Assembly (NCBI RefSeq): GCF_007859675.1
Contig: NZ_CP042305.1
Coordinates: forward strand, 992,001-1,056,000
From: Humibacter ginsenosidimutans
Lineage (GTDB): Bacteria; Actinomycetota; Actinomycetes; Actinomycetales; Microbacteriaceae
Direction: 5' to 3'
Length of the DNA stretch: 64,000 bases
The stretch's first letter is position 1. The number at the start of each line of letters is the position of its first letter. Made by a program: the position numbers and the translations under genes. The notes under the pieces are model-generated. The model had not been told where the DNA came from. It saw only the letters and a program-made list of their open reading frames with translations, and searched no databases. This document shows, piece by piece, positions 1 through 64,000 of this stretch.

Positions 1-2135
1 AGGGGGCCGCTGAGGTCGCCGGTGAGCGCGTCGACGATCTGGGCGGCTTCTATAGGGCGGCTGTTGAAGACACCGTCGGTGATGAGACTCCATGCGGCCA
101 CGCGGACCTGTTTTGTCGTGTTCGCGGCGAGCTCGTGCATGATGCCGGCTTGCAGCGCATAGATGTCGGCGCCTGCGGCGTTCCCACCGTAGAACCGTGT
201 CGTGTTCAGCCAGTAGGGACGCCGCAGGAGTTCTCGCAACACGAGCGTGCGGTCGAAGTGCTGGTCACCTTCCCCCGCGTAGGTGTAGAGGTAGCGGGCG
301 GCGAAGTATTCGCGGAGCGAGAGGACTTCGAACTCGAACGTCCCTTCTTCCTTGCTGGTCAATGCCCACAGCCGGTCCGAGGCAGCCAGGAACAGGTCGT
401 CAACAACGCTCTCGGGTTTGCCGTAGGTGCGTTGGAAGTGTTTCATCGCGGCCTCGACTTCGGCGTAGGTCATGCGGCCGCTGTGGCCCTGCTCCTCGGC
501 ACGGGATTGGATATACCAGCCAAGAAAGGGCACGACTTCCATCAGTTCGGAGCGGTATTTGCGGACGGAGTCGGGATGCTTGTTCGACTCGCGCGCCAGG
601 AGCATGCTCATGTAGGCGTCGTAGAGCTCGGTGCGTTGGCTGGGCGTCGCATCGCCGTGCTGGCGGAGCAGGAAGAGCAGGATGGTTAGCTGCATCGGGT
701 TGCCGGCGAGTTCGCCAATGTAGGGCTCACGGGTCTTCTCGTTGAAGTTCCGGCGCAGGGTGCGGCTGTCGTTGATCGGGACGTTGTGGACCAGACACCA
801 CTTGCGGAGGTACTCGTCGCGCAGGGCTGGCTCAAGTGGGCCGAGCGAGATGATCTCGAACACGTCGCGGTCGGGTTCGGGCAATCCCGCAGAGTTAGGC
901 CGTGAGGTAACGATCACGCGCGGTTCCACCGCGTATGACGTGCCGCGGGAACAGAACAGGTCGATCTCACGGACAATGCGACCTCGGGCCGAGGTGCCGC
1001 CGACCTCGTCGAGGCCGTCAAGCACGACGAGGCTCGGGACCCGGTCGAAGAGGTCTTGGACGTCGGACGGTGTGATCGGGCTGCCGCCCAGGTGCGTCAT
1101 CAGGTCGGCGAGGAAGTGCTCGATCGAGGCCTGAGTGCCCGCGCGTTTCGTGCCCTTCTTGACCTTGGCGGATTCCGAGGTGTCAAACACGTCGAACCCC
1201 TGCAGCCAGGCTGCGTAGTCGGCCAGGTCGGCGCGCACAGGGAACCGTGGATCCTTGATGTAAGGCAGTGACGTCGTGGGAGTGCCTTCCGGCATGAACG
1301 CCGCCCGGTGAGTCTGGCAGACGTACTGGCTCAGGGTGGACTTCCCCTGCCCGGGAGCACCGCGCACCAGCGTAAACGGGTACGGCGACCTCTCGGTGAC
1401 ATATGTCGCGGCGCCGCCAAGCCGGGTGGCAGCGCCGGCGAGCGTCTGGGCGCGACGGGGCACCTGGATCCGATCCGCGGGGACGTCGACAAACAGGTCC
1501 GAAAGGTGCTCCCTGTCCAGCTCAACCTGGCTGAACTTGATGCGTTCGTCGTCCTTCCACTGGGCGGCGGCGACCCGGCGCACCAGGTCCCCCAGTCCTG
1601 AGTCTCGTTGCGCGACGGCCTGTTCGGAAAGCAGGTAGCGGATCAGGTCCCAGCCGGCGAGCATGTCGGCGTACTGCCACTTGATCTCGGAGTCGGCGTT
1701 GTCGACCATTCCATCGATGGCCTCACGCCACAGCCCGGTGATCTCGAGTCCATACTCTTCCGAGTGTGCTGCGAGCTTCTTGTTGAGCCGGTCAAACGTG
1801 CCAGTACCGAGTTTCCCGGTGCTGGGCACATTGGTGACAATCACATACTTGCGGACGCCTTCTGCAGCGAGCCGGGTGATGTTGTCTTTCTCTTTGGTGA
1901 CGGTCGCGTCGAGCCAGCTGACGGGGTCACGTTCGCGGCCGCGCACCGACCACTTCACCTGATAGACGAGCCGATTCGCTGGGGCAGTTTGTATCCCGTC
2001 CCGGCCGCCGTCAGGCTGGCGCAGTGGGAGTGGAACGTAGTCCGTGAACCGTTCCGTGAGCAGGGCATTGACGAGCAGTTGGAAGTCATGGTCGCCCAGC
2101 CGCTCGTAGAGATACTTGTAGCGACTCTCAGGCAA
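1..2135 (-). CDS. Mrr-type nuclease fused to NACHT ATPase (C-terminus outside window)
   Basis: Partial gene entering from the left edge; about 711 residues are visible. Residues 10-110 look like an Mrr-type PD-(D/E)xK nuclease: a GGRDG motif (residues 43-47) followed by YQVKW (58-62), giving Asp46 and a Gln-x-Lys catalytic pair. A NACHT/STAND NTPase follows, with Walker A GAPGQGKS (259-266) and Walker B VLDGLDEV (371-378). The remainder is probably the sensor or repeat region, cut by the window. The likely start is TTG at 2135 with an AGGAG five bases upstream; an in-frame TGA lies just before. Nuclease-NACHT proteins belong to the bacterial NLR-like (Avs/bNACHT) antiphage class, in which ligand sensing triggers an effector nuclease. 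The HEPN-like gene lies 157 bases upstream on the same strand. Function is inferred from architecture. Confidence 0.8.
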   Translation of the reverse strand, partial: MPESRYKYLYERLGDHDFQLLVNALLTERFTDYVPLPLRQPDGGRDGIQTAPANRLVYQVKWSVRGRERDPVSWLDATVTKEKDNITRLAAEGVRKYVIVTNVPSTGKLGTGTFDRLNKKLAAHSEEYGLEITGLWREAIDGMVDNADSEIKWQYADMLAGWDLIRYLLSEQAVAQRDSGLGDLVRRVAAAQWKDDERIKFSQVELDREHLSDLFVDVPADRIQVPRRAQTLAGAATRLGGAATYVTERSPYPFTLVRGAPGQGKSTLSQYVCQTHRAAFMPEGTPTTSLPYIKDPRFPVRADLADYAAWLQGFDVFDTSESAKVKKGTKRAGTQASIEHFLADLMTHLGGSPITPSDVQDLFDRVPSLVVLDGLDEVGGTSARGRIVREIDLFCSRGTSYAVEPRVIVTSRPNSAGLPEPDRDVFEIISLGPLEPALRDEYLRKWCLVHNVPINDSRTLRRNFNEKTREPYIGELAGNPMQLTILLFLLRQHGDATPSQRTELYDAYMSMLLARESNKHPDSVRKYRSELMEVVPFLGWYIQSRAEEQGHSGRMTYAEVEAAMKHFQRTYGKPESVVDDLFLAASDRLWALTSKEEGTFEFEVLSLREYFAARYLYTYAGEGDQHFDRTLVLRELLRRPYWLNTTRFYGGNAAGADIYALQAGIMHELAANTTKQVRVAAWSLITDGVFNSRPIEAAQIVDALTGDLSGP

Positions 2136-2292
2136 CAGCGCTCCTCTTCAGATCCTCTCTATGTTCCCACCACCGGTCATCTGGTTCGTGCACGTGTGCG
2201 CCGGCAGTTCTTTGAGAACTGGGGAAGGCCAGCTCGTACCTCGATCTCGGACGTTCAGTGACTGTGTTGTGCGCTGAACTATTTACTAGCGG

Positions 2293-3204
2293 CTAGTCTC
2301 GGTCTCGGTCGAGTTGGATGCCGCTCATCGCTTCCGCGAGCACGTAGGTACGCACTCCGTGCATGGCAGCGGGGAATATTTCGTTCCAGGCTCGCATCGT
2401 CGCCTCTAGCGCTTCGAGGGCTGCTCCGACCTCAGCGATCAGAGCGCGGTGATCGTCCGGCTGATGCGTCTCTCCGTCATACACGGTGAGGGACTGGTAG
2501 TCGCCGTGGTCCGTCCAGGGGTTTGATGTTGCGACACCACCATGGACGGATTGTGGTCGCCATCGATGGAAGTCGACGTTCCGGCGATCAACGAGCTTCG
2601 CCCATCGCTCGTCATCGATGAGCGTGCGGAGAAGATGCGCGAGTTGCCTCGCTTCCATATGATGCTCCGCGGCTTCTTCCAGCGAGCTGACCGAGCTCGT
2701 GTTGAACGCAAGCCAGTGGTCAAATCGTTCATCAAACGGCGGAAAGCCCTTGCTTCGAGGCTGACTCCTCGCCAGCATCGCGCGACTGCGCGTCTCAAGC
2801 GCGAGCAATCGTGCCGCGACGTTCACAAGGCCATGTCCGGTGCTGATCGCGTAATAGCCCGAGATTTCCGCTAACGCTCGTGCCGGAAGGCCAATGCGGT
2901 CATCGGACGAGGGTTGCGCCACCCACGCACGCGCGTCCCGGTAAGCGGTCCCAGCGATACCCAACTGTTCGCCCGCGGACGCGATGCGCCCGAACAGCGT
3001 GAACACGCGACCAGGCTCGGCCCGGTTCGCCACCGCACTCATCTCCTGGAAGGACGCCTCTCCCCCGAGTTCTTGCCAAGTCAAGGCAGTCTCGGTCACC
3101 CTATTGTCGAGAGCACTCGCCTCTTCAACCCGCCCGGAGAACAGCGTTGGGACGGTTATGCCGATCACGCGCACCGGATCCGGCGCAGGTTCTGATTCCG
3201 TCAT
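2293..3204 (-). CDS. HEPN-like protein, possible RNase partner of the NACHT gene
   Basis: This 303-residue protein has no family I can name. It is mostly predicted helical and carries RNVDFH (residues 208-213), which fits the Rx4-6H motif of HEPN ribonucleases, including the polar residue after Arg. HEPN proteins are common toxin or effector subunits in defence systems. The gene lies upstream of the Mrr-NACHT gene in the same orientation with a 157-base gap, so the two may form an operon. A TATAGC box ends eight bases before the ATG, compatible with a leaderless transcript, and no Shine-Dalgarno is seen. The motif is short and could be chance, so the HEPN call is tentative; the gene call is firmer. 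Confidence 0.6.
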   Translation of the reverse strand: MTESEPAPDPVRVIGITVPTLFSGRVEEASALDNRVTETALTWQELGGEASFQEMSAVANRAEPGRVFTLFGRIASAGEQLGIAGTAYRDARAWVAQPSSDDRIGLPARALAEISGYYAISTGHGLVNVAARLLALETRSRAMLARSQPRSKGFPPFDERFDHWLAFNTSSVSSLEEAAEHHMEARQLAHLLRTLIDDERWAKLVDRRNVDFHRWRPQSVHGGVATSNPWTDHGDYQSLTVYDGETHQPDDHRALIAEVGAALEALEATMRAWNEIFPAAMHGVRTYVLAEAMSGIQLDRDRD

Positions 3205-3338
3205 GATTTGAGGCTATAGGCGTCGGCCATCCTGCCGTTGGGGCAGCCGCACCTCACCATCTGCGGCACGGTCGGAAACGTCTCCTCGCGAAAACCGCGG
3301 TCTTGTCCGTCCTGGCTCGCCATGTGACCGTGGCCGTT

Positions 3339-3887
3339 ATGACGACTACTCAAAACGTGCCGTTCGGTCGCACGCCCCTGTACAGGCTTTCATTGTTGGC
3401 GCTGTGGACCAACGTCGCGCTGGCCGTTGGATGCTTTGCGGTGCAGGCGATCTGCGACGGCGTCGCGATCCTCTCCACCGAACTGTTCCCGCTCGCCCTG
3501 CTGGTCATCTTGATCGGTGCGCCGCTCTTCACCGTCTGGCTTGATCGGAAGAGCCGTACCCCTCGTACATCCGAGATCATGTGCTCGACACTCTCAGCGG
3601 CCGCCGCGTTCTTCATCGCGCTGTACGCCGGAGCTGGCTGGCCGGACCACTGGCTCGCTCCCCCACTTGTGTTCAGCGCTCTCCTAATCGGCGCACCCGC
3701 ACTATCAATCCGGGTGCATATTCACGAGGAGAGCGAGCGTCAGGCGGAGCAGCTCGTTCTAGCCGTGGAACAGCTAACCAGCCAACTCGCGCGACAACAC
3801 CGACCGAGGAGGAGTCGACTGGCTTCAAACTTCGGAATTCTGGTGAACCGAAACGGCCGTGGGACCGGGGGCACGGCCAGAGACTGA
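3339..3887 (+). CDS. Small multi-pass membrane protein of unknown function
   Basis: About 182 residues from ATG 3339; an in-frame TTG at 3303 would add 12. The N-terminal two thirds contain about four hydrophobic segments (AVGCFAVQAIC, FPLALLVILIG, AAAAFFIALYAG, PLVFSALLIGAPAL), followed by a charged tail (HEESERQAEQLVLAVEQL) suited to a short coiled coil and a basic C-terminus. No family is recognised. It is divergent from the HEPN-NACHT pair and convergent with the relaxase gene. It could be an element maintenance protein or part of the defence locus; nothing decides between them. No clear ribosome binding site precedes either start. Confidence 0.5.
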   Translation: MTTTQNVPFGRTPLYRLSLLALWTNVALAVGCFAVQAICDGVAILSTELFPLALLVILIGAPLFTVWLDRKSRTPRTSEIMCSTLSAAAAFFIALYAGAGWPDHWLAPPLVFSALLIGAPALSIRVHIHEESERQAEQLVLAVEQLTSQLARQHRPRRSRLASNFGILVNRNGRGTGGTARD

Positions 3888-4087
3888 CTCGACCGTATTC
3901 GTGTGGCACAGACTCCCTGACCCGGGACGGATCGGTGCGGAGAAGCCCCGACTGAGAATCACTCGCCTCCCAGCCGACTCGACAGGGTGCGACGGGCACG
4001 ACGCCCGCCTACCGTGCTGATCCAGGGGAACGATGCGTGCGCCGTCGAGCAGAACCTGGATGCCACCGTCGACCCCGCGGTCGACGT

Positions 4088-7000
4088 TCAGAGGCGGCGT
4101 CGATATTCGACCTGCACTACTTGCCTGTGTGGGGTCCTCGACTCCGACGCTGCCCCGATCTGTCGAGCGCGGAGCAACGTAACGGACGCGGTGCGGTATT
4201 CGATGGCTTGCTGGGCGCTGGTGATGTCCTTGGGGTTGCCAAGCGGTGCAGGGCCCGTAATGTCATATCGCCACCGATACAGCGCGATCGTCGCCGCGTG
4301 GGCGGACCAGACCCGGCGGGCGCGCTGGTTCGTCGGAGGCGGGCCCACGCGTGTGGTCCAGTTCTCCCTTGCGTGGATCGCGATCTGCAGGAGCTTGCGC
4401 GCGGCGGTCTCGATCAGGGTCTGACGTTCGGTCAGCGCGGCGCGCATGTCGTCCGGGATGGGTCCGGCGGGTATCGGGATGAGTCCGGCGACCCTGCGTG
4501 TCGTGGCGGCGCGGCGCTGGCCGAGCTTTGCGGTAGCCCGGTCGATCCGCGTAGCGAGCAGGGCGGCGGAGTCGGCCAGGTCCTCACCCGACACAGTGGA
4601 CGGGGCGAGGGCTGTGAGGATCGTGGCGGGGTCGTGTCCGGCGGCGACGTGGCGTGCGAGGGCGGCTTCGAGACGGTCATAGTACGGACTGGTGAACAGG
4701 TTGTCGGCTACGGTGTCGCGGAACGGGGCGGCATCCAGCAGCGCCGCCCACCGAACAGCCTGTGCTTCGCGAGCGAGAACGTCGTATTCCGCGAGCAACA
4801 TCGAAAGGGACGCGTGCCGGTCTACTTCCAGCTTCAACGTCTCGGTGGCAGACAGGTCGGCGTCGCTGCGGGCGAGGACCCGTGCCAGCTGCTGGGCGAC
4901 GGTCTTGGGTTCGGGCTGGTCCAGGTGGGCTTCGACCTCGTGCGGGTCGGGCTGGATGACGTAGGCGTGGTTGGCTTCGCGTCCGCGGGTGAGGGCGACG
5001 TAGAGCAGTTCCCGGGCGGCCTTCTCCGGATCGACGAGAGCATGGGTGGTGTCGACGGTCGCGCCCTGCGCGCGGTGGACGGTGGCCGCGTAGCCGAGCT
5101 CCAGGTCCTCCCGTACGTAGGCGGCGGGCAGGACGAGGGCCTTGCCGTAGGGGTGGTTGCCTTTCCCGAATCGGCGCACCGCCAGTGAGCCGTCCTCGTG
5201 GCGGTGGGTGACGTGCCAGTGGTCGCCGTTCTTTACCCACGATCGTCCCGTGCTCAGTCGGCGATCGTTGCGGCGGGTGACGACCAGATCCCCGACGCCC
5301 GCGGTGGTGCCGTCGTGCAATGCTGCGCCTTCGGCCTCGACGATGCCGGCGCCGATCAGGTCGACGCGGGCGCGCTGGTTCAGTTCGGCGACGGCGTCCC
5401 CGTTGTCGGCGATCATCAGCGTGGACAGCCCCGCGTCCCGGTCTGTCTGCCACGCCGCGTAGAGCGTGTCCAGCATCGTCTCGGCGTTCCCGTCGTGCAG
5501 GCGCCCGTGTTCTTGGTAGACGTCGAGGACGTTGATGTCGCCGTGACGCAGGGCGAGGGAGGCGGTCTTCTCCCAGTCGTGGACGAACCGGCGCACATCG
5601 GTCAGTTCGGGCGCCGAGTGGCGGTGACGCACGAGCATCCCGAACGCCCCGCCGGTCTCCACCGCGGACAGTTGCGCCCAGTCGCCGACGAGAACGACCT
5701 TGGCCCCGACCTGAGCGGCGTGCGCGGTGATCCGATCCAGGGCCAACGTTCCGGCCAGCGACGCCTCGTCCACTAGAACGAGTTGCCCGGCCAGCAGGTC
5801 CCACCGGTGCTTGCCGTGCTCGTAGAGGAACTTCGCCGTGTTCTCCGCCTTCACCCCCAAGCTCTCGCCGAGGACTTCCGCGGCAGCCGCGGACGGCGCG
5901 AGCCCGATCACCGAGTTCCGCCCGTGCCCGGCGGTCCAGGCCCGGTGCAGGGCGCGTAGCGCGGTCGTCTTCCCGGCACCTGCTGGGCCGACGAGCACGT
6001 CGAGGATGAGACCGGAGCGGGCGATTTGGGTGATCGCCGCCGCTTGGTCTGGGGCGAGCCGGACTCCCTTGATTTTGCGGGAGGCGTGTCGTGCGATCAA
6101 CCGTGCCGACAACGCGGGTCCGTCGGCTGTCTCGGAGTGGTGTAGGAGACGTTGCTCGGCGTCGACGATGTCCTGGGCGGAGTAGGTCAGCTGGTCACTG
6201 GACTGGAACCGGTTGGACCCGTCTTTCAGCACGTAGTCGTTGGGCACTGGGCGGTCGTAGTCCGGGGTGAGCCGCAAAGACGCATCCTCGGTGCGGGTCA
6301 CGATCCGATCGAGCACAGCGGTCCGGTCGTCTGTGGTGGCGAAGCGGACTCCCATCAGTTGTCGCATCGCTTCGGCATGCAGGTTCCACCGAGTCCAGGT
6401 CGCGCGACGGTTCGCGACTTCCAGCAACGCGACGGCCGCGATGTCGTGCACCTGCTCCAGGCCCAAGTCGTCGGCACGCAACCGCGCCTCACCCGACCCG
6501 CGTGCCAGAAGATGCCGCGCCCAGGTCGTCGCATCCTCACCCAACACCACCGTTGCACGCCTGCGCCATTCAGTAGTCAACTCGGCCAGCGAATGCAGCT
6601 GCTTGCCCGGCCTGGTCTCCAACGTTGCCTGCTGCCGCAATCTCGTGATTGTCCTGGCCGAGGGCTGCCGCCCATGCTCGGCGACGTACTCGGCGATCAG
6701 CCGGTTCTTCACCTGCTCGATCCCGTCCAGGCTGCCGTCGCTGGTGCCCGTGGTGCGGCGGGAGAAGGCGGCCGCAAGCGCGGTCGGTACGCCGTCGATC
6801 TCCCAACCGGTGTTGCGGTCCTTGCCGCGATCCACCGGAACCCAGGCCACTCCGAGCAGCCGGGCGGTGTGGTCGGTGAGGAAGGCGTTATATGACTCCG
6901 ACAACGCCACCGCTGCCTTGTGCAGGCGCCGCGAATCCAGACTTCGCCACCGCCCGTCGACACCCTGCACCTTGTTCGAGACCACGACGTGCGTGTGCAG

Positions 7001-7660
7001 TTGCGGGTCCGCGGCCCGCGAGTCGTAATGATCGAACGCCGTCGCGATCACCCCAGTGACGGGCATCATCGCGATCCCACCGTGCCCCGCCCTGGTGGCG
7101 GCGACTCGTTCCTCCAGCAAGGCGATGGTGTCGCGCATCGCGGCATGATGCGCCTGTGCGATCAGCGCTTGCGTGCCGGCGTCCGTCACGCCCCACACCG
7201 TGCTGAGCGACTTCGGCGGGGAGAACGTCAGATCGAAGCCCGCAACCGCCGTGCGCGCCTTCTTCGCCAACTCCTCCTCACGAATGCGAACAATGGCTTC
7301 GTCGCGTTGCGCACCAGTCAGCGACGTATCCAGGCGTGCAACCCGCGCTGCAATGCGTTCACGCGGGGGTTGCAGTCGCGGGTACGGCAACCCGAGCTTG
7401 TCGCCAGTCACCGGGTGGACGCCCTCGCCGAGTAGCCGAGCGAGTTGCTCCTCGGTCACCGTGTCATCCACCGCGAGCGCGAAACCTCTCCCGGCCGCCA
7501 GGCTGGCAAGGCCAGCACCGAGCCACACTCCGGGCGGGCAGCCGGACTCGGTGTAGTACCGGGTCAACGGGGTCCCCATGTCGCGATCCCCGTCGCCGGC
7601 GGCCACCGACTGGAGCAGGTACCCATACCCGCGACCGGACGACATCACCCGAATAGTCAT
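4088..7660 (-). CDS. traA: MobF-family conjugative relaxase-helicase
   Basis: A 1190-residue TrwC/TraI-type protein that would nick oriT, stay covalently attached to the transferred strand and unwind it. The start ATG 7660 (MTIRVMSSGRGYGYLL) has GGGAGGGG upstream; the frame stays open 27 codons further but that part is unlike the family. Catalytic tyrosines are Y35/Y36 (TRYYTESG). The metal-binding three-histidine set is H211 with HTH at 222-224. The C-terminal RecD-like helicase has Walker A GPAGAGKT (558-565), Walker B LVDEAS (629-634) and a late VHRAQG motif. It is transcribed away from the main transfer operon and separated from it by the cargo, though it must act with the VirD4-like protein at 49.9 kb. 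Confidence 0.93.
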   Translation of the reverse strand: MTIRVMSSGRGYGYLLQSVAAGDGDRDMGTPLTRYYTESGCPPGVWLGAGLASLAAGRGFALAVDDTVTEEQLARLLGEGVHPVTGDKLGLPYPRLQPPRERIAARVARLDTSLTGAQRDEAIVRIREEELAKKARTAVAGFDLTFSPPKSLSTVWGVTDAGTQALIAQAHHAAMRDTIALLEERVAATRAGHGGIAMMPVTGVIATAFDHYDSRAADPQLHTHVVVSNKVQGVDGRWRSLDSRRLHKAAVALSESYNAFLTDHTARLLGVAWVPVDRGKDRNTGWEIDGVPTALAAAFSRRTTGTSDGSLDGIEQVKNRLIAEYVAEHGRQPSARTITRLRQQATLETRPGKQLHSLAELTTEWRRRATVVLGEDATTWARHLLARGSGEARLRADDLGLEQVHDIAAVALLEVANRRATWTRWNLHAEAMRQLMGVRFATTDDRTAVLDRIVTRTEDASLRLTPDYDRPVPNDYVLKDGSNRFQSSDQLTYSAQDIVDAEQRLLHHSETADGPALSARLIARHASRKIKGVRLAPDQAAAITQIARSGLILDVLVGPAGAGKTTALRALHRAWTAGHGRNSVIGLAPSAAAAEVLGESLGVKAENTAKFLYEHGKHRWDLLAGQLVLVDEASLAGTLALDRITAHAAQVGAKVVLVGDWAQLSAVETGGAFGMLVRHRHSAPELTDVRRFVHDWEKTASLALRHGDINVLDVYQEHGRLHDGNAETMLDTLYAAWQTDRDAGLSTLMIADNGDAVAELNQRARVDLIGAGIVEAEGAALHDGTTAGVGDLVVTRRNDRRLSTGRSWVKNGDHWHVTHRHEDGSLAVRRFGKGNHPYGKALVLPAAYVREDLELGYAATVHRAQGATVDTTHALVDPEKAARELLYVALTRGREANHAYVIQPDPHEVEAHLDQPEPKTVAQQLARVLARSDADLSATETLKLEVDRHASLSMLLAEYDVLAREAQAVRWAALLDAAPFRDTVADNLFTSPYYDRLEAALARHVAAGHDPATILTALAPSTVSGEDLADSAALLATRIDRATAKLGQRRAATTRRVAGLIPIPAGPIPDDMRAALTERQTLIETAARKLLQIAIHARENWTTRVGPPPTNQRARRVWSAHAATIALYRWRYDITGPAPLGNPKDITSAQQAIEYRTASVTLLRARQIGAASESRTPHRQVVQVEYRRRL

Positions 7661-8108
7661 CACCACCGCGAACCCCTCCCGAAACGAACTCGGGGAGGGC
7701 CGCCTCAGTGACCAGGTGCGCTCCAGCGCACCACGACGCACCGACGGTGCCAGACGTGTGGGGGCTCAGAGAGGGGTAGAGCCAAGGGACTCCACGTCTG
7801 CTTCAGATGTCGTGTGTACGTCGAGAAGCCTCAGCGGGACTCCGGCTGAGGACCAGAGATCCGCCGGATTCTCCAAGCACTACGCCGGCTTGCGAAGGCG
7901 GAGTGTGAGGACGACCGAGTCCAACTCGTCATCACGGCATACGAGAACGGGCTGATCTAAGCAAGAATCAAGAGTGGTCTGGCCGGCTCGGCCGCCGCGA
8001 ATGCATCGACCCGTGGATCACGAGGGCCCGAGCTTATCGCCCGCCGAAGCCCCGCAACCCACCATCTTCTTTTTCCCCCAGCGTGCCTTGATTGGAGTGC
8101 TGCTAAGG
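7661..8108. other. Non-coding stretch upstream of the relaxase
   Basis: No convincing gene. It includes the relaxase ribosome binding site (7670-7680) and a small hairpin at 7829-7851 (CCTCAGC, nine-base loop, GCTGAGG). Relaxase upstream regions often hold oriT, and this hairpin is the only obvious inverted repeat here, but no nic site can be identified by eye. Confidence 0.4.
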
Positions 8109-8270
8109 ATGAAGGGCGGTGTGATCCTGTTTCCGTGGTGGCGACAGCGCCGCCCGGCACTGCCTGGAAGCCGACCGCTTCCAAGCCGACGACTACTATC
8201 TCGAAGCAGGCACCGCCCTGGCGCGAAGTTCGCGATCATCGACGCCACCGGCGCAACCTTGGCGCCGGTG
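8109..8270 (+). pseudogene. N-terminal remnant of a second relaxase-like gene
   Basis: Pieces of a protein resembling the start of another actinobacterial MobF relaxase group appear in alternating frames. RGGDSAARHCLEADRF followed by ADDYYLEAGTALA is in one frame, and AKFAIIDATGATLAP is in the next. The ADDYYL.EG.A pattern matches my memory of the catalytic-tyrosine region of that group. It begins near ATG 8109, is frameshifted at least twice within 160 bases, and stops just before the DUF302 gene. It looks like a scar of an older or exchanged transfer module at the cargo boundary. Identification is from motif memory only. Confidence 0.4.
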
Positions 8271-8286
8271 TACTCCTGTGCGGTGG

Positions 8287-8679
8287 TTAGTCGGTGAGGG
8301 ATGCGAGTGCCGCGGTGAGTCGGGACCGGGCGTCGGCGACGACTCCGGCCAGGTCCTGGTTCTGCGTGAGGGTTGCCATGACGTCGGGGTCGATGGCTTC
8401 CACCAGGGTGGTGGTGGCGTCGAGCGAGCGGACGACGACGTTGCATGGGAGCAGGAGTCCGATCGATGGTTCGGCCTGGAGGGCGGCATGGGCCAGCGGT
8501 GGTCGGCAGGCGCCGAGGATGATCTGGGCGGGGATGTCGGCGTTGATCTTGGTCTTCAGTGTGGCGGCGAGGTCGATCTCGGTCAGGATCCCGAATCCCT
8601 GCTCTGCCAGGGCGTCACGGGTCGCGCGGATGGTGGGTTCGAACGGCTGCTCGATGGTGGTGGTTAGGGCGTAACTCAT
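8287..8679 (-). CDS. DUF302 family protein
   Basis: A 130-residue DUF302 protein (MSYALTTTIEQPFEPT start, AEQGFGILTEIDLAATLKTK, LGACRPPLAHAAL, LLLPCNVVV). Family members are small alpha/beta proteins often found beside thioredoxins, CsoR-like repressors and rhodaneses; their biochemical role is not settled, though a thiol or heme-related function has been suggested. The start ATG overlaps the end of the thioredoxin gene by four bases (8676-8679), indicating translational coupling. Both are probably controlled by the operator at 9096-9111. Cysteines lie in LGACRP and LLPCNV. Confidence 0.85.
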   Translation of the reverse strand: MSYALTTTIEQPFEPTIRATRDALAEQGFGILTEIDLAATLKTKINADIPAQIILGACRPPLAHAALQAEPSIGLLLPCNVVVRSLDATTTLVEAIDPDVMATLTQNQDLAGVVADARSRLTAALASLTD

Positions 8680-9047
8680 GACGGCTGCCTTGTGTGGTGG
8701 GTGAGTTGGCTACGGACGTCGTCCATGTCGAGCTCCCGAACGGCGGTGACGACCTGCTCGAGGGCGGCGGCGGACAGGGCGCCGGGTTGGGCGAAGACGA
8801 GGACGCCGTCGCGGAAGGCCATCAGGGTGGGGATCGATGAGATGTTCGCTGCCGCGGCGAGGGCCTGTTCGGCCTCGGTATCGACTTTGGCGAACACGAT
8901 GTCTTGGTGCCGACCAGCCGCGGCTTCGAACACGGGGGCGAACTGACGGCACGGACCGCACCACGATGCCCAGAAGTCGACCAGGACGATGCCACCGGCG
9001 CTGATCGTGGGTTCGAAGGTGTCGATCGTGAGGTTGCGAAGGTTCAT
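8676..9047 (-). CDS. trxA: Thioredoxin
   Basis: A 123-residue single-domain thioredoxin with active site W29-C-G-P-C33 (FWASWCGPCRQFAP) and the cis-proline region SIPT. It would reduce disulfides and persulfides in the cytoplasm, possibly recycling the rhodanese and mini-protein thiols encoded next to it. ATG 9047 has GGAG about ten bases upstream and matches the family start; an upstream ATG at 9086 would add 13 atypical residues. It is the first gene of a two-gene unit with DUF302, transcribed leftward from an operator-bearing promoter. Confidence 0.92.
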   Translation of the reverse strand: MNLRNLTIDTFEPTISAGGIVLVDFWASWCGPCRQFAPVFEAAAGRHQDIVFAKVDTEAEQALAAAANISSIPTLMAFRDGVLVFAQPGALSAAALEQVVTAVRELDMDDVRSQLTHHTRQPS

Positions 9048-9095
9048 GCTCAATGCTCCGGGGGACGAGGCGGACGTGTTCAGCACCCGATGATA

Positions 9096-9111
9096 ATACC
9101 CCCCTCCGTAT
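9096..9111. promoter_or_regulatory. CstR/CsoR-type operator, copy 1
   Basis: ATACCCCCCTCCGTAT: an imperfect C-rich/G-rich inverted repeat with AT-rich ends, 49 bases upstream of the thioredoxin start. It belongs to a five-copy set in this island. CsoR/CstR repressors are known to bind such G/C-tract palindromes. Its right half is the weakest of the set. Confidence 0.6.
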
Positions 9112-9223
9112 CAGATCCTGCCGGATCGGGCACCCTGCGGGATCGGTCCTGAGGAAACCCGACACTCCTCGGCCGGGCGATCCGATCGGTGGCGCACGAA
9201 GTTCCCATGGGCTATACTCCCGA

Positions 9224-9239
9224 ATACCCCCCTGGGTAT
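9224..9239. promoter_or_regulatory. CstR/CsoR-type operator, copy 2
   Basis: ATACCCCCCTGGGTAT, a near-perfect palindrome 20 bases upstream of the first mini-protein gene. A possible -10 box TATACT lies at 9213-9218 immediately upstream, so bound repressor would cover the transcription start for the mini-protein and dioxygenase genes. Confidence 0.75.
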
Positions 9240-9259
9240 AATTCGGATGGACGGAGTCG

Positions 9260-9448
9260 ATGGTGTGTCGAGCGGTGAACTGCAAAGTGTGCGGGAAGAC
9301 GACCTGGGCCGGGTGCGGTCAGCACATCCAGCAGGTGAAGCGAACCGTCCCCGCGTCTCAGTGGTGCGACGGCAAGCATTCTGCCGCTGAGATCGAGGCG
9401 GCGAGGTCGTCGCAGGGCGGACTTTTCGCCCGATTGTTCGGCCGGTGA
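9260..9448 (+). CDS. Cys-rich mini-protein, copy 1
   Basis: A 62-residue protein with C3, C8, C11, C19, H22, C36 and H40; the core C-K-V-C-G-K-T-T-W-A-G-C-G-Q-H suggests a zinc-ribbon or thiol-relay fold. The C-terminus ends FARLFGR. It lies directly behind operator copy 2 and ahead of the persulfide dioxygenase, so it should be induced with sulfur stress. A diverged paralogue occurs at 12636-12785 behind another operator. I recall similar short hypothetical proteins in actinobacteria but no assigned function. The start could be ATG 9260 or GTG 9263. Possible roles are metal binding or sulfane-sulfur carriage. Confidence 0.8.
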   Translation: MVCRAVNCKVCGKTTWAGCGQHIQQVKRTVPASQWCDGKHSAAEIEAARSSQGGLFARLFGR

Positions 9449-9518
9449 ACACCTCGGCCCCCTGCGCGTGCTGAGACGACGTGTTGAGACGACGTGTTGA
9501 GACAAGGAGTGATCGCTG

Positions 9519-10964
9519 GTGCTGCTGCAACGCATCTATGACGAGGATCTCGCCCAGGCGAGCTATGTGATCGGCTGTCAGGCGACGGGAGAGGCGATCG
9601 TGGTGGACCCGCGCCGCGATCTCGACCCGTATCTCGAGCTCGCGCGCCAGCACGGGATGACGATCACGGCGATCACCGAGACCCACATTCATGCCGACTA
9701 CCTGTCGGGGACCCGCGAGCTGGCCGCCCGTACGGGGGCGACCGTCTACGTCTCCGGCGAGGGCGGACCCGACTGGAGCTACGGACCGGCCTTCGACGAC
9801 GCCGTACGGATGTCCGACGGCCACGAGATCACTCTGGGCAACATCACCCTCCGGGCGGTGCACACACCAGGTCACACGCCCGAGCACATGTCGTTCCTGG
9901 TCACGGACCGGGCCCAGGCGGATGGGCCGGGCTTCCTGCTGAGCGGCGACTTCGTCTTCGTCGGCGACCTCGGGCGCCCGGATCTGCTGGATGAGGCCGC
10001 CGGCGGTCTCGATACCCGCTTCGAGGGCGCCCGAGCCCTGTACGCGAGTGTGCGCGACCGGTTCCTCACGCTGCCCGACTACGTGCAGGTGCTTCCCGCG
10101 CACGGATCGGGGAGCGCCTGCGGCAAGGCGTTGGGCGCCGTGCCGGCGACCACCGTCGGCTACGAGCGCTCCTTCTCCTGGTGGAGCAGATATCTGGACG
10201 AAGGCGACGAAGAGGGCTTCGTCGCGGAGCTGCTCGATGGTCAGCCCGACGCACATGCCTACTTCGCCCGGATGAAGATCCAGAACAAACTCGGCCCGGC
10301 CATCGCCGGCCCGCAGGCGACACCCGTCGAGCACACCTCCGAGCAGCTCGCTGAAGAACTCGCCGACGACCGGGTCATCCTCGTCGACACCCGACACCAT
10401 GCGCGTGTGCACGAGGGCACCGTGGCCGGTGCGCTGAACATTCCCGGCGTCGCGAAGGCCGCGAGCTACGGCGCCTGGGTGTACGACCCCGAGACCGAGC
10501 ACCGGCCGCTGGTCGTGCTCGCGACCAACGCGGACGAAGCCGCACAATTCCGCGATCACCTCCTGCGAGTGGGCATCGACACCGTCTCCGGATTCGTCAC
10601 CTCACTGGACGGACTCGAGTTGGTGACGCCCCCGCTGCTGCGACCGGAGGATCTCCCCAGCTTCGATCACGCCCTACTCCTGGACGTACGCAACAAGACG
10701 GAATACACCGCAGGACACCTGCCACACGCCGAACAACTCAGCGGCGGCCGAGCCCTGTGGCACCTCGACAAGCTACCCGCCCACGGCACGATCGTCAGCT
10801 ACTGCCAAAGCGGCGTCCGCAACAGCGTCACAGCCAGCGCCCTACGCCGGGCAGGATACGACATCGTCGAACTCGACGGCTCCTACCGCAGCTGGCTCGA
10901 CATCCCCGGCAACGTCGCCACCGTCGGCGACGGTCCGATCCCAGGCGACACCCCGACCCCATAG
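9519..10964 (+). CDS. Persulfide dioxygenase fused to two rhodanese domains (CstB-like)
   Basis: A 481-residue cytoplasmic enzyme. Residues 1-250 form a metallo-beta-lactamase-fold persulfide dioxygenase with iron ligands in THIHAD (H56, H58, D60), HTPGH (H115, H119) and D144 in SGDFVF. A Cys at 201 in GSACG matches the extra cysteine described for Staphylococcus CstB. Residues 275-365 form a degenerate rhodanese without an active Cys (VLATNAD), and residues 380-470 an active rhodanese with C429 in YCQSGVR. The reaction is expected to oxidise low-molecular-weight persulfides to thiosulfate or sulfite. GTG 9519 has AAGGAG ten bases upstream. It follows the mini-protein and is likely repressed through operator 2. 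Confidence 0.9.
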   Translation: MLLQRIYDEDLAQASYVIGCQATGEAIVVDPRRDLDPYLELARQHGMTITAITETHIHADYLSGTRELAARTGATVYVSGEGGPDWSYGPAFDDAVRMSDGHEITLGNITLRAVHTPGHTPEHMSFLVTDRAQADGPGFLLSGDFVFVGDLGRPDLLDEAAGGLDTRFEGARALYASVRDRFLTLPDYVQVLPAHGSGSACGKALGAVPATTVGYERSFSWWSRYLDEGDEEGFVAELLDGQPDAHAYFARMKIQNKLGPAIAGPQATPVEHTSEQLAEELADDRVILVDTRHHARVHEGTVAGALNIPGVAKAASYGAWVYDPETEHRPLVVLATNADEAAQFRDHLLRVGIDTVSGFVTSLDGLELVTPPLLRPEDLPSFDHALLLDVRNKTEYTAGHLPHAEQLSGGRALWHLDKLPAHGTIVSYCQSGVRNSVTASALRRAGYDIVELDGSYRSWLDIPGNVATVGDGPIPGDTPTP

Positions 10965-11082
10965 GAAGCACGACGAGGGTCGAGGATTGCCGCTGCCCAC
11001 GTATTTGGTGCCGGGCTTGGGCCAGGAGCATTCGGTCAGGAGGGTGCCGCGGGCTGCCGGGAAATCGTCTGGGCATGAGCAG

Positions 11083-11189
11083 ACAAACCGAGCACCGGGC
11101 ACGTGCCCGCCGACGTACTCGTCGGGTTCGTGGACGTCGATGACGATCCCAGACCCCAAATGCCGAGGTGCTCGACCCTCTTGCTCATC
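11083..11189 (-). pseudogene. Rhodanese fragment
   Basis: Only the first third of a rhodanese is recognisable: GSGIVIDVHEPDEYVGGHVPGA, matching the family DVREPDEY..GHVPGA signature. The upstream start MSKRVEHLGIW is in another frame, and after GHVPGA the sequence loses similarity, so the catalytic Cys part is missing. It lies just downstream of the repressor gene on the same strand and was probably the last gene of that unit. Confidence 0.6.
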
Positions 11190-11222
11190 GCGCGGGCTTG
11201 GTTCGTGAGCTTTGCCGCGCCC

Positions 11223-11917
<695 letters not shown>

Positions 11918-11994
11918 GATCGTGTTCCTTACGCGTGATTCGTATGCCGCGGTGTGCGGCGTATTGTTCTGCCGGCGACGCGTGTCCTGTGTCC

Positions 11995-12639
11995 TCAGGC
12001 GGTGCGACGCATCAGGAGGACGCCGTCCTGCAGCGTGGCGTACTCCCCGTTCGGGCCGGTCGCCTTGCTAGATCGGATGTCGGCGAGGTCGGTGACCCAT
12101 CCCCGGCCCAGCCGCAACGCCGATCGGTCGGTCTCTGGGCTCGTCCTCTCCGTCGTGTCGGGTACGTGACGGTGCTTGGCCCAGGGTGGCATGGTGACGT
12201 GGGAGACCACCAGCAAGCGTCCGGCGGGGCCGACCAGCTCAGCTGCGCGGCGCAGCACGAGCGTCCGGTCATCTCCGATGTCGTGCAGGAAGAACGCTGT
12301 GACCAGGTCGTAGGAAGATGTGTGACCTGCAGACCACGTCAGAAGGCCCCCAACAAAGAACCGTGCGCCGGGCAGACCCCGGGCTCTGGCCGCGTCCCGA
12401 GCCCGCTGGACGGCAGTCGGCGAGAGATCGACGCCTTCGGCGCTCCAGCCGCGCTCGGCCAGCCACAGCACGTCGGTGCCTTCCCCGCATCCGACATCCA
12501 GGGCACGCCCCGCCCGCAGCGCCGCGGCAACGTCGGTCAAGACCGGATTCGGACGGCCCGACCACACCCGCTCCGGGCCCGAACATCTTTTCTCCCACTG
12601 CTCCGAGACCTCGGCGACGCAGCGTCGGTCGACGCTCAT
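11995..12639 (-). CDS. SAM-dependent methyltransferase
   Basis: A 214-residue class I methyltransferase with SAM motif I at residues 46-54 (ALDVGCGEG) and acidic motif II EGVDLSP. The gene start overlaps the mini-protein stop by four bases (12636-12639), so the two are translationally coupled behind operator 4. Sequence style resembles small-molecule thiol, tellurite or thiopurine methyltransferases. In this context methylation of sulfide, thiols or a toxic chalcogen is plausible but unproven. There is no transmembrane segment or signal peptide. Confidence 0.82.
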   Translation of the reverse strand: MSVDRRCVAEVSEQWEKRCSGPERVWSGRPNPVLTDVAAALRAGRALDVGCGEGTDVLWLAERGWSAEGVDLSPTAVQRARDAARARGLPGARFFVGGLLTWSAGHTSSYDLVTAFFLHDIGDDRTLVLRRAAELVGPAGRLLVVSHVTMPPWAKHRHVPDTTERTSPETDRSALRLGRGWVTDLADIRSSKATGPNGEYATLQDGVLLMRRTA

Positions 12640-12785
12640 CGGCCGAAGAGACCAGTGACGGGCTCGCTCTCATGGTCGTTGCGCCGCTGCGAGACCCGAA
12701 TACCCCGCATGGCCCGGTCGACGTGCCGGCCACAACCGGCACCGGTCATCGCGCCGCACATCCTGCAGGCCACCGCTGTGCACAT
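12636..12785 (-). CDS. Cys-rich mini-protein, copy 2
   Basis: A 49-residue paralogue of the protein at 9260-9448. C2, C7, C10, C18 and H21 align with C3, C8, C11, C19 and H22 there, in the pattern CxxxxCxxCG....GCG.H, and both end in LFGR. It lacks the later Cys: the first copy has QWCDGKH where this one has QRRNDH. ATG 12785 is chosen because MC begins both proteins' conserved core; the longer frame to 12890 has no family-like sequence. It opens a unit with the methyltransferase and DsrE genes behind operator 4. Function is unknown. Confidence 0.75.
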   Translation of the reverse strand: MCTAVACRMCGAMTGAGCGRHVDRAMRGIRVSQRRNDHESEPVTGLFGR

Positions 12786-12940
12786 CCTTGGTTCCGCTCT
12801 TTCACGCATTCGGATATCCGTCCGATCGCGAGTGAGCCGCTCGGGACCCGTCGTGATCGATTGTGCTTCACGGTCGTACCGCCAGAACATCGCAGCGCGG
12901 TATCCATCCTCCGGGGCGCTCCCTCGTCATGAAGCACCAT

Positions 12941-12958
12941 ATACCCCCCAGGGTTTAA
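12941..12958. promoter_or_regulatory. CstR/CsoR-type operator, copy 4
   Basis: ATACCCCCCAGGGTTTAA, about 155 bases upstream of the second mini-protein start; probably serves the leftward mini-protein, methyltransferase and DsrE unit. The C-tract half is perfect and the right half has one change. Confidence 0.65.
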
Positions 12959-13022
12959 TGGGAATCCAGAACAGCCGAACGACACGGCAGATCGTGTCAA
13001 CAATCCCGACGACTCACCAGGA

Positions 13023-13038
13023 ATACCCACCGGGGTAT
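13023..13038. promoter_or_regulatory. CstR/CsoR-type operator, copy 5
   Basis: ATACCCACCGGGGTAT, a nearly perfect palindrome in the divergent region, about 118 bases ahead of the broken oxidoreductase gene; probably serves the rightward oxidoreductase and TauE unit. Confidence 0.7.
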
Positions 13039-13155
13039 ATTTTCCGTGCGAGACGACAGGGCGCGGAGAAAAGACGACGGCTACGCGGTCGCGCACGGCC
13101 GGGCAGACGATGTCCACGCCAGCGTTGAAAGCGTCGACTGACGGAGAGGCGGATC

Positions 13156-13684
13156 ATGGTGGAACGCATCGATGTGGCGGTCATCGGTACGGGCGGAGCG
13201 GGGTATCCCGGGGCGTTCCTGCTGGGACGTGCTGGGCGCCGGGTGCTGATGGTGGACCCGATCGGGAATATCGGCGGGGACTGTCTTGCCGAGGGGTGTG
13301 TGCCCTCGAAGACGGTCCGAGAGTTCGCCCAGGCCTTCCAACGCGCCCGGAGAGACCCGCTCGCCCGGCTGATCGGCGTGTGCGACCCGGACGAGGACGC
13401 CGATGACTCGGTGCGCTGGAGCGAGGTCCTCGCGCACAAGGACGCGGTGCAGCAGTCCAGGTACGCGCAACACGCGGGCGAGATACCTCAAGCTGGTCTT
13501 CGACGGCCACACCGGCCGGCTGCTCGGCGCGCAGCTCGCCGGCCTCGACGCCGCACAGCTGACAGCTCCGCTCGCCCTCGCAATGCACGCCGGTCTCGGC
13601 GCCAGACAGCTGACCGAGTCCGCGTTCCCCCACCCGATGGTCTCCGAGGGCATCAACAAGGCCGCCCGCTCCGTCCTGTCGTGA
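13156..13684 (+). pseudogene. Pyridine nucleotide-disulfide oxidoreductase, internally deleted
   Basis: The N-terminus is intact: an FAD-binding start (VAVIGTGGAGYPGAFLLGRAG) and the redox disulfide motif GGDCLAEGCVPSKT. At about 13475 the sequence jumps, with a frame change, to the C-terminal dimerisation domain (YLKLVFDGHTGRLLGAQLAG ... ESAFPHPMVSEGINKAARSVL). The middle part, with the FAD and NAD(P)H central domains, is missing (an intact member is around 450-480 residues). The intact parent resembled lipoamide or mercuric reductase-like enzymes, in this context perhaps a CoA-persulfide or disulfide reductase. It cannot be active as read. Confidence 0.85.
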
Positions 13685-13778
13685 GCCGCGATCTTCATAC
13701 GGCCGCGTATCCATCACGCCGTCTTGTGGCCGGCACCTGCTCGCCCTCGAACGGCGCCCACCAGCGAAGGGAGACCCC

Positions 13779-14573
13779 GTGAGCATTCTCCTAGCCATCG
13801 TCCTCGGGGCGCTCATCGGCCTCAGTCTCGGCGCCCTCGGCGGCGGCGGGTCGATCCTCACGGTACCCGCACTCGTCTACGTCCTCGGGCAGTCCGCGCA
13901 TCAGGCCGTTGCCGAAAGCCTGATCGTGGTCGGCATCACCTCGATCGTCGCCGCCATCAGCCACGCTAGGGTGCACCATGTCCGCTGGGGCACCGCCATC
14001 GTGTTCGGGGTGCTCGGCATCGTCACCTCCTATCTCGGCTCCGCCCTCAGCGCACTGATCGACCCCAACCTCCTCCTGCTGGCCTTCGCCGTCCTCGTCC
14101 TGATAGCCGCGGTCGCGATGTGGACGCGCACCCGCCCGAAGCACGGGAAGGAAGCCGCCCCTCCGACGACGCTGCGCGTGGACGGCAGGTGGAACCACGC
14201 AGTCGTATTGCGCGTCGTGAGCAGCGCCCTGATCGTGGGCTTCCTCACCGGATTCCTCGGCGTCGGCGGCGGATTCGTGATCGTCCCGGCTCTCGTGCTC
14301 TCCCTCGGGATGGAGATGCCGGTCGCGGTCGGCACCTCACTGCTGGTAATCGCGATCAACTGCGCCGTCTCCCTCGTGCCGCACCTCGGCACCGCCACCA
14401 TCGACTGGAAGATCGTGATCCCCTTCACGCTGGGCGCCATCGCAGCCTCACTCGGCGGCAAACTCCTCGCCGGCAAGGCATCCGGGAAATGGCTCACCCG
14501 CTCCCTCGTGTTCCTCCTCATCGCCGTCGCGATCTACATCGCCACCCGCAGCGTCCTCGCGCTCACCGCATAA
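13779..14573 (+). CDS. tauE: TauE/SafE family sulfite/organosulfonate exporter
   Basis: A 264-residue integral membrane protein with about eight hydrophobic segments in two repeats. Each repeat carries the family Gly-rich motif (GALGGGGSILTVPALVY near residue 20; GFLGVGGGFVIVPALVL near 155). It would export sulfite or a related sulfur anion made by the persulfide dioxygenase. GTG 13779 follows GAAGGGAG. It lies 94 bases after the broken oxidoreductase and would share operator 5. The frame is intact, unlike its two neighbours. Confidence 0.9.
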   Translation: MSILLAIVLGALIGLSLGALGGGGSILTVPALVYVLGQSAHQAVAESLIVVGITSIVAAISHARVHHVRWGTAIVFGVLGIVTSYLGSALSALIDPNLLLLAFAVLVLIAAVAMWTRTRPKHGKEAAPPTTLRVDGRWNHAVVLRVVSSALIVGFLTGFLGVGGGFVIVPALVLSLGMEMPVAVGTSLLVIAINCAVSLVPHLGTATIDWKIVIPFTLGAIAASLGGKLLAGKASGKWLTRSLVFLLIAVAIYIATRSVLALTA

Positions 14574-14585
14574 ACACTCCGTTCG

Positions 14586-15045
14586 TGATAATCGAGTAGG
14601 ACAACTTCTGCTGCCCGTTCTGGGACACGTCCGTACCGGAGAACCAGTCTGCGCTGGTCAAAGACTACGTCGACACCGGGAAGCTGCGGATCGAGTAGCG
14701 AGACATGCCGGTGCACAGCCAGCAACCAGTGAACACAGCGGTCACGCAGGCCGTCGAGAGCAGGACCGGTTCTGGCAGTTGCACGACGCCGCACACGTTG
14801 CCGTTCCGCCTGCGGCCATACCAACCTGATGCGTCCGCCTGATCCAGTTCGCGCAGCAGGCCGGAGTACCGGACATGGCGCGCTTCGAGTCCGAGACGAA
14901 CGATCCGGCTCTGCTGAAGGAGATCGAAGCCGATCGCACCCAGGGGTACGAGCCCGGTATCACGACCACGCCAGCCTTACTCGTCGGCGACATGCTGCTG
15001 CTCGGCGCACAGCCCCTCAGCATCTGCCGGTCGGATCGCCCATCG
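14586..15045 (+). pseudogene. DsbA-family thiol oxidoreductase remnant
   Basis: Fragments of a DsbA-like protein lie in several frames: VIIE(stop)DNFCCPFWD, then ALVKDYVDTGKLRIE(stop)RDMPV, and further on ITTTPALLVGDMLLLGAQPLS, the typical thioredoxin-fold cis-Pro and C-terminal region. The CPFC active site reads CPFW, and at least two stops plus frame changes interrupt it. It directly follows tauE and was probably part of that operon before decay. Confidence 0.8.
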
Positions 15046-15625
15046 TCGGCAGCGTCCTGCTTCTCACCTACGACTTAGTTACTCGCCTAGTAGCTATTTT
15101 GACGGCCCTCAGCAGTCGCTCCAACGCGGGAAGTGTGTCCGCTCCGGGTGACAGGTGGCTCACCGGTTGGGTAGCCACACGGTAGCTAGATTCGCGGGCC
15201 AACTTCAAAATAGGAAAAGGGGTCGGTCAACGAACTGCCATCTCGGCTTGAAGTCGCCGGGTTCGCAAGTCTCTAACCACCACTCGGACAGTGCACCCAT
15301 ATCCGCGTCGTGGAACACCGGCCCCGTCTGCACGGCGCTTGTGGCCAGCGCACTGATCGCACCGGCATTGACCCAGCAGCAGCAATGAAGCCCCTGCGGC
15401 GCAGACCCAGAAGGAACCAGTCGATGGCCCCCGACGAGCCGAACCGTCCGACCGAACCCACTACCCGGCCGCAACAGAAGGGAGCCGTTGGCTCTTCTTG
15501 ACCACGACCGTAATGCCGGGGTGCTCGTCGCCGGCGTATTCACGGTCGACATACGACCGTTTCACCGTCCCGGCCGGCGAAGGCGTCCATGTAGACCGCC
15601 AGCAGGTTGGCCTAGTCAGTTGCTG
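15046..15625. other. Stretch without a supported gene between the two cargo islands
   Basis: About 580 bases separate the sulfur module from the carbohydrate island. Open frames exist on both strands (for example 15205-15552, minus), but none has a recognisable family or a convincing start. The stretch probably holds junction debris; no transposase, inverted repeat or attachment site could be identified. Confidence 0.4.
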
Positions 15626-16291
15626 TCAGGACTGTAGCGCGGTCGAATATGGGATCCATCTGTGCTGGCGAAGCCATTCGACCGCGAGCCCGGTCCAGAC
15701 CGAGACACCAGAATCGTCGAGTGCAAGACCAAGTCCGTGCGGCCCGTGCTGAAAGACGTGTAGCTCGTGAGGCACGCTGTGCGTTGCCAGCGCGCAGCCT
15801 AGAAGATAGCTGTGTTGTACTGCGACAGATTCGTCGTCGGCGGTGTGCCAAATGAAGAAGGGTGGGGCGTCCTTTGTGACCAGCCGATTCAGTGACGTGG
15901 TCGCAGACAGCTCAGGGCTCGGATCGGCTCCGATCAGACGTCGACTCGACCCAGGGTGTCTGTATAACTCCATCGAAACCACGGGATAGCCAAGAATTAC
16001 TGTATCGACGCGGGTCGAGTCATCCTCCGGGCACAAAGCTGCCATCCCAGCAGCATGGCCACCGGCCGAAAATCCGACTAAGCCCACACGTTCCGCTCCC
16101 AGCGACCGGATCCGTCGGATCTCTCCTCGTACTGCCTGGAGTACCTCCGGATGCCGTGTCTGTACCGGGTAACGGAACACGCTCGCCTCGATCCCGAGTG
16201 ACCTGATCCATCCGGCGACAGGCTCAGCCTCATGGACGCCATGAACCGCGTAGCCCCCACCGGGAAGCACGATGAAGTGAGATGTGTTCAT
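15626..16291 (-). CDS. Alpha/beta-hydrolase esterase, carbohydrate deacetylase-like
   Basis: A 221-residue serine esterase of the acetyl-esterase/BD-FAE type. The nucleophile is S75 in GFSAGG, the likely acid D152/D153 (HTADDESV), the His H185 (HGPHGLG), and an LPGGGYAVH oxyanion region lies at the N-terminus. Such enzymes remove acetyl groups from sugars or oligosaccharides; no signal peptide is seen, so it acts in the cytoplasm after uptake. It is the last gene of the leftward island operon, its ATG overlapping the stop of a broken small reading frame. Confidence 0.82.
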   Translation of the reverse strand: MNTSHFIVLPGGGYAVHGVHEAEPVAGWIRSLGIEASVFRYPVQTRHPEVLQAVRGEIRRIRSLGAERVGLVGFSAGGHAAGMAALCPEDDSTRVDTVILGYPVVSMELYRHPGSSRRLIGADPSPELSATTSLNRLVTKDAPPFFIWHTADDESVAVQHSYLLGCALATHSVPHELHVFQHGPHGLGLALDDSGVSVWTGLAVEWLRQHRWIPYSTALQS

Positions 16292-16628
16292 GCTGTTCGG
16301 CCCCCCGCCCGCTCAGTGGCAAGCGGATTCTTCGTATAGATGACAACGCCCCAAGGGTTCAGATCGATCTTGATCGGAGCGTGCACGTAGTCCAACGTTG
16401 TCAGGAACACGGCATTTCGCCCTATCGAGACGAACTGTCTGGATGATCTGCAGCAACGGCGACCCGATCTCGAAAGTAGTCCATCGTCGGCGCGCGGCTC
16501 ACCTCTGTGGCATCAGCCGCTGAGTCGACACGCGCGGGCATGGTCGCGAGGGCGTCGTCCCACGCCAGCCGGCTGCAGGCGTCGGTTCCCACAGCTCCGG
16601 TCTTCAGCACTCTGGCTCTATCGATCAT
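16288..16628 (-). pseudogene. Broken gene between the two esterases
   Basis: A 68-codon frame (MIDRARVLKTG..., 16422-16628) starts with an ATGA overlap on the esterase upstream and stops early. A second piece in another frame (SIGRNAVFLTTLDYVHAPIKIDLNPWGVVIYTKN) runs to a TGA overlapping the next start. The overlaps at both ends suggest one ancestral gene inside the operon that has lost its middle. The second piece looks like the last beta-sheet domain of some glycoside hydrolases, but I cannot name the family. Confidence 0.45.
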
Positions 16629-17266
16629 CGGTTCTTCTGGTTCATGGACAACTCCTTCTTCAGTCGTGGTAGCACGACTTCCAGCCAGCGTTCTGCTATC
16701 AGGCGGTGACCGCGCTCGGTCGGATGAATGCCATCAGGAGCGACCGACTCAGTCCCCTCGACGGTCGCTTCCCGGCGCAACGCATCGTCGAGCGGGACGA
16801 AGAGGACATTGTGCTCGCGTGCGACAGCACGCGCGACCTCGATCTTCTCCTCGAGGTCCTCGGCTCGCCATCGCGCGATCTCGTCAGAGAGGGGAAGGAT
16901 GAAGTGCTCCATGATGACGATCTCGACATTGCGTGACAGGGACATCCGGACGATGGCATCGAGGTCGGAGCGGTATGAGGGGGCCGAGGTCGTCTCGTGT
17001 TGGGTGTATCGGTGTCTGGTGTCGTTGACCCCGATGAGAACGCTGGCCAGTACCGGCGTCTGATCCAGGATCTCAGCGTCCCAGTGTTGGCGGACGTTAC
17101 GTGCTCGACGGCCGCCGACTCCAACATTGACGACCCGCATGCCGGGCAGCTCGTTGGCGACCATCCGGACGTAACCGCGGCCCAGACTCCCCGGGGAGTT
17201 GTCCCGCTCGGCCTCTGTGATGCTGTCACCGGCGAACACGATCGTGCCCGTACCGTCGGACTCCAT
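16625..17266 (-). CDS. SGNH/GDSL hydrolase, probable sugar O-acetylesterase
   Basis: A 213-residue SGNH hydrolase with block I FAGDSITE (S15), block III GVND (N81) and block V APDGIHPT (D178, H181). This architecture is shared with rhamnogalacturonan acetylesterase-like enzymes and fits deacetylation of an imported oligosaccharide. The chosen ATG 17266 has AGGAG eight bases upstream; an in-frame ATG at 17284 overlaps the kinase stop by four bases and is an alternative. No signal peptide, hence cytoplasmic. Together with the alpha/beta-hydrolase it implies an acetylated substrate. Confidence 0.85.
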   Translation of the reverse strand: MESDGTGTIVFAGDSITEAERDNSPGSLGRGYVRMVANELPGMRVVNVGVGGRRARNVRQHWDAEILDQTPVLASVLIGVNDTRHRYTQHETTSAPSYRSDLDAIVRMSLSRNVEIVIMEHFILPLSDEIARWRAEDLEEKIEVARAVAREHNVLFVPLDDALRREATVEGTESVAPDGIHPTERGHRLIAERWLEVVLPRLKKELSMNQKNR

Positions 17267-17280
17267 CGCTCTGTCTCCTG

Positions 17281-18306
17281 TCATGCCGCGTGCCGACTCT
17301 CGATCGCAGACGCGCATCGCCGGAGTGCGGCGTCGTCGGCGCCCACCGCATCCAGCGCTGCGAGCCCAGCACCCAGGACGGGCGGTGCCGTGACCCAGAG
17401 CGGGCGCGCCGACGGCGCAGACGAGCCGAGCCGAGCCAGAACCCCGTCCACTAGCAGCGGCGGGCGGGCGGCAAGCACCCCTCCTCCGAGCACGATCGGA
17501 ACCGTCTGATCGTGGAGTCCGAGCCGGTCGATCGTGGTCGTCACCAGCACGACGATCTCCTCTGCTTGACGCACGACAAGACGCTTTGAGACTGGGTCGG
17601 CCCGCGCGGCCGTGTCGAAGAGCACGCGGCACAGTCGGTTGCGCGTGTCGTCGGCGTCGATCTGCCCGAAATGCAATGCCTCGATGATCTCACCGACGTT
17701 GAGGAAGCCGAGAGCCTCTGGAACGGTTTCGGCCAGCAGTGTTCTCGGTCCTCTGCCGTCCTCGGCACGTGCGGCATGCCACAGCGCTTCTGCGCCCAGC
17801 TGAGCACCTCCGCCCCAATCACCGGAGATCTCCCCCAGCGCAGGGAACCTGACTGTCGCACCGTCCGAGCGCACGCCGACAGCATTGATGCCCGTGCCGC
17901 ACACGACGGCGACCGCGTCACGCTCGCTCGTTCCCGCGCGAAGCAGGGCGAACATGTCGTTGTCGATAACATTCGGCGCTCCACCCTCGTCTTTCCAGTC
18001 GGCCAGAGCGCGGTGGCCGCGTACGATGTCCTCGGGCAGGTCGAGTCCGGCGAGGTAGGCGTGCGTCGCGATGAGGCGCCGGCCGGGGGCGCGTTCGAGC
18101 AGCTCCGTGCGCAGCGCAGTCAGCAGGCGTTCGGTCGCCTCCCAGCCGAGAACGTGCGGGTTCGACCCCGGCCCTCTGACGTGGCCGAGAAGTCTCCCGT
18201 CGATTCCGAGGAGGACCATGTCGGTCTTGGTCCCGCCCCCGTCGACGGCGAGAACGGCGTCGCCTCCGGTCAGGTCCGGACGCGACCGGTTCACGCCGTC
18301 CACCAC
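17281..18306 (-). CDS. BadF/BadG-family sugar kinase (N-acetylglucosamine kinase-like)
   Basis: A 341-residue ASKHA-fold kinase with phosphate-1 motif VDGGGTKTD (residues 21-29), VVCGTGINAVG, and EISGDWGGGAQLG typical of the BadF/N-acetylglucosamine kinase group. It would phosphorylate a hexose or amino sugar released by the glycosidase. It overlaps the upstream GH4 gene by 16 bases. Pairing of a BadF kinase with an ABC importer and a GH4 enzyme suggests phosphorylation inside the cell instead of PTS uptake. Exact substrate unknown; GlcNAc, GlcN or glucose are candidates. Confidence 0.85.
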   Translation of the reverse strand: MVDGVNRSRPDLTGGDAVLAVDGGGTKTDMVLLGIDGRLLGHVRGPGSNPHVLGWEATERLLTALRTELLERAPGRRLIATHAYLAGLDLPEDIVRGHRALADWKDEGGAPNVIDNDMFALLRAGTSERDAVAVVCGTGINAVGVRSDGATVRFPALGEISGDWGGGAQLGAEALWHAARAEDGRGPRTLLAETVPEALGFLNVGEIIEALHFGQIDADDTRNRLCRVLFDTAARADPVSKRLVVRQAEEIVVLVTTTIDRLGLHDQTVPIVLGGGVLAARPPLLVDGVLARLGSSAPSARPLWVTAPPVLGAGLAALDAVGADDAALRRCASAIESRHAA

Positions 18307-19565
18307 AAGTGGTCCGCGTTGTGAGCGATGAGCAAGTCGGCTAACCGTGCGGCCCGATCGATTTGTCCGACCAGCGGATGGGCGAGCAGGGCGTGCGTCA
18401 CGCGATCCCGTCCACCGTGTATGGCCGCGTCGAGCGCCAGCCGCTCGTATGCGGCGACGTGGGAGATCAAGCCCGCCAGGTCGGAGGGGACGGGCACCAC
18501 ACGATCCGGGATGATCGACGCCGCCGTGACGCGGGCCGGAACCTCGATGACGTGGTCGTCGGGGAGGAAGGGAAGGGTGCCGCGGTTGAATACGTTAAGC
18601 ACCTGGACGTCGCCTCGGTCGCCGAACACGGAGGACAGCACGTTGATCGCAGCGTCGGAATAGTAGGCTCCTCCGCGATCGGCGAGCTCGGCGGGCTTCG
18701 TCACCACCGTCTCATCCGCATACTTCTCGAGTAGTGCCCGTTCGGTCGCCATCACGGTCTCGGCCCGAGTCGGCTCGTGCAACTGCTCGTCGAGCATCGC
18801 GTCGTGCGCGTAGTAGTACCGCAGGTAAGGCGATGGGATCGCGTGCTGCAGGCTCAGGACGCGCGCATCTATGCCGATCTGACGTGCGGTCTCGTCCAGC
18901 TGTGGGCCGATCAGTTCGCCGAGGACGTCGCGTTCGACGCCGTCGTCCCCGGTGACGTGCACGCCGAGCTCCCATGTCAGGTGGTTGAGTCCGACGTGGT
19001 CGAGGCGGATCCTGTCGGGGGCGACTCCGAACTGGGCTGCAAACCTCCGTTGGTTCCCGATGGCCACGTTGCACAGCCCTACGGCACGGTGGCCCGCAGC
19101 CAACAGGGCTCGAGTGACGATCCCGACCGGATTCGTGAAGTCCACGATCCAGGCGTCGGGTCGCGCATGGCGTCGGACCTTCTCCGCGATGTCAAGAACG
19201 ACGGGAACCGTGCGGAGCGCTTTCGCAAGACCCCCGGGGCCGGTGGTCTCCTGACCGATGCAGTGGAGCTCGTGGGGCCAGGTCTCATCCGATTGCCGGG
19301 TACGCTGACCACCGATGCGGAGTTGCAGCATGACGGCATCCGCGTCGGCGATGCCCGCGATCAGATCGTCTGTGACATGTATTATCCCGGGATGGCCGGC
19401 GTGCGCGAACATCCGCTTGGCCACTCCGCCGACCAGACGACGACGTTCAGGGTCCGGGTCGACCAGCCACAGCTCGCTGATCGGAAGTCTGTCGCGGAGC
19501 CGGGCGAACCCGTCCACCAGTTCTGGTGTGTAGGTCGAGCCGCCCCCGATGATGGCAAGCTTCAC
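18291..19565 (-). CDS. GH4 glycosidase, 6-phospho-beta-glucosidase subgroup
   Basis: A 424-residue NAD- and metal-dependent GH4 enzyme: Rossmann motif IGGGSTYTPELVDGF at residues 6-20, metal ligands in CNVAIG (C165-N166) and NH (194-195). The CN signature marks the phospho-glucosidase branch, which normally needs a 6-phosphate on the substrate and works by oxidation-elimination. GTG start 19565 overlaps the dehydrogenase stop by four bases (GTGA). No PTS gene is present, so either the adjacent kinase supplies the phosphate or this member accepts unphosphorylated glycosides. Confidence 0.9.
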   Translation of the reverse strand: MKLAIIGGGSTYTPELVDGFARLRDRLPISELWLVDPDPERRRLVGGVAKRMFAHAGHPGIIHVTDDLIAGIADADAVMLQLRIGGQRTRQSDETWPHELHCIGQETTGPGGLAKALRTVPVVLDIAEKVRRHARPDAWIVDFTNPVGIVTRALLAAGHRAVGLCNVAIGNQRRFAAQFGVAPDRIRLDHVGLNHLTWELGVHVTGDDGVERDVLGELIGPQLDETARQIGIDARVLSLQHAIPSPYLRYYYAHDAMLDEQLHEPTRAETVMATERALLEKYADETVVTKPAELADRGGAYYSDAAINVLSSVFGDRGDVQVLNVFNRGTLPFLPDDHVIEVPARVTAASIIPDRVVPVPSDLAGLISHVAAYERLALDAAIHGGRDRVTHALLAHPLVGQIDRAARLADLLIAHNADHLWWTA

Positions 19566-21190
19566 TGTCCTTGTTCTCCTTTCGACTGCGGTCGTTCGCG
19601 AGAAGCCGTCCAGGATGAGTCAGACGGTTCGGCACGAAGGGCCATTACGTCCGGGATCCGTTCGGCCACAGCCTCGCGAAATGGTGCGCTGGCTCTCAAC
19701 GTCTCCGGGAAGATCGCGGCGTTCCGAACGAGACGATCGGCCGCGGCCCGCGGGTCGCCGCGCAGCGAGGCCGAGCTGCCGATGGCTCGTTGTAGTTCCT
19801 CTGCCAAGGGGTCCCGCAGAGCGGGGCCATCTCGATCGGACGTCGAGGCGATGAAGACTATCCAGGCCGCCACGCCGAATGCGAGCTCGCGTGGGATGTC
19901 GCCGCTGCGCACCCGGTCCACTGCGGTCTCGAGCAGCCGTTGCGGAATCTTCTGCGAGCCGTCCATCGCGATCTGCTGGGTGGTGTGGGCCAACGCCGGA
20001 TTCGCGAAGCGCTTCAGCACACTGTCGCGATACCGCGCCAACTCCATGCCGGGCGGCGCGACCAGGGTCGGGATGATGTCGGCATCGACCATGCGCGTGA
20101 CTGCGCTCACCAGCAGGGGGTCGGCGACGGCATCGCGAATGGTCGCGTATCCTCGAAGCGCGCCGAGATATGCCAGCACCGAATGGACGGCGTTGAGGAT
20201 GCGCAACTTGGCTCGCTCGTATGGCGCCACGCACGTTGTCATCGTCACGCCCACGGCCTCCCAGGCCGGGCGGGGGCCTGCGAAATCGTCCTCGATGATC
20301 CACTGTCGGAACGGTTCCGCCACGACGAGGGCGTCATCGCGCATCCCGACGAGCCGCTCGGCGATCTCCCGGTCCTCCCGGCTCGTCGCGGGAACGATGC
20401 GGTCCACCATCGTTGACGGGAAGCGCACGGATGAGGCGATCCACTCCTGGAACCGCGCGACCCGATCGGCCGCGCCCGCGAGGTCACGGCGCGCCGCCTC
20501 GTCATGGGCTTCCGAGATGAGCGAACGCAGCATGCGCCGCGTGACGGCGCCGTTGTCGCCGAGGTTGTCGCAGGAGAGCACGGTGATCGGTAATGCGGTC
20601 GTCGAGAACCGGTGGAACAGGCCGCGCAACAGCAGTCCCGGCGCCGTTCTCGACGGCGCGTCCGTGCTCCGCCCCGCTAGTTCGTCGAGGATCACCCGAA
20701 TGTCGTGCTCGATCGTTGGGAGCGTGAGGTCGACCGTGCCGTGCGCGGCACCGGCGTATCCCTTCTCCGTGACGGTCATCGTGATGATTCGCGTCGTGGG
20801 CTTCGCGATGACCCGTGCGATCTGAAGCGAGCTGGTGGTCGGCGACGCCACCGCTCGGATCGCGCCGACTACGGACAGTCGGTTGTCGTCCGCACGCCGT
20901 TCCAGGATGCCGTAGAGCCCGTCCTGCGGGCCGAGGTCATGCAGGACGCGGTCGCTGCGACCGGTCACGGCCAGGATGCCCCAGTCGGTCTCCCCGCTGA
21001 TAGCTATGGCCTCCTCCGTGTAGAGGGCCTGGTGTGCGCGTTGGAATGCTCCTGCACCGAGATGCACGATCCCAATCGACAGACGCCTCGGGTCCACGAG
21101 GGGCGGTCGCACCGTAGGCGGCGCTGATACCAACGCGTCGAGGTGCTCGAGGGAGAGGCGCGGGATCACGTGACCGTTCCGAACGTCCAC
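19562..21190 (-). CDS. uxuB: Mannitol dehydrogenase-family reductase (fructuronate reductase-like)
   Basis: A 542-residue polyol dehydrogenase of the UxuB/UxaB/MtlK family: HLGAGAFQRAHQALYT near the N-terminus, LSCDNLGDNG, VDRIVP and the active-site helix AKLRILNAVHS with the family Lys and His. Fructuronate or tagaturonate would be reduced to mannonate or altronate with NADH. The likely start is GTG 21190 with AGGAG eight bases upstream, inside the end of the dehydratase gene (25-base overlap); GTG 21169 with a GTGA overlap is the alternative. Neighbouring uxaA implies an altronate-type route. The specific substrate is inferred. Confidence 0.85.
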   Translation of the reverse strand: MDVRNGHVIPRLSLEHLDALVSAPPTVRPPLVDPRRLSIGIVHLGAGAFQRAHQALYTEEAIAISGETDWGILAVTGRSDRVLHDLGPQDGLYGILERRADDNRLSVVGAIRAVASPTTSSLQIARVIAKPTTRIITMTVTEKGYAGAAHGTVDLTLPTIEHDIRVILDELAGRSTDAPSRTAPGLLLRGLFHRFSTTALPITVLSCDNLGDNGAVTRRMLRSLISEAHDEAARRDLAGAADRVARFQEWIASSVRFPSTMVDRIVPATSREDREIAERLVGMRDDALVVAEPFRQWIIEDDFAGPRPAWEAVGVTMTTCVAPYERAKLRILNAVHSVLAYLGALRGYATIRDAVADPLLVSAVTRMVDADIIPTLVAPPGMELARYRDSVLKRFANPALAHTTQQIAMDGSQKIPQRLLETAVDRVRSGDIPRELAFGVAAWIVFIASTSDRDGPALRDPLAEELQRAIGSSASLRGDPRAAADRLVRNAAIFPETLRASAPFREAVAERIPDVMALRAEPSDSSWTASRERPQSKGEQGQ

Positions 21191-22716
21191 GGAACGAACT
21201 CCTGGTCGCCGATCCCGAGATCCTCGCTTGCCGTTCGCTGCCCCGAAGCGACTCGGATGATGAGCTCGAAGATCTCGTTCCCGACGTCATCGAGCGAGGC
21301 GCTGCCGTCGACGATACTGCCCGCGTTGACGTCGATGTCGTCGCCCATCCGCTGAAAGAGCTCGGTGTTCGTGGCGATCTTGATCGACGGGGCAGGCTTT
21401 GAGCCAAAAACTGACCCTCGGCCCGTGGTGAAGCAGATCACGGTCGCCCCGCCCGCGATGATGCCAGTGACCGAGACGGGGTCGTATCCCGGTGTGTCCA
21501 TGAATACCAGGCCGCGTGAGGTCACCGGATCGGCGTATTCGTAGACTGCCGACAGCTCGGCCTGCCCACCCTTGGCGACTGCCCCCAGGGACTTTTCGAG
21601 GATCGTGGTCAACCCGCCGTCCTTGTTTCCGGGGGACGGGTTGTTGTCTAGGCTTCCCCCGCCTTGGGCCGCATAGCGCTGCCACCACTGCAGTCGGGAG
21701 AGAAGCCGCCGGGCGACGTCGGGATCGGCCGCTCGGTAGGTGAGCAGATGCTCGGCGCCGAAGATCTCGGGAGTCTCGGCAAGGATCGATGTCCCGCCGC
21801 AGGACACGAGACGGTCCGAGGCGACGCCTAGTGCGGGGTTGGCGGAGACTCCGGAGAACCCGTCGGAGCCTCCGCAATTGAGCCCGAGGACGAGCTCCGA
21901 GACCGGAGTGTCCTCACGCCGGCGTGCGTCGAGAGCGGGGAGCATCTCCTTTACCCGTGCGATACCCTCGGCGACGGCGGCCCGGACTCCGCCCGCGGCC
22001 TGGATCGTCAGGCTGGAGACAATGGTGTCCGCAGGGATCGTGCCATCGTCGACCAAGGATTCGACTGCGACCATCTCGCAGCCCAGTCCGAGCACGACAA
22101 GCCCGCCGAAGTTCGGATGCCTGGCATACCCTCGCAGGGTGCGCAGGAGTGTTTCCGCACCCTCGCTGCCCGTGATCAGTCCACAGCCGCTTTGGTGCGT
22201 CAAGGCCATCACGCCGTCGACATTCGGATACTCCGTCAACGCCTGGTACTTGAACGCCTCGGCAATCATGAGGGCAGCCGTTGCGGAGCAGTTGACGGAG
22301 GTCAGCACCCCGATGTAGTTCCGGGTGCCGACCGTGCCGTTGGCACGCCGATAGCCAGCGAAGGTGGGAATCGGACCCACCGGCGGACCGGGTTCCTGCC
22401 GGGCTCGGAGCCTCTCCTTGCCGTGCTCGTGTTCGGAGTCGTCCATGCCGAGGTTGTGGCTGTGGACATGGTCACCGGGGTGGATCTCGGATGTGGCTCG
22501 ACCGATCGACTGGCCGTACTTGGAGACAGGCGCGCCGACCGGCACACGGGTCAAGGCGAGTTTGTGGCCACGAGGGATGTTCGCGGTGACGGTGATCGTC
22601 CCACGGCCCTTCCCGAGGTCGATCACCAGGCCAGCGTCGAGGCCACGGAGCGCGACCGCGACGTCATCGTCCTGTGCCATCTGAATCGCGACTGAGCGCA
22701 GCGGTGTTGAGGTCAT
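21166..22716 (-). CDS. uxaA: UxaA/GarD-family sugar-acid dehydratase (altronate dehydratase-like)
   Basis: A 516-residue full-length enzyme: an N-terminal SAF domain (residues 10-95, with IHPGDHVHSHNLGMDD) joined to the UxaA catalytic region (RANGTVGTRNYIGVL, THQSGCG, LNCGGSDGFSGVSANPALG, FMDTPGYDPVSVTG, FTTGRGS). The family dehydrates altronate or galactarate to 2-keto-3-deoxy acids using iron. It is followed by the reductase that would make its substrate. No dedicated KDG kinase is seen in the island, so the product must be handled by chromosomal genes or by the DapA-like lyase at 26.2 kb. Confidence 0.9.
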   Translation of the reverse strand: MTSTPLRSVAIQMAQDDDVAVALRGLDAGLVIDLGKGRGTITVTANIPRGHKLALTRVPVGAPVSKYGQSIGRATSEIHPGDHVHSHNLGMDDSEHEHGKERLRARQEPGPPVGPIPTFAGYRRANGTVGTRNYIGVLTSVNCSATAALMIAEAFKYQALTEYPNVDGVMALTHQSGCGLITGSEGAETLLRTLRGYARHPNFGGLVVLGLGCEMVAVESLVDDGTIPADTIVSSLTIQAAGGVRAAVAEGIARVKEMLPALDARRREDTPVSELVLGLNCGGSDGFSGVSANPALGVASDRLVSCGGTSILAETPEIFGAEHLLTYRAADPDVARRLLSRLQWWQRYAAQGGGSLDNNPSPGNKDGGLTTILEKSLGAVAKGGQAELSAVYEYADPVTSRGLVFMDTPGYDPVSVTGIIAGGATVICFTTGRGSVFGSKPAPSIKIATNTELFQRMGDDIDVNAGSIVDGSASLDDVGNEIFELIIRVASGQRTASEDLGIGDQEFVPWTFGTVT

Positions 22717-22807
22717 TGTTATCCATCGAGGTCGTCTCGTTTGAGGAAACGAGGAAGCGGTCGTGGTCGAGCCATCACCGGGCTCGACCTGGTCATCGAG
22801 GTGGCGG

Positions 22808-23668
22808 TCATTTCGAGGCGAACGAGATCCCTTCGATCACCCGCCGCTGCATGAAGATGAAGAGGATCAGGATCGGCGCCATCGCGAGGAAGCTGGCGGC
22901 CATCATCGTCACGTAGTCGGTCGAGACATCGCCTTGAAGGGTGGCCAACCCGACGGAGATGGGCATGTTGTTGCTGCCCGTCGCGACGATCAGGGGCCAC
23001 AGGAGATCGTTCCAGGAGTCGAGAATGCCAAGGACCACGAGCGCGCTGATCCCGGGCATGGCCAGGGGCAGCATGATCCGCCGGAAGATCTGGAACGAGT
23101 TCGCCCCATCAAGGCGCGCAGCCTCCTCCAGCTCCACCGGCAGCCCACGGAAGAACTGTCGCATCATGAAGGTCCCGAACGCGCTGATGAGCCCCGGCAG
23201 CACGATGCCCGCGACGGTGTTCAAGAGTTGCAAGCCCTGGATGATCTGATAGACGGGGAGGATGAACACCTGACCGGGAATCATCAAGACCGCGAGGAAG
23301 ATTCCGAAGATCAGCCTGTTGCCCGGAAACCGCATCCGTGCGAACGCGTAACCAGCCATCGTGCAGAAGACGACATGGGCGATATTCGTGACGATGGCCA
23401 CCTGAACGGTGACCCAGATCTGCTGGAAGAACGGGATCTTGCTCAGCGCGTCGGCATAGTTGACCCACTGGAGCGAACTCGGCCACAGCGTGGGCGGCAC
23501 GCCGGTGACCTCAGCATTCGTCGACAGCGACATAATGAGCTGCCAGGCGAAGGGGAAGGCCATCAGAAGCCCGAAAAACGCCACAGTCAGATGGGCCAGC
23601 AGGGTGTTGGTTCCGCGGGTTCGCCCGTTCCTGACACGGATGGTGGTAGAGGTCACTGAAACACCCAC
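22808..23668 (-). CDS. Carbohydrate ABC transporter permease (MalG-type)
   Basis: A 286-residue inner-membrane permease of the CUT1 class with six hydrophobic segments and the EAA loop EEAARLDGANSFQIFRRIMLP, which contacts the ATPase. It overlaps the preceding permease gene by 16 bases. As in most CUT1 operons, no ATPase gene is present locally, so a shared MsiK-like ATPase elsewhere is expected. Confidence 0.93.
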   Translation of the reverse strand: MGVSVTSTTIRVRNGRTRGTNTLLAHLTVAFFGLLMAFPFAWQLIMSLSTNAEVTGVPPTLWPSSLQWVNYADALSKIPFFQQIWVTVQVAIVTNIAHVVFCTMAGYAFARMRFPGNRLIFGIFLAVLMIPGQVFILPVYQIIQGLQLLNTVAGIVLPGLISAFGTFMMRQFFRGLPVELEEAARLDGANSFQIFRRIMLPLAMPGISALVVLGILDSWNDLLWPLIVATGSNNMPISVGLATLQGDVSTDYVTMMAASFLAMAPILILFIFMQRRVIEGISFASK

Positions 23669-24597
23669 TTCTTCTGAAGGACGAACTGAGCTGCGGTGAT
23701 GACGCCGATGATGACCAGGATCAGCACCGCGATCGACGCCGCGTACCCCACGTGGTTCAGGGTGAAACCCTGGTTGTAAAACAGGTAGACGAGAGTCTGG
23801 CTCTTGGCCATCTGGGGGTTGTTGTTGCCCATCATCACGTACAGCGCGGTGAACACCTGAAACCCGCCGATGATCTGCATAACCACGAGGAAGAAGACCG
23901 TCGGGCTCACCAATGGGACGGTGATCGAGAAGAACTGCCGCGGTTTAGATGCCCCGTCTAGTTCCGCCGCCTCGTAATAGTCAGCTGGAATGCTCTTCAG
24001 CCCTGCGCTGAGCACGATCATGTTGAAACCGATGCCGCCCCATACCCCGATCAACGAAATGACCACGATGAGAACCCCCGGCGTCGAAAGCCAATAAGGT
24101 CCCTTGATCCCGACGAGGGCGAGCGCCTGGTTGACGATGCCGAAGTTGCCGTTAAAGATCATCCGCCACACCAAGGTGATCGCTACCGGCATCGCGATGA
24201 ACGGCAAAAAGAACAACACGCGATAGAACCGAGCAAGACGGAACCCCGGTCGGCCGATGATACTCGCGAGCACCATCGAGATCGGGATTCCGAGCAGCCC
24301 GATCCCGGTAAACTCCAGGCTGTTGAGGATCGCCCATCCAACATTCGGATCGGTCAACATCGTGATGTAGTTCGCAAGCCCCACCCAGTGCTCACCACCG
24401 AACGGCCCGGCCTCGGTGAAGCTCATATAGATCGTGCGAAGGATGGGCCAGACGGCGAAGATGACGATGCCGACGAACGACGGCAGCACGAACGCCCACG
24501 GCCACCACCCGTCGGTGGAAAGCTTCCGCTTCCGGCGGCGGGGCGCCGCCGGAAGAGTGATCTCCCCGGCGGCACCCGTCTCGATGATACTGGCCAT
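23653..24597 (-). CDS. Carbohydrate ABC transporter permease (MalF-type)
   Basis: A 314-residue permease with a basic cytoplasmic N-terminus (RRRKRKLS), six hydrophobic segments and EAA loop YEAAELDGASKPRQFFSITVP. It partners the MalG-type permease to form the channel for an oligosaccharide or uronide. The ATG lies only a few bases after the binding-protein stop, within one operon. Confidence 0.93.
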   Translation of the reverse strand: MASIIETGAAGEITLPAAPRRRKRKLSTDGWWPWAFVLPSFVGIVIFAVWPILRTIYMSFTEAGPFGGEHWVGLANYITMLTDPNVGWAILNSLEFTGIGLLGIPISMVLASIIGRPGFRLARFYRVLFFLPFIAMPVAITLVWRMIFNGNFGIVNQALALVGIKGPYWLSTPGVLIVVISLIGVWGGIGFNMIVLSAGLKSIPADYYEAAELDGASKPRQFFSITVPLVSPTVFFLVVMQIIGGFQVFTALYVMMGNNNPQMAKSQTLVYLFYNQGFTLNHVGYAASIAVLILVIIGVITAAQFVLQKKWVFQ

Positions 24598-24600
24598 CGT

Positions 24601-25866
24601 CTACTTCGCCAGGATGTCGTCGACTTTGGCCGTGATCTGTTTCGCGGCGGTGTCGACCGGCGTCGTACCAGACAGCAGGGACGGCATGAGCGCCTGCTCC
24701 GCCTGCTGCCACTGCGCCGTGGTGGTCAGGTTCGGATAGGGCTGCTTGGAGATCTTCTCCGCGTCCACGAACACCTGCATGTCGAACGGGTACCGCTTCT
24801 TCCACACGGTCTGCGGCTCACCCGACAGCGCGGGCCAGGTGACCGAGGCCAGGATCGTCTGCGCCTGCGATCCCGCCAGGAAGGCCAGGAACGCCTTCGC
24901 CGCCGCGGGATTCTTGCTCTTGGCGGACATCTCGTTCGCGTTGGCGTTGACGATGTTCGCGGCGATCTTCCCCTGAGGCAAAGGCGCCACTGCGATGTCG
25001 GAAGCGATCTTCGAGGACGCCATGGTGTCGGCGTAACTACTGATCCCCCAGAAGAACGCCGACTTTCCGCTGGTGAAGTAGTCGATGTCCGCAGTATCGG
25101 CCAGCTGCTGCAGGCTCGGGCTGGAGCCATTGGCGATCAGATCGCGCCAGAACTGCAGCCCGCTCTCACCGGCGGACGTGTCGTAACCGGCCTTCTTCCC
25201 GTTGCCGGACACCACATAACCACCCGCCTGCAAAATGGTGGGATAGTACGTCGCGTTGCCGTCCGAGAGATCGGTTGCCTCGCCGAAGATCCCCTTCGAT
25301 TTCAGGGCATCGCTGACCGCCTTCGCGTCGCGCTGGAAGTCCGCCCACGTCCAGTTCGCCGTCGGGGCGCTGACCCCTGCCTCCTTGAGGATGGCCTTGT
25401 TGTACCAGACCCCGAGACCCGCCTGGAACGAGGGCACGCCGTACAGTTTCCCGTCGTACTTGTAGCTGTCCACGGCAGAACTGGAGTACCGGCTCAGATC
25501 GATCGAAGACGGCGTTTGTGCGAGAAGGCCGTTGGACGCGTAAAGAGCGAGGTCGTCGTTGTTCATCCAGAAGACATCCGGAAGCGCACCGCTCTGGCCC
25601 TGCGTCTGCAGCTTGGTGAAATACGAACCAAACGGCGTTAGGTCCAGCGTGACCTTCACCTTGGGGTACTTCTTCTCGAAGGCGGCCACCTCCTTCTGAA
25701 TCGCCGGCTTTTGGCTGCTGTTCCAGAACGCGTACGTGATCGTGCCGGACACGTCGGAACCGGATCCCTTCGATGTGTTCCCGGCGGTGCAGGCCGACAG
25801 CAAGAGTGCCGCCGCACCGGCCACGACCGCCAACCGCGCGGCACGAGACAACGACGGCGACCTCAT
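24601..25866 (-). CDS. Sugar ABC transporter lipoprotein binding protein
   Basis: A 421-residue extracellular solute-binding protein of family 1 with a lipoprotein signal: basic start, hydrophobic stretch, lipobox LLSAC with the modified Cys at 26. Conserved binding-protein features include SGTITYAFWNSSQKPAIQKEV, YPKVKVTLDLTPF, LPDVFWMNND and LYGVPSF. The start ATG 25866 is chosen because it gives a normal signal peptide; an open frame upstream to 26088 runs through the promoter. First gene of the leftward catabolic operon, preceded by TTGCA repeats. Confidence 0.93.
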   Translation of the reverse strand: MRSPSLSRAARLAVVAGAAALLLSACTAGNTSKGSGSDVSGTITYAFWNSSQKPAIQKEVAAFEKKYPKVKVTLDLTPFGSYFTKLQTQGQSGALPDVFWMNNDDLALYASNGLLAQTPSSIDLSRYSSSAVDSYKYDGKLYGVPSFQAGLGVWYNKAILKEAGVSAPTANWTWADFQRDAKAVSDALKSKGIFGEATDLSDGNATYYPTILQAGGYVVSGNGKKAGYDTSAGESGLQFWRDLIANGSSPSLQQLADTADIDYFTSGKSAFFWGISSYADTMASSKIASDIAVAPLPQGKIAANIVNANANEMSAKSKNPAAAKAFLAFLAGSQAQTILASVTWPALSGEPQTVWKKRYPFDMQVFVDAEKISKQPYPNLTTTAQWQQAEQALMPSLLSGTTPVDTAAKQITAKVDDILAK

Positions 25867-26050
25867 CGGGCACCACCGCTCGCAACGGAGGACGGGGTGT
25901 GCCCGGCACGTCGTCGCGTGCTCGCCCGCTCCTCGAGAATATGACCAGTCATTTTCAACTCCATTCCACTTCGTTGTGAATGCCGCTCGTCGCAGGGCCA
26001 GGAGGCCCGGTGACACGGTTCCCCGGTAGCTTGCACCCTCATCCACCATC

Positions 26051-26088
26051 TTTGCAAACCGTGAGTGCAAATTGCAACTAGTTTGCAC
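26051..26088. promoter_or_regulatory. TTGCA-repeat operator ahead of the ABC importer operon
   Basis: Repeated TTTGCAAAC, GTGCAAATTGCAAC and TTTGCAC elements; GTGCAAA and TTTGCAC form an inverted repeat. They lie about 190 bases upstream of the binding-protein start in the 312-base intergenic stretch 25867-26178. The same core recurs at 31.1, 32.0 and 33.15 kb, so this is the probable binding region of the LacI-family regulator at 32.1 kb. Confidence 0.55.
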
Positions 26089-26178
26089 TCCATTTGTTGT
26101 CTCGGATCCGACGCCTGCTGCGGTCCACGCGCGGATGGCGCCGATGCCCGATGTGTCTCACCCGCTCCGCCGGGCGTG

Positions 26179-27231
26179 TCAATCCTCGAGCCAGCGCTCA
26201 CGGTGCTCAGCGACGTACTCCTCGTCGAGCAGCTCCGGATGGAGCCGCCGAACCCGTGCGATCAGGTCAGACTGACCGGCCGACAACACATCCCTCTCAT
26301 CCAGGCAATGCGCGGATCGAAGCAGTCCTTGCTGCCGGAGGAGCTCGTTGATCCCGGCGACAGAGCCCCGGAAGTCGTTGTCGACGTCGAAGACGGCAGA
26401 ATTGATCTCGACAAGTTCACCGCCAAGACGGAGCTCGTCGGCTCTCACGGGATCACGGACGGGATCGATGGACTTCAGCCGTGAACACAGCTGCACGGCC
26501 GCGTGCGTTCCGACGGCCCATTGCCCCAGCAGACCGCCGCTTGCCCTGACGACCCGCGCGGTTCCCGCGACGGCACGCCGATACGGCGTTATCAGATCGA
26601 GGACGATGGAGTCATCGTTGCCGGTCAAGAACGCGATCTCGTTCCACCGATCCGATCCGAGCAGCACACGCGCCACATCGCCGGTCCGATATCGATCGAA
26701 CGGGGCGACCTTCACGCCGACCGTGCTCGTCTGCTCGAAGACCGACCGCCAATACTGGAGCGAGAGATACCGGCCACCAACCTTCTCCTGCATATAGAAG
26801 GCGATCGTTGGCATGACTTCGCCGACCGCGATGCTGCGTTCGAGCAGAGCCTTCTCGGTGGCATGCCGGTCCTCGCCGCGTGTCGCGAGGAGAACGGCGT
26901 CGTAGCCGAGATCCCGCGCAAGCTCCGCTTCGCGGATGGCCTGCGCGCAGTCGCCAGTCACGCCGGCGATCAGCAGCGCATCGGTGCCACGAACGACATC
27001 CGCAGCGCACCTCAGGACATCGCCGAGAAGAGCCCGGTCGTCGTGGAGCGCGAACTGGGTGGTATGGACGCCGACGGCCAGCCCGTGTGCTCCAGCGTCG
27101 AGGTAGTATCTGCTGAGCGCCCGCTGCGCGATCCAATCGACCTGGCCCGGCTCGGCCAGGGCGAGCGGATGAGCCGGGAAGACGCCTCCCGAACGCAATC
27201 GTGCGGATACTCGTCTGTACTGTTCATGCAT
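26179..27231 (-). CDS. DapA/KDG-aldolase-superfamily lyase
   Basis: A 350-residue TIM-barrel protein of the dihydrodipicolinate synthase superfamily. The likely Schiff-base lysine is K174 in VGVKVAPF and the partner tyrosine Y146 in IAFYMQEK. Members cleave or form 2-keto-3-deoxy acids, so pyruvate release from a deoxy sugar acid is plausible, but this long subgroup is not one I can assign. ATG 27231 shares its A with the TGA of the upstream epimerase gene; the open frame continues 44 codons further without family similarity. Third gene of a coupled trio. Confidence 0.82.
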   Translation of the reverse strand: MHEQYRRVSARLRSGGVFPAHPLALAEPGQVDWIAQRALSRYYLDAGAHGLAVGVHTTQFALHDDRALLGDVLRCAADVVRGTDALLIAGVTGDCAQAIREAELARDLGYDAVLLATRGEDRHATEKALLERSIAVGEVMPTIAFYMQEKVGGRYLSLQYWRSVFEQTSTVGVKVAPFDRYRTGDVARVLLGSDRWNEIAFLTGNDDSIVLDLITPYRRAVAGTARVVRASGGLLGQWAVGTHAAVQLCSRLKSIDPVRDPVRADELRLGGELVEINSAVFDVDNDFRGSVAGINELLRQQGLLRSAHCLDERDVLSAGQSDLIARVRRLHPELLDEEYVAEHRERWLED

Positions 27232-28298
27232 CAAAACCGCCCATCGCGCTGCTGGAACTTCGTCGCCCTCTCGAGCTGCACTCCGTCGTGCGACAGCCAG
27301 TGGGCGACCCACCGGATCAGCTGCAGAGCAGGCACGGAGGGGTAGCCGAACAGCGCGTGACATTCACTCGCATCGCTAAGAAGCGCGTCACCGGCCTCTT
27401 CACCCTCAAAGGCGACTTCTCTCTCCAACAAGTCGCCCAGGATCGTGGCGATCCTCCGCACACTCAAGGTCTCGGGCCCGGTTGCATTCACGATCGTGGC
27501 GGGGGTCGTACACAGTTGCAGACAGCGCAACGACCATGCAGTCGAATCTCGCTGCCAGACGATATTGACGACAGGCATGGCCACATCGATCGAGTCGCCG
27601 CGGAGAATCTTCCGTCCGATGTCGACGATGACGCCGTAGCGGAGCTCCGCCGCATAGTTCAGGCGGAAGACGCAGGTTGGTGTGTTCCACCTCTCGCCAG
27701 CGTGATTGAACACGCGTTCCCGTGCCAGACACGATTGCGCGTATTCACCAAGCGGGGCTGGCGCATCGCTCTCGGTCGCGCCGCCGAGCGCGAGCGGGCG
27801 AAGAGGGTAGACGTTCCCGGTTGAGTAGGCAACCGTGGGTACACCGCGATAGCGCGTGGCCGTCAGCACCGGGATGCCGGCGTTCGACCACCAGGTCGAG
27901 CCCTCGTGACCGGTAGTTCCGAACTTCTGACCGGCCAGGAACATCACTGCCGCAGCGTCTGGAAGGCCGGCATAGACATCCGGATCGCTCAGGTCGGCTG
28001 CCAGCGTGCGCACGCCGGCAGCGTCCAGCCGTCGCCGGCTGCGCTCGTCAGTCCACCGGGAGATCGCGAGAACCGTCGAGTTCGATCCTGCGCGGCGCAG
28101 CGCCGTCGCCGCCATCCGGCATAGCGTCGGTCCGATCTTCCCACCCGCCCCGACGACAACGAGGTCGCCAGCCAATGGTCGCAGCGCCTCGACGACCTCC
28201 GGGGAGGGCTCGGAGAGCAGGGCCTCGAGCTCCTCCTCGTCGGACGGAGGAGGTTGCCGTGCTCCCGTCCCGTGCATGAGCCCGCTACTCTCTGTCAC
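27231..28298 (-). CDS. NAD-dependent epimerase/dehydratase-like protein
   Basis: A 355-residue extended SDR protein with Rossmann motif VVVGAGGKIGPTLCRMA near residue 50 and the family-like STGNVYPL strand. The usual YxxxK catalytic pair reads YAQSC, with Cys in place of Lys. From memory this SC..RER pattern recurs in a subgroup, so it may be a conserved variant and not a mutation. It overlaps the Gfo/Idh gene by four bases and touches the lyase gene, indicating one translational unit and probably one pathway. Reaction unknown; oxidation or epimerisation of a sugar acid is possible. Confidence 0.8.
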   Translation of the reverse strand: MTESSGLMHGTGARQPPPSDEEELEALLSEPSPEVVEALRPLAGDLVVVGAGGKIGPTLCRMAATALRRAGSNSTVLAISRWTDERSRRRLDAAGVRTLAADLSDPDVYAGLPDAAAVMFLAGQKFGTTGHEGSTWWSNAGIPVLTATRYRGVPTVAYSTGNVYPLRPLALGGATESDAPAPLGEYAQSCLARERVFNHAGERWNTPTCVFRLNYAAELRYGVIVDIGRKILRGDSIDVAMPVVNIVWQRDSTAWSLRCLQLCTTPATIVNATGPETLSVRRIATILGDLLEREVAFEGEEAGDALLSDASECHALFGYPSVPALQLIRWVAHWLSHDGVQLERATKFQQRDGRF

Positions 28299-29545
28299 AG
28301 CGACTCCTGCTCATCCGTCGGCGACGCGTAGAGGCCGAAGTCAGGGACCGCGAGACGCTCCCCGGCGCGAAGTGCGGACTGATGTGCAACGATTCCGGGG
28401 ACGGCGAACCGCGCCGACACCCAGGCATTCAAGGGCGGCAAGGTCTCGCTGAGGCCGGAGACGACGAAGTCGTTCACCAGGAACTGATGAGAGCCTTCAT
28501 GCCCGTTGTCCAGCCCCTCGAACGATCGGGGAAGCCCGCTGGGGTCATGAATCGGGGCGAATCCGCTGCGGAACTCCGCACGGAGGTCCTCGTCGACGAT
28601 GTCGTTTGATCCGCGGCCGGCGTTGGCCGGAGACTCCACCGGAGCCGTCGTGAGCAGATCGGTCACCGGGGTGTACCCGTCGAGCGTCTGCCACACCGCC
28701 GAGCCGGTCTGCTGCTCGAAACTGGCTCTCGTGCCGAACATGCTCATCCGGGAGCTGGGGATGTTCGTCGGCACGCCGATCCTGCGCATTTCGTTGATCC
28801 GCATCGACCCGCCGTCCGCGGTGGTGAACAGAGCCGTCTCATTGCTGAACTCGTTTCCCCACATGCTCACGGATGTGTCAAACACGCCATCCTTCTCCCG
28901 ATCGACATAGCCGACGCAGGACACCGAAGTGGCGTAGGAGTTCGTCACACCGAGGATGCTGCTGATCGAATGGGTCGGATACAGCATCGGAGGAAAGCTC
29001 GCCGTCCGCTTCCACTGGTCGCCACCGCTGTAGCGATACGCCTCGTAAAACCCGTGCGACATGTCGTGCAGGTACTCGGCTTCTCCATAGACGAAACGCC
29101 CGAAGGAGCCTTTCCGAAACTCCTTTCTGCAGAAGACGACGCCTGGGTAGTAATAGCTGGTCTCCCCCGTCATATAGGTCAGGCCGGTGGCCCGTACGAG
29201 CTGGAGGATCTGTTCGATCTCCTCGAGCGAGACTCCCATCGGTACCGACGAGTAGACATGTTTGCCGTGCTGCAGCGCGGCGATCGTCATGGGACCGTGC
29301 AGCCAACGCTGCGTGAACAGCGCCACGGCGTCCACGTCCGATCGAAGCAGCGCATCGAAGTCGTCGAAGAGACGAGTGATGCCAAACTGCTCACGTGCCG
29401 ACTGCAGTCGGTCAGGTACGACGTCGCACGCGGACACCTCCGAGATCCCGGGGTGTGCAAGGAACAACGGAAGCAGCTCGGGGGCGAACTGGCCGAGGCC
29501 GACCACGCCGACTTTCATGCTCTGCACTTGTTTCTTCTCCTTCAT
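28295..29545 (-). CDS. Gfo/Idh/MocA-family oxidoreductase, atypical active site
   Basis: A 416-residue protein with N-terminal Rossmann fold (MKVGVVGLGQFAPELLP) and a C-terminal beta-sheet domain. The family EKP motif reads SVP (residues 100-102), so the usual Lys is Val; the His region PTHSISSILG is present. It may bind NAD(P) but differ in mechanism or substrate. ATG 29545 is used; GTG 29527 with AAGGAG nine bases upstream is an equally good start. Follows the second GH4 gene and overlaps the epimerase gene by four bases. Confidence 0.82.
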   Translation of the reverse strand: MKEKKQVQSMKVGVVGLGQFAPELLPLFLAHPGISEVSACDVVPDRLQSAREQFGITRLFDDFDALLRSDVDAVALFTQRWLHGPMTIAALQHGKHVYSSVPMGVSLEEIEQILQLVRATGLTYMTGETSYYYPGVVFCRKEFRKGSFGRFVYGEAEYLHDMSHGFYEAYRYSGGDQWKRTASFPPMLYPTHSISSILGVTNSYATSVSCVGYVDREKDGVFDTSVSMWGNEFSNETALFTTADGGSMRINEMRRIGVPTNIPSSRMSMFGTRASFEQQTGSAVWQTLDGYTPVTDLLTTAPVESPANAGRGSNDIVDEDLRAEFRSGFAPIHDPSGLPRSFEGLDNGHEGSHQFLVNDFVVSGLSETLPPLNAWVSARFAVPGIVAHQSALRAGERLAVPDFGLYASPTDEQESL

Positions 29546-29602
29546 CTTTTCTTCTCTCGTCCCGCACGGGGTGTAGGGACCGGGGACGCTGAGGGCGGGT
29601 CG

Positions 29603-30946
29603 TCAGCGGAGGATGCAGCCGAACGGTTCGTTCGCGATCAGGAGCTCGTCGGCGAGGCTCGCGACCTGGGCCGTCGACAGGTGCGCGACCGCCGGATCCA
29701 GGCGGAGGGCGTTGAGGGCGCCCTTCCGGTCCCGATCGAAGCACGCGTCGATCAGCATTTGATACGACGCGGCCGGCCCCGCCAGGAGGCCGACCGCCGC
29801 CGCCGGGAGAGGAGCCGCTGTCAACGGCGTGAATCCGTTCGCGTCCGTGCGCACCGCGGTTTCGACCACAAGTCCGTCCGGCAGTTCGCGAACCTGTCCT
29901 CGGTTCGGCAGATTGCCGACATCGATGTAGACGCCGCCGCTGTGATGTGCCGCGATGATCTCGGCGGCACCCTCCCGTGTGGGTTGCAGACGCGAAGCCG
30001 GAATCCCCTCTTTCACGGCAGTTCGAACCTCGGACGTCCACTGTCGCTGATGATCCTGGCGGTCCTGGATACTCGTCCGCACCAAAGAATATCGATCCAT
30101 GCGTTCGCGGTCGTTGATCGTCCACGACAGGAATTCGCAGGTGTGCCGGTCCTCGAGCAGCGGCAGCGCTCCGGTGAGCTGGAAGAGCTCGGTTGCTAGC
30201 TCGTGCGCCGAGTGGAAGGCGCCGAATCCCTGAGCCCCTGGAAGGGCTTCGTCAAGAGCCGTCAGGCTCTCCCCGGCGGCGATGCGTTGGAGCAGATCGC
30301 CGAGCACATCGACTCCGCCGATCGACGCCGCGGTGATCCAGAAGAAGTGATTCAGACCCCCGTATTCGACCGCGAGTGCAGACTCCTCCACGTCGTACAC
30401 CCGCTGCAGGAACTCCAGGTTCTCGAACAAGCCATGGCAGAGGCCGATCACCTCGTTCTCGAGCTCGCGCGCGAGCACACCGGTCAGGAGCGTCATCGGG
30501 TTGGTGTAATTGAGCACCACCGCCGTGGGAGCGACCTTCGCGATCGCCCGGGCGATCCTCTGGAACACCGGAAAGTTCCTCACGAACCGCGACCAGCCGC
30601 CGGGGCCGCAGGTGTCACCCACCGTGTGGTAGACGTCGTACTTCTCAGGAATGGCGAGGTCGTGACGCATCGCGTCGAGCCCGCCGGTGGAGATCGCGAC
30701 GATGATGTACTCGGCCCCCTCCAGGGACCGCTCAAGGGAGCCGTCGACTCGAAAGGATGCGTCGACGCGAAGCTCCGCCGCCGCGCGGCTCGCGTACAGG
30801 CGCACGAGCTGCGCGGAAGCCTCATCGATGTCGTGCAGCACAATGGTGCTTCCGGCAAGCTCCTCGCGCAGAAGGATGTCCGTGACGATCGGGGGCGCCC
30901 ACTGCATGCTGCCGCCGCCGATGATGGTGATCCGCGCGCCGCTCAT
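29603..30946 (-). CDS. GH4 glycosidase, alpha-glucuronidase/alpha-galacturonidase subgroup
   Basis: A 447-residue GH4 enzyme with NAD motif IGGGSMQWAPPIVTD, GDTCGPGG (111-117), metal ligands in CHG (170-172) and GLNHF (H200). The CHG signature is that of the uronidase branch (Thermotoga Agu4-type, Bacillus LplD), unlike the CN branch enzyme at 18.3 kb. It would release a uronic acid from an alpha-uronide using NAD and manganese. ATG 30946 has GGAGAGG eight bases upstream. First gene of the leftward trio operon, divergent from nagB, behind TTGCA repeats. Confidence 0.88.
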   Translation of the reverse strand: MSGARITIIGGGSMQWAPPIVTDILLREELAGSTIVLHDIDEASAQLVRLYASRAAAELRVDASFRVDGSLERSLEGAEYIIVAISTGGLDAMRHDLAIPEKYDVYHTVGDTCGPGGWSRFVRNFPVFQRIARAIAKVAPTAVVLNYTNPMTLLTGVLARELENEVIGLCHGLFENLEFLQRVYDVEESALAVEYGGLNHFFWITAASIGGVDVLGDLLQRIAAGESLTALDEALPGAQGFGAFHSAHELATELFQLTGALPLLEDRHTCEFLSWTINDRERMDRYSLVRTSIQDRQDHQRQWTSEVRTAVKEGIPASRLQPTREGAAEIIAAHHSGGVYIDVGNLPNRGQVRELPDGLVVETAVRTDANGFTPLTAAPLPAAAVGLLAGPAASYQMLIDACFDRDRKGALNALRLDPAVAHLSTAQVASLADELLIANEPFGCILR

Positions 30947-31086
30947 CCCGTGAACCTCTCCATCGCGTGCCTCCTGCTCCTTCTGCCGCCGACGCTCGCC
31001 GCCGTTCCGGCCGAGCACGACCGCACCCGCCGTATCACAGACGCTAGCCGGGGCTTCCCGCACCCGTCAAGGAAATATTGCTGTAT

Positions 31087-31125
31087 TGTTGCAAACGACT
31101 GACTACTTTGCAGTTGAGTTGCAGT
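31087..31125. promoter_or_regulatory. TTGCA-repeat operator between GH4 and nagB
   Basis: GTTGCAAAC, TTTGCAG and GTTGCAG elements in the divergent region between the GH4/oxidoreductase operon and the NagB-like gene. Same core as at 26.05, 32.02 and 33.15 kb, so one regulator could control both directions. Confidence 0.55.
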
Positions 31126-31151
31126 TTTGACTAATAGGCATCGGAGGAGCC

Positions 31152-31928
31152 ATGCTCGACACGATCACGCACTTCGCCGCAGGCGATCTAGCAGTGCAGA
31201 TCCACCCGGATTTCTCGTCACTCGGAGAGGCGGCCGCGCGCGAGCTCGCCAAGGCGGTGAAGGCCGCGATCGAGTCACGTGGAAGCGCCCGCATCGTTCT
31301 GGCAACCGGTAACTCCCAGTTTCCGCTGATGACGAGCCTCGCTCGAGAAAGTCTCCCCTGGGACCGGGTCTCCGTGTTCCACATGGACGAATACGTCGGT
31401 ATCGAGGCCTCGCATCCGGCGAGCTTCCGGCGGTGGATCCACGAGCGGGTCGAGATTCCCTTCCGTCCGGCTCACGTGGAGTACATCGCAGGGGACGCCA
31501 CGGTCATCGATCGCGAGACCGACAGATACGAAGCGTCGCTGCGCGCGGCACCGATCGACGCTGTGTGCATGGGGATCGGCGAGAACGGTCATCTCGCCTT
31601 CAACGAGCCCATCGATTGTGATTTCTCGGACCAGCGCTGGGTGAGACGAATCCAGCTCCAGGAAGCGTCACGACGTCAGCAGGTCAACGAGGGGCACTTT
31701 CCCGACATCGCGGCCGTGCCCGACTCCGCGATCACGCTGACCATCCCCGCTCTTCTCTCCGCCGCTCGAGTGATCGTCAGCGCGCCGGAGGCCCGGAAGT
31801 CCGCTGCGGTACGCCAGTCGCTGACGGGCGACGTCACGACAACGTGCCCCGCCTCCATACTCCAGCGCACGCCACAGGCAGTCCTTCTGCTCGACAGGCA
31901 GTCGGCGTCCGAGCTCCCGTCCTGCTGA
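31152..31928 (+). CDS. nagB: NagB-like glucosamine-6-phosphate deaminase/isomerase family protein
   Basis: A 258-residue protein of the NagB/6-phosphogluconolactonase superfamily with phosphate loop VLATGNSQ, FHMDEYVG (D79, matching E. coli Asp72) and GIGENGHLAFNEP (141-153). E. coli has NDGH here; the Asp141 position is Asn145, while His147 and Glu152 are kept. It may deaminate GlcN6P, or act on a related phosphosugar. RBS GGAGGAG precedes ATG 31152. Divergent from the GH4 operon and followed by the LacI regulator. No nagA is present in the island. Confidence 0.82.
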   Translation: MLDTITHFAAGDLAVQIHPDFSSLGEAAARELAKAVKAAIESRGSARIVLATGNSQFPLMTSLARESLPWDRVSVFHMDEYVGIEASHPASFRRWIHERVEIPFRPAHVEYIAGDATVIDRETDRYEASLRAAPIDAVCMGIGENGHLAFNEPIDCDFSDQRWVRRIQLQEASRRQQVNEGHFPDIAAVPDSAITLTIPALLSAARVIVSAPEARKSAAVRQSLTGDVTTTCPASILQRTPQAVLLLDRQSASELPSC

Positions 31929-32020
31929 GGTCGCCGGCCCGGACCCGGCATGGCATAGCAACGGACCACACTATCTATTGGGCGGCATGCCTACCCTCGC
32001 CGCATCGATGACGCTAGCCT

Positions 32021-32057
32021 GTTGCGAAAGGTAGCAACTTTGCGCATGAATTGCAGC
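32021..32057. promoter_or_regulatory. TTGCA-repeat operator ahead of the LacI gene
   Basis: GTTGCGAAAGGTAGCAAC is an inverted repeat (GTTGC/GCAAC), followed by TTTGCG and ATTGCAG. It lies about 70 bases upstream of the LacI start, suggesting autoregulation. Confidence 0.55.
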
Positions 32058-32127
32058 CGGATGCACGTGCCGCTCTTCTCGGGCTGTAGCGACGCGCGCT
32101 GATTCCGGCCGCACGAGGAGGACGACG

Positions 32128-33132
32128 TTGACGGTAACTCTGGCAGACCTGGCGAAGGCGACGAGCCTTTCGGTGTCGACCGTGTCGAGAGCGCTCTCGG
32201 TTCCGGACATGGTGAACGAGAAGACCCGGCAGCGCGTCCGGGATGCCGCCGCCGAGCTCGGGTACGTCGCTCACACGGTTTCTGGCGATCCCGACCGTTC
32301 GGGTCTTATCGGCCTGGTGGTTCCCGATATTGCGAACCCGTTTTTTCCGCCCATTATCAAGGCCGTTCAGGTCCGAGCGCGGCAGAAGGGACTGCGCGTT
32401 CTCATCGGCGATATCGACGAGCGTCCGGCCGAAGAAGTCAGGCTCGCGCGGGAGATGCAAGAGCGCGTCGATGGGTTGATCGTGGTATCGCCGCGTACGT
32501 CGCAGGACGAGATCGGCGAGTTCACGCAGCTGGGACCACTCGTCGTGATCAATCGGGCGGTGCCAGGTGTGACCTCCGTGATCATCGAGGACGACAATGC
32601 CATCCAACAGGCCGTCGAGCATCTGGTTGCCCTGGGTCACAACACGATCTGCTATCTCAACGGGCCGAAGCGGTCCTGGTCGAACGGACGTCGACGGGAC
32701 GCCGTCGAGGCAGCCTGCCGGACCTGCGGAGTCGAACTCCGCGAATTCGGCGCATTCGAGCCGCAGATCCAAGCGGGCGTGCGCGCGGCAGACCTCGTCT
32801 TCGCGTCCGAGGCGACGGCGGTCATCGCGTATGACGATCTGATCGCATTGGGTGTCATGGCTCGGCTCGCCGAACGCGGAGTCACGGTCGGCAAGCAGAT
32901 CAGCGTCATCGGAATCGACGATTCACCGATGTCCGGCATGGCCTATCCATCGCTGACCTCGATCCACGTCCCCGGCGCCGACGCCGGCACCGCCGCAGTT
33001 GACCTTCTCCTGGACCTGATCGCTGAACCATCGCAGGAGGAGCCCAAGAGCCTCCAGCTTGAGGCCAGCCTCATCCTTCGAGGCTCCACGGGACTCCGGC
33101 AAGACGGCATGCTCGCGCAGGCCACCACTTGA
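32128..33132 (+). CDS. LacI-family transcriptional regulator
   Basis: A 334-residue LacI/GalR regulator: helix-turn-helix at residues 3-25 (TLADLAKATSLSVSTVSRAL), hinge, and periplasmic-binding-like effector domain (GLIGLVVPDIANPFF, VIAYDDLIALGVM, VIGIDDSPMSGMAYPSLTSI). The TTG start 32128 has GAGGAGGACGACG upstream. It most likely represses the island through the TTGCA-type sites, released by an imported sugar or sugar phosphate. Oriented with nagB and the second Gfo/Idh gene. Confidence 0.92.
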   Translation: MTVTLADLAKATSLSVSTVSRALSVPDMVNEKTRQRVRDAAAELGYVAHTVSGDPDRSGLIGLVVPDIANPFFPPIIKAVQVRARQKGLRVLIGDIDERPAEEVRLAREMQERVDGLIVVSPRTSQDEIGEFTQLGPLVVINRAVPGVTSVIIEDDNAIQQAVEHLVALGHNTICYLNGPKRSWSNGRRRDAVEAACRTCGVELREFGAFEPQIQAGVRAADLVFASEATAVIAYDDLIALGVMARLAERGVTVGKQISVIGIDDSPMSGMAYPSLTSIHVPGADAGTAAVDLLLDLIAEPSQEEPKSLQLEASLILRGSTGLRQDGMLAQATT

Positions 33133-33143
33133 CACCACAATTT

Positions 33144-33170
33144 TGTCGCAATTTGCACATTGACTTGCAG
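33144..33170. promoter_or_regulatory. TTGCA-repeat operator and promoter of the second Gfo/Idh gene
   Basis: GTCGCAATTTGCAC is close to a TGCAATTTGCA palindrome, followed by CTTGCAG. A possible promoter is TTGCAC (33153-33158) with TACTCT (33177-33182) 18 bases on, so the operator overlaps the -35 box. Confidence 0.5.
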
Positions 33171-33238
33171 TCCGCGTACTCTTGTCGCCGAGTGCCGTTT
33201 CGGACTCAACCATGACTGAACCGAACGAAGGCGAAGCT

Positions 33239-34567
33239 ATGCAGCGAACACGATATGCAATCTGCGGTCTGAGCAACCGGGCAATCTACGAGTACGCGCT
33301 GCCGCTCCTCGGAGGCCGGGAGTGGTCAGCCCCCGAAGAGGACTACTCGGGCGTCGGCGAGTTGGTCGCTATCGTGGACATCGATCAGACCCGGGTTCAG
33401 CGATTTCTCGAACGCACAGGTGCGAACGTTCCGTGCTACTCTCCGGACGACTTCGATCGGATGGTCGTGGAGCAGCATCCAGACCAGGCGATCGTCGCAG
33501 GTCCGGACTTCACCCACGCTCGATATGCGGTGTCCGCGCTCGAACACGGCCTCGATGTCATCGTCGAGAAGCCACTGGCGCACACCGCGAGCGACGCACG
33601 TGCCATTCTCGACGCAGAGCAACGCAGCGCGGGAGAGGTCACCGTCACGCACAATGCACGCTACGAAGGCGCTGCGGGAAGACTCCGCGATCTGATCCGG
33701 TCAGGTGCCATCGGAACGGTGATCTCCGTCGACCTGGTGGAGGGTGTGGACACCTATCACGGGGCGAGCTTCTTTCGCCGATGGAATCGGAGACGATCGT
33801 ACTCCGGCGGGCTGGCGGTCACGAAGGGCTGCCACACCATCGACCTCATCAACTGGTTGCTCGCCGACGCGCCACAAAGCGTTTTCGCACACGGAGGACT
33901 CGCTTTCTACGGGCCCGAGAGTCCGCACCGACCTCGGGACCGTGCCGGGGCGCTTCTCGGTTCTAGCGACGAGGCCCGCCTTAACCCATATGCACAACGA
34001 TGGCAGACCGGCCGCGTGCCAGAGGACCAGACCCTTTTCACTGGAGAGTGGCAATCGCTCGGCTACCCGGCTCAGTATCCGGAAGGAGAAATCCGGGGAA
34101 TCTTCGACGCCGAAATCGATATCGAGGATCACTACTCGGCTCTCATCCGCTACACGGGAGGCGCCACGATGGCATACACGCTCTGCTTCTCCATGCCGTG
34201 GGAGGGCCACCGGATCGGCATCACCGGCACCCATGGGCGCATCGAGACCGAGAGCATCGCTTATCGCCAGCTCCCCGAGAGCTCCGAGCCCACAACCATC
34301 CGCGTTGACCGGCTCTTCGGACCAAGCGAAGTGGTCTCCGTAGTCTCTGAGCCCGGCGGTCACGATGCTGCAGACGCACGCATACGCCGCGACCTGTTCC
34401 TGCCTTCTCCTACCGCATCGGGGACCAACGCGATTCGCGCCACGGGATTCCAGGGCGCTATCGCCGTGGCGACCGGAGAAGCGATGGCCCGATCGATCGC
34501 CGAACGTCGTGAGATTGTGGTCGCCGAGTTGCTAGACCTCCAAGAACTTCCCGAGTGGGAGTCCTGA
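33239..34567 (+). CDS. Gfo/Idh/MocA-family oxidoreductase
   Basis: A 442-residue NAD(P)-dependent sugar oxidoreductase with the canonical EKP motif intact (VIVEKPLAH, residues 108-115) and C-terminal motifs GCHTIDLINWLL. ATG 33239 is preceded by GAAGGCGAAG; in-frame ATG 33212 is an alternative. It probably oxidises a sugar, inositol or sugar acid in the island pathway. It has its own TTGCA operator and is the last gene of the carbohydrate island. Confidence 0.88.
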   Translation: MQRTRYAICGLSNRAIYEYALPLLGGREWSAPEEDYSGVGELVAIVDIDQTRVQRFLERTGANVPCYSPDDFDRMVVEQHPDQAIVAGPDFTHARYAVSALEHGLDVIVEKPLAHTASDARAILDAEQRSAGEVTVTHNARYEGAAGRLRDLIRSGAIGTVISVDLVEGVDTYHGASFFRRWNRRRSYSGGLAVTKGCHTIDLINWLLADAPQSVFAHGGLAFYGPESPHRPRDRAGALLGSSDEARLNPYAQRWQTGRVPEDQTLFTGEWQSLGYPAQYPEGEIRGIFDAEIDIEDHYSALIRYTGGATMAYTLCFSMPWEGHRIGITGTHGRIETESIAYRQLPESSEPTTIRVDRLFGPSEVVSVVSEPGGHDAADARIRRDLFLPSPTASGTNAIRATGFQGAIAVATGEAMARSIAERREIVVAELLDLQELPEWES

Positions 34568-34910
34568 CTCAGTGTCTCTCTGACTCCTGCGGCCAGGGCT
34601 TCGGCCAGTGCTCATGAGACGCTCCGGCAACGGTCCTATCTTGTTGCCGTCTCATCCCATTGATCGATCTAGCGGCCACGTTCCCAAAACGCCTCCCCGC
34701 GGGATCGCTAAGCAGCTCCGAATTGCATGGACGGAGCGTGTGCCAGACACCCGCTGACGTGGCGCGGACTGTGACAGCCCCTCCATGGCCGCGATACAAC
34801 CTGCAGTGCTGGGCCCGAATGCAGGCCACACAAGGTGACGATTTGGCGTCTCTCGCCACGGTGATCGTCACCGCTCCTACGGGCAGGTCGACATTCACGT
34901 CGCGCTTGAG
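34568..34910 (+). other. Junction between carbohydrate island and element core
   Basis: No recognisable gene. An 84-codon frame (34660-34914) overlaps the AraC start but has no family features. The stretch marks the border between cargo and conjugation genes and presumably holds the AraC promoter. No repeats or transposase remnants were recognised. Confidence 0.4.
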
Positions 34911-35888
34911 GTGAACGGGGGGCGCGAACTCTTGCACAAGTTGGCATGCCAATCGCGTGGGCCTCGGCTGCCCACGCTGTATTCGGCGGTTGTGGCTCGC
35001 ACGCGAACCTTCCATCGGCCGTTGGGCCCGGTGGCCTACGACTGCGTGAAGGTCATAGTGGTTCGTGACGGGTCGGCGATCTTGTTCAGCGAGTTTGGGC
35101 AGAAGCCGGTCAACGTCGGCGATGTCGTGCTACTCGGCGCGAACGTGTTATGCGGAGCAGAGCCCGAAGGGCACGTCATCACGACCACGATCTACCTGGA
35201 TACCGATTACTTGGTGGACCAGGTGTTCTGGCAATATGCGGGTCTGCTCCGTGACAGACTCGATGCGCAGGGATTAGCATCGCAGCTGTATTCGGAGCCC
35301 GCCCAGATTCTCCGCATCGGCGAATATCGTGCGGGATCGTTGATGCCCTGGCTGGACGAACTGGTGGCGTTGAGCATCGGCCGGAACTTCGGCGCGCATT
35401 TCAACCGGACGCAGGCGTTGTGGTTCTCAGTCGCAAACGTGATCGGACCGTACGTTGCGGTGACACCTATGCGAATCTCGCCGTCTCAGCGTGCCCGGTC
35501 GCGGCCTACCGTGCCGCGGTCTCGCCGGTTTGCTCCGTTGCGGGATGAGGCTCGTCGTGCCCGTGAGGCGATGATCGGTGACCTTGCAGCGAACTGGACG
35601 CTGAATGACCTGGCTTGTGTCGTTCATCTCTCGCCGCGGCAGGTGGCTCGGGTGTTCATCGATGCCTACGGCAAGACGCCGCAGGCGTATCTCACGATGC
35701 TGCGTGTCGAGAAGATGGCGAGACTACTCCGGAGTACGAACCTCGCGGTCGCTGGGATCGGACGAGAGGTCGGGTGGCGCAGCCGGAGCCGTGCTGTAGA
35801 AGCCTTCCGCGAATGCACTGGCATCACACCGGTGCAGTATCGCCAGATGGGCGTCTCCCCGGATAGCTCACCGGGATCAGGACAGTGA
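34911..35888 (+). CDS. AraC-family regulator of the mobile element
   Basis: A protein of up to 325 residues: an N-terminal sensing domain (FHRPLGPVAYDCVKVIVVRDGSAILF, VGDVVLLGANVL) and two C-terminal AraC helix-turn-helix motifs (about residues 228-310, WTLNDLACVVHLSPRQVARVF and AVAGIGREVGWRSRSRAVEAFRECTG). Similar proteins sit in front of primase genes in actinobacterial conjugative elements and probably control transfer. The GTG start 34911 is uncertain; similarity to the family begins about residue 20. Confidence 0.82.
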   Translation: MNGGRELLHKLACQSRGPRLPTLYSAVVARTRTFHRPLGPVAYDCVKVIVVRDGSAILFSEFGQKPVNVGDVVLLGANVLCGAEPEGHVITTTIYLDTDYLVDQVFWQYAGLLRDRLDAQGLASQLYSEPAQILRIGEYRAGSLMPWLDELVALSIGRNFGAHFNRTQALWFSVANVIGPYVAVTPMRISPSQRARSRPTVPRSRRFAPLRDEARRAREAMIGDLAANWTLNDLACVVHLSPRQVARVFIDAYGKTPQAYLTMLRVEKMARLLRSTNLAVAGIGREVGWRSRSRAVEAFRECTGITPVQYRQMGVSPDSSPGSGQ

Positions 35889-36107
35889 AGTTGTCCATCA
35901 AGACGGCGTTCGGACGCTGACGACCGAACGACCCGCACGACTGTTACGCCGGTTGCCAAACGTCAGGTGCACCGACTGGCTCTCCCTGACGGCCAACCTA
36001 CCGATCTTCCTCGCTGACCGTCTTCGACACACCGGGTAGTCCTCCTGGCGCACTTCATGATCGCAGGGCCGCCCGCTGGGCTCGGCCCGCCGAGGGAAGG
36101 CGAAGGC

Positions 36108-36263
36108 ATGACGGCGACGAGTGCAACACGGGCAGGGCCGAACATGGGAGCTGACGCGCCTCATGGACAAACGGCGCGCATAGCGGACTCGCTCGGGTCG
36201 TGTGACACAGCGCGGTCCGACTCGAGGATCCGAGCCACGATCGTGGAGCGGGGTCCGCGATGA
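36108..36263 (+). CDS. Small ORF coupled to the primase gene
   Basis: A possible 51-residue protein (MTATSATRAGPNMGAD...) whose TGA overlaps the primase ATG (ATGA), with AAGGCGAAGG before its start. No domain is seen. The overlap supports translation, but sequence alone cannot confirm it. The rest of 35889-36259 shows no gene. Confidence 0.35.
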   Translation: MTATSATRAGPNMGADAPHGQTARIADSLGSCDTARSDSRIRATIVERGPR

Positions 36264-37201
36264 CGTCACGCGATGCCGTCCTTTCGGTGCTGGAACACAT
36301 GGACGAGCAAGAGCCTCTCTCCGCGGCAGCACGCGCACTGGCGGAGGCGGGTGTGCCGGTGTTCCCGTGCGTGCCGGGCGCGAAACGACCATTGACGGAG
36401 CATGGGTTCCACGAAGCCACAACTGACGCGGCTGTGGTGGTGGCGTGGTGGCGGCAGCATCCGGCTGCGAACATCGGGATGCCGACAGGCCATCCGTCTG
36501 CGATCGTTGTGGCGGACGTGGACGTGCATGGCCCGGTCAGCGGCTACGCAGCCTTCGAGCGCGCCATCCACGCCGGCTTGGCCGACGGCTGGCAGTTGAC
36601 GGTGACCACACCGTCGGGTGGCATGCATGCCTACTATCCGGCGCCCTACAGCATGTCGCAGTCGTGCTGGCAGGCCGCCCGCGTCGCGATCGATTTCCGG
36701 GGTGATGGCGGGTACGTCCTTCTCCCGCCATCGCGGACGATCATCGACGGCGAGACCGTGCCCTACCGGGTAGTAACGAGGGGATCCGTTCCGGGCCGGG
36801 TGCTGGACGCCGATCGGCTGCGGGATTTCCTGGACCCTCGTCCCGTCCGGGTCCCAACGACCGATGCGGGGTCGCAACGACCGACAGACACCGGCCGCCT
36901 CGCAGCATGGGTCGCCGGCCGGCAAGAGGGCGAACGCAATCGCGGCCTGTTCTGGGCCGCCTGCCGTCTGGCGGAGAACGGCGTGCCAGCCACCGACGCC
37001 CTCGACGCCCTCACTGTCGCCGCAGGCCAGGTCGGCCTGGGAGAGCGAGAGATCAGCACGACGGTTCGGTCGGCATACCGCACGGTGGGGGTGGCATCAC
37101 GTCAGCACCGCAATCGCCGTGCATCGAAAGGTGCCGAAGGCGAGTGGTTTCGGTCCGGCGAGGCGTGTCGTTCTGATGCGTCGTGGCCGGGATTGTCGTG
37201 A
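36260..37201 (+). CDS. Bifunctional DNA primase/polymerase (prim-pol)
   Basis: A 313-residue archaeo-eukaryotic-type prim-pol: GVPVFPCVPGAKRPLTEHGFHEAT at the start, the acidic pair D86/D88 in VADVDVHGP, TPSGGMHAYY with the conserved His, and IDFRGDGGYVLLPPS. It would prime and extend the transferred strand or replicate the excised element. First large gene of the rightward core operon and overlapping the next gene by 19 bases. Confidence 0.9.
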   Translation: MTSRDAVLSVLEHMDEQEPLSAAARALAEAGVPVFPCVPGAKRPLTEHGFHEATTDAAVVVAWWRQHPAANIGMPTGHPSAIVVADVDVHGPVSGYAAFERAIHAGLADGWQLTVTTPSGGMHAYYPAPYSMSQSCWQAARVAIDFRGDGGYVLLPPSRTIIDGETVPYRVVTRGSVPGRVLDADRLRDFLDPRPVRVPTTDAGSQRPTDTGRLAAWVAGRQEGERNRGLFWAACRLAENGVPATDALDALTVAAGQVGLGEREISTTVRSAYRTVGVASRQHRNRRASKGAEGEWFRSGEACRSDASWPGLS

Positions 37202-37881
37202 ACGCCGGAGCGGGTCGCCGGTGGGCTGAGGTGACGGCGATCGCCGGGACAGTGTTCATCGCCTGCGGCGCCTTCTGGTTGTCCTTTACTTCGCTGGCCG
37301 ACCTGGCCCGCCGGTCTGGGATCGACCCCGCCGAGGCGTGGGCATGGCCGCTGATCGTGGACGGCATCATCGTGGTGGCCACCGTCGCCGTCGTCGCGCT
37401 GGCCGGCTCAAGGACTGCGTGGTACCCGTGGGTCCTGTTGGCCGGCGGGGCCTTGGTCTCGGTGACCGCGAACGCCCTACACGCAGTGGTGGCGGCGGAC
37501 GCGACGGTACCCGGGGTGCTGGCCGCGTGTGTGGCGGCGGTGCCGCCGGTCGTCCTGCTGGCGATCACCCACCTCACCGTCATCCTCACCCGTCGACCAG
37601 AGACCGTGCCCGACGAAGCCGTGCCGGACGCATGGGCCGAACCCGCACAGAAAACGGTCGACGGAACCGTACGCGCCGGGATGCCAAAGCTCACGGCGGC
37701 GTCGCCGCGGGACCGCGCGGCGGAGTTGCGCGGTCAGGGCTGGTCGAACCGACGAATCGCCCTCGAACTTGACGTTCACCCGAGCACCGTAGGCCGCTGG
37801 CTCACGAACACGAGCCACCCCGATACATCTGCCCCGGCTGTGGCAGCACATGGCAACGAGATGAAGGAGGCCACACCATGA
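37183..37881 (+). CDS. DUF2637-type SpdB-like membrane protein
   Basis: A 232-residue protein with about four hydrophobic segments (TVFIACGAFWLSF, WPLIVDGIIVVATVAVVAL, VLLAGGALVSVTANAL, VPPVVLLAITHLTVIL) of the DUF2637 kind, then a C-terminal helix-turn-helix (AAELRGQGWSNRRIALELDVHPSTVGRWL). Such SpdB-like proteins spread plasmids or elements within mycelia or cells in actinobacteria. GTG 37183 lies inside the primase end. Membrane anchoring plus DNA binding suggests a link between element DNA and the envelope. Confidence 0.82.
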   Translation: MAGIVVNAGAGRRWAEVTAIAGTVFIACGAFWLSFTSLADLARRSGIDPAEAWAWPLIVDGIIVVATVAVVALAGSRTAWYPWVLLAGGALVSVTANALHAVVAADATVPGVLAACVAAVPPVVLLAITHLTVILTRRPETVPDEAVPDAWAEPAQKTVDGTVRAGMPKLTAASPRDRAAELRGQGWSNRRIALELDVHPSTVGRWLTNTSHPDTSAPAVAAHGNEMKEATP

Positions 37882-38352
37882 CCGACAAGACGAACTATGA
37901 CGGGCGGTATCCGTTCGAGGGGGATTCCTGGGCCTGAGCCCGATCTCGACGCGCCCGCACCATCGCCCGAATCGCTGGAGCGCGAGGAGGTCACCGAAGC
38001 CGGGGTATGCGACAGGGATTCGGTGGCTGTTGTCGCGGATACGGGAACTCCGGAGGCAGTTCAAGAGGCGGCGACCGCGCCCGGACGTGGCGTCAAGGCG
38101 AGTGGGGCGCGTCCGAGGACGCGGGGCGTGGAGTGGGTGCGTCCCTCAGAGCTGGTGGCCCGCCACACGGCGTTCCTCGCGGGCCGCGGCATCGACCTGC
38201 ACACCGAGCTGCATCGCCGGACCCTTACTGCCACCACGACGGGCGTCCGGAAGGTCGGCTCGGCGATGCGCCGCCTGCCGCCGCTGTCGGCGTTCGGACG
38301 CTCCCGCCCGGCGCCGTCCGGACCGACGCGCTCGAGTGCCGGGCTGAGCTGA
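37878..38352 (+). pseudogene. Element protein with a single-base frameshift
   Basis: ATG 37878 (overlapping the previous stop) reads MTDKTNYDGRYPFEGDSWA then TGA. Removing one T at about 37935 joins it to EPDLDAPAPSPESLEREE in the +1 frame, which stays open to 38352. The joined product would be about 157 residues, acidic at first and Arg-rich later, with no recognised domain. It may be a true frameshift, a recoding site or a sequencing indel. Confidence 0.6.
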
Positions 38353-38446
38353 GGATCGGTGACAGACGCATGGAAACACGAGGACAAGAACCGGACGGGG
38401 TTGTTGGGGCCGGACGCGCATCTGCCCAGCAGGAGGTATCCCGATC

Positions 38447-39352
38447 ATGAACATCGACAACCATGAGCACGAGGACCCGGCCGGATCCTCGGGTGCAGGC
38501 CCGTGGGGCGAGGACTTCACTACCAATGAAGGACTGCGCGCCTTGCTGAACCGCTTGCACCAGGCGGGCCCACATGCGTGGGAACACGATCCGACCGCCG
38601 CGAAACTGATGATGTTCGCGGCCGAGAAGTACGCGCCACTGGCACGCAAGCACGGGCTCGACCCATGGGAGGCCGCCTCGGCCGCGTTCGACGTGATGCG
38701 CACCAAGAGCGCCCGGCGGGCGACGGAACCGTGGGCGGTCATCACGCATGCGGTACGGATCACCTGTATTGCCGAGGAACGGGGCCAAGGGCTGCTCTGC
38801 TCGGTGCATCAGGCCCGCCGGCCGCACATCTCTAAGTATCACGACCCGGAAAGGTTCAGCGACCGAGAGAATCCGCTGACCGACTATCACCCCGCCTTCC
38901 AGATCAACGATCCCACCGCCGACAACGACGACGAGCGTCGGGAGGTCGTGGCGGGTTCGGCGCGAGCCTGCACGTCGGCTTCCGCGGCTGTGGAGGAGGC
39001 GATCCGTTTCCTGACGCTGTTGCGCTGGCCTGAGGCGACCGTGCGGATCGCCGTGGAGCACGTGTGCGGGGTGCTCACGAAGACCGGCAGCCGGCAAGCG
39101 ACGGTCGAGGCGTTGCGCCGGGACAAGGAGTCCCGAGCACTGCTGGACCTACCCGGCCGATCCTGGACGAGCCTGCTGCGGGTCCTCCTCGGGGACACCC
39201 GCCCCGGTTTCGCTGTGACCGTGTCGGGCCGCGGGGTGCTGCTGCGGCTGCTGCTCGGAGAAACCGTTCGGTCGCTGTTGCGCGATGAGGACCTGGTGCT
39301 CGCCGTCGCGCTCGCCGCGCCCGGCGGTCCGACCAGAGGCGGCCGGGGATGA
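38447..39352 (+). CDS. Conserved element protein of unknown function
   Basis: A 301-residue soluble protein with a strong AGGAGG site. The central region (PWEAASAAFDVMRTKSARRATEPWAVITHAVRITCIAEERGQGLL) has a sigma-factor-like helical look and the C-terminal part (RWPEATVRIAVEHVCGVLTKTGS) resembles a helix-turn-helix. Its ATGA overlap with the ParB-like gene implies coupled expression. A role in element maintenance or regulation is inferred only from position. Confidence 0.75.
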   Translation: MNIDNHEHEDPAGSSGAGPWGEDFTTNEGLRALLNRLHQAGPHAWEHDPTAAKLMMFAAEKYAPLARKHGLDPWEAASAAFDVMRTKSARRATEPWAVITHAVRITCIAEERGQGLLCSVHQARRPHISKYHDPERFSDRENPLTDYHPAFQINDPTADNDDERREVVAGSARACTSASAAVEEAIRFLTLLRWPEATVRIAVEHVCGVLTKTGSRQATVEALRRDKESRALLDLPGRSWTSLLRVLLGDTRPGFAVTVSGRGVLLRLLLGETVRSLLRDEDLVLAVALAAPGGPTRGGRG

Positions 39353-40455
39353 GTGTCCCGGTGGGCATGGTCGAGCTGGAGCGGACGGTGGATTCGATCA
39401 TCGTGGGCCGGCGGCACCGTGCCGACCTCGGCGATATCCCCGCCCTGGCCGCGTCGATCGAGCAGGAAGGGCTGTTGCAGCCGTTGACGATCACCCCGGA
39501 CGGGGTGCTGGTGTGCGGGAGGCGGCGGCTGGCCGCGATCGTGCTGCTGGGCTGGCGGACGGTGAACTTGTGGGTTCGGTCGGGGATCTCCGACCGGCTC
39601 GGTCAGCTGGTCGCCGAACGCGACGACAACCTGCTGCACAAGCCACTGACCGCCCGGGAGCAAGCCGCCCTGTATGAGGAGCTGAAGCAAGTCATGGCCG
39701 AGGACGCCGCCCGTCGGAAGGCCTCGACCCAGTTCACCGCCGAGCATCAGCCGGGAACTGACGGTCCTGCCAATTTGGCAGGACCGTCGACCCGGCAACT
39801 CGGCCCGTCAGTCGGGCAGCTGGGCACCGCCCGGGAGCAAGCCGCCCGAATGGTCACCGGTCGCGCCTCCTACACCACTCTGGAACGCATCCGGCACCTC
39901 GAGCGGATCGCCACCGATCCCTCCTGGCCCGAGGAGCTGCGCCAGCAGGCGACAGAGGCTCTCGAACGCATCGACGCCGGCGAACCTGTGTTCAGCCACT
40001 ACCAAGCCATCGCCGACGCAAGTGGCCAGGAGGCCGAGGACGGCACACGGAATGTGAGTGGGTTCGTCGACGACGAGCCCTTCACCGGCGATCCCGACGA
40101 GGACTTGGCGGAGGAGGCGAAGTGGGCGCTGGCCCGCGCCGTCCAGCACGGGACACGCGCACGCGGGCGGCGGCCGACTGGGTTGCCGTCCGGGCGTGAG
40201 GACATGCCGACGCGGTGGCCGGTGCGGGCGTTCGTGCAGACCTGGGCCGAGTTGGACGGCTGGTGGTTGCATTACGATCCCGACGAGCTCGCGCTTGTGC
40301 TCACCGATGAGCAGGCCGAGGAATTTCTGGGCACCGCTGAGGGCACCAGCGGGTTCGCTGTGCGGCTCCGCACCGCCCGCATCAGTCAGCCCACACCCGA
40401 CGCCGAGCGCGCAGCCGACGCTGCCGGTGAACGCCGATCCTTGCGCGCCCTCTGA
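39349..40455 (+). CDS. ParB/sulfiredoxin-fold DNA-binding protein
   Basis: A 368-residue protein with an N-terminal ParB/Srx domain (residues 15-70: VGRRHRADLGDIPALAASIEQEGLLQPLTI, GRRRLAA) followed by a charged linker and a second domain of unknown fold. ParB-like proteins on elements act in partitioning or transcription control; no ParA gene is nearby, so partition is less likely. Sits at the start of the transfer operon. Confidence 0.85.
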   Translation: MSVPVGMVELERTVDSIIVGRRHRADLGDIPALAASIEQEGLLQPLTITPDGVLVCGRRRLAAIVLLGWRTVNLWVRSGISDRLGQLVAERDDNLLHKPLTAREQAALYEELKQVMAEDAARRKASTQFTAEHQPGTDGPANLAGPSTRQLGPSVGQLGTAREQAARMVTGRASYTTLERIRHLERIATDPSWPEELRQQATEALERIDAGEPVFSHYQAIADASGQEAEDGTRNVSGFVDDEPFTGDPDEDLAEEAKWALARAVQHGTRARGRRPTGLPSGREDMPTRWPVRAFVQTWAELDGWWLHYDPDELALVLTDEQAEEFLGTAEGTSGFAVRLRTARISQPTPDAERAADAAGERRSLRAL

Positions 40456-40506
40456 TGACTCCGGGCGCCGAGCGTCCGTCAGGTCGAGAACGCGCACCTG
40501 CGGGAT

Positions 40507-41202
40507 ATGAGGTTCCCCCACATCCCGAGACCATCCAGCCGAGGCCGCCTGATCGGCTTGGTAGTTGCCGTGGTCGTGACGGTGTTGTTGGCCGGGGTCG
40601 GCGTGTACGGGTTGATCGCCGGCCCGCCCACCATCGCTCATCCGGCTGGTTCGACCGGTAGCGCCGCACCCGGTCCGGTCCCGACTGGCACCGGCAGCCC
40701 GACGGCCGCTCCGCCGAGGCTGCCGAGGATCGGGCCGTCCAGTGACCCGGAGACCTTCGCCCGGAATGTCGCGGTCGCTTTGTTCTCCTGGGACACCAGC
40801 ACCGGCTTCACGCCGTCGGACTATGCCTCCGCAGTGGTTGAGGGTGGTGATCCGACCGGGGCGGAGGAGGCCGGTCTCGCCTCTGACGTCACTTCCTATC
40901 TGCCGTCGGAGCAGGCATGGGCGCAGCTGCGTCAGTACGCCACCCGCCAGAGCCTCACCGTCAACACGGCGTCTGTGCCCGCCGCCTGGGCTCAGGCGGT
41001 CGCTGAGGCCCGGCCCGGGCAGCTCGCTCCGGGCACCGTCGCCTACACCATCACTGGGACCCGCCACCGCACCGGCATCTGGAACGGGCAAACCGTCACC
41101 TCGACACACGACGTGGCGTTCACCGAGTTCATCGTGTGCCCGCCGAACGGGACACGGTGCCGGCTGCTGCGCCTGTCCGTCCTCGACGACGCCCTGCACT
41201 GA
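40507..41202 (+). CDS. Membrane-anchored transfer protein (TcpC/VirB8-like)
   Basis: A 231-residue protein with one N-terminal transmembrane helix (LIGLVVAVVVTVLLAGVGVYGL), a Pro/Thr/Gly-rich spacer and a C-terminal domain matching the NTF2-like fold of conjugation scaffold proteins (ETFARNVAVALFSWDT, YTITGTRHRTG). Expected to assemble the mating channel at the membrane. Assignment is by topology and context, with little residue identity to base it on. Confidence 0.6.
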   Translation: MRFPHIPRPSSRGRLIGLVVAVVVTVLLAGVGVYGLIAGPPTIAHPAGSTGSAAPGPVPTGTGSPTAAPPRLPRIGPSSDPETFARNVAVALFSWDTSTGFTPSDYASAVVEGGDPTGAEEAGLASDVTSYLPSEQAWAQLRQYATRQSLTVNTASVPAAWAQAVAEARPGQLAPGTVAYTITGTRHRTGIWNGQTVTSTHDVAFTEFIVCPPNGTRCRLLRLSVLDDALH

Positions 41203-41220
41203 CCCTGGGAGCGCGTTCTC

Positions 41221-42438
41221 GTGTTGAAGAAACTGTCCGTCCTCGCCCTCGCCGCCCTGTTCCTGGCTCCCTCCGTGGTCGTCCTCGGCATCGGGGCGCT
41301 GCTCACCACGGCCGCCACGGCCTGCAGCGTCGACGGCGAAGATGTGGGACCGGTGGGGAACGTGCCCGGCTCGCTGACCGCGACCACCGCGGACGGTGAT
41401 CGGATCACGCTGGACAAGACGCAACTGACCCACGCTGCGCAGATCATCGCCGTAGGGAACGCGACCCCTGGTGTCGGCCGCAATGGCATCCAGATCGCGC
41501 TGATAGCGGCGCTGACCGAATCGTCCCTGCGGATGCTCGCCAACACCAGCGTCTACCCCGAATCCGGCACCTACCCGAATGACGGCGACGGCTCCGACCA
41601 CGACTCGCTCGGCTTGTTCCAGATGCGCCCGCAGTCGGGGTGGGGCACGGTCGCGCAGCTGATGAACCCGACCTATCAGGCAAAAGCGTTCTTCGGCGGC
41701 CCGAACGGACCCAACCACGGCTCGCCGCGCGGCTTGCTCGACATTCCTGGCTGGCAGCAGATGAGTCTCGGCGAGGCCTCGCAGTCGGTCGAAGTCTCCG
41801 CGTTCCCGGATCGCTATCAGAACTATCAGCCCGTCGCTGCCGCCATCCTCACAGCGCTTACTGGCACCCAGCCAACCGGTCAGGCCACCTCCGCGGAGAC
41901 ATCCACCGCCGATGTGGCGAGCGCGGCCGAAACGGGGACCTCAAGCCTGACATCGCAGGGCAGCGAACAATGCACGGGGTCGGCAGCGAACGTCGCCGGG
42001 GATCCTGGAGGGGACGACGGGGGTGGCGGATTCACGCCGGATGCCGCCGCAGTGGCGACGGCGATCGCGTTCGCCGAGCAGCAGATCGGGAAACCGTACG
42101 TGTTCGGTGGAGCCGGCCCGGACTCGTGGGACTGCTCGGGGCTGACGATGGTGGCCTACCAAGCTGCCGGCGTGGACATCGGAGAGCACTCGGTGTCCGC
42201 GCAGGTAGTCACGATGAAGACGGAAGGTCGCTTGTTGCCGTTCTCTGATCGGGAACGCGGAGACCTGATCTTCTGGATCGGCCCCTCCGGCGGGTTCCCG
42301 CACGTGGCGATCTATCTCGGCCACGACACGATCCTTGCCGCACCCACCGTCGGGGAGAACGTGAAGATCCAACCCCTCTGGTCAACGCCGGACGAGCAGC
42401 TCTACGGCATGGTCGGCCGGCCCACCGGCACCCCCTGA
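41221..42438 (+). CDS. Transglycosylase plus NlpC/P60 peptidoglycan hydrolase
   Basis: A 405-residue secreted or membrane-anchored enzyme. An N-terminal hydrophobic segment is followed by a lysozyme-like domain (ALIAALTESSLRMLAN with the likely catalytic Glu near 101; SLGLFQMRPQSGWG) and a C-terminal NlpC/P60 domain with Cys near 305 (WDCSGLTMVAY) and His near 361 (HVAIYLG). Two cleavage activities would open the wall for the conjugation channel, as VirB1/TcpG-type proteins do. GTG start 41221, 18 bases after the upstream gene. Confidence 0.92.
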   Translation: MLKKLSVLALAALFLAPSVVVLGIGALLTTAATACSVDGEDVGPVGNVPGSLTATTADGDRITLDKTQLTHAAQIIAVGNATPGVGRNGIQIALIAALTESSLRMLANTSVYPESGTYPNDGDGSDHDSLGLFQMRPQSGWGTVAQLMNPTYQAKAFFGGPNGPNHGSPRGLLDIPGWQQMSLGEASQSVEVSAFPDRYQNYQPVAAAILTALTGTQPTGQATSAETSTADVASAAETGTSSLTSQGSEQCTGSAANVAGDPGGDDGGGGFTPDAAAVATAIAFAEQQIGKPYVFGGAGPDSWDCSGLTMVAYQAAGVDIGEHSVSAQVVTMKTEGRLLPFSDRERGDLIFWIGPSGGFPHVAIYLGHDTILAAPTVGENVKIQPLWSTPDEQLYGMVGRPTGTP

Positions 42439-42495
42439 CGACGCTCGCGTGCACCTGAGCAGGTGACTCATTCGCCAGCCTGTCAGGAGTACCGC

Positions 42496-42780
42496 ATGCC
42501 CGTCCCTCTGCGCACGACCGTGGTGTATCCGAACTTCGGTGCGGCCAGTGGCACCCAACTGGAGTCCGTGATCGGCGCGCTGTTGACGATCGTGCTGATC
42601 GTGGCGGTACTGATGCTGATCGTCTCTGCGATCATCTGGGCTGTCGCCAGCAGCCACGGCAACCCCGCCGCTGCCGCCAAAGGCCGTGTCGGCGTCCTGG
42701 TCGCGGTCGGCGCAGCCGTGCTGGCCGGTGGTGGTGTGGCGTGGATGAACTGGCTCATCCATCTCGGCCAACAACTCTGA
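42496..42780 (+). CDS. Small membrane protein, DUF6112-like, copy 1
   Basis: A 94-residue protein with two hydrophobic helices (ALLTIVLIVAVLMLIVSAIIWAV and VGVLVAVGAAVLAGGGVAWM) separated by a polar loop with SSHGNPAAAAKG. The size and helix pair suggest a pilin-like (VirB2) or channel subunit. RBS CAGGAG precedes ATG 42496. A paralogue follows at 42941. Confidence 0.72.
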   Translation: MPVPLRTTVVYPNFGAASGTQLESVIGALLTIVLIVAVLMLIVSAIIWAVASSHGNPAAAAKGRVGVLVAVGAAVLAGGGVAWMNWLIHLGQQL

Positions 42781-42940
42781 CCCCGGCCCAGTCCGCGACC
42801 GGCGCCGGAGTCAACCAGTGCCGGACAGGCCGGTAGTCAGCCGTCCGGGTAGGGGTCGTAGGCGCACTTGGGCAAGCGAACCACTCAACCGTTCCCGCCA
42901 CGCTGATCGCGCGGTGGGGCTCGTCGTCAGGAGCCTGCCC

Positions 42941-43261
42941 GTGTCCCTTCTTAGTTCCGTCCTCGTTGCGCCGATTCTCACGGTTCCGGCCGATGTGAAC
43001 ATTCCCCCGAACACGAGCGGTCTGCCGGGCATCGACCAGCTGCGCACGATCGTGGGCGCGATCATGACCGTCGGTCTGATCCTGTCCGTCCTCGCGCTGA
43101 TCGTCGCCGCGGTGGTGTGGGGCTTCGGCGCCAACTCCTCCAATCCCCACATGGCCTCGCGCGGCAAGACCGGGGTGCTGGTCTCCTGCGGTGCCGCGGT
43201 GCTGTGCGGGGCGGCGGTGACGCTCGTGAACTTCTTCTGGCACGTGGGCCAGTCCGTCTAG
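42941..43261 (+). CDS. Small membrane protein, DUF6112-like, copy 2
   Basis: A 106-residue paralogue of the preceding protein: signal-like start, helix IVGAIMTVGLILSVLALIVAAVVWGF, loop NSSNPHMASRGKTG, helix VLVSCGAAVLCGAAVTLVNFFW. GTG 42941 has AGGAG seven bases upstream; an open frame to 42818 is disfavoured because it lacks a site and adds an Arg-rich stretch. Probably a pilin-like or channel component. Confidence 0.72.
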   Translation: MSLLSSVLVAPILTVPADVNIPPNTSGLPGIDQLRTIVGAIMTVGLILSVLALIVAAVVWGFGANSSNPHMASRGKTGVLVSCGAAVLCGAAVTLVNFFWHVGQSV

Positions 43262-43303
43262 ACGCCCCGTCGTTGTTGTCGAGCAGGAAGTGAGTGAGTC
43301 GGC

Positions 43304-44668
43304 ATGGGCGTGTGCGATCTGCCTGTCATCTCCAGCGTGTGCAGCGTCGGCAGCGCCGCTGGCGGGATCTTCTCCAGCGTTGCCGGGAGCTTCTTCAACT
43401 GGATCGCTCAGGCCGTCGGTGGAGCGGCGAAGTGGATGTTCGAGACCGTCTGGAAGGTCTTCGACTCCACGACTCTGGTCGATGTCACCAGCCCCAGCTA
43501 CCTGAAGGTCTACGACCTGATCTTCGGCGTCGCCGTGTTCATCATGCTGATCTTCTTCTGCCTGCAACTGATCGGCGGCCTGATCAGACGCGATCCCACA
43601 GCGCTATCCAGGGCCGCGCTCGGGCTGGGCAAGTCCGTGCTGGGCAGCTTCGTGGTGATCACGCTGACCGGGCTCGCACTGCAGATCACCGACGAGCTGT
43701 GCACCGGCATCATCCAGGCCGCCGGGGAAACCGTGGCCTCGATGGGCGACAAGATCGCGCTCCTCGCGGCGGGTCTGTTGACGATCAACGTGGGCTCGCC
43801 CGGGGTGGGGGCGATCATCACGATCTTCCTCGCCGGCCTCGCCCTGTCTGCCGCGGCGATCGTCTGGTTCTCGCTGCTGGTGCGCAAATCGCTGCTGCTG
43901 GTGGCGATCGTGTTCGCCCCGCTCGCGTTCTCCGGCGCCAGCTGGGACGCCACCAAGGGGTGGATTCACAAGTGGGCGATGTTCGTGATCGCGCTGATCG
44001 TCTCCAAGCTCGTGCTGGTCGTGATGTTCCTGGTCGCGGTCGCGGAGGTGTCCACCCCGATCGACGCGGACCTGAACTCGATCACCGACCCGATCGCCGG
44101 GGTCGTGATCATGGGCATGGCCGCCTTCGCCCCCTACCTGGCCTACAAGTTCATCAGCTTCGTCGGGTTCGACATGTATCACGCGATCGGCGCGGAACAG
44201 GACGCGAAGAACGCGGTGAACCGTCCCCTCCCGACGCCGACGAAACCGCAGGGCTCGGACCCGAAGAAAGTCCTCGACGACAGCGGCAAGGGCAGCGGGA
44301 ACGGTAGCCCCGCCGGCAACGGTGGGGGTGGTAACCCGCCCGCACCGAAGCCTTCGGCACCCTCCGCGTCCGGCAGCGCGACCGGCGAAGGCGCGGCAAC
44401 GGCAGGCACGGCCGAAGGCGGCGCCGGGGCAGGAGCGGGAGCCGGTGCGGGTGCGGCGGCTGCCGGTCCTGCGGCGGCGGCCGTGATCGCGGCAGAGGTC
44501 GCGAAGAAGGCGTTCACCGCCGGCCCGAAAGCCGGAGATGCAGTCGGCGGGGCGGCCGAAGGCCACGCCGATGCCGCCGCCCAAAGCAACGGCAGCACGC
44601 CACCGGCCCCGCAGGCACCGCCGCCGTCTACGCCGAACAGCCCGCCGCCTGTGCCCGGGAAGGAGTGA
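43304..44668 (+). CDS. VirB6/TrbL-like polytopic transfer protein
   Basis: A 454-residue protein with about six to eight transmembrane helices in the first 300 residues (for example LIFGVAVFIMLIFFCLQLIGGLI and IVWFSLLVRKSLLLVAIVFAPLAFSGASWD) and a low-complexity Gly/Ala/Pro-rich cytoplasmic tail. This topology is that of the inner-membrane channel subunit of type IV systems. It precedes the SCO6880-like protein within the transfer operon. Confidence 0.82.
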   Translation: MGVCDLPVISSVCSVGSAAGGIFSSVAGSFFNWIAQAVGGAAKWMFETVWKVFDSTTLVDVTSPSYLKVYDLIFGVAVFIMLIFFCLQLIGGLIRRDPTALSRAALGLGKSVLGSFVVITLTGLALQITDELCTGIIQAAGETVASMGDKIALLAAGLLTINVGSPGVGAIITIFLAGLALSAAAIVWFSLLVRKSLLLVAIVFAPLAFSGASWDATKGWIHKWAMFVIALIVSKLVLVVMFLVAVAEVSTPIDADLNSITDPIAGVVIMGMAAFAPYLAYKFISFVGFDMYHAIGAEQDAKNAVNRPLPTPTKPQGSDPKKVLDDSGKGSGNGSPAGNGGGGNPPAPKPSAPSASGSATGEGAATAGTAEGGAGAGAGAGAGAAAAGPAAAAVIAAEVAKKAFTAGPKAGDAVGGAAEGHADAAAQSNGSTPPAPQAPPPSTPNSPPPVPGKE

Positions 44669-44671
44669 CCT

Positions 44672-46144
44672 GTGATGTCGAACAAGACCAATGACCGAGC
44701 GCCCTCAACGGACCTCGTCCCGGTGAAGTTCTCCCGCCTCGCGCGCCGCGGCGTCCTGCTCGGCCTATCCGCTGCTCAGCTCGTCACGCTCGGGATCGCC
44801 GCCGTCACCCTGGTCGGCGCGTTCTACGCCGGCGGCGGCGTGCTCATCGCCTACAGCGCCCCGGTGTGGCTGCTGGCGATCGCGCTCACCTGGTTGCCGG
44901 TCGTCGGCCGGCCAGCGGTGGAATGGGTACCGATCGTCGGCTGGTGGATCTGGCGCGCCACCGGTGGCCAGTTGCTCTACCGCCGCCGGGTCGTTGCCCC
45001 GCGTCCGGCGGGCACCCTCGCGCTGCCAGGCGACCAGGCCCGGTTACGGGAGTACACCGACCCCGAGACCGGGGCCGGGATGATCCACGACCCTGCCGCG
45101 GCCACGCTCACCGCGATCATCGAGGTCACCCATCCCGCGTTCGTGCTGCTGGACCCGGGCGAGCAGAATCGGCGGGTCTCGGCGTGGGGCCGGGTCCTGG
45201 CAACGGTGTGTCGTTCCGGGAGGATCGCCACCCTGCAAGTGCTGGAGCGGACTCTGCCGGATTCCGGCACCGGTCTGGCCGAGTGGTGGCACAGCCACGG
45301 CACCGACGACGGATCGTGGACGGCGACCACCTACGCCGAGCTCATCGACCGTGCCGGCCCCGCGGGGGAACGCCACACCACCACGGTGTCGCTGGCGCTG
45401 GACATGAAGGCCGCGGGCCGGCAGATCCGCACCGCGGGCGGCGGCATCCGAGGCGCCGCAGCCGTGCTGCGGCAGGAGATGGCCACTCTCACAACCGCGT
45501 TACGATCGGCGGACCTCACTCCGTCTGGGTGGCTGCCGCCCGGCGACGTCGCCGTCATCCTCCGGTCTGCGTACGACCCGGCAATCGCCGCCACCCTGCA
45601 CCGCCACGGCGACCTTGGCCGCGACCTCGCCACGGCCGGACCGGTCGCGGTCACCGAGACCTGGGGCAGGTTGCGCACCGACTCCGCCCACCACGCCGTC
45701 CTCTGGATCTCCGAATGGCCCCGATCCTTGGTCTATCCCGGATTCCTCGCACCCGTGCTGCTGTCCACCGGCATCCAACGGTCGTTCTCGCTCCTCTGCA
45801 CGCCGATGCGCTCCGACCAGGCCGCCCGCGACATCCGCAAGAAGAAGGTCGAATACATCAGCGATGCCGCGCAACGGGCGAAGATCGGGCAGATCGAGGA
45901 CGCCGCCCAGACCGCGGAATACACCGACGTGCTCCAGCAAGAAGCCGACCTGACCGCCGGACACGGTGTGCTCCGCTACACCGGCCTCATCGCCGTCTCC
46001 GCACCTACCGTGCTGGAGCTCGACTCGGCCGTCGCGGCGATCGCGCAGGCCGCGATTCAAGCCTCATGCGAGACCCGACCCCTCGTCGGACAGCAAGCCC
46101 GCGCATTCACGGCCGCAGCTCTGCCCTTGTGCCGCCGCATCTGA
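44672..46144 (+). CDS. SCO6880-family type IV secretion protein
   Basis: A 490-residue protein with two N-terminal transmembrane helices (VTLGIAAVTLVGAFYAG and APVWLLAIALTWLP), like the PrgI/VirB3-type segment, and a large cytoplasmic domain resembling the N-terminal part of VirB4-like ATPases. It lacks a Walker motif; the ATPase follows at 47.1 kb, so the VirB3-VirB4 function appears split between genes. Starts GTG 44672 or ATG 44675 follow GGAAGGAG. Confidence 0.82.
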   Translation: MMSNKTNDRAPSTDLVPVKFSRLARRGVLLGLSAAQLVTLGIAAVTLVGAFYAGGGVLIAYSAPVWLLAIALTWLPVVGRPAVEWVPIVGWWIWRATGGQLLYRRRVVAPRPAGTLALPGDQARLREYTDPETGAGMIHDPAAATLTAIIEVTHPAFVLLDPGEQNRRVSAWGRVLATVCRSGRIATLQVLERTLPDSGTGLAEWWHSHGTDDGSWTATTYAELIDRAGPAGERHTTTVSLALDMKAAGRQIRTAGGGIRGAAAVLRQEMATLTTALRSADLTPSGWLPPGDVAVILRSAYDPAIAATLHRHGDLGRDLATAGPVAVTETWGRLRTDSAHHAVLWISEWPRSLVYPGFLAPVLLSTGIQRSFSLLCTPMRSDQAARDIRKKKVEYISDAAQRAKIGQIEDAAQTAEYTDVLQQEADLTAGHGVLRYTGLIAVSAPTVLELDSAVAAIAQAAIQASCETRPLVGQQARAFTAAALPLCRRI

Positions 46145-46184
46145 TGCCGGTTGACCGCGCCTTTCGGGCGGCCGTGAGTACCTG

Positions 46185-46218
46185 ACAGGCGCTCCCGTAA
46201 TCGATCGGGAGCGCCTGT
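46185..46218 (+). terminator. Strong hairpin inside the transfer operon
   Basis: A perfect 13-base stem (ACAGGCGCTCCCG with its complement) and eight-base loop lie between the SCO6880-like stop and the next start. There is no U-tract, so it is not a classic terminator; it may attenuate or process the transcript. Confidence 0.5.
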
Positions 46219-46240
46219 TCTCGCCTGGGAGGCCACCCCG

Positions 46241-47092
46241 ATGCCTACATTCACCGATCCCCGCACGGATGCCGCCGAGGCATCCGAAGCCTTGCGCGGC
46301 CTCGCCCATGCCAGCCGCACCTTCGATGACCCGGCCGACACCTACCAGGTGATCGGCGACCTGACCGCCGCCACCCGATCCTTGCCGCAGATTCTCGATC
46401 AACTCGCCACCGCGCACCTGACGAATCAGCATCGTGCACGGGACGACGCCGGGGACTCGATCGCCGGCGGCCTCGCCGTCGTGAGGACAGCGGAGGCGCT
46501 ACGGCATGCCAGCGCGCTCGTCGATGAGGCGAGCGACGCCTTGGATAAGGCGCATCAGCAGTCCGGGCGCATCGCTTGGCACACCGGCCCCGCCACGGAG
46601 CTCATCCCCGAGGACGCGCCGGAGGTAGCACGGCGGTGGGTTGGCGTGGTGTTCCTTCAGGGCGAGGAAGCCGACCGGGTGCTCGATGTGATCGAGCGTG
46701 ACGGGCCACGGGCCGGTCTCAACCAGCTGACCGGCTACGACTACGGCACCGAAACCACCCAGGCCGCACTGGAGAACGGCGACGTCCACGACCGGCCCCC
46801 ATCGGCCATGTCGGACAACGCGATCACCGACGGCGACTACGCACTGAACTGGAACTCGTTCTTCGGCCACGTCGCCCTCTACCGGCAGACCGATCTGCCG
46901 CACGATCCCGCCCTCGACGAGCCCGCGGTCGTGGCACCGGTGCCAGCAGGCATCTCTGGGATCAGCGCCCACACGCCGACCCGGCCTCATTCTCGACCGA
47001 TAGAACAACCGACCCGACGGTTGCCGAACGCGTCCTGGTTCGGACGCTCCGCAGACCCTGCTGCTGGCGGTTCCCGAGGGCTGTCGCTGTGA
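46241..47092 (+). CDS. Element protein of unknown function
   Basis: A 283-residue soluble, mostly helical N-terminal region (EASEALRGLAHASRTFDDPADTYQVIGDLTAATRSLPQ) and a C-terminal Pro/Arg-rich tail. No family recognised. GGAGG precedes ATG 46241 and the gene overlaps the VirB4-like gene start by four bases, so its product is likely needed with the transfer ATPase. Confidence 0.75.
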   Translation: MPTFTDPRTDAAEASEALRGLAHASRTFDDPADTYQVIGDLTAATRSLPQILDQLATAHLTNQHRARDDAGDSIAGGLAVVRTAEALRHASALVDEASDALDKAHQQSGRIAWHTGPATELIPEDAPEVARRWVGVVFLQGEEADRVLDVIERDGPRAGLNQLTGYDYGTETTQAALENGDVHDRPPSAMSDNAITDGDYALNWNSFFGHVALYRQTDLPHDPALDEPAVVAPVPAGISGISAHTPTRPHSRPIEQPTRRLPNASWFGRSADPAAGGSRGLSL

Positions 47093-48579
47093 CCGGCTCG
47101 GAGTCGGAACGGCTGCTGACCGCCGTCCTGGTCGTACCGGCGTCCGAGCGGCGGCGGCTGCGGAAGGAACGCCGTCATGCTGCCGCCCGCCTGGAAGCCG
47201 AGCAACGCCATACCGAACGAGCCGCCGCCCAGGCGAAGGCCGAGGCCGACCGGGCAGAACGTCGAGCCACCACCTACTTGGCGCCGGCCGGGGAACCTGG
47301 TCCTGCCGCGCTGCGTACTCCGGGCCGATTCCGGTTGCCCCGGCATCAGGACACCTCCGCCACCCTGGCCGGGGTATTTCCGTTCCTCGCGGAGGCGGGA
47401 CTCGGAAGTGACGGGGTGTTCATCGGCCAGGACCTCTACTCCGGCGGAAGCTTCGTCTACGACCCGTGGGTGCTCTACGCCCACGGCGTCATCACCGCCC
47501 CGAACCTGGTGCTGGCCGGGATCGTAGGAGCGGGCAAGTCCGCTCTCGCCAAGAGCCTCTACGTCCGCTCGATCCCGTTCGGCCGTCGCGTCTACGTGCC
47601 CGGCGACCCGAAAGGCGAACACACCGCCGTCGCCCAAGCCGTCGGCGGGAAGGCGATCATCCTCGGCCACGGCCTCACCACCCGCCTCAACCCCCTCGAC
47701 GAGGGATACCGACCGACCGGGATGCCCGACTCGGAATGGGCGACCACGGTCGCCGCCCGACGCCGTGACCTGATCGGCGCACTGGCAGAGACCGTCCTGG
47801 ACCGGCCGCTGTCGCCTTTGGAGCACACCGCCATCGACATCGCCCTCACCGGCACCGTCGCCGAAAACGACGTGCCGATCCTGCCGATGATCGTCGACCA
47901 CATCCTCACCCCCGACCCGGCCGACGACACGGACGGGCGGTTGACCGAGGACGGCAGACTCGTCGGGCATGCGCTGCGCCGCCTGGTCGCCGGTGACCTT
48001 GCCGGACTCTTCGATGGACCGTCGACCGTCATCTTCGATCCCTCGCTGCCGATGATCTCCCTGGATCTCTCTCGTGTCACAGAGAACTCCACCCTCATGA
48101 GCGTGCTGATGACCTGCTCATCGGCGTGGATGGAATCCGCGTTGCTGGACCCGGCAGGCGGGCAACGCTGGGTCGTCTACGACGAGGCCTGGCGGCTCAT
48201 GGCCTACCCGGCGTTGCTGAAGAGAATGGATGCACAGTGGAGACTCGCGCGCTTCTACGGCATCGCCAACATGCTCATCTTCCATCGCCTCGGCGATCTC
48301 GACAACGTCGGCGACCAAGGCTCCGCGATGCGCTCCCTCGCCTCATCCCTGCTGGCAAATGCTGAGACACGGATAGTCTACAGGCAGGAGGCCGACCAAC
48401 TCGGAACCACCTCCGCCGCGCTCGGATTGACCGGCACAGAGCAGAAACTGCTGCCCACCCTGGGTGTTGGGCAAGGGCTCTGGCGCATCAAGTCGAGAAG
48501 CTTCGTCGTGCAACATCAACTACATCCCAACGAATACGCGCTCTACCAGACTGGTGCCCGCGCCTCGGGGCTGCAATGA
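47089..48579 (+). CDS. VirB4/TraC-like transfer ATPase
   Basis: A 496-residue ATPase: a coiled, charged N-terminus (RRLRKERRHAAARLEAEQ), Walker A GIVGAGKSALAKSLY near residue 145, DPKGEHTAVAQA, and Walker B WVVYDEAWRLM near 365 with the following QWRLARFYGIANMLIFHR helix typical of VirB4. It powers assembly of, or transfer through, the type IV channel. GTG start 47089 overlaps the previous gene. Confidence 0.9.
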   Translation: MTGSESERLLTAVLVVPASERRRLRKERRHAAARLEAEQRHTERAAAQAKAEADRAERRATTYLAPAGEPGPAALRTPGRFRLPRHQDTSATLAGVFPFLAEAGLGSDGVFIGQDLYSGGSFVYDPWVLYAHGVITAPNLVLAGIVGAGKSALAKSLYVRSIPFGRRVYVPGDPKGEHTAVAQAVGGKAIILGHGLTTRLNPLDEGYRPTGMPDSEWATTVAARRRDLIGALAETVLDRPLSPLEHTAIDIALTGTVAENDVPILPMIVDHILTPDPADDTDGRLTEDGRLVGHALRRLVAGDLAGLFDGPSTVIFDPSLPMISLDLSRVTENSTLMSVLMTCSSAWMESALLDPAGGQRWVVYDEAWRLMAYPALLKRMDAQWRLARFYGIANMLIFHRLGDLDNVGDQGSAMRSLASSLLANAETRIVYRQEADQLGTTSAALGLTGTEQKLLPTLGVGQGLWRIKSRSFVVQHQLHPNEYALYQTGARASGLQ

Positions 48580-49037
48580 GCCTCACCGGACGTGTGCAGG
48601 CGTGGGATCTGCCGGTCGTGGAGGCCCTCGACGCGATCGAACAACTGCCTGGCTGGAGCGACGACAGGGTGGAGTGGGCCGGCTTCCGGTTCTTCGGCAC
48701 CAGTGCGTATGGCCCGATGGAGAAGGCCACGATCTACGCCTACCAGTCCGCCGGGCCCGACGCCGCCCCGGTAACCGGCACGGGGTTCTCAGCGACGGAC
48801 TCCCAGGACCATCCGCTGGACACTGAGGCGGTGGCACGGCACCTCGAGGCTCCTGCGGTGGGCACAGCGGAAGCGATCGCTCTCCTCGGAGCTGCACTGT
48901 CCGCATCGTTGACCGCCTACAACACCGCACACGCCGTGGCCTCGCGCCAAATAGCGCAGATCCGGCGTGCACCAGCCGCGTTCGCTCGACCAGCTGGCGT
49001 ACAGACGCCTGCGCGGAGTCGGTTCCTCGGCGGCTGA
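48576..49037 (+). CDS. Element protein of unknown function
   Basis: A 153-residue protein coupled to the VirB4-like gene by an ATGA overlap. Tandem WAGFRFFGTSAYGPMEKATIYAYQ and Ala-rich helices are visible, with no transmembrane helix or named domain. It probably belongs to the transfer apparatus by position. Confidence 0.7.
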   Translation: MSLTGRVQAWDLPVVEALDAIEQLPGWSDDRVEWAGFRFFGTSAYGPMEKATIYAYQSAGPDAAPVTGTGFSATDSQDHPLDTEAVARHLEAPAVGTAEAIALLGAALSASLTAYNTAHAVASRQIAQIRRAPAAFARPAGVQTPARSRFLGG

Positions 49038-49375
49038 CCGAGCGCTTTGACGCATCAGACCAACGAACGTCACGTCAGGTCGCGGCGCGGTGGAGCCGCG
49101 TCGACCGGCTCCGCTGGGTACTGCTGGTTCGAAGCCGGTTTCCGGCAGGTCGGCTACGCCAAGGGCGGCCTCTGGACATTCCAGCTCGACCGCGCAACCA
49201 TCCAGAACCTGACGACGATCGGTAGAACCGACCCAGAACCGTAAAGGCAGCGGCACGTTCAGCGGTAAGGAGCGGCTTGGGGTGAGAACCATCGCCCTGC
49301 CGATGTCACGTAGCGCTGGCACGAGTCCGTCGCAGGATGAGCCTCGTGTAGGTCTCGGTGGCGCATCTGTCCACC
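49038..49375. other. Gap in the transfer operon without a supported gene
   Basis: About 340 bases between two rightward genes. A 65-codon frame (49047-49244, MTHQTNERHVRSRRG...) is open but shows no domain and no ribosome binding site. Nothing else was recognised. Confidence 0.35.
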
Positions 49376-49888
49376 ATGAGCAGACACGACGATCGTCCAG
49401 CGACAGCGGTAGTGATGCCGGCCCTGGTCCTCGACGTTCGCGAGGACGGAACCCTGACCGCGACGCTCGATGGAGCTCCGGTGGAACCCGTATCAGGCAT
49501 GTGGCGGCGGGAATCGGTGCCCAAGATCCTGGACCGGGCCACCCGTTCGCGGACGGTCCCCCTCCGGGTCGAGGTCCATGAAGTGGACGGATCGGTGTTC
49601 ACCGACATCATCGCTCCGATCCGTCGCCGGCCGCCCGCGCATGCAGCGACAGAGACGGACAAGGCCCTGACAGCGGTCTCGGAATTGATTGAGGTCACCG
49701 GGGCCGCGGGGTTCGTTCCGGGCGAGGACGTCGCTGTTGCGCTGATCATCTCCCACAGTGGGGCCGCGCCCGATGGCACCGCCCGCGCTGTGCTCACCCT
49801 TGAGCAGGTCGCCGCCTGCGTGATCGGCGAGACGGTGCTGTTCGGCCGCATCTCGGGCACCGCCGTCCTCGTGCGGGTCGACTCGTGA
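49376..49888 (+). CDS. Element protein of unknown function, coupled to the coupling protein
   Basis: About 170 residues from ATG 49376. A beta-rich N-terminal half (MPALVLDVREDGTLTATLDGAPVEPV, VPLRVEVHEVDGSVFTDIIAPI) and an alpha/beta C-terminal half with a DVAVALIISHSG strand. The stop overlaps the VirD4-like start by four bases. Possibly an adaptor for the coupling protein, by position only. Confidence 0.65.
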   Translation: MSRHDDRPATAVVMPALVLDVREDGTLTATLDGAPVEPVSGMWRRESVPKILDRATRSRTVPLRVEVHEVDGSVFTDIIAPIRRRPPAHAATETDKALTAVSELIEVTGAAGFVPGEDVAVALIISHSGAAPDGTARAVLTLEQVAACVIGETVLFGRISGTAVLVRVDS

Positions 49889-51690
49889 ACCCGTCACGGC
49901 AGACCAGGCCATTGGGCGAGGAACTGACCAACGCTGCCCTGATCGGCTTGGTCGGCCTGTTCGCGGTCGCGCTCGTCCTGCGTGCGGCCGGATCGGTAGC
50001 TGCGCTCCTCTCCGGTTCTCCGCAACCACAGGCGGGGCCGGCTGCCGGACTGGGAGTACTCACCCAGGCCGGCAGTCCGGGCCTCGCGCTGGATGCCCCG
50101 GGACTCAACCCAATTGCCTACTGGACCGTCACCGGGGTCCTGCTTGCCGGCCTCGCGACGGGTGGCGTGTGGGCGTTGTTGCTGCTGCGTCGCCGCACTC
50201 ACGCCGTCGAGGCGGACCCGCACCGACTGGCTGGGACTGCGGCCCGCCACGATGTCGTCACCCACGCGTCCGGGAAGGCGCTGCTCCGCCGCGCTGGGAC
50301 GCTTCGCGCGTCGGTGCATCATCCGCGGCCGGCCGATGTCGGCTACCTGCTCGGACGCTCCCGTGGAGTGCCGGTGTGGGCAAGCGTGGAGGACTCGATC
50401 CTGCTGATCGGCCCACCCCGGTCTGGCAAGGGATTGCATGTGGTGATCAACGCGATCCTGGATGCGCCCGGCGCTGTCGTCACCACCAGCACGCGGCCGG
50501 ACAATCTCACGGCCACGCTCCGCGCGCGGCAGAGAGACGGGCGGCCGGTGGCGGTGTTCGACCCGCAACATCTGGCAGAAGGCGTCCCGGCCGGGCTCAG
50601 GTGGTCGCCGATCCGGGGGTGTGAGGACCCGTTGACGGCGATGATCCGCGCCGCCGGTCTCGCCTCTGCCACCGGTCTGGGCTCCGGTGGGGTGGACTCG
50701 GGCGGCTTCTGGGAAGGCAAGACGCGTACTGCGCTACAGGCCTTGCTGCACGCCGCCGCCCTGGACCACCGTCCACCCGCTGAGCTCTTCCGCTGGACGC
50801 TTGATCCGGCGGCGGCGTCGGATGCGGTCGCGATCCTCACCAACCACCCGAGCGCTGCTGGTGGGTGGGCAGATTCGTTGGGGTCGATGATCGACTCCGA
50901 CCCCAGGACCCGCGACAGCATTTGGCAGGGCGTGTCCCTCGCACTCGGTGCTTTGGCCGACCCGCGCGTCCTGGATGCCGTCACTCCCGGTGAGGGAGAG
51001 GGCTTCGACCCGGAAGCCTTCCTCACTGAGCGCGGCGCCCTCTACCTGCTCGCCACTGGAGCCGGAGCCGGAGCCAGCGCCGCGCTGGTGGCGGCGTTCG
51101 TTGAAGACCTGGTGGAGACCGCCCGCCGTCTCGCCGCCCGCGCCCGCGGCGCCCGGTTGGACCCGCCGCTGTTGTTGGCGTTGGACGAGATCGGCAACCT
51201 TGCCCCGCTGCCCAGCCTGCCGACGCTGTTAGCCGAGGGCGGAGGCACCGGCATCAGCGTCCTCCCCGTTCTGCAGTCACTGGCCCAGGCACGTGACAAG
51301 TGGACCGAGAACCAGGCTAACGCGATCTGGGACGCCAGCATCGTGAAGATCATCCTGGGCGGCGCCTCCAACAGCCGCGACCTGCAAGATCTCACCACCC
51401 TGATCGGGGAACGGGATGAGAACACTGACTCCACCACCATCGGCGAATACGGCTCCCGTTCCTCGCAACGGTCGGTACGTCGGGTACCGATCCTGCCGCC
51501 GGACCGGCTCCGCATGTTGCCGTTCGGTGTCGGTGTCGTGCTGCTGCGATCGGCGCCGCCGATCATCACCGACCTGCGCCCCTGGACCGGCCGCAAGGAC
51601 GCCGCCGGTTTGAAGGCCGATCGGGCCGGCATCGAAGGGCTTCTCCAGGACAAGGCGGACGACCAGGACCGGGCCGATCATGCGGCCTGA
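49885..51690 (+). CDS. traG: VirD4/TraG-type conjugation coupling protein
   Basis: A 601-residue inner-membrane ATPase with two N-terminal transmembrane helices (ALIGLVGLFAVALVLRAAG; WTVTGVLLAGLATGGVWALLLL), Walker A IGPPRSGKG near residue 176 and Walker B LLALDEIGNLAPLPSLP near 430. It docks the relaxase-DNA complex to the channel. GTG start overlapping the upstream gene. Together with the MobF relaxase at 4.1 kb it gives a complete DNA-delivery pair. Confidence 0.94.
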   Translation: MNPSRQTRPLGEELTNAALIGLVGLFAVALVLRAAGSVAALLSGSPQPQAGPAAGLGVLTQAGSPGLALDAPGLNPIAYWTVTGVLLAGLATGGVWALLLLRRRTHAVEADPHRLAGTAARHDVVTHASGKALLRRAGTLRASVHHPRPADVGYLLGRSRGVPVWASVEDSILLIGPPRSGKGLHVVINAILDAPGAVVTTSTRPDNLTATLRARQRDGRPVAVFDPQHLAEGVPAGLRWSPIRGCEDPLTAMIRAAGLASATGLGSGGVDSGGFWEGKTRTALQALLHAAALDHRPPAELFRWTLDPAAASDAVAILTNHPSAAGGWADSLGSMIDSDPRTRDSIWQGVSLALGALADPRVLDAVTPGEGEGFDPEAFLTERGALYLLATGAGAGASAALVAAFVEDLVETARRLAARARGARLDPPLLLALDEIGNLAPLPSLPTLLAEGGGTGISVLPVLQSLAQARDKWTENQANAIWDASIVKIILGGASNSRDLQDLTTLIGERDENTDSTTIGEYGSRSSQRSVRRVPILPPDRLRMLPFGVGVVLLRSAPPIITDLRPWTGRKDAAGLKADRAGIEGLLQDKADDQDRADHAA

Positions 51691-51733
51691 CCAGATCAGC
51701 TCGCGGCAGGTGCGTGCGTGGGGGTGGTGCTGA

Positions 51734-52381
51734 GTGGTCCGTCGGCGCCGGTCGGTGCCGGCGGACCAGCTCGAGCTGGACCTGTGGGGCCTGGACGAGA
51801 CCGCCGCCAGCATCACCATCACCACGGCAGCAGACGAGCCCCCACCGCAACCGGCCGCGGTTGCGGACGAGCGGCCCGATCTGGCCCCGACGAACCGACC
51901 CCAGGAGGAGGAACACGATGAATCGGTACGGGACCAGGCTCCGTCAGGCGTGGGTGACCAGGGCACCGGAACGCCCGGAGGCATTGACCGATCCGGAGGA
52001 GTTCTTCACGGCACTGGGGTTAGAGGTGCAGGGCCAGATCAGCGACCTGGCAGCCCGGTTGGAGGCGGAGCCGGCGGTGTGGGGTCTGGAGACGACGCCC
52101 TTTTCGGAGCAGACTTACTTGCAGCAGGTCTCACGCCGGGCAACGGCGATGAGAATGGCGGAGGAGGTCGTGATGAACCAGCAGCTGGCCTGGATTCCCG
52201 ACCCGTCCCCTGTCCCTGCCGGAGGCGCGGGAGGAGTGGGAGCAGACCCGTCCCTCGGACGAGAACCTCATCCTGTGGGCGGAGCGGATGCAGGATTCCC
52301 CGTACCCGGTGCACTCCACGGTGGAGCTGGAAGAGAAGGCTCAGGACTGGACGATCCCGATGTGGTTCCTGGAGGGCTTGA
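51734..52381 (+). CDS. Small protein with a clamp-binding-like QLELDLW motif
   Basis: The reading frame from GTG 51734 begins VRRRRSVPADQLELDLWGLDE, then a Pro/Ala-rich acidic stretch. QLELDLW fits the hexapeptide-type motif by which bacterial proteins bind the replication sliding clamp. The frame stays open to 52381 through the next gene; the real protein may be only its first 60 or so residues. Position 44 bases after the coupling protein supports translation, yet the high GC keeps frames open by chance. Confidence 0.35.
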   Translation: MVRRRRSVPADQLELDLWGLDETAASITITTAADEPPPQPAAVADERPDLAPTNRPQEEEHDESVRDQAPSGVGDQGTGTPGGIDRSGGVLHGTGVRGAGPDQRPGSPVGGGAGGVGSGDDALFGADLLAAGLTPGNGDENGGGGRDEPAAGLDSRPVPCPCRRRGRSGSRPVPRTRTSSCGRSGCRIPRTRCTPRWSWKRRLRTGRSRCGSWRA

Positions 52382-52473
52382 TGACCGCTCCGATTCCGCG
52401 CCAGTACGCCCAGGAGCACCAGGAAGTGCTGGCAGAGGCCGCGAACGTCCGCTTCCTCAGGCAGGTCCGCTAA
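51918..52473 (+). pseudogene. TnpV-like small protein with a one-base frameshift
   Basis: ATG 51918 with CAGGAGGAGG upstream reads MNRYGTRLRQAWVTRAPERPEALTDPEEFFTALG through VVMNQQLAWIPDPS. The rest of the family sequence (LSLPEAREEWEQTRPSDENLILWAE ... FLEGLMTAP ... ANVRFLRQVR) continues in another frame to the stop at 52473. Removing one C from the CCCC run near 52208 restores a protein of about 184 residues. Similar proteins are annotated TnpV-like and precede the giant helicase in actinobacterial elements. Confidence 0.7.
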
Positions 52474-52508
52474 CCCCTAGCTCGGGCGGGGAGGTTCCGC
52501 CGCGGTTC

Positions 52509-55500
52509 GTGCCGTCCTCGCAAGAGGATCTCGCTCCATCGGGGGCGAAGGCACGGTTTCGGGCGAACGTTGCCGCGATTCGTATCGTCCGCGACGTGGC
52601 TGACCACGACCGGCACGCCACCGGTGAGGAGCAACGGGTGCTGGCCCGGTGGTCGTCCTGGGGTGCGATCCCGGACGTGTTCGACGACCACAAACCGGAC
52701 TGGGACACCGAACGGACCGAACTCCGAGGGCTACTGAGCGAGGCGGAGTGGGACGCGGCGGCCAGGACGACGATCAACGCGCACTACACCGACCCGCTGA
52801 TCGCCGCCCAGATGTGGCGGGCGATGCGTGCACTCGGGTACACCGCCGGTCAGGTGCTGGAGCCGGGCTCTGGCGCAGGCACGTTCATCGGCCTGGCGCC
52901 GGAGACTGCACAGATGACCGGGGTGGAGTTGGACCCGGTGACCGCGGCGATCAGCCACGCCCTGTATCCGCAGGCGGACATCCGTGCCGAGTCGTTCGCC
53001 GACACCCGCATGCCCGAGGGGTTCTTCGATGCGGCGATCGGGAACGTGCCGTTCGGGAAGGTGATCCTGCATGATCCGGTGCACAATCCGACCCGCCAGT
53101 CGATGCACAACCATTTCCTCCTCAAGAGTCTGCGGCTGACCCGGCCGGGCGGGCTGGTGGTCGCGTTGACCTCGCACTACACGATGGACACGCAGAACCC
53201 CGGCGCCCGGCGGGAGATGAACGATCTCGCCGACCTGGTCGGCGCGGTGCGGCTGCCGAACCGAGCACACTCGCGTGCGGCCGGCACCGACGTGATGACC
53301 GACCTGCTGATCTTCCGCCGCCGCGAACATGACCGGCCACCAGCCGACAACGAGTGGGAGACCGTCGTACCGATCACGGTCAACGACCGACATGTCAAGA
53401 TCAACGCCTACTTCGACGCGCACCCCGACCGGATGCTCGGCCAGATCGGCGCCAGCCGGGATATGTACGGCAGCGATCAGCTCACCGTCACCGGCGACCT
53501 CCAAAGTCTCGGGGACGACCTTGCCGACGCGATCAATCAGATCACCTTCGCCGCCCGCCGAACCGGACTGGTGATGACCGACCGCACCGCAGAGGAACAG
53601 ACACGGCGGGCGGCGTTCGTTCCGGCACCATCGGAACGATGGGACGGCAGCATCCTCACCACAGAGAGCGGCGGTTTCGGCACCGTGGACGGCGGCGCAG
53701 TCGAGCCACTCGACGTACCGAAGTCCGCTGCCGTCGAACTGCGCGCCCTGCTGGGGCTCCGTGATACAGCGACCCGGCTGCTGGAACTGGAAGCCGCGAC
53801 CGTGGATGACACCGACGAGATCGTCCAGGCGCGGGACGGGTTGCGCCGTGACTACCAGACGTACCTGGGCCGGTACGGGCCGTTGAACCGGTACACGCTG
53901 CGCCGCACCGGTCGCACCAACGAGGCCGGTCAGGAGACTCAGGCCCGGGTCGTGCCGACCCCGATCCGTCTGCTGCGGTCGGACCCGTTCGGGGCTCTGG
54001 TGTTGGCGTTGGAGGTCTTCGACGATGCCGAGCAGACCGCGTCCCCGGCGGCGATCATGTCCCGCCGGGTCGTCGCACCTCGCGTGGAGATCCAGGGCGT
54101 GGACACCCCGGCGGATGCGATCGCGGTGAGCCTGGACCGCACCGGCCGCATTGACCTGACGCTGATCGCGGACATCCTCGGCATGACCGAGCCCGACGCC
54201 CGCCAAGCCCTTACCGGCCTCGTCTACACCGATCCCGGCACTGGCGAGCTGATTCACGCGCCCGCCTACCTCTCCGGTGACGTGCGGGCCAAGCTTGACG
54301 CCGCGAAGACCAAGGCGGCCGACCACCGGCAGTTCCAGGCCAATGTCGACGCCCTCACCCAGGTGTTGCCGGAGCCGTTGGGGGTCGAGGAGATCGCCGC
54401 CCGGCTCGGCGCGGTGTGGATCAGCGCCGGCGTGCACGAGCAGTTCCTGAACGACCTGCTGCGCACCCACGAGGTGCGGGTGGAGAACCCGCTGCCAGGC
54501 ATGTGGGAGGTCCGCGGTGGCCGGCAGGGCCTGCTGGCCACCAGCGAATGGGGCACCCCACGGCGGCCCGCCCCGGACATCGCGCAGGCCGTCATGGAAC
54601 AACGCACCCTCCTGGTCTACGACCAGGTCGAGGATGTCGACGGGCGCACCCGCCAGGTCCTCAACCCGGTCGATACAACGAGCGCCCAGGAGAAAGCCGA
54701 CCAGCTGCAGGAACGCTTCGTCGAATGGGTCTGGGAGGACCCCGAACGTGCCCGCATCCTCGTCGAGGAGTACAACCGACGGTTCAACTCGATCGTGCTG
54801 CGCGACTACACGGGTGCCGGTGAATACCTCACCTTGCCCGGTCTGGCGTCGAACTTCACCCCGCGCCCGCACCAACGCTCCGCTGTTGCCCGGATGATCG
54901 CCGAACCCGCCGCCGGCCTCTTCCACGAGGTCGGTGCGGGGAAAACCTCGGAAATGATCATGGGCGTGATGGAGATGCGCCGCATGGGTCTGATCAGCAA
55001 ACCCGTGCTCGTCGTCCCGAATCACATGTTGGAGCAATTCGGCCGCGAATGGCTCCAGATCTACCCGCGCGCCCGGATTCTCGCTGCCTCGTCCAAGGAC
55101 CTCACCGCGGACAAGCGCCGTCTGTTCGTCGCCCGCGCCGCCGCCTCCGAGTGGGATGGAGTGCTGATGACGCAGGGCGCGTTCGCGCGCATCCCGCTGC
55201 GCCCGGGCACCCAGACTGCGTACATCCAAGCCCAGGTCGAGGAACTGCGCCGCATCCTGCACGAGGCGGAGGGTGAGGATCGGATGAGCGTCAAGCGCAT
55301 CGAGCGCAAGCTCTTGGTGGCCGAGAACAAGTTGAAGACGCAGACCGACACCACCCGGGATTCGGGGGTGTGTTTCGAGGACGCCGGGTTCGACTACGTG
55401 GTCGTGGACGAGATGCACATGTACAAGAACCTCGCCACGGAGTCCAACATCCGCGACGCCGCCATCGACGGCTCCGAGCGGGCCACCGACCTGCACATGA

Positions 55501-57536
55501 AACTGGAATACCTGCGCTCCCAAGGTCGGGAACGAGTCGTGACTGCAGCGACCGCGACCCCGATCTCCAACAGCGTCACAGAGGCCTTCGTGATGCAGAA
55601 GTACCTGCGCCCCGACCTGCTGGAGGCGGCGGGGATCGGGTCGTTCGATGCGTGGGCGGCCACCTTTGGTTCCCAGGTGACCGAGATGGAGATGGCTCCG
55701 ACCGGGAGCAACACGTTCCGGATGAAGACCCGGTTCGCGAAGTTCTCCAACGTGCCCGAGATGCTGAAACTCTGGTCCATCTTCGCCGACGTGAAGACCG
55801 CTGACGACCTTCACCTCCCGATCCCGGAGCTGACCGAGCGCGACGACGGGAAACGGGCGCCCGCCACCGTCGCCATCCAGCCCACCGTCGAACTCGAGCA
55901 GTTCATCGAGACCCTCGGGCAGCGGGCCGACAAGGTGGCGTCCAACCAGGTGTCCCCGGACGAGGACAACATGCTCGTGATCTCCACCGACGGACGCAAA
56001 GCCGCCCTCGACATCCGCATGATCATTCCCCGAAGTCCCTCGGGACCGACGAAGGTGGATATCGCCGCCGACACCATCTATCGGGTGTGGCAGCAGACCC
56101 GCGACAACGAGTACCTGGACACCATCACCGGGCAACCGTCCCCGGTGCGAGGTGCGCTGCAACTCGTGTTCTCCGACATCGGCACCCCGCACCCCGAGCG
56201 GTGGAACGCCTACGACGAACTCCGCACCCAGCTCGTCACCCGCGGCATGCCGGCCGAAGCGATCCGGTACATGCACGAAGCCAAAACCGACTCCGATAAG
56301 GCCAGGTTGTTCGCCGCCGCCCGCGCCGGACGCATCGCCGTGCTCATTGGGTCGACGGAGAAGATGGGCGTGGGCACGAACGTGCAAGCGCGTGCTGTCG
56401 CGCTGTATCACCTGGACTGCCCGTGGCGGCCCAGCGACATCGCACAGCGTGAGGGGCGCATCCTGCGGCAGCTGAACCAAAACGCGGAGGTCGCGATCGT
56501 CCGATTCGTCACTGAACGCTCTTTCGACGCCTACATGTGGCAAGGCGTGGAACGCAAAGCGACGTTCATCGCGCAGTTGATGCGCGGCCGGCTCGATACC
56601 CGGGAGATCGAGGAGATCGACTCAACCGCGCTGTCCGCCGCCGAGGCCAAAGCCATCTCGTCGGGCAATCCGCTGCTGCTGGAGCACTCCACGATCCAGA
56701 ACGAGGTCACCCGGCTCCGACGCTTGGAGCGGGCCTGGCACCGCAACCAGTCCATGCTCATCCACACCCGCGACCGCGCGAACGACGACGTCCGCCGCGC
56801 TGAAACAGACATCGCCGGGCTGGAAGACGCCCTGCCGCACATCGTCGATACCTCCGGGGATCGGTTCCGCATCACCCTCGGCAGCAAACCGTACGACTCA
56901 CGGGCCGACGCCGCGCACGCCCTCGCCGGTTGGGCACACACCTCCGACCTGAAATGGGCGCCTCGCTACGCCACCCACGACTACGGCGTCATCGGCACGA
57001 TCAGCGGATTCGACATCACCGTCAGCACGAGCCCGGCCTTCGGCGGCGACCTCATGGTCCACGTCGGCCTGGCCGGGGTGCCGCGCAGCGGCTTCGTCCT
57101 GGACCGAGAGACGTTCCTGGGCAGCGGGGTCGGTCTGATCCAACGCATCGAGAACCGGCTCACCGGCATCCCTGCTCTCCTCGACCACGCCCGCACCGAC
57201 CTGATCACCGCCCAGGAAGCCGCCGCCGACGCCAGCGAGCGAGTCGGGCAGCCCTTCCGGCACGCCCAAGCGCTCACTGACGCCGAAGAAGACCTCGCCG
57301 ACGTCGAGACCCGGCTGGCGGCCATGCAACACGACACCGAGACCCCGACCGGCGGATCGCGCCACGCCTCGACAGCCCCACGACCCGAGAGAGACGCGGA
57401 CGGGGTGAATGTGGAGGCGGTGCGCGCCCACCGGCCCGCTCTCGGCGTCCGTTCCGATTCCGCACGCACACCGACCCCAGCCATCGCTGAGGCCACCCGT
57501 CCGACCGTGCGAGATGCGCCCGCCCGCGGACTCTGA
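52509..57536 (+). CDS. Giant N6-adenine methylase-SNF2 helicase fusion (DarB-like)
   Basis: About 1675 residues from GTG 52509, the first plausible start after the TnpV-like stop. The methylase part has SAM motif VLEPGSGAGTFIG (117-129) and a catalytic-loop-like IGNVPFGK near 176 (N-x-P-F). The helicase part has Walker A HEVGAGKT near 805, VVVDEMHMYKN near 966, TATPISNS, and SDIAQREGRILRQ near 1314. A coiled C-terminal region follows. Such fusions on phages and elements (DarB of P1 type) protect incoming DNA from restriction. No stop or frameshift interrupts 5 kb. Confidence 0.88.
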   Translation: MPSSQEDLAPSGAKARFRANVAAIRIVRDVADHDRHATGEEQRVLARWSSWGAIPDVFDDHKPDWDTERTELRGLLSEAEWDAAARTTINAHYTDPLIAAQMWRAMRALGYTAGQVLEPGSGAGTFIGLAPETAQMTGVELDPVTAAISHALYPQADIRAESFADTRMPEGFFDAAIGNVPFGKVILHDPVHNPTRQSMHNHFLLKSLRLTRPGGLVVALTSHYTMDTQNPGARREMNDLADLVGAVRLPNRAHSRAAGTDVMTDLLIFRRREHDRPPADNEWETVVPITVNDRHVKINAYFDAHPDRMLGQIGASRDMYGSDQLTVTGDLQSLGDDLADAINQITFAARRTGLVMTDRTAEEQTRRAAFVPAPSERWDGSILTTESGGFGTVDGGAVEPLDVPKSAAVELRALLGLRDTATRLLELEAATVDDTDEIVQARDGLRRDYQTYLGRYGPLNRYTLRRTGRTNEAGQETQARVVPTPIRLLRSDPFGALVLALEVFDDAEQTASPAAIMSRRVVAPRVEIQGVDTPADAIAVSLDRTGRIDLTLIADILGMTEPDARQALTGLVYTDPGTGELIHAPAYLSGDVRAKLDAAKTKAADHRQFQANVDALTQVLPEPLGVEEIAARLGAVWISAGVHEQFLNDLLRTHEVRVENPLPGMWEVRGGRQGLLATSEWGTPRRPAPDIAQAVMEQRTLLVYDQVEDVDGRTRQVLNPVDTTSAQEKADQLQERFVEWVWEDPERARILVEEYNRRFNSIVLRDYTGAGEYLTLPGLASNFTPRPHQRSAVARMIAEPAAGLFHEVGAGKTSEMIMGVMEMRRMGLISKPVLVVPNHMLEQFGREWLQIYPRARILAASSKDLTADKRRLFVARAAASEWDGVLMTQGAFARIPLRPGTQTAYIQAQVEELRRILHEAEGEDRMSVKRIERKLLVAENKLKTQTDTTRDSGVCFEDAGFDYVVVDEMHMYKNLATESNIRDAAIDGSERATDLHMKLEYLRSQGRERVVTAATATPISNSVTEAFVMQKYLRPDLLEAAGIGSFDAWAATFGSQVTEMEMAPTGSNTFRMKTRFAKFSNVPEMLKLWSIFADVKTADDLHLPIPELTERDDGKRAPATVAIQPTVELEQFIETLGQRADKVASNQVSPDEDNMLVISTDGRKAALDIRMIIPRSPSGPTKVDIAADTIYRVWQQTRDNEYLDTITGQPSPVRGALQLVFSDIGTPHPERWNAYDELRTQLVTRGMPAEAIRYMHEAKTDSDKARLFAAARAGRIAVLIGSTEKMGVGTNVQARAVALYHLDCPWRPSDIAQREGRILRQLNQNAEVAIVRFVTERSFDAYMWQGVERKATFIAQLMRGRLDTREIEEIDSTALSAAEAKAISSGNPLLLEHSTIQNEVTRLRRLERAWHRNQSMLIHTRDRANDDVRRAETDIAGLEDALPHIVDTSGDRFRITLGSKPYDSRADAAHALAGWAHTSDLKWAPRYATHDYGVIGTISGFDITVSTSPAFGGDLMVHVGLAGVPRSGFVLDRETFLGSGVGLIQRIENRLTGIPALLDHARTDLITAQEAAADASERVGQPFRHAQALTDAEEDLADVETRLAAMQHDTETPTGGSRHASTAPRPERDADGVNVEAVRAHRPALGVRSDSARTPTPAIAEATRPTVRDAPARGL

Positions 57537-57669
57537 ACCCGCCGCCCGACGGAAGCACTCAGCTCAGAACGCCGGCAAATCTGCTGTGGGGCCGACCGCT
57601 CACTTCCCTGCTACAGGCCACACCGCCACCCGGGCGGCGGCTCATCGCAGAAAGGCAGGAGGACGACTC

Positions 57670-58137
57670 ATGCCCATCCACACCAAAGAGTCCGCCAGCG
57701 GATTCATCGCCTCCGATCCGCAGCTGACCTACAGCGAGGGAGGCGTTGCCCGCTTCTACGCCCGATTCGGTCAGAGACACCACCGGCGTGAGGAGGACGG
57801 AACGTTCACCGAGCTCGAGCCGTCGTTCCACAACATGGTGCTGTTCCGCAAGAGCGCCGAACGGGCCTACGAGCAGTTCGTCAAGAACGACTCGTTCGTC
57901 GCCGAGGGCTACACCCGCACCTACACCTATGAGAAAGACGGCCGACAGCTCGGCGGTGAGGAGTTCATCGCCACCACCATCGGCCACGACACCGCCCGCA
58001 GCCACTACACCGTCAACCGCGCGCCCCGACCGGACCAGACCATCGAGCAGGACGGCCCCACCGTCGACCGGGCGCCAGCATTCTCCGCACCCGACCGGCC
58101 GGCCGCCACGCCCGGCGTAGCCGCGATCGCGCTCTGA
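57670..58137 (+). CDS. Single-stranded DNA-binding-like protein
   Basis: About 155 residues with an OB-fold-like arrangement (GFIASDPQLTYSEGGVARFYARFGQ, PSFHNMVLFRKSAERAYEQFVKNDSFVAEG, YEKDGRQLGGEEFIATTIGHD) typical of element SSB variants, and a disordered tail. AGGAGG precedes ATG 57670. It would coat transferred single strands and act with the primase and helicase. Confidence 0.8.
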   Translation: MPIHTKESASGFIASDPQLTYSEGGVARFYARFGQRHHRREEDGTFTELEPSFHNMVLFRKSAERAYEQFVKNDSFVAEGYTRTYTYEKDGRQLGGEEFIATTIGHDTARSHYTVNRAPRPDQTIEQDGPTVDRAPAFSAPDRPAATPGVAAIAL

Positions 58138-58153
58138 CCGCAAGCACACGATC

Positions 58154-58807
58154 ATGAGCGAACACGACGGCAACGGCCTCCGGCCCAACAACGACAAGCC
58201 CGACGGCGAGGACCCCGACACCGGTGACGGGTTCATTCCCGAACCCGACGAACCCGACCTCGACGAGGACGAGATGATGGAGGGGCCGGGGCCCGCGCTG
58301 CCCGAGCCGCCGCACCCGATCAACTGGAATCTGCTGACCGCCGACGAGGCCGAGGGTGCCTGGCTGGAACTGAACCAATGGGTCAACTGGCTGCGCCACA
58401 CCTACGGGCTCCCGCCCGCGGTGGTCCCACCGTTCTGGTACCGGCATCCCGAACTGCTCTGGGAACTCTCCGCCCTGCACACCCACTGGCTGTGCGCCTA
58501 CGACCCGGAGCAGAACGGGTCCGCGCCGATCGGCTGGCACCGGGACTTCGCCGACGCACGCGGGCGGCTCCGCGACTGGGTCGCCGCCTGCGGCACCCGC
58601 CTGGAGACGGATCGGCCCACCCGGCAGACCTGCTGGCCCGGCGAAGGCCCAGCCCCCGCGGTCGACGACGTGCGCATCCCGGACCGCGACGTCGACTTCG
58701 TGCACTTCATCAACGCCGATGTCGCCCGCCGCCGCCGCGTCCAGGACGAGGTCTATGCAGCCCTGGCCGCTGACGCCGCGACCACTCCGCGACCGAGCGA
58801 CGACTGA
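58154..58807 (+). CDS. Acidic element protein of unknown function
   Basis: A 217-residue protein with a very acidic first 45 residues and a Trp-rich domain (WLELNQWVNWLRHTYGLPPAVVPPFWYRHPELLWELSALHTHWL) resembling actinobacterial conjugative-element proteins without assigned role. Sits 17 bases after the SSB-like gene in the same operon. Confidence 0.7.
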   Translation: MSEHDGNGLRPNNDKPDGEDPDTGDGFIPEPDEPDLDEDEMMEGPGPALPEPPHPINWNLLTADEAEGAWLELNQWVNWLRHTYGLPPAVVPPFWYRHPELLWELSALHTHWLCAYDPEQNGSAPIGWHRDFADARGRLRDWVAACGTRLETDRPTRQTCWPGEGPAPAVDDVRIPDRDVDFVHFINADVARRRRVQDEVYAALAADAATTPRPSDD

Positions 58808-58821
58808 AAACGAGGGACCCG

Positions 58822-59511
58822 ATGCCTGTGGCACGGTACCGGCCGGACCAGTTCGTCGCGTCGGGGTGGGACTCCGGCACTCCAGACCGCAAGGCCCGGT
58901 TCGTCAACGCGCTGCTCCGGTTCATCGCCGACGGCGACCCGCGCGAGCACTTCACCCGCACCCTCTACATGGGGTTGTCGAACCACGGGTATTTCGGGTT
59001 CATCGCGCACTACGACATCCACGGCTTCTACGGCGAGAAGTTCTCCACTCCGGCCCGGCAAGCGGAGTTTCTGCGCGACCTCACGCGCAGCTGCCGTCAC
59101 GACGCCCGCCTGGACCGGCCCGACCTGTGGACCGACGTCAAACAGATCCTGCTCCGACACCTGCACGACGGAACCCTCGACGACAAGCGGCCGGTACGGC
59201 GACGACAACCGTTCGTCACTGCCACCCCAGCCGGTATCGGGGCACGGCGCCGGGGCGACGCGCCCACCCTGTTCCAAACTCGAGGCCGCCGTGATGGGCT
59301 TCACCGGGGACTCGGCACCGGCTCCTCGGCGACGGACTCGGTCCGAACCCGGTGGCGGGCGATCGCTTCGCGGATGCGGGCGCGGGCCAGCATGATCAGG
59401 CTGATCGGGCCCATCACCACGAACTTCCCGGCATCCCACAACGCCCACAGGATCACGAAGTTCAGCCAGCCCGGCCGCCAGCCTGCAACCACTGGGTGCA
59501 GAGGTACATGA
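58822..59511 (+). CDS. Element protein of unknown function
   Basis: The first 150 residues (FVNALLRFIADGDPREHFTRTLYMGLSNHGYFGFIAHYDIHGFYGEKFST) look like a conserved element protein. The last 70 codons are Arg-rich and run antisense over the broken membrane gene on the minus strand, so the true end may have moved through a frameshift near 59280. No domain named. Confidence 0.6.
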   Translation: MPVARYRPDQFVASGWDSGTPDRKARFVNALLRFIADGDPREHFTRTLYMGLSNHGYFGFIAHYDIHGFYGEKFSTPARQAEFLRDLTRSCRHDARLDRPDLWTDVKQILLRHLHDGTLDDKRPVRRRQPFVTATPAGIGARRRGDAPTLFQTRGRRDGLHRGLGTGSSATDSVRTRWRAIASRMRARASMIRLIGPITTNFPASHNAHRITKFSQPGRQPATTGCRGT

Positions 59512-59659
59512 CCCCGAAGAACGGGACCGACAACAGCATCGCCGGGACACCCCACCGCAGGCCCCTGCGAGTGCGGATCGCGTCCAGCACGAGATTCGTC
59601 GGCGTCCACCTCAGAAGCGCGTGGACATAAACGCTGACGATCCAAATCAGAGACAACAT
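59301..59659 (-). pseudogene. Small membrane protein with a one-base frameshift
   Basis: MLSLIWIVSVYVHALLRWTPTNLVLDAIRTRRG and VPFFGVMYLCTQWL are read from ATG 59659, then the frame ends. One added base near 59485 continues into GWLNFVILWALWDAGKFVVMGPISLIMLARARIREAIARH to 59301. The restored product of about 120 residues would have three hydrophobic segments. No family assigned; it lies opposite the rightward operon. Confidence 0.6.
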
Positions 59660-59884
59660 GAGCTCAGCCCTCCCGACCGCGACCGAGGACGTCACGCGGG
59701 AGAGGACTACCCCGGGTCGGATCCCGGGCTCGTCAACCACCACCCGAAAGTGATGGCGTAGCTGAATTTGTATCGCCTGCCACCACTCAAGCTACGCCGG
59801 ATCACCGACAACGGGAAGAACCCAACGTCCAGTTCGCGGCAGCGGGGGTGCACCTGACCTCGAAACGGGAAGGGGCTCCGGACA

Positions 59885-60887
59885 ATGGTGATGCTGGCCG
59901 AGCAGCTCAAGGGTGAGCGGGCGGCGCGGATCGCGCTGTCCGTCATCGCCGAGCCGGACGATGCGGTGACCGGGCGGGTGCTGGCCAGGGTCGGCGGGGT
60001 CGAGACGCTCCGGCTGATCGAATCGACGGGCGCGGTGCCCGGTCTGGACCGGCCCGAAGCGATGCTGTGGCGTGAACGCCTAGCCGCACAAATCAAGCCT
60101 GAGCCGCCCAGAATGCTTGACCAGGCGCAACAGGCCGGATTCGGCACTCTCATCCCCACCGACCGGGAATGGCCTACCGGCCTGAACGATCTACGCGAGC
60201 GCAGCCCCTACGTATTGTGGACTCGTGGCGATGGCTCACTGCTGACGACACCGCTGAACGCGTAGCGATCACCGGCGCACGCGCCTCTACCGGGTACGGG
60301 GAACACGTCGCGACGGAACTGGCCGTGAATCTTGCCGACGACCACAGAGTCATCGTCGTCGGCGGCGCCTACGGTATCGAAGCCGCCGCACACCGCGGCG
60401 CACTCGTGCGCGGTGGCCGCACGATCGCGATACTGGCCGGCGGATTGGACCGCCCCTACCCTGCCGGACACCACGACCTACTGGAACGTATCGCCGACAC
60501 CGGACTGCTGGCCAGCGAGTTGCCGCCCGGCGCCGCACCGACCCGGGAAGGTTCATCGCCCGCGCGCGTCTACTGGCCGCCGTCTCCGGGGCGACGGTGA
60601 TCGTGGAGGCCGGTGCCCGCTCCGGTTCGCTCCGCACCGCACACGAGGCAAACTCCCTGGGACGTGGGGTAGCTGCAATACCAGGGCTGGTAACCAGCAT
60701 AACGAGCGTAGGCCCGCACGAACTCATCAAACGCAGACAGGCCGTCATCGCCACCGAAACCAGCGACATCACCATGCTTCTGGAGACCGGGCAGCCGGCG
60801 ACGAAGCGCGTCATCCGATCCGAACTGGGATCCGAAATCGTGGACCGGCGCCCGCCATCACTGGATGGACCGAACCTTTCCCTCTGA
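59885..60887 (+). pseudogene. dprA: DprA-like DNA-processing protein, two frameshifts
   Basis: Three frames in order give a near-complete DprA. The first (59885-60265) ends RGDGSLLTTPLNA. The second holds the Rossmann core VAITGARASTGYGEHVA ... VVGGAYGIEAAAHRGAL ... AILAGGLDRPYPAGH. The third, after about 60550, holds FIARARLLAAVSGATVIVEAGARSGSLRTAHEANSLGRGVAAIPG to the end. Each junction is repaired by a single base. DprA loads RecA on single strands and is often carried by actinobacterial elements. As read it is inactive. Confidence 0.85.
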
Positions 60888-60948
60888 CCGCTATATCTCT
60901 GCTCGTTGCGTTTCGGCCGTCTTGCTCCTGTGTGGCATTCTGTCAGGC

Positions 60949-61383
60949 ATGATGCCGAGGGTGACGCTGAAACCCGGGCGGCGCGCTTCGATGTGGCTGC
61001 CGTACCGGGACGATCCTGGAGCGAACTTTCGATGGCTGAAGGGCGTCTGCGGAGAGCGCACGCGCCCCGAGTACAACCGACAGACGAAGGAATTCGAAGT
61101 TGCGCGGGAGCACACGCAGCTCGTCATCGACGCGCTGGTCGTCGAGTATCGGCGGGTGCATGTTGTCCAGTACGGCCATGCTCGAACTACCTGTGTCGAG
61201 GCTTGCTGGAATGCAAGGCTCTCGACGATAGCGGACTGCGTTTGCGGATGTGCAGGCGCGAATCATGGCAGCGGCAAACCGTTTGGGCGAGAGGTTCAAG
61301 CCGGGCTCTCGGTTGCCAACGAGCTCACCTGCGCTGAATTCATCGTGACGCGGAAGGGCTGGGAGCTCCGCAAGCGGTTCTGA
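60949..61383 (+). CDS. Element protein with a Cys-rich metal-binding-like cluster
   Basis: About 144 residues from ATG 60949 (MMPRVTLKPGRRASMWLPYRDD). The middle has TTCVEACWNARLSTIADCVCGCAGANHGSG: six cysteines and a His within about 30 residues, suggesting a zinc or iron-sulfur site. The front half (WLKGVCGERTRPEYNRQTKEFEVAREHTQLVIDAL) is a compact domain recurring in element proteins. Function unknown; last rightward gene before the integrase. Confidence 0.65.
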   Translation: MMPRVTLKPGRRASMWLPYRDDPGANFRWLKGVCGERTRPEYNRQTKEFEVAREHTQLVIDALVVEYRRVHVVQYGHARTTCVEACWNARLSTIADCVCGCAGANHGSGKPFGREVQAGLSVANELTCAEFIVTRKGWELRKRF

Positions 61384-61439
61384 TGCTGCAGGCTGCGCTC
61401 CCGTCCCGGCCGCCCTCGGGCAATCAGCTTGCCGATGTG

Positions 61440-62648
61440 TCAATCGAGCAACTCCACGAAGGCCGCGTCCATGATCTCAGCAGTGATCGGGTCGACTTGT
61501 TCTGCGCTGACGACATAGCTTGCGCGGGTGATTTGTTCGTTGGCGTGCCCGAGCAGCCGGGAGGCGAGGGTGATTCCGGCAGCCGCCTCAACGATCGTCG
61601 CAGTCGAGCGGCGGAAGATGTGCGTGGAAAACTCGTCCACGTCGATGCCCGCAACGCGCAACGCGGCTTCGTTGTCGTCAACGAAGCCGCGAAGTAGTCG
61701 CTCGAAGTTACTCACCGTCATCGGCTTACCTGCCTTCGTCGCGAATAAGGGCGCCTCCGGTTCCCTATCTGTGACGGTGAGCTGGCTACGCACGGCGGCG
61801 GCGGCAAAGCTTGGCAGGGCGATACGACGCCTCTGCCTGGTGCGCTTCGGTGCGTTCTTTCGGCGGTTGCCCTCCTTTCTGCTCTGCTGCATGGTCGCGT
61901 TCACCAGAGCCGTGGGAGGGTCAGAGGTGACGTCGACGTCGCACCGTCGGAGAGCGAGCACCTCGCCGACACGGGCGCTGGTGCCGACCATGATCCACAT
62001 CCCGTTCTCTAGCGCTTGCACGTTCGGGCGAGGCCCGTATCCGGTGTCGGTGCGCCATGTCCGGATGAGCCGCTGTACGAGGATCAGCTGCGTAGGGCTG
62101 AGCACGGAGGTCTTCTTCTCCGGTAGGGGGAGACGTCGAGCGTCGCGCACCGGGTTGAAGGTGAGGATCTCGTACTCGATCCCGGTCTGGCACACCTGCG
62201 AGAACACGGACCGTGCCTTGCGAGCGGCGGCCAGCGAGTAGTTTTCACGGATGTCAGCGAGGATGCGGTTGCAGCGACGGACGCTGAAGTCGCGGAGCAT
62301 GAGATCCCCGCAGACCGGCACGATCACATTCCGAATGGACTGCTCGTAGGCCTCCATCGTGGTCGGCTCGACGGTCGCGGAGCGTTCCTTGTCGTAGAGG
62401 AACACCCGCCCGACCTCAGAGATGGTGGCCTCTTTACTCAGGGATGGTCCGCCCGTGTCGTTGCGGATCGCGTCCGCCTTCGCGCGAAGCTGCTGAATGG
62501 CGGCATCCTGGGTGTCGCCGCTGGCCTTGAGCCGCTGCAACTCTCCGAGCTCGTCGCACATCCGGGAGCGGGCCTGGAAACGGCCACTGGGTAACTGGAG
62601 GACCTTGATCGTGCCGAGTTCGCCGGCGCGCAGCTTCGACCTAGCCAT
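61440..62648 (-). CDS. int: Tyrosine site-specific integrase
   Basis: A 402-residue tyrosine recombinase: N-terminal arm and core-binding region (AISEVGRVFLYDKE-like, SIRNVIVPVCGDLMLRDFSV) and catalytic domain with R in TSARVGEVLALRR, H-x-x-R in STHIFRRS, the second H in LLGHANEQITRASYV and the nucleophile Y. ATG 62648 overlaps the excisionase end by eight bases. Sits about 370 bases from the tRNA-Gln 3' end, its expected target. Drives integration and, with the excisionase, excision. Confidence 0.94.
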   Translation of the reverse strand: MARSKLRAGELGTIKVLQLPSGRFQARSRMCDELGELQRLKASGDTQDAAIQQLRAKADAIRNDTGGPSLSKEATISEVGRVFLYDKERSATVEPTTMEAYEQSIRNVIVPVCGDLMLRDFSVRRCNRILADIRENYSLAAARKARSVFSQVCQTGIEYEILTFNPVRDARRLPLPEKKTSVLSPTQLILVQRLIRTWRTDTGYGPRPNVQALENGMWIMVGTSARVGEVLALRRCDVDVTSDPPTALVNATMQQSRKEGNRRKNAPKRTRQRRRIALPSFAAAAVRSQLTVTDREPEAPLFATKAGKPMTVSNFERLLRGFVDDNEAALRVAGIDVDEFSTHIFRRSTATIVEAAAGITLASRLLGHANEQITRASYVVSAEQVDPITAEIMDAAFVELLD

Positions 62649-62829
62649 CGGAGTCCAGCTCCTCGAACCAGGCCAGCACCTCGCGGCGCAAGTACCGGAC
62701 ATGCCGCCCTACCCGTCGCCACGGCGGTCCACTGCGCGTGCGCCGCCACTCTTCGATGGTCCGGGGTGGGATGTGAAGGAGATCGGCGACCTGCTCGGGC
62801 GTCATGATCTCGGTGCTGAGATCGTTCAT
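62641..62829 (-). CDS. xis: Excisionase-like MerR-type DNA-binding protein
   Basis: A 62-residue protein: a winged helix-turn-helix (MTPEQVADLLHIPPRTIEEWRRTRSGPPWRRVGRHVRYLRREVLAWFEEL) as in element excisionases. ATG 62829 gives the compact form; the open frame to 62982 would add unrelated residues. Overlaps the integrase start by eight bases, so the two are co-translated. Confidence 0.85.
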   Translation of the reverse strand: MNDLSTEIMTPEQVADLLHIPPRTIEEWRRTRSGPPWRRVGRHVRYLRREVLAWFEELDSDG

Positions 62830-62981
62830 ACCGAACAGGTGCGACCAGCCTGCACGCAGCAGCTGTGGCCAGTACGGGCCGAGCCGTAGCAGCACGGGAT
62901 GGTGCCAACCGAAGGCTCGCTGAGCGGGCAAAAAGGCACCCAAAAAAGCACTCTGTGCAAGAGGAGACCGGTTCGTCAACA

Positions 62982-63001
62982 CGGGAAGCTCTGCTTTCCC
63001 G
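62982..63001 (-). terminator. Hairpin downstream of tRNA-Gln
   Basis: Inverted repeat CGGGAA/TTCCCG with an eight-base loop, 21 bases past the tRNA 3' end in its transcription direction. Plausible tRNA terminator; it would be element DNA if the boundary is at the tRNA end. Confidence 0.45.
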
Positions 63002-63021
63002 CGGAATTCCGGCCGTCACTG

Positions 63022-63093
63022 CTGGGGTACCTGGACTCGAACCAAGAACAACTGAACCAGAATCAGCCGTGTTGCCAATTACACCATACCCCA
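63022..63093 (-). tRNA. tRNA-Gln (anticodon CTG)
   Basis: A 72-base cloverleaf on the minus strand: acceptor TGGGGTA pairs with TACCCCA, the anticodon loop contains CTG within TTCTGGT, and the T-loop contains TTCGAGTC. The gene ends before CCA, as in many actinobacteria. Its 3' part is the probable attachment site of the element. Confidence 0.95.
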
Positions 63094-63255
63094 CCGGCGT
63101 ATTGCCGATGCCCGGAGGCTTTCCACCGGGACTGTGTCGCACCAGGCGGCACGAGTAGCCACTTTACCGTACGGGTGGGCCGGCATCCAAAACGGGCGGC
63201 GGCCCCGGGTGCGCCGCGGCGCGCGGCACCTGCCGAGCTCGCGCGCGTCGCTGAC

Positions 63256-63342
63256 GTGCTGAAAATCGGAATTACGACGATTGCCACGGCGTGCCGAGCG
63301 TCGCACACGGCACGGCGCGACGAACTTCCGATTTTTCGGCAC
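63256..63342. repeat. Long inverted repeat between tRNA-Gln and gltX
   Basis: Arms GTGCTGAAAATCGGAA (63256-63271) and TTCCGATTTTTCGGCAC (63326-63342) are complementary with one mismatch and one extra base; inner parts also pair in places (CGTGCCG with CGGCACG). It lies just past the gltX stop, so could be its terminator or a small palindromic repeat element. Confidence 0.55.
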
Positions 63343-63351
63343 GCGCGACAG

Positions 63352-64000
63352 TTACGCCGCGACGCGCGCGGCGAGCCGCCGCAGACGCGCCAGCGTCTCC
63401 GCCTTGCCCAGGATCTCCATGCTCTCGAACAGCGGCGGCGACACGCGCCGCCCACTCACGGCCACGCGCAGCGGGCCGAACGCCACCCGCGGTTTCAGCC
63501 CGAGCACCTCGATCAGGGCGGCTCTCAGGGTCGCCTCGATCCCCTCGTGCGTGAACAGGTGCTCGCCGAGCCGCTCCAGTGCCGTGATCGACGACTCCAG
63601 CACTTCGGCACTGTTGTCCGGCATACCGGACAGCGCGTCGTCTTCGTAGACCAGGCTCACGGCATCCGTGAAGAGGAATCCGAGCATGCCGGGGGTCTCC
63701 CCCAGCAGCTGCACGCGCTCCTGCACAAGCGGGGCCGCGGCATCCAGTGTCGCCCGCTGTTGGTCGGTGAGGGGCTCGGTGAGGACGCCCGCCTGCACCA
63801 GATACGGCACCGTGCGCTGCGCGAAGTCTGCGGTCTCGAGCAACCGGATGTGGTCCCCGTTGATCGACTCGGCCTTCTTCTGGTCGAAGCGCGCCGGGTT
63901 GGGGTTCACATCTTCGACGTCGAACTTCTGCACCATCTCATCGAGGGAGAAGACGTCGCGGTCGGCGGAGTATCCCCAGCCGAGCAGCGCGAGGTAGTTG
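63352..64000 (-). CDS. gltX: Glutamyl-tRNA synthetase, C-terminal half (start outside window)
   Basis: Minus-strand frame entering from the right edge: NYLALLGWGYS, FSLDEMVQKFDV and NPARFDQKK (the KMSKS-distal region of class I GluRS), then the anticodon-binding helical domain (ETPGMLGFLFTD, FGPLRVAVSGRRVSPPLFESMEILG) and stop at 63352. About 215 residues are visible. It charges tRNA-Glu and, in organisms without GlnRS, also tRNA-Gln. Chromosomal flank of the element. Confidence 0.93.
   Translation of the reverse strand, partial: NYLALLGWGYSADRDVFSLDEMVQKFDVEDVNPNPARFDQKKAESINGDHIRLLETADFAQRTVPYLVQAGVLTEPLTDQQRATLDAAAPLVQERVQLLGETPGMLGFLFTDAVSLVYEDDALSGMPDNSAEVLESSITALERLGEHLFTHEGIEATLRAALIEVLGLKPRVAFGPLRVAVSGRRVSPPLFESMEILGKAETLARLRRLAARVAA

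Follow-up and report, generated by a model that had tools for sequence, protein, structure and literature searches.

Antiviral STAND (Avs) proteins have a layout of nuclease, STAND NTPase and helical sensor. The bacterial NLR-related proteins bNACHT25 and bNACHT32 of clade 6 carry an N-terminal PD-(D/E)XK DNase, a central NACHT module and a helical C-terminal part, and have an essential aspartate, D48 (PMC12169576, in which AVAST is also named). The HEPN superfamily (Abi, Csx1, RNase L KEN and MNT-associated toxins) consists of mostly helical proteins in which a conserved Rx4-6H motif lies at the end of a helix and is followed by a loop and a hairpin, the residue after the arginine usually being polar (N/D/H) (Anantharaman et al., PMC3710099), and a single HEPN protein can be enough for defense, as in the one-protein CBS-HEPN system DS-11 (PMC13092281).

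The original prediction proposed, for a locus of an actinobacterial genome, that a nuclease-NACHT protein and a HEPN-like protein encoded beside it form a dedicated pair, with a DNase and a possible RNase effector under one sensor. Our results argue against this two-effector system, which had been suggested by sequence alone. Both genes are probably phage-defense genes, of which the NACHT gene likely serves to cut DNA on sensing infection and the other looks to encode an RNA-cutting protein.

Two cargo genes of an integrated element

The window, by which we mean the whole analyzed stretch of 64,000 nucleotides, corresponds to positions 992001 to 1056000 of the host genome (G000:C1:992001-1056000), which is 4.18 Mb in one contig and probably belongs to a member of the Microbacteriaceae. 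The two genes and the gap between them lie on the minus strand. The first encodes a protein in which a PD-(D/E)xK-like putative nuclease domain is followed by a NACHT ATPase and then by a C-terminal helical part, as assigned from its ORF, domains, motifs and model; its share of the window is 1..2135, within which positions 3-2135 (minus strand) encode the first 711 residues. The rest of the gene, which the original prediction had placed beyond the left edge, was recovered from the ORFs of the host genome (L003, 8797-12135, minus strand), its 3′ end lying past that edge at genome position 990797. The ORF is complete at 1112 residues, ruling out that the gene is a mere fragment. The second gene (2293..3204, minus strand) is an intact ORF for a 303-residue HEPN-like protein of an undescribed family, as judged from its ORF, family searches and model. 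It is located 157 bp upstream of the NACHT gene on the same strand, and the intergenic gap (2136..2292, minus strand, by ORF bounds) had no sigma-70-like site in a promoter scan. At this distance on one strand, co-transcription of the two genes is possible, an observation that counts against regarding them as independent of each other.

Direct repeats of 35 bp were found at genome positions 990443-990477 (left) and at window positions 63021..63055 (right, minus strand), the latter within tRNA-Gln, of which it forms the 3′ part; the stop of the NACHT gene is 319 bp from the left repeat. Between the repeats are a TrwC/MobF relaxase with a helicase (4088..7741, minus strand; Pfam TrwC, 3.2e-79) and, beside the tRNA-Gln, a tyrosine integrase (61440..62702, minus strand; Pfam Phage_integrase, 6.2e-12). 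In two genomes of the same genus (G126 and G057) the site is empty, the left flank joining the tRNA and right flank with an exact 35-bp overlap, and a further genome (G179) gave partial evidence of an empty site, its match being limited to the repeat and the right flank. On the basis of the repeats, the relaxase and integrase between them and the empty sites, both genes are therefore cargo of a conjugative-type element of 64.6 kb that has inserted at tRNA-Gln, and they lie at its left end. Plasmid-borne relatives of the NACHT gene also occur near conjugation genes; on pTC1, for instance, a TraA-like gene is 300 bp away, and in Rhodococcus fascians a mobF gene is at a distance of 1.7 kb. Four other plasmid copies had no conjugation gene in the stretch shown, for which the gene tables are incomplete. 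This widespread nuclease-NACHT family, sometimes carried on conjugative elements, is one lead arising from the locus.

The putative nuclease-NACHT protein

All of the motifs on which the original prediction was built were found, with a nuclease motif, Walker A and VLDGLDEV in one protein and an Rx4H protein encoded upstream on the same strand. In the NACHT protein these are GGRDG (residues 43-47), QVK (59-61), GAPGQGKST (259-267) and VLDGLDEV (371-378), the nuclease-type motif GGRDG...QVK (residues 43-61) being encoded at 1953..2009 on the minus strand. Among the 120 listed family proteins (the window protein included) G.DG...Q.K is present in 115/120 proteins, and G.PG.GKS and DGLDE in 120/120 each. 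When 32 members were aligned, G44, D46, G47, Q59 and K61 were invariant in 32/32, as were Walker A and DGLDE, and the Pfam NACHT model matched all 32 at E<=0.1; the window protein itself scored 20.7-22.3 bits against this model, under the Pfam cutoff of 26.7. The 1112-residue protein has the central NACHT module that characterizes bNACHT proteins, and its predicted structure contains an NLR-like core that resembles NLRC4, NOD2 and NLRP3 in a fold search. The earlier reading, by which the protein combines a nuclease with NACHT and is akin to the bacterial NLR-related proteins, is supported. In general outline the layout is also like that of Avs proteins, from which the window protein differs in that its NTPase is of the NACHT clade.

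Other searches contributed little. Pfam reported no NCH1 domain in the NACHT protein, its best match in a PDB sequence search (E 0.069) was not credible, the viral contigs searched with it contained no relatives, and a viral fold library returned no match at E<=0.001. Some relatives carry the database name "large ATP-binding protein."

The more specific label of an Mrr nuclease held only in part: the motif is invariant as described above, neither Pfam nor NCBIfam matched the protein to a nuclease model, and a single weak match was obtained in PADLOC, between residues 7-126 and the "Aga_REase" model (E 0.0036). "Mrr" is, from the sequence, a motif-level label for the N-terminus, and the assignment as a putative nuclease rests on the motif together with the predicted order of elements in the N-terminal part of the model (helix, three strands, helix, strand), a part on which the fold search bore little.

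The single-protein layout, with the putative nuclease domain at the N-terminus, is like that of bNACHT25 and bNACHT32 by description and not by sequence comparison, and D46 is at a similar place to the essential D48 given for them in PMC12169576. The domains themselves are assigned from sequence and model, and by analogy with bNACHT25 and bNACHT32 we infer that the helical C-terminus would sense an infection cue, that the NACHT ATPase would then oligomerize, and that the N-terminal PD-(D/E)xK-like domain would cut DNA and so stop the infected cell.

The 303-residue protein and its Rx4H motif

An initial search gathered 43 proteins of the 303-residue family, and a profile raised the number to 106, the query counted; no precomputed Pfam domain was present among either set. 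No model of Pfam, PADLOC or NCBIfam matched the window protein. Pfam scans of 36 family members gave weak matches (best 0.009, DUF7374, a model seen in four members), and PADLOC scans of 50 members gave two single weak matches (best 0.02). With the family alignment A1, the best match in a PDB sequence search (E 0.14) was not credible and the viral contigs searched held no relatives; phage records searched with the 303-residue protein likewise gave none. The titles and abstract openings listed for open-licence PMC articles contained nothing on this family or on a HEPN partner for nuclease-NACHT proteins.

The candidate catalytic motif, RNVDFH (residues 208-213), is encoded at 2566..2583 on the minus strand. 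A bare Rx4H was dropped as evidence, as 65% of 5000 shuffles of the 303-residue protein contain one. The motif nevertheless stands above chance because R208 and H213 are conserved, both being invariant in 50/50 members of alignment A2, which has 17 invariant columns (including E79, Q80, E113, N128, R208, H213, R214, W215, and R216). If four invariant arginines and one invariant histidine are placed at random, an arginine falls at H-5 with P = 0.013, and R208/H213 is the only invariant R-H pair at such spacing. Over 17 loci, a count that takes in the window and the near-duplicate L018 (its DNA nearly identical to that of L017), R208, H213, R216 and E113 are kept in 17/17 and E79 in 16, while R214 and W215 vary, several of the more distant loci having lost both and kept R208/H213. 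The pattern R.{4}HRWR is present in 105/113 collected family proteins, the remaining eight being 157-272 residues long. The residue following the arginine is glycine in 68/105 and N, D or H in 34/105; it is N in the window protein.

The predicted structure is nearly all-helical (mean pLDDT 82.6). Rx4H closes the helix 199-215; past it come a loop and a short beta-hairpin, and then the long helix 252-293, with residues 213-227, after the motif, at low confidence (pLDDT <50). Foldseek returned no match at E<=0.001, and the matches listed for the model are generic helical bundles, e.g., rhodopsins and GPCRs. There was no HEPN chain among the 50 best matches each of Foldseek and VIA-align, a result that by itself does not prove absence.

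The features by which we judged HEPN membership were a conserved Rx4-6H, a motif that ends helix 3 or starts the loop to helix 4, a polar residue (N/D/H) after the arginine, a four-helix fold that matches a solved member and metal-independent RNase activity. Among these, the family has the conserved Rx4-6H, and in the window protein the motif is predicted to lie at a helix end before a loop. Taking sequence and model together, we consider it fairly likely that the 303-residue protein is HEPN. The HEPN claim of the original prediction is supported as that of a probable HEPN-like neighbor in a defense-like setting, given the invariant motif and its placement before a loop and hairpin in the predicted fold; no HEPN structure is among the listed matches. 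The protein resembles the described superfamily in being mostly helical, in the location of Rx4H (PMC3710099) and in having restriction and Abi-type genes among some of its neighbors; it differs in that no described HEPN family was matched, either by sequence or among the listed folds, and in its extended RxxDFHRWRPQ block, usually with a glycine after the arginine. It also differs from DS-11 in that Pfam found no CBS domain in it.

The protein could alternatively be another all-helical enzyme or a binding protein, in which RxxDFHRWRPQ would be structural or differently catalytic. The lack of a HEPN chain among the 50 best matches of each fold search, the weakness of the Pfam matches and the conservation of WRPQ after the motif, which the accessible part of PMC3710099 does not describe for HEPN domains, are what this alternative would explain. 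It sits less well with R208/H213 being the sole invariant R-H pair at this spacing and outlasting, in distant loci, the residues between and after them, or with a helix end, loop and hairpin in the arrangement described for HEPN (PMC3710099, as above). We regard a non-HEPN identity as possible and somewhat doubtful; it overlaps with the other readings discussed here, so that the likelihoods we attach to them are not mutually exclusive.

If HEPN, the 303-residue protein would probably be a stand-alone RNase with R208/H213 as its catalytic pair, the motif and its helix placement being as described above; it would likely act as a dimer and could serve defense alone. The family is probably an undescribed HEPN-like one, some members of which carry a possible nuclease domain as a fusion. 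This family of actinobacterial mobile elements, with its defense-type neighborhoods and with no model in the libraries searched, is a second lead.

Gene neighborhoods of the two families

Co-occurrence of the two families was seen in the window genome alone. Among 398 genomes of the host family, the 303-residue family was found in five (E<=0.001) and the NACHT family in six (E<=1e-30), the two together only in the window genome; among 396 genomes of the phylum each was found in two (NACHT at E<=1e-100), again with only the window genome having both; and in 396 genomes of the order the 303-residue family was found only in the window genome. Profile scans of flanks of 1.5 to 8 kb detected the NACHT family in 0/16 other loci of the 303-residue family (0/15 if L018 is merged into L017) and the 303-residue family in 0/13 other NACHT loci. 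These flanks were uneven, being 1.5 kb on each side for L025-L027 and 1.9 kb on one side for L009, with L038 a contig of 6.9 kb. Among relatives whose locus is named, the closest (L010, 72% identity) and the next (L009, 60%) had no such NACHT gene in the flanks scanned. With no shared locus or genome outside the host (0/16 and 0/13 loci, 1/398 genomes), we reject the dedicated pair in the sense of a conserved system; relatives of the 303-residue protein occurring without a NACHT neighbor, the finding that the original prediction named as fatal to it, apply to this NACHT family in 16/16 other loci. The distribution suggests that the nuclease-NACHT gene and the 303-residue gene are neighbors and not a dedicated pair.

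We consider it somewhat better than an even chance that the two genes are neighboring and separately evolving cargo, a bNACHT-type DNA-degrading defense gene and a stand-alone HEPN-like gene, in which case their adjacency would reflect accretion of defense genes and not a single system. A comparison of neighbors, all-against-all over 16 loci (with the window and without L018), gave 22 matches and no conserved partner gene of the 303-residue family. The recurring neighbors were a relaxase (window, L017, and L033), ParA (L032 and L033, weakly L011), a recombinase-like ORF (L011/L013, by eye) and an HsdR-like protein (L009/L015), and the further matches were antisense frames of these and two weak pairs (L012/L013 and window/L016). 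Pfam scans of chosen neighbors identified HsdM in L009, ResIII and Abi_C in L011, Mrr_cat in L013, NACHT in L014, HSDR_N in L015, SLFN_AlbA_2 in L016, ResIII and Pkinase in L017, and CAP12-TIR and AAA_16 in L039. Restriction or other defense-type domains were thus beside the family in 8/12 non-redundant non-plasmid loci (L038 unscanned), and the genes chosen at L010, L012, and L019 yielded none; as the scans covered chosen genes with no random-locus control, we claim no enrichment. Four plasmid records matched the family, and the annotation of the three inspected (L031-L033) included ParA on two (L032 and L033), a relaxase on one (L033) and no named restriction gene.

The recurrence of a relaxase beside or near the gene (window, L017, L033, with a weak relaxase-like match in L011) and of ParA on two of the three inspected plasmids would fit a 303-residue protein, HEPN-like or otherwise helical, that serves the mobile element, in maintenance, exclusion of rivals or anti-defense during transfer, and not phage defense. 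We find this unlikely in view of the defense-type neighbors in 8/12 non-plasmid loci by Pfam and of a relaxase recognized in just 2/12 of these (L017; weakly L011).

Further loci bear on whether neighboring, separately evolving cargo is the right description. In L014 (Microbacterium sp. SA39), too, a NACHT gene lies close to a member of the 303-residue family, which weighs against that description. The NACHT protein of L014 (Pfam, 1.4e-07) is encoded two genes upstream of the family member in a same-strand run, with a 255-residue gene in between and gaps of ~160 and 22 bp, and has no detectable relatedness to the window NACHT protein outside the P-loop region. There may therefore be a coupling of the family to nuclease-NACHT genes in general. 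The glycine after the arginine in 68/105 members and the listed fold matches, with no solved HEPN among them, are two more observations that sit uneasily with a stand-alone HEPN-like gene.

It is also conceivable that the window holds a two-gene system newly assembled in this lineage, with the NACHT protein as sensor and DNase and the 303-residue protein as an RNA-cutting effector under its control. The shared strand and 157-bp gap would be consistent with this, as would the L014 run, the Mrr_cat gene of L013, which is divergent and ~130 bp from the family member, and three fusion proteins of 563-564 residues (P0204, P0206, and P0212), in which the family domain is behind an additional N-terminal part. 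In P0204 this part reads RTADLLLVN...VVGELKI (D...ELK) and resembles, by eye, a PD-(D/E)xK motif; Pfam was silent on the N-terminal part of the fusions, and a search of plasmids with that of P0204 gave none. Since the two families co-occur in no other genome or locus examined, L010 and L009 lack such a NACHT gene in the flanks scanned, and clustering in defense islands explains the remaining cases, we judge a newly assembled system to be quite improbable.

The same cases (the window nuclease-NACHT gene, the unrelated NACHT of L014, the Mrr nuclease of L013 and the three PD-(D/E)xK-like fusions) could also be read as a HEPN RNase module repeatedly coupled to DNA nucleases, forming interchangeable two-effector defenses with a DNase and an RNase, which we hold to be rather improbable as well. 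If the fusions do combine a nuclease with an RNase, the 303-residue family would be a natural place for studying double-effector immunity.

An integrated element at tRNA-Gln

The nuclease-NACHT gene and the gene for the 303-residue HEPN-like protein lie within a 64.6-kb element inserted at a tRNA-Gln gene, which extends from genome position 990443 on the same contig to window position 63055 and is bounded by 35-bp repeats. The element encodes an integrase (window 61440-62702) and includes a MobF relaxase gene, and the same tRNA-Gln site is empty in two genomes of the same genus. Its 1940-residue ORF (window 51714-57536) has SNF2/helicase matches and, judged by eye, an upstream part that looks like a methyltransferase; it may encode an element-borne polyvalent protein.

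Fusion proteins and neighbors of the 303-residue family

Three longer family members of 563-564 residues (P0204, P0206, and P0212) have the family domain fused to an additional N-terminal part whose D...ELK motif is similar to that of PD-(D/E)xK nucleases; no Pfam match was obtained for these proteins. Another member adjoins a TPR-like protein (L010 4111-7767) that is related (E 7e-32, 27% over 477 columns) to another (L040 13497-14924) situated ~4 kb from a NACHT relative. The loci of members from Compostimonas suwonensis (L017 1-16796) and Microbacterium rhizomatis (L018 2-16828) are 99.9-100% identical over ~16.8 kb, reflecting either recent transfer or cross-contamination.

Abi genes beside plasmid NACHT relatives

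The plasmid NACHT relative of Rhodococcus fascians is followed, on the same strand after a gap of ~150 bp, by a gene for an Abi family protein (L030 9520-10473), and that of Mycobacterium gordonae by AbiE-type genes on the opposite strand (L029 9660-11386).
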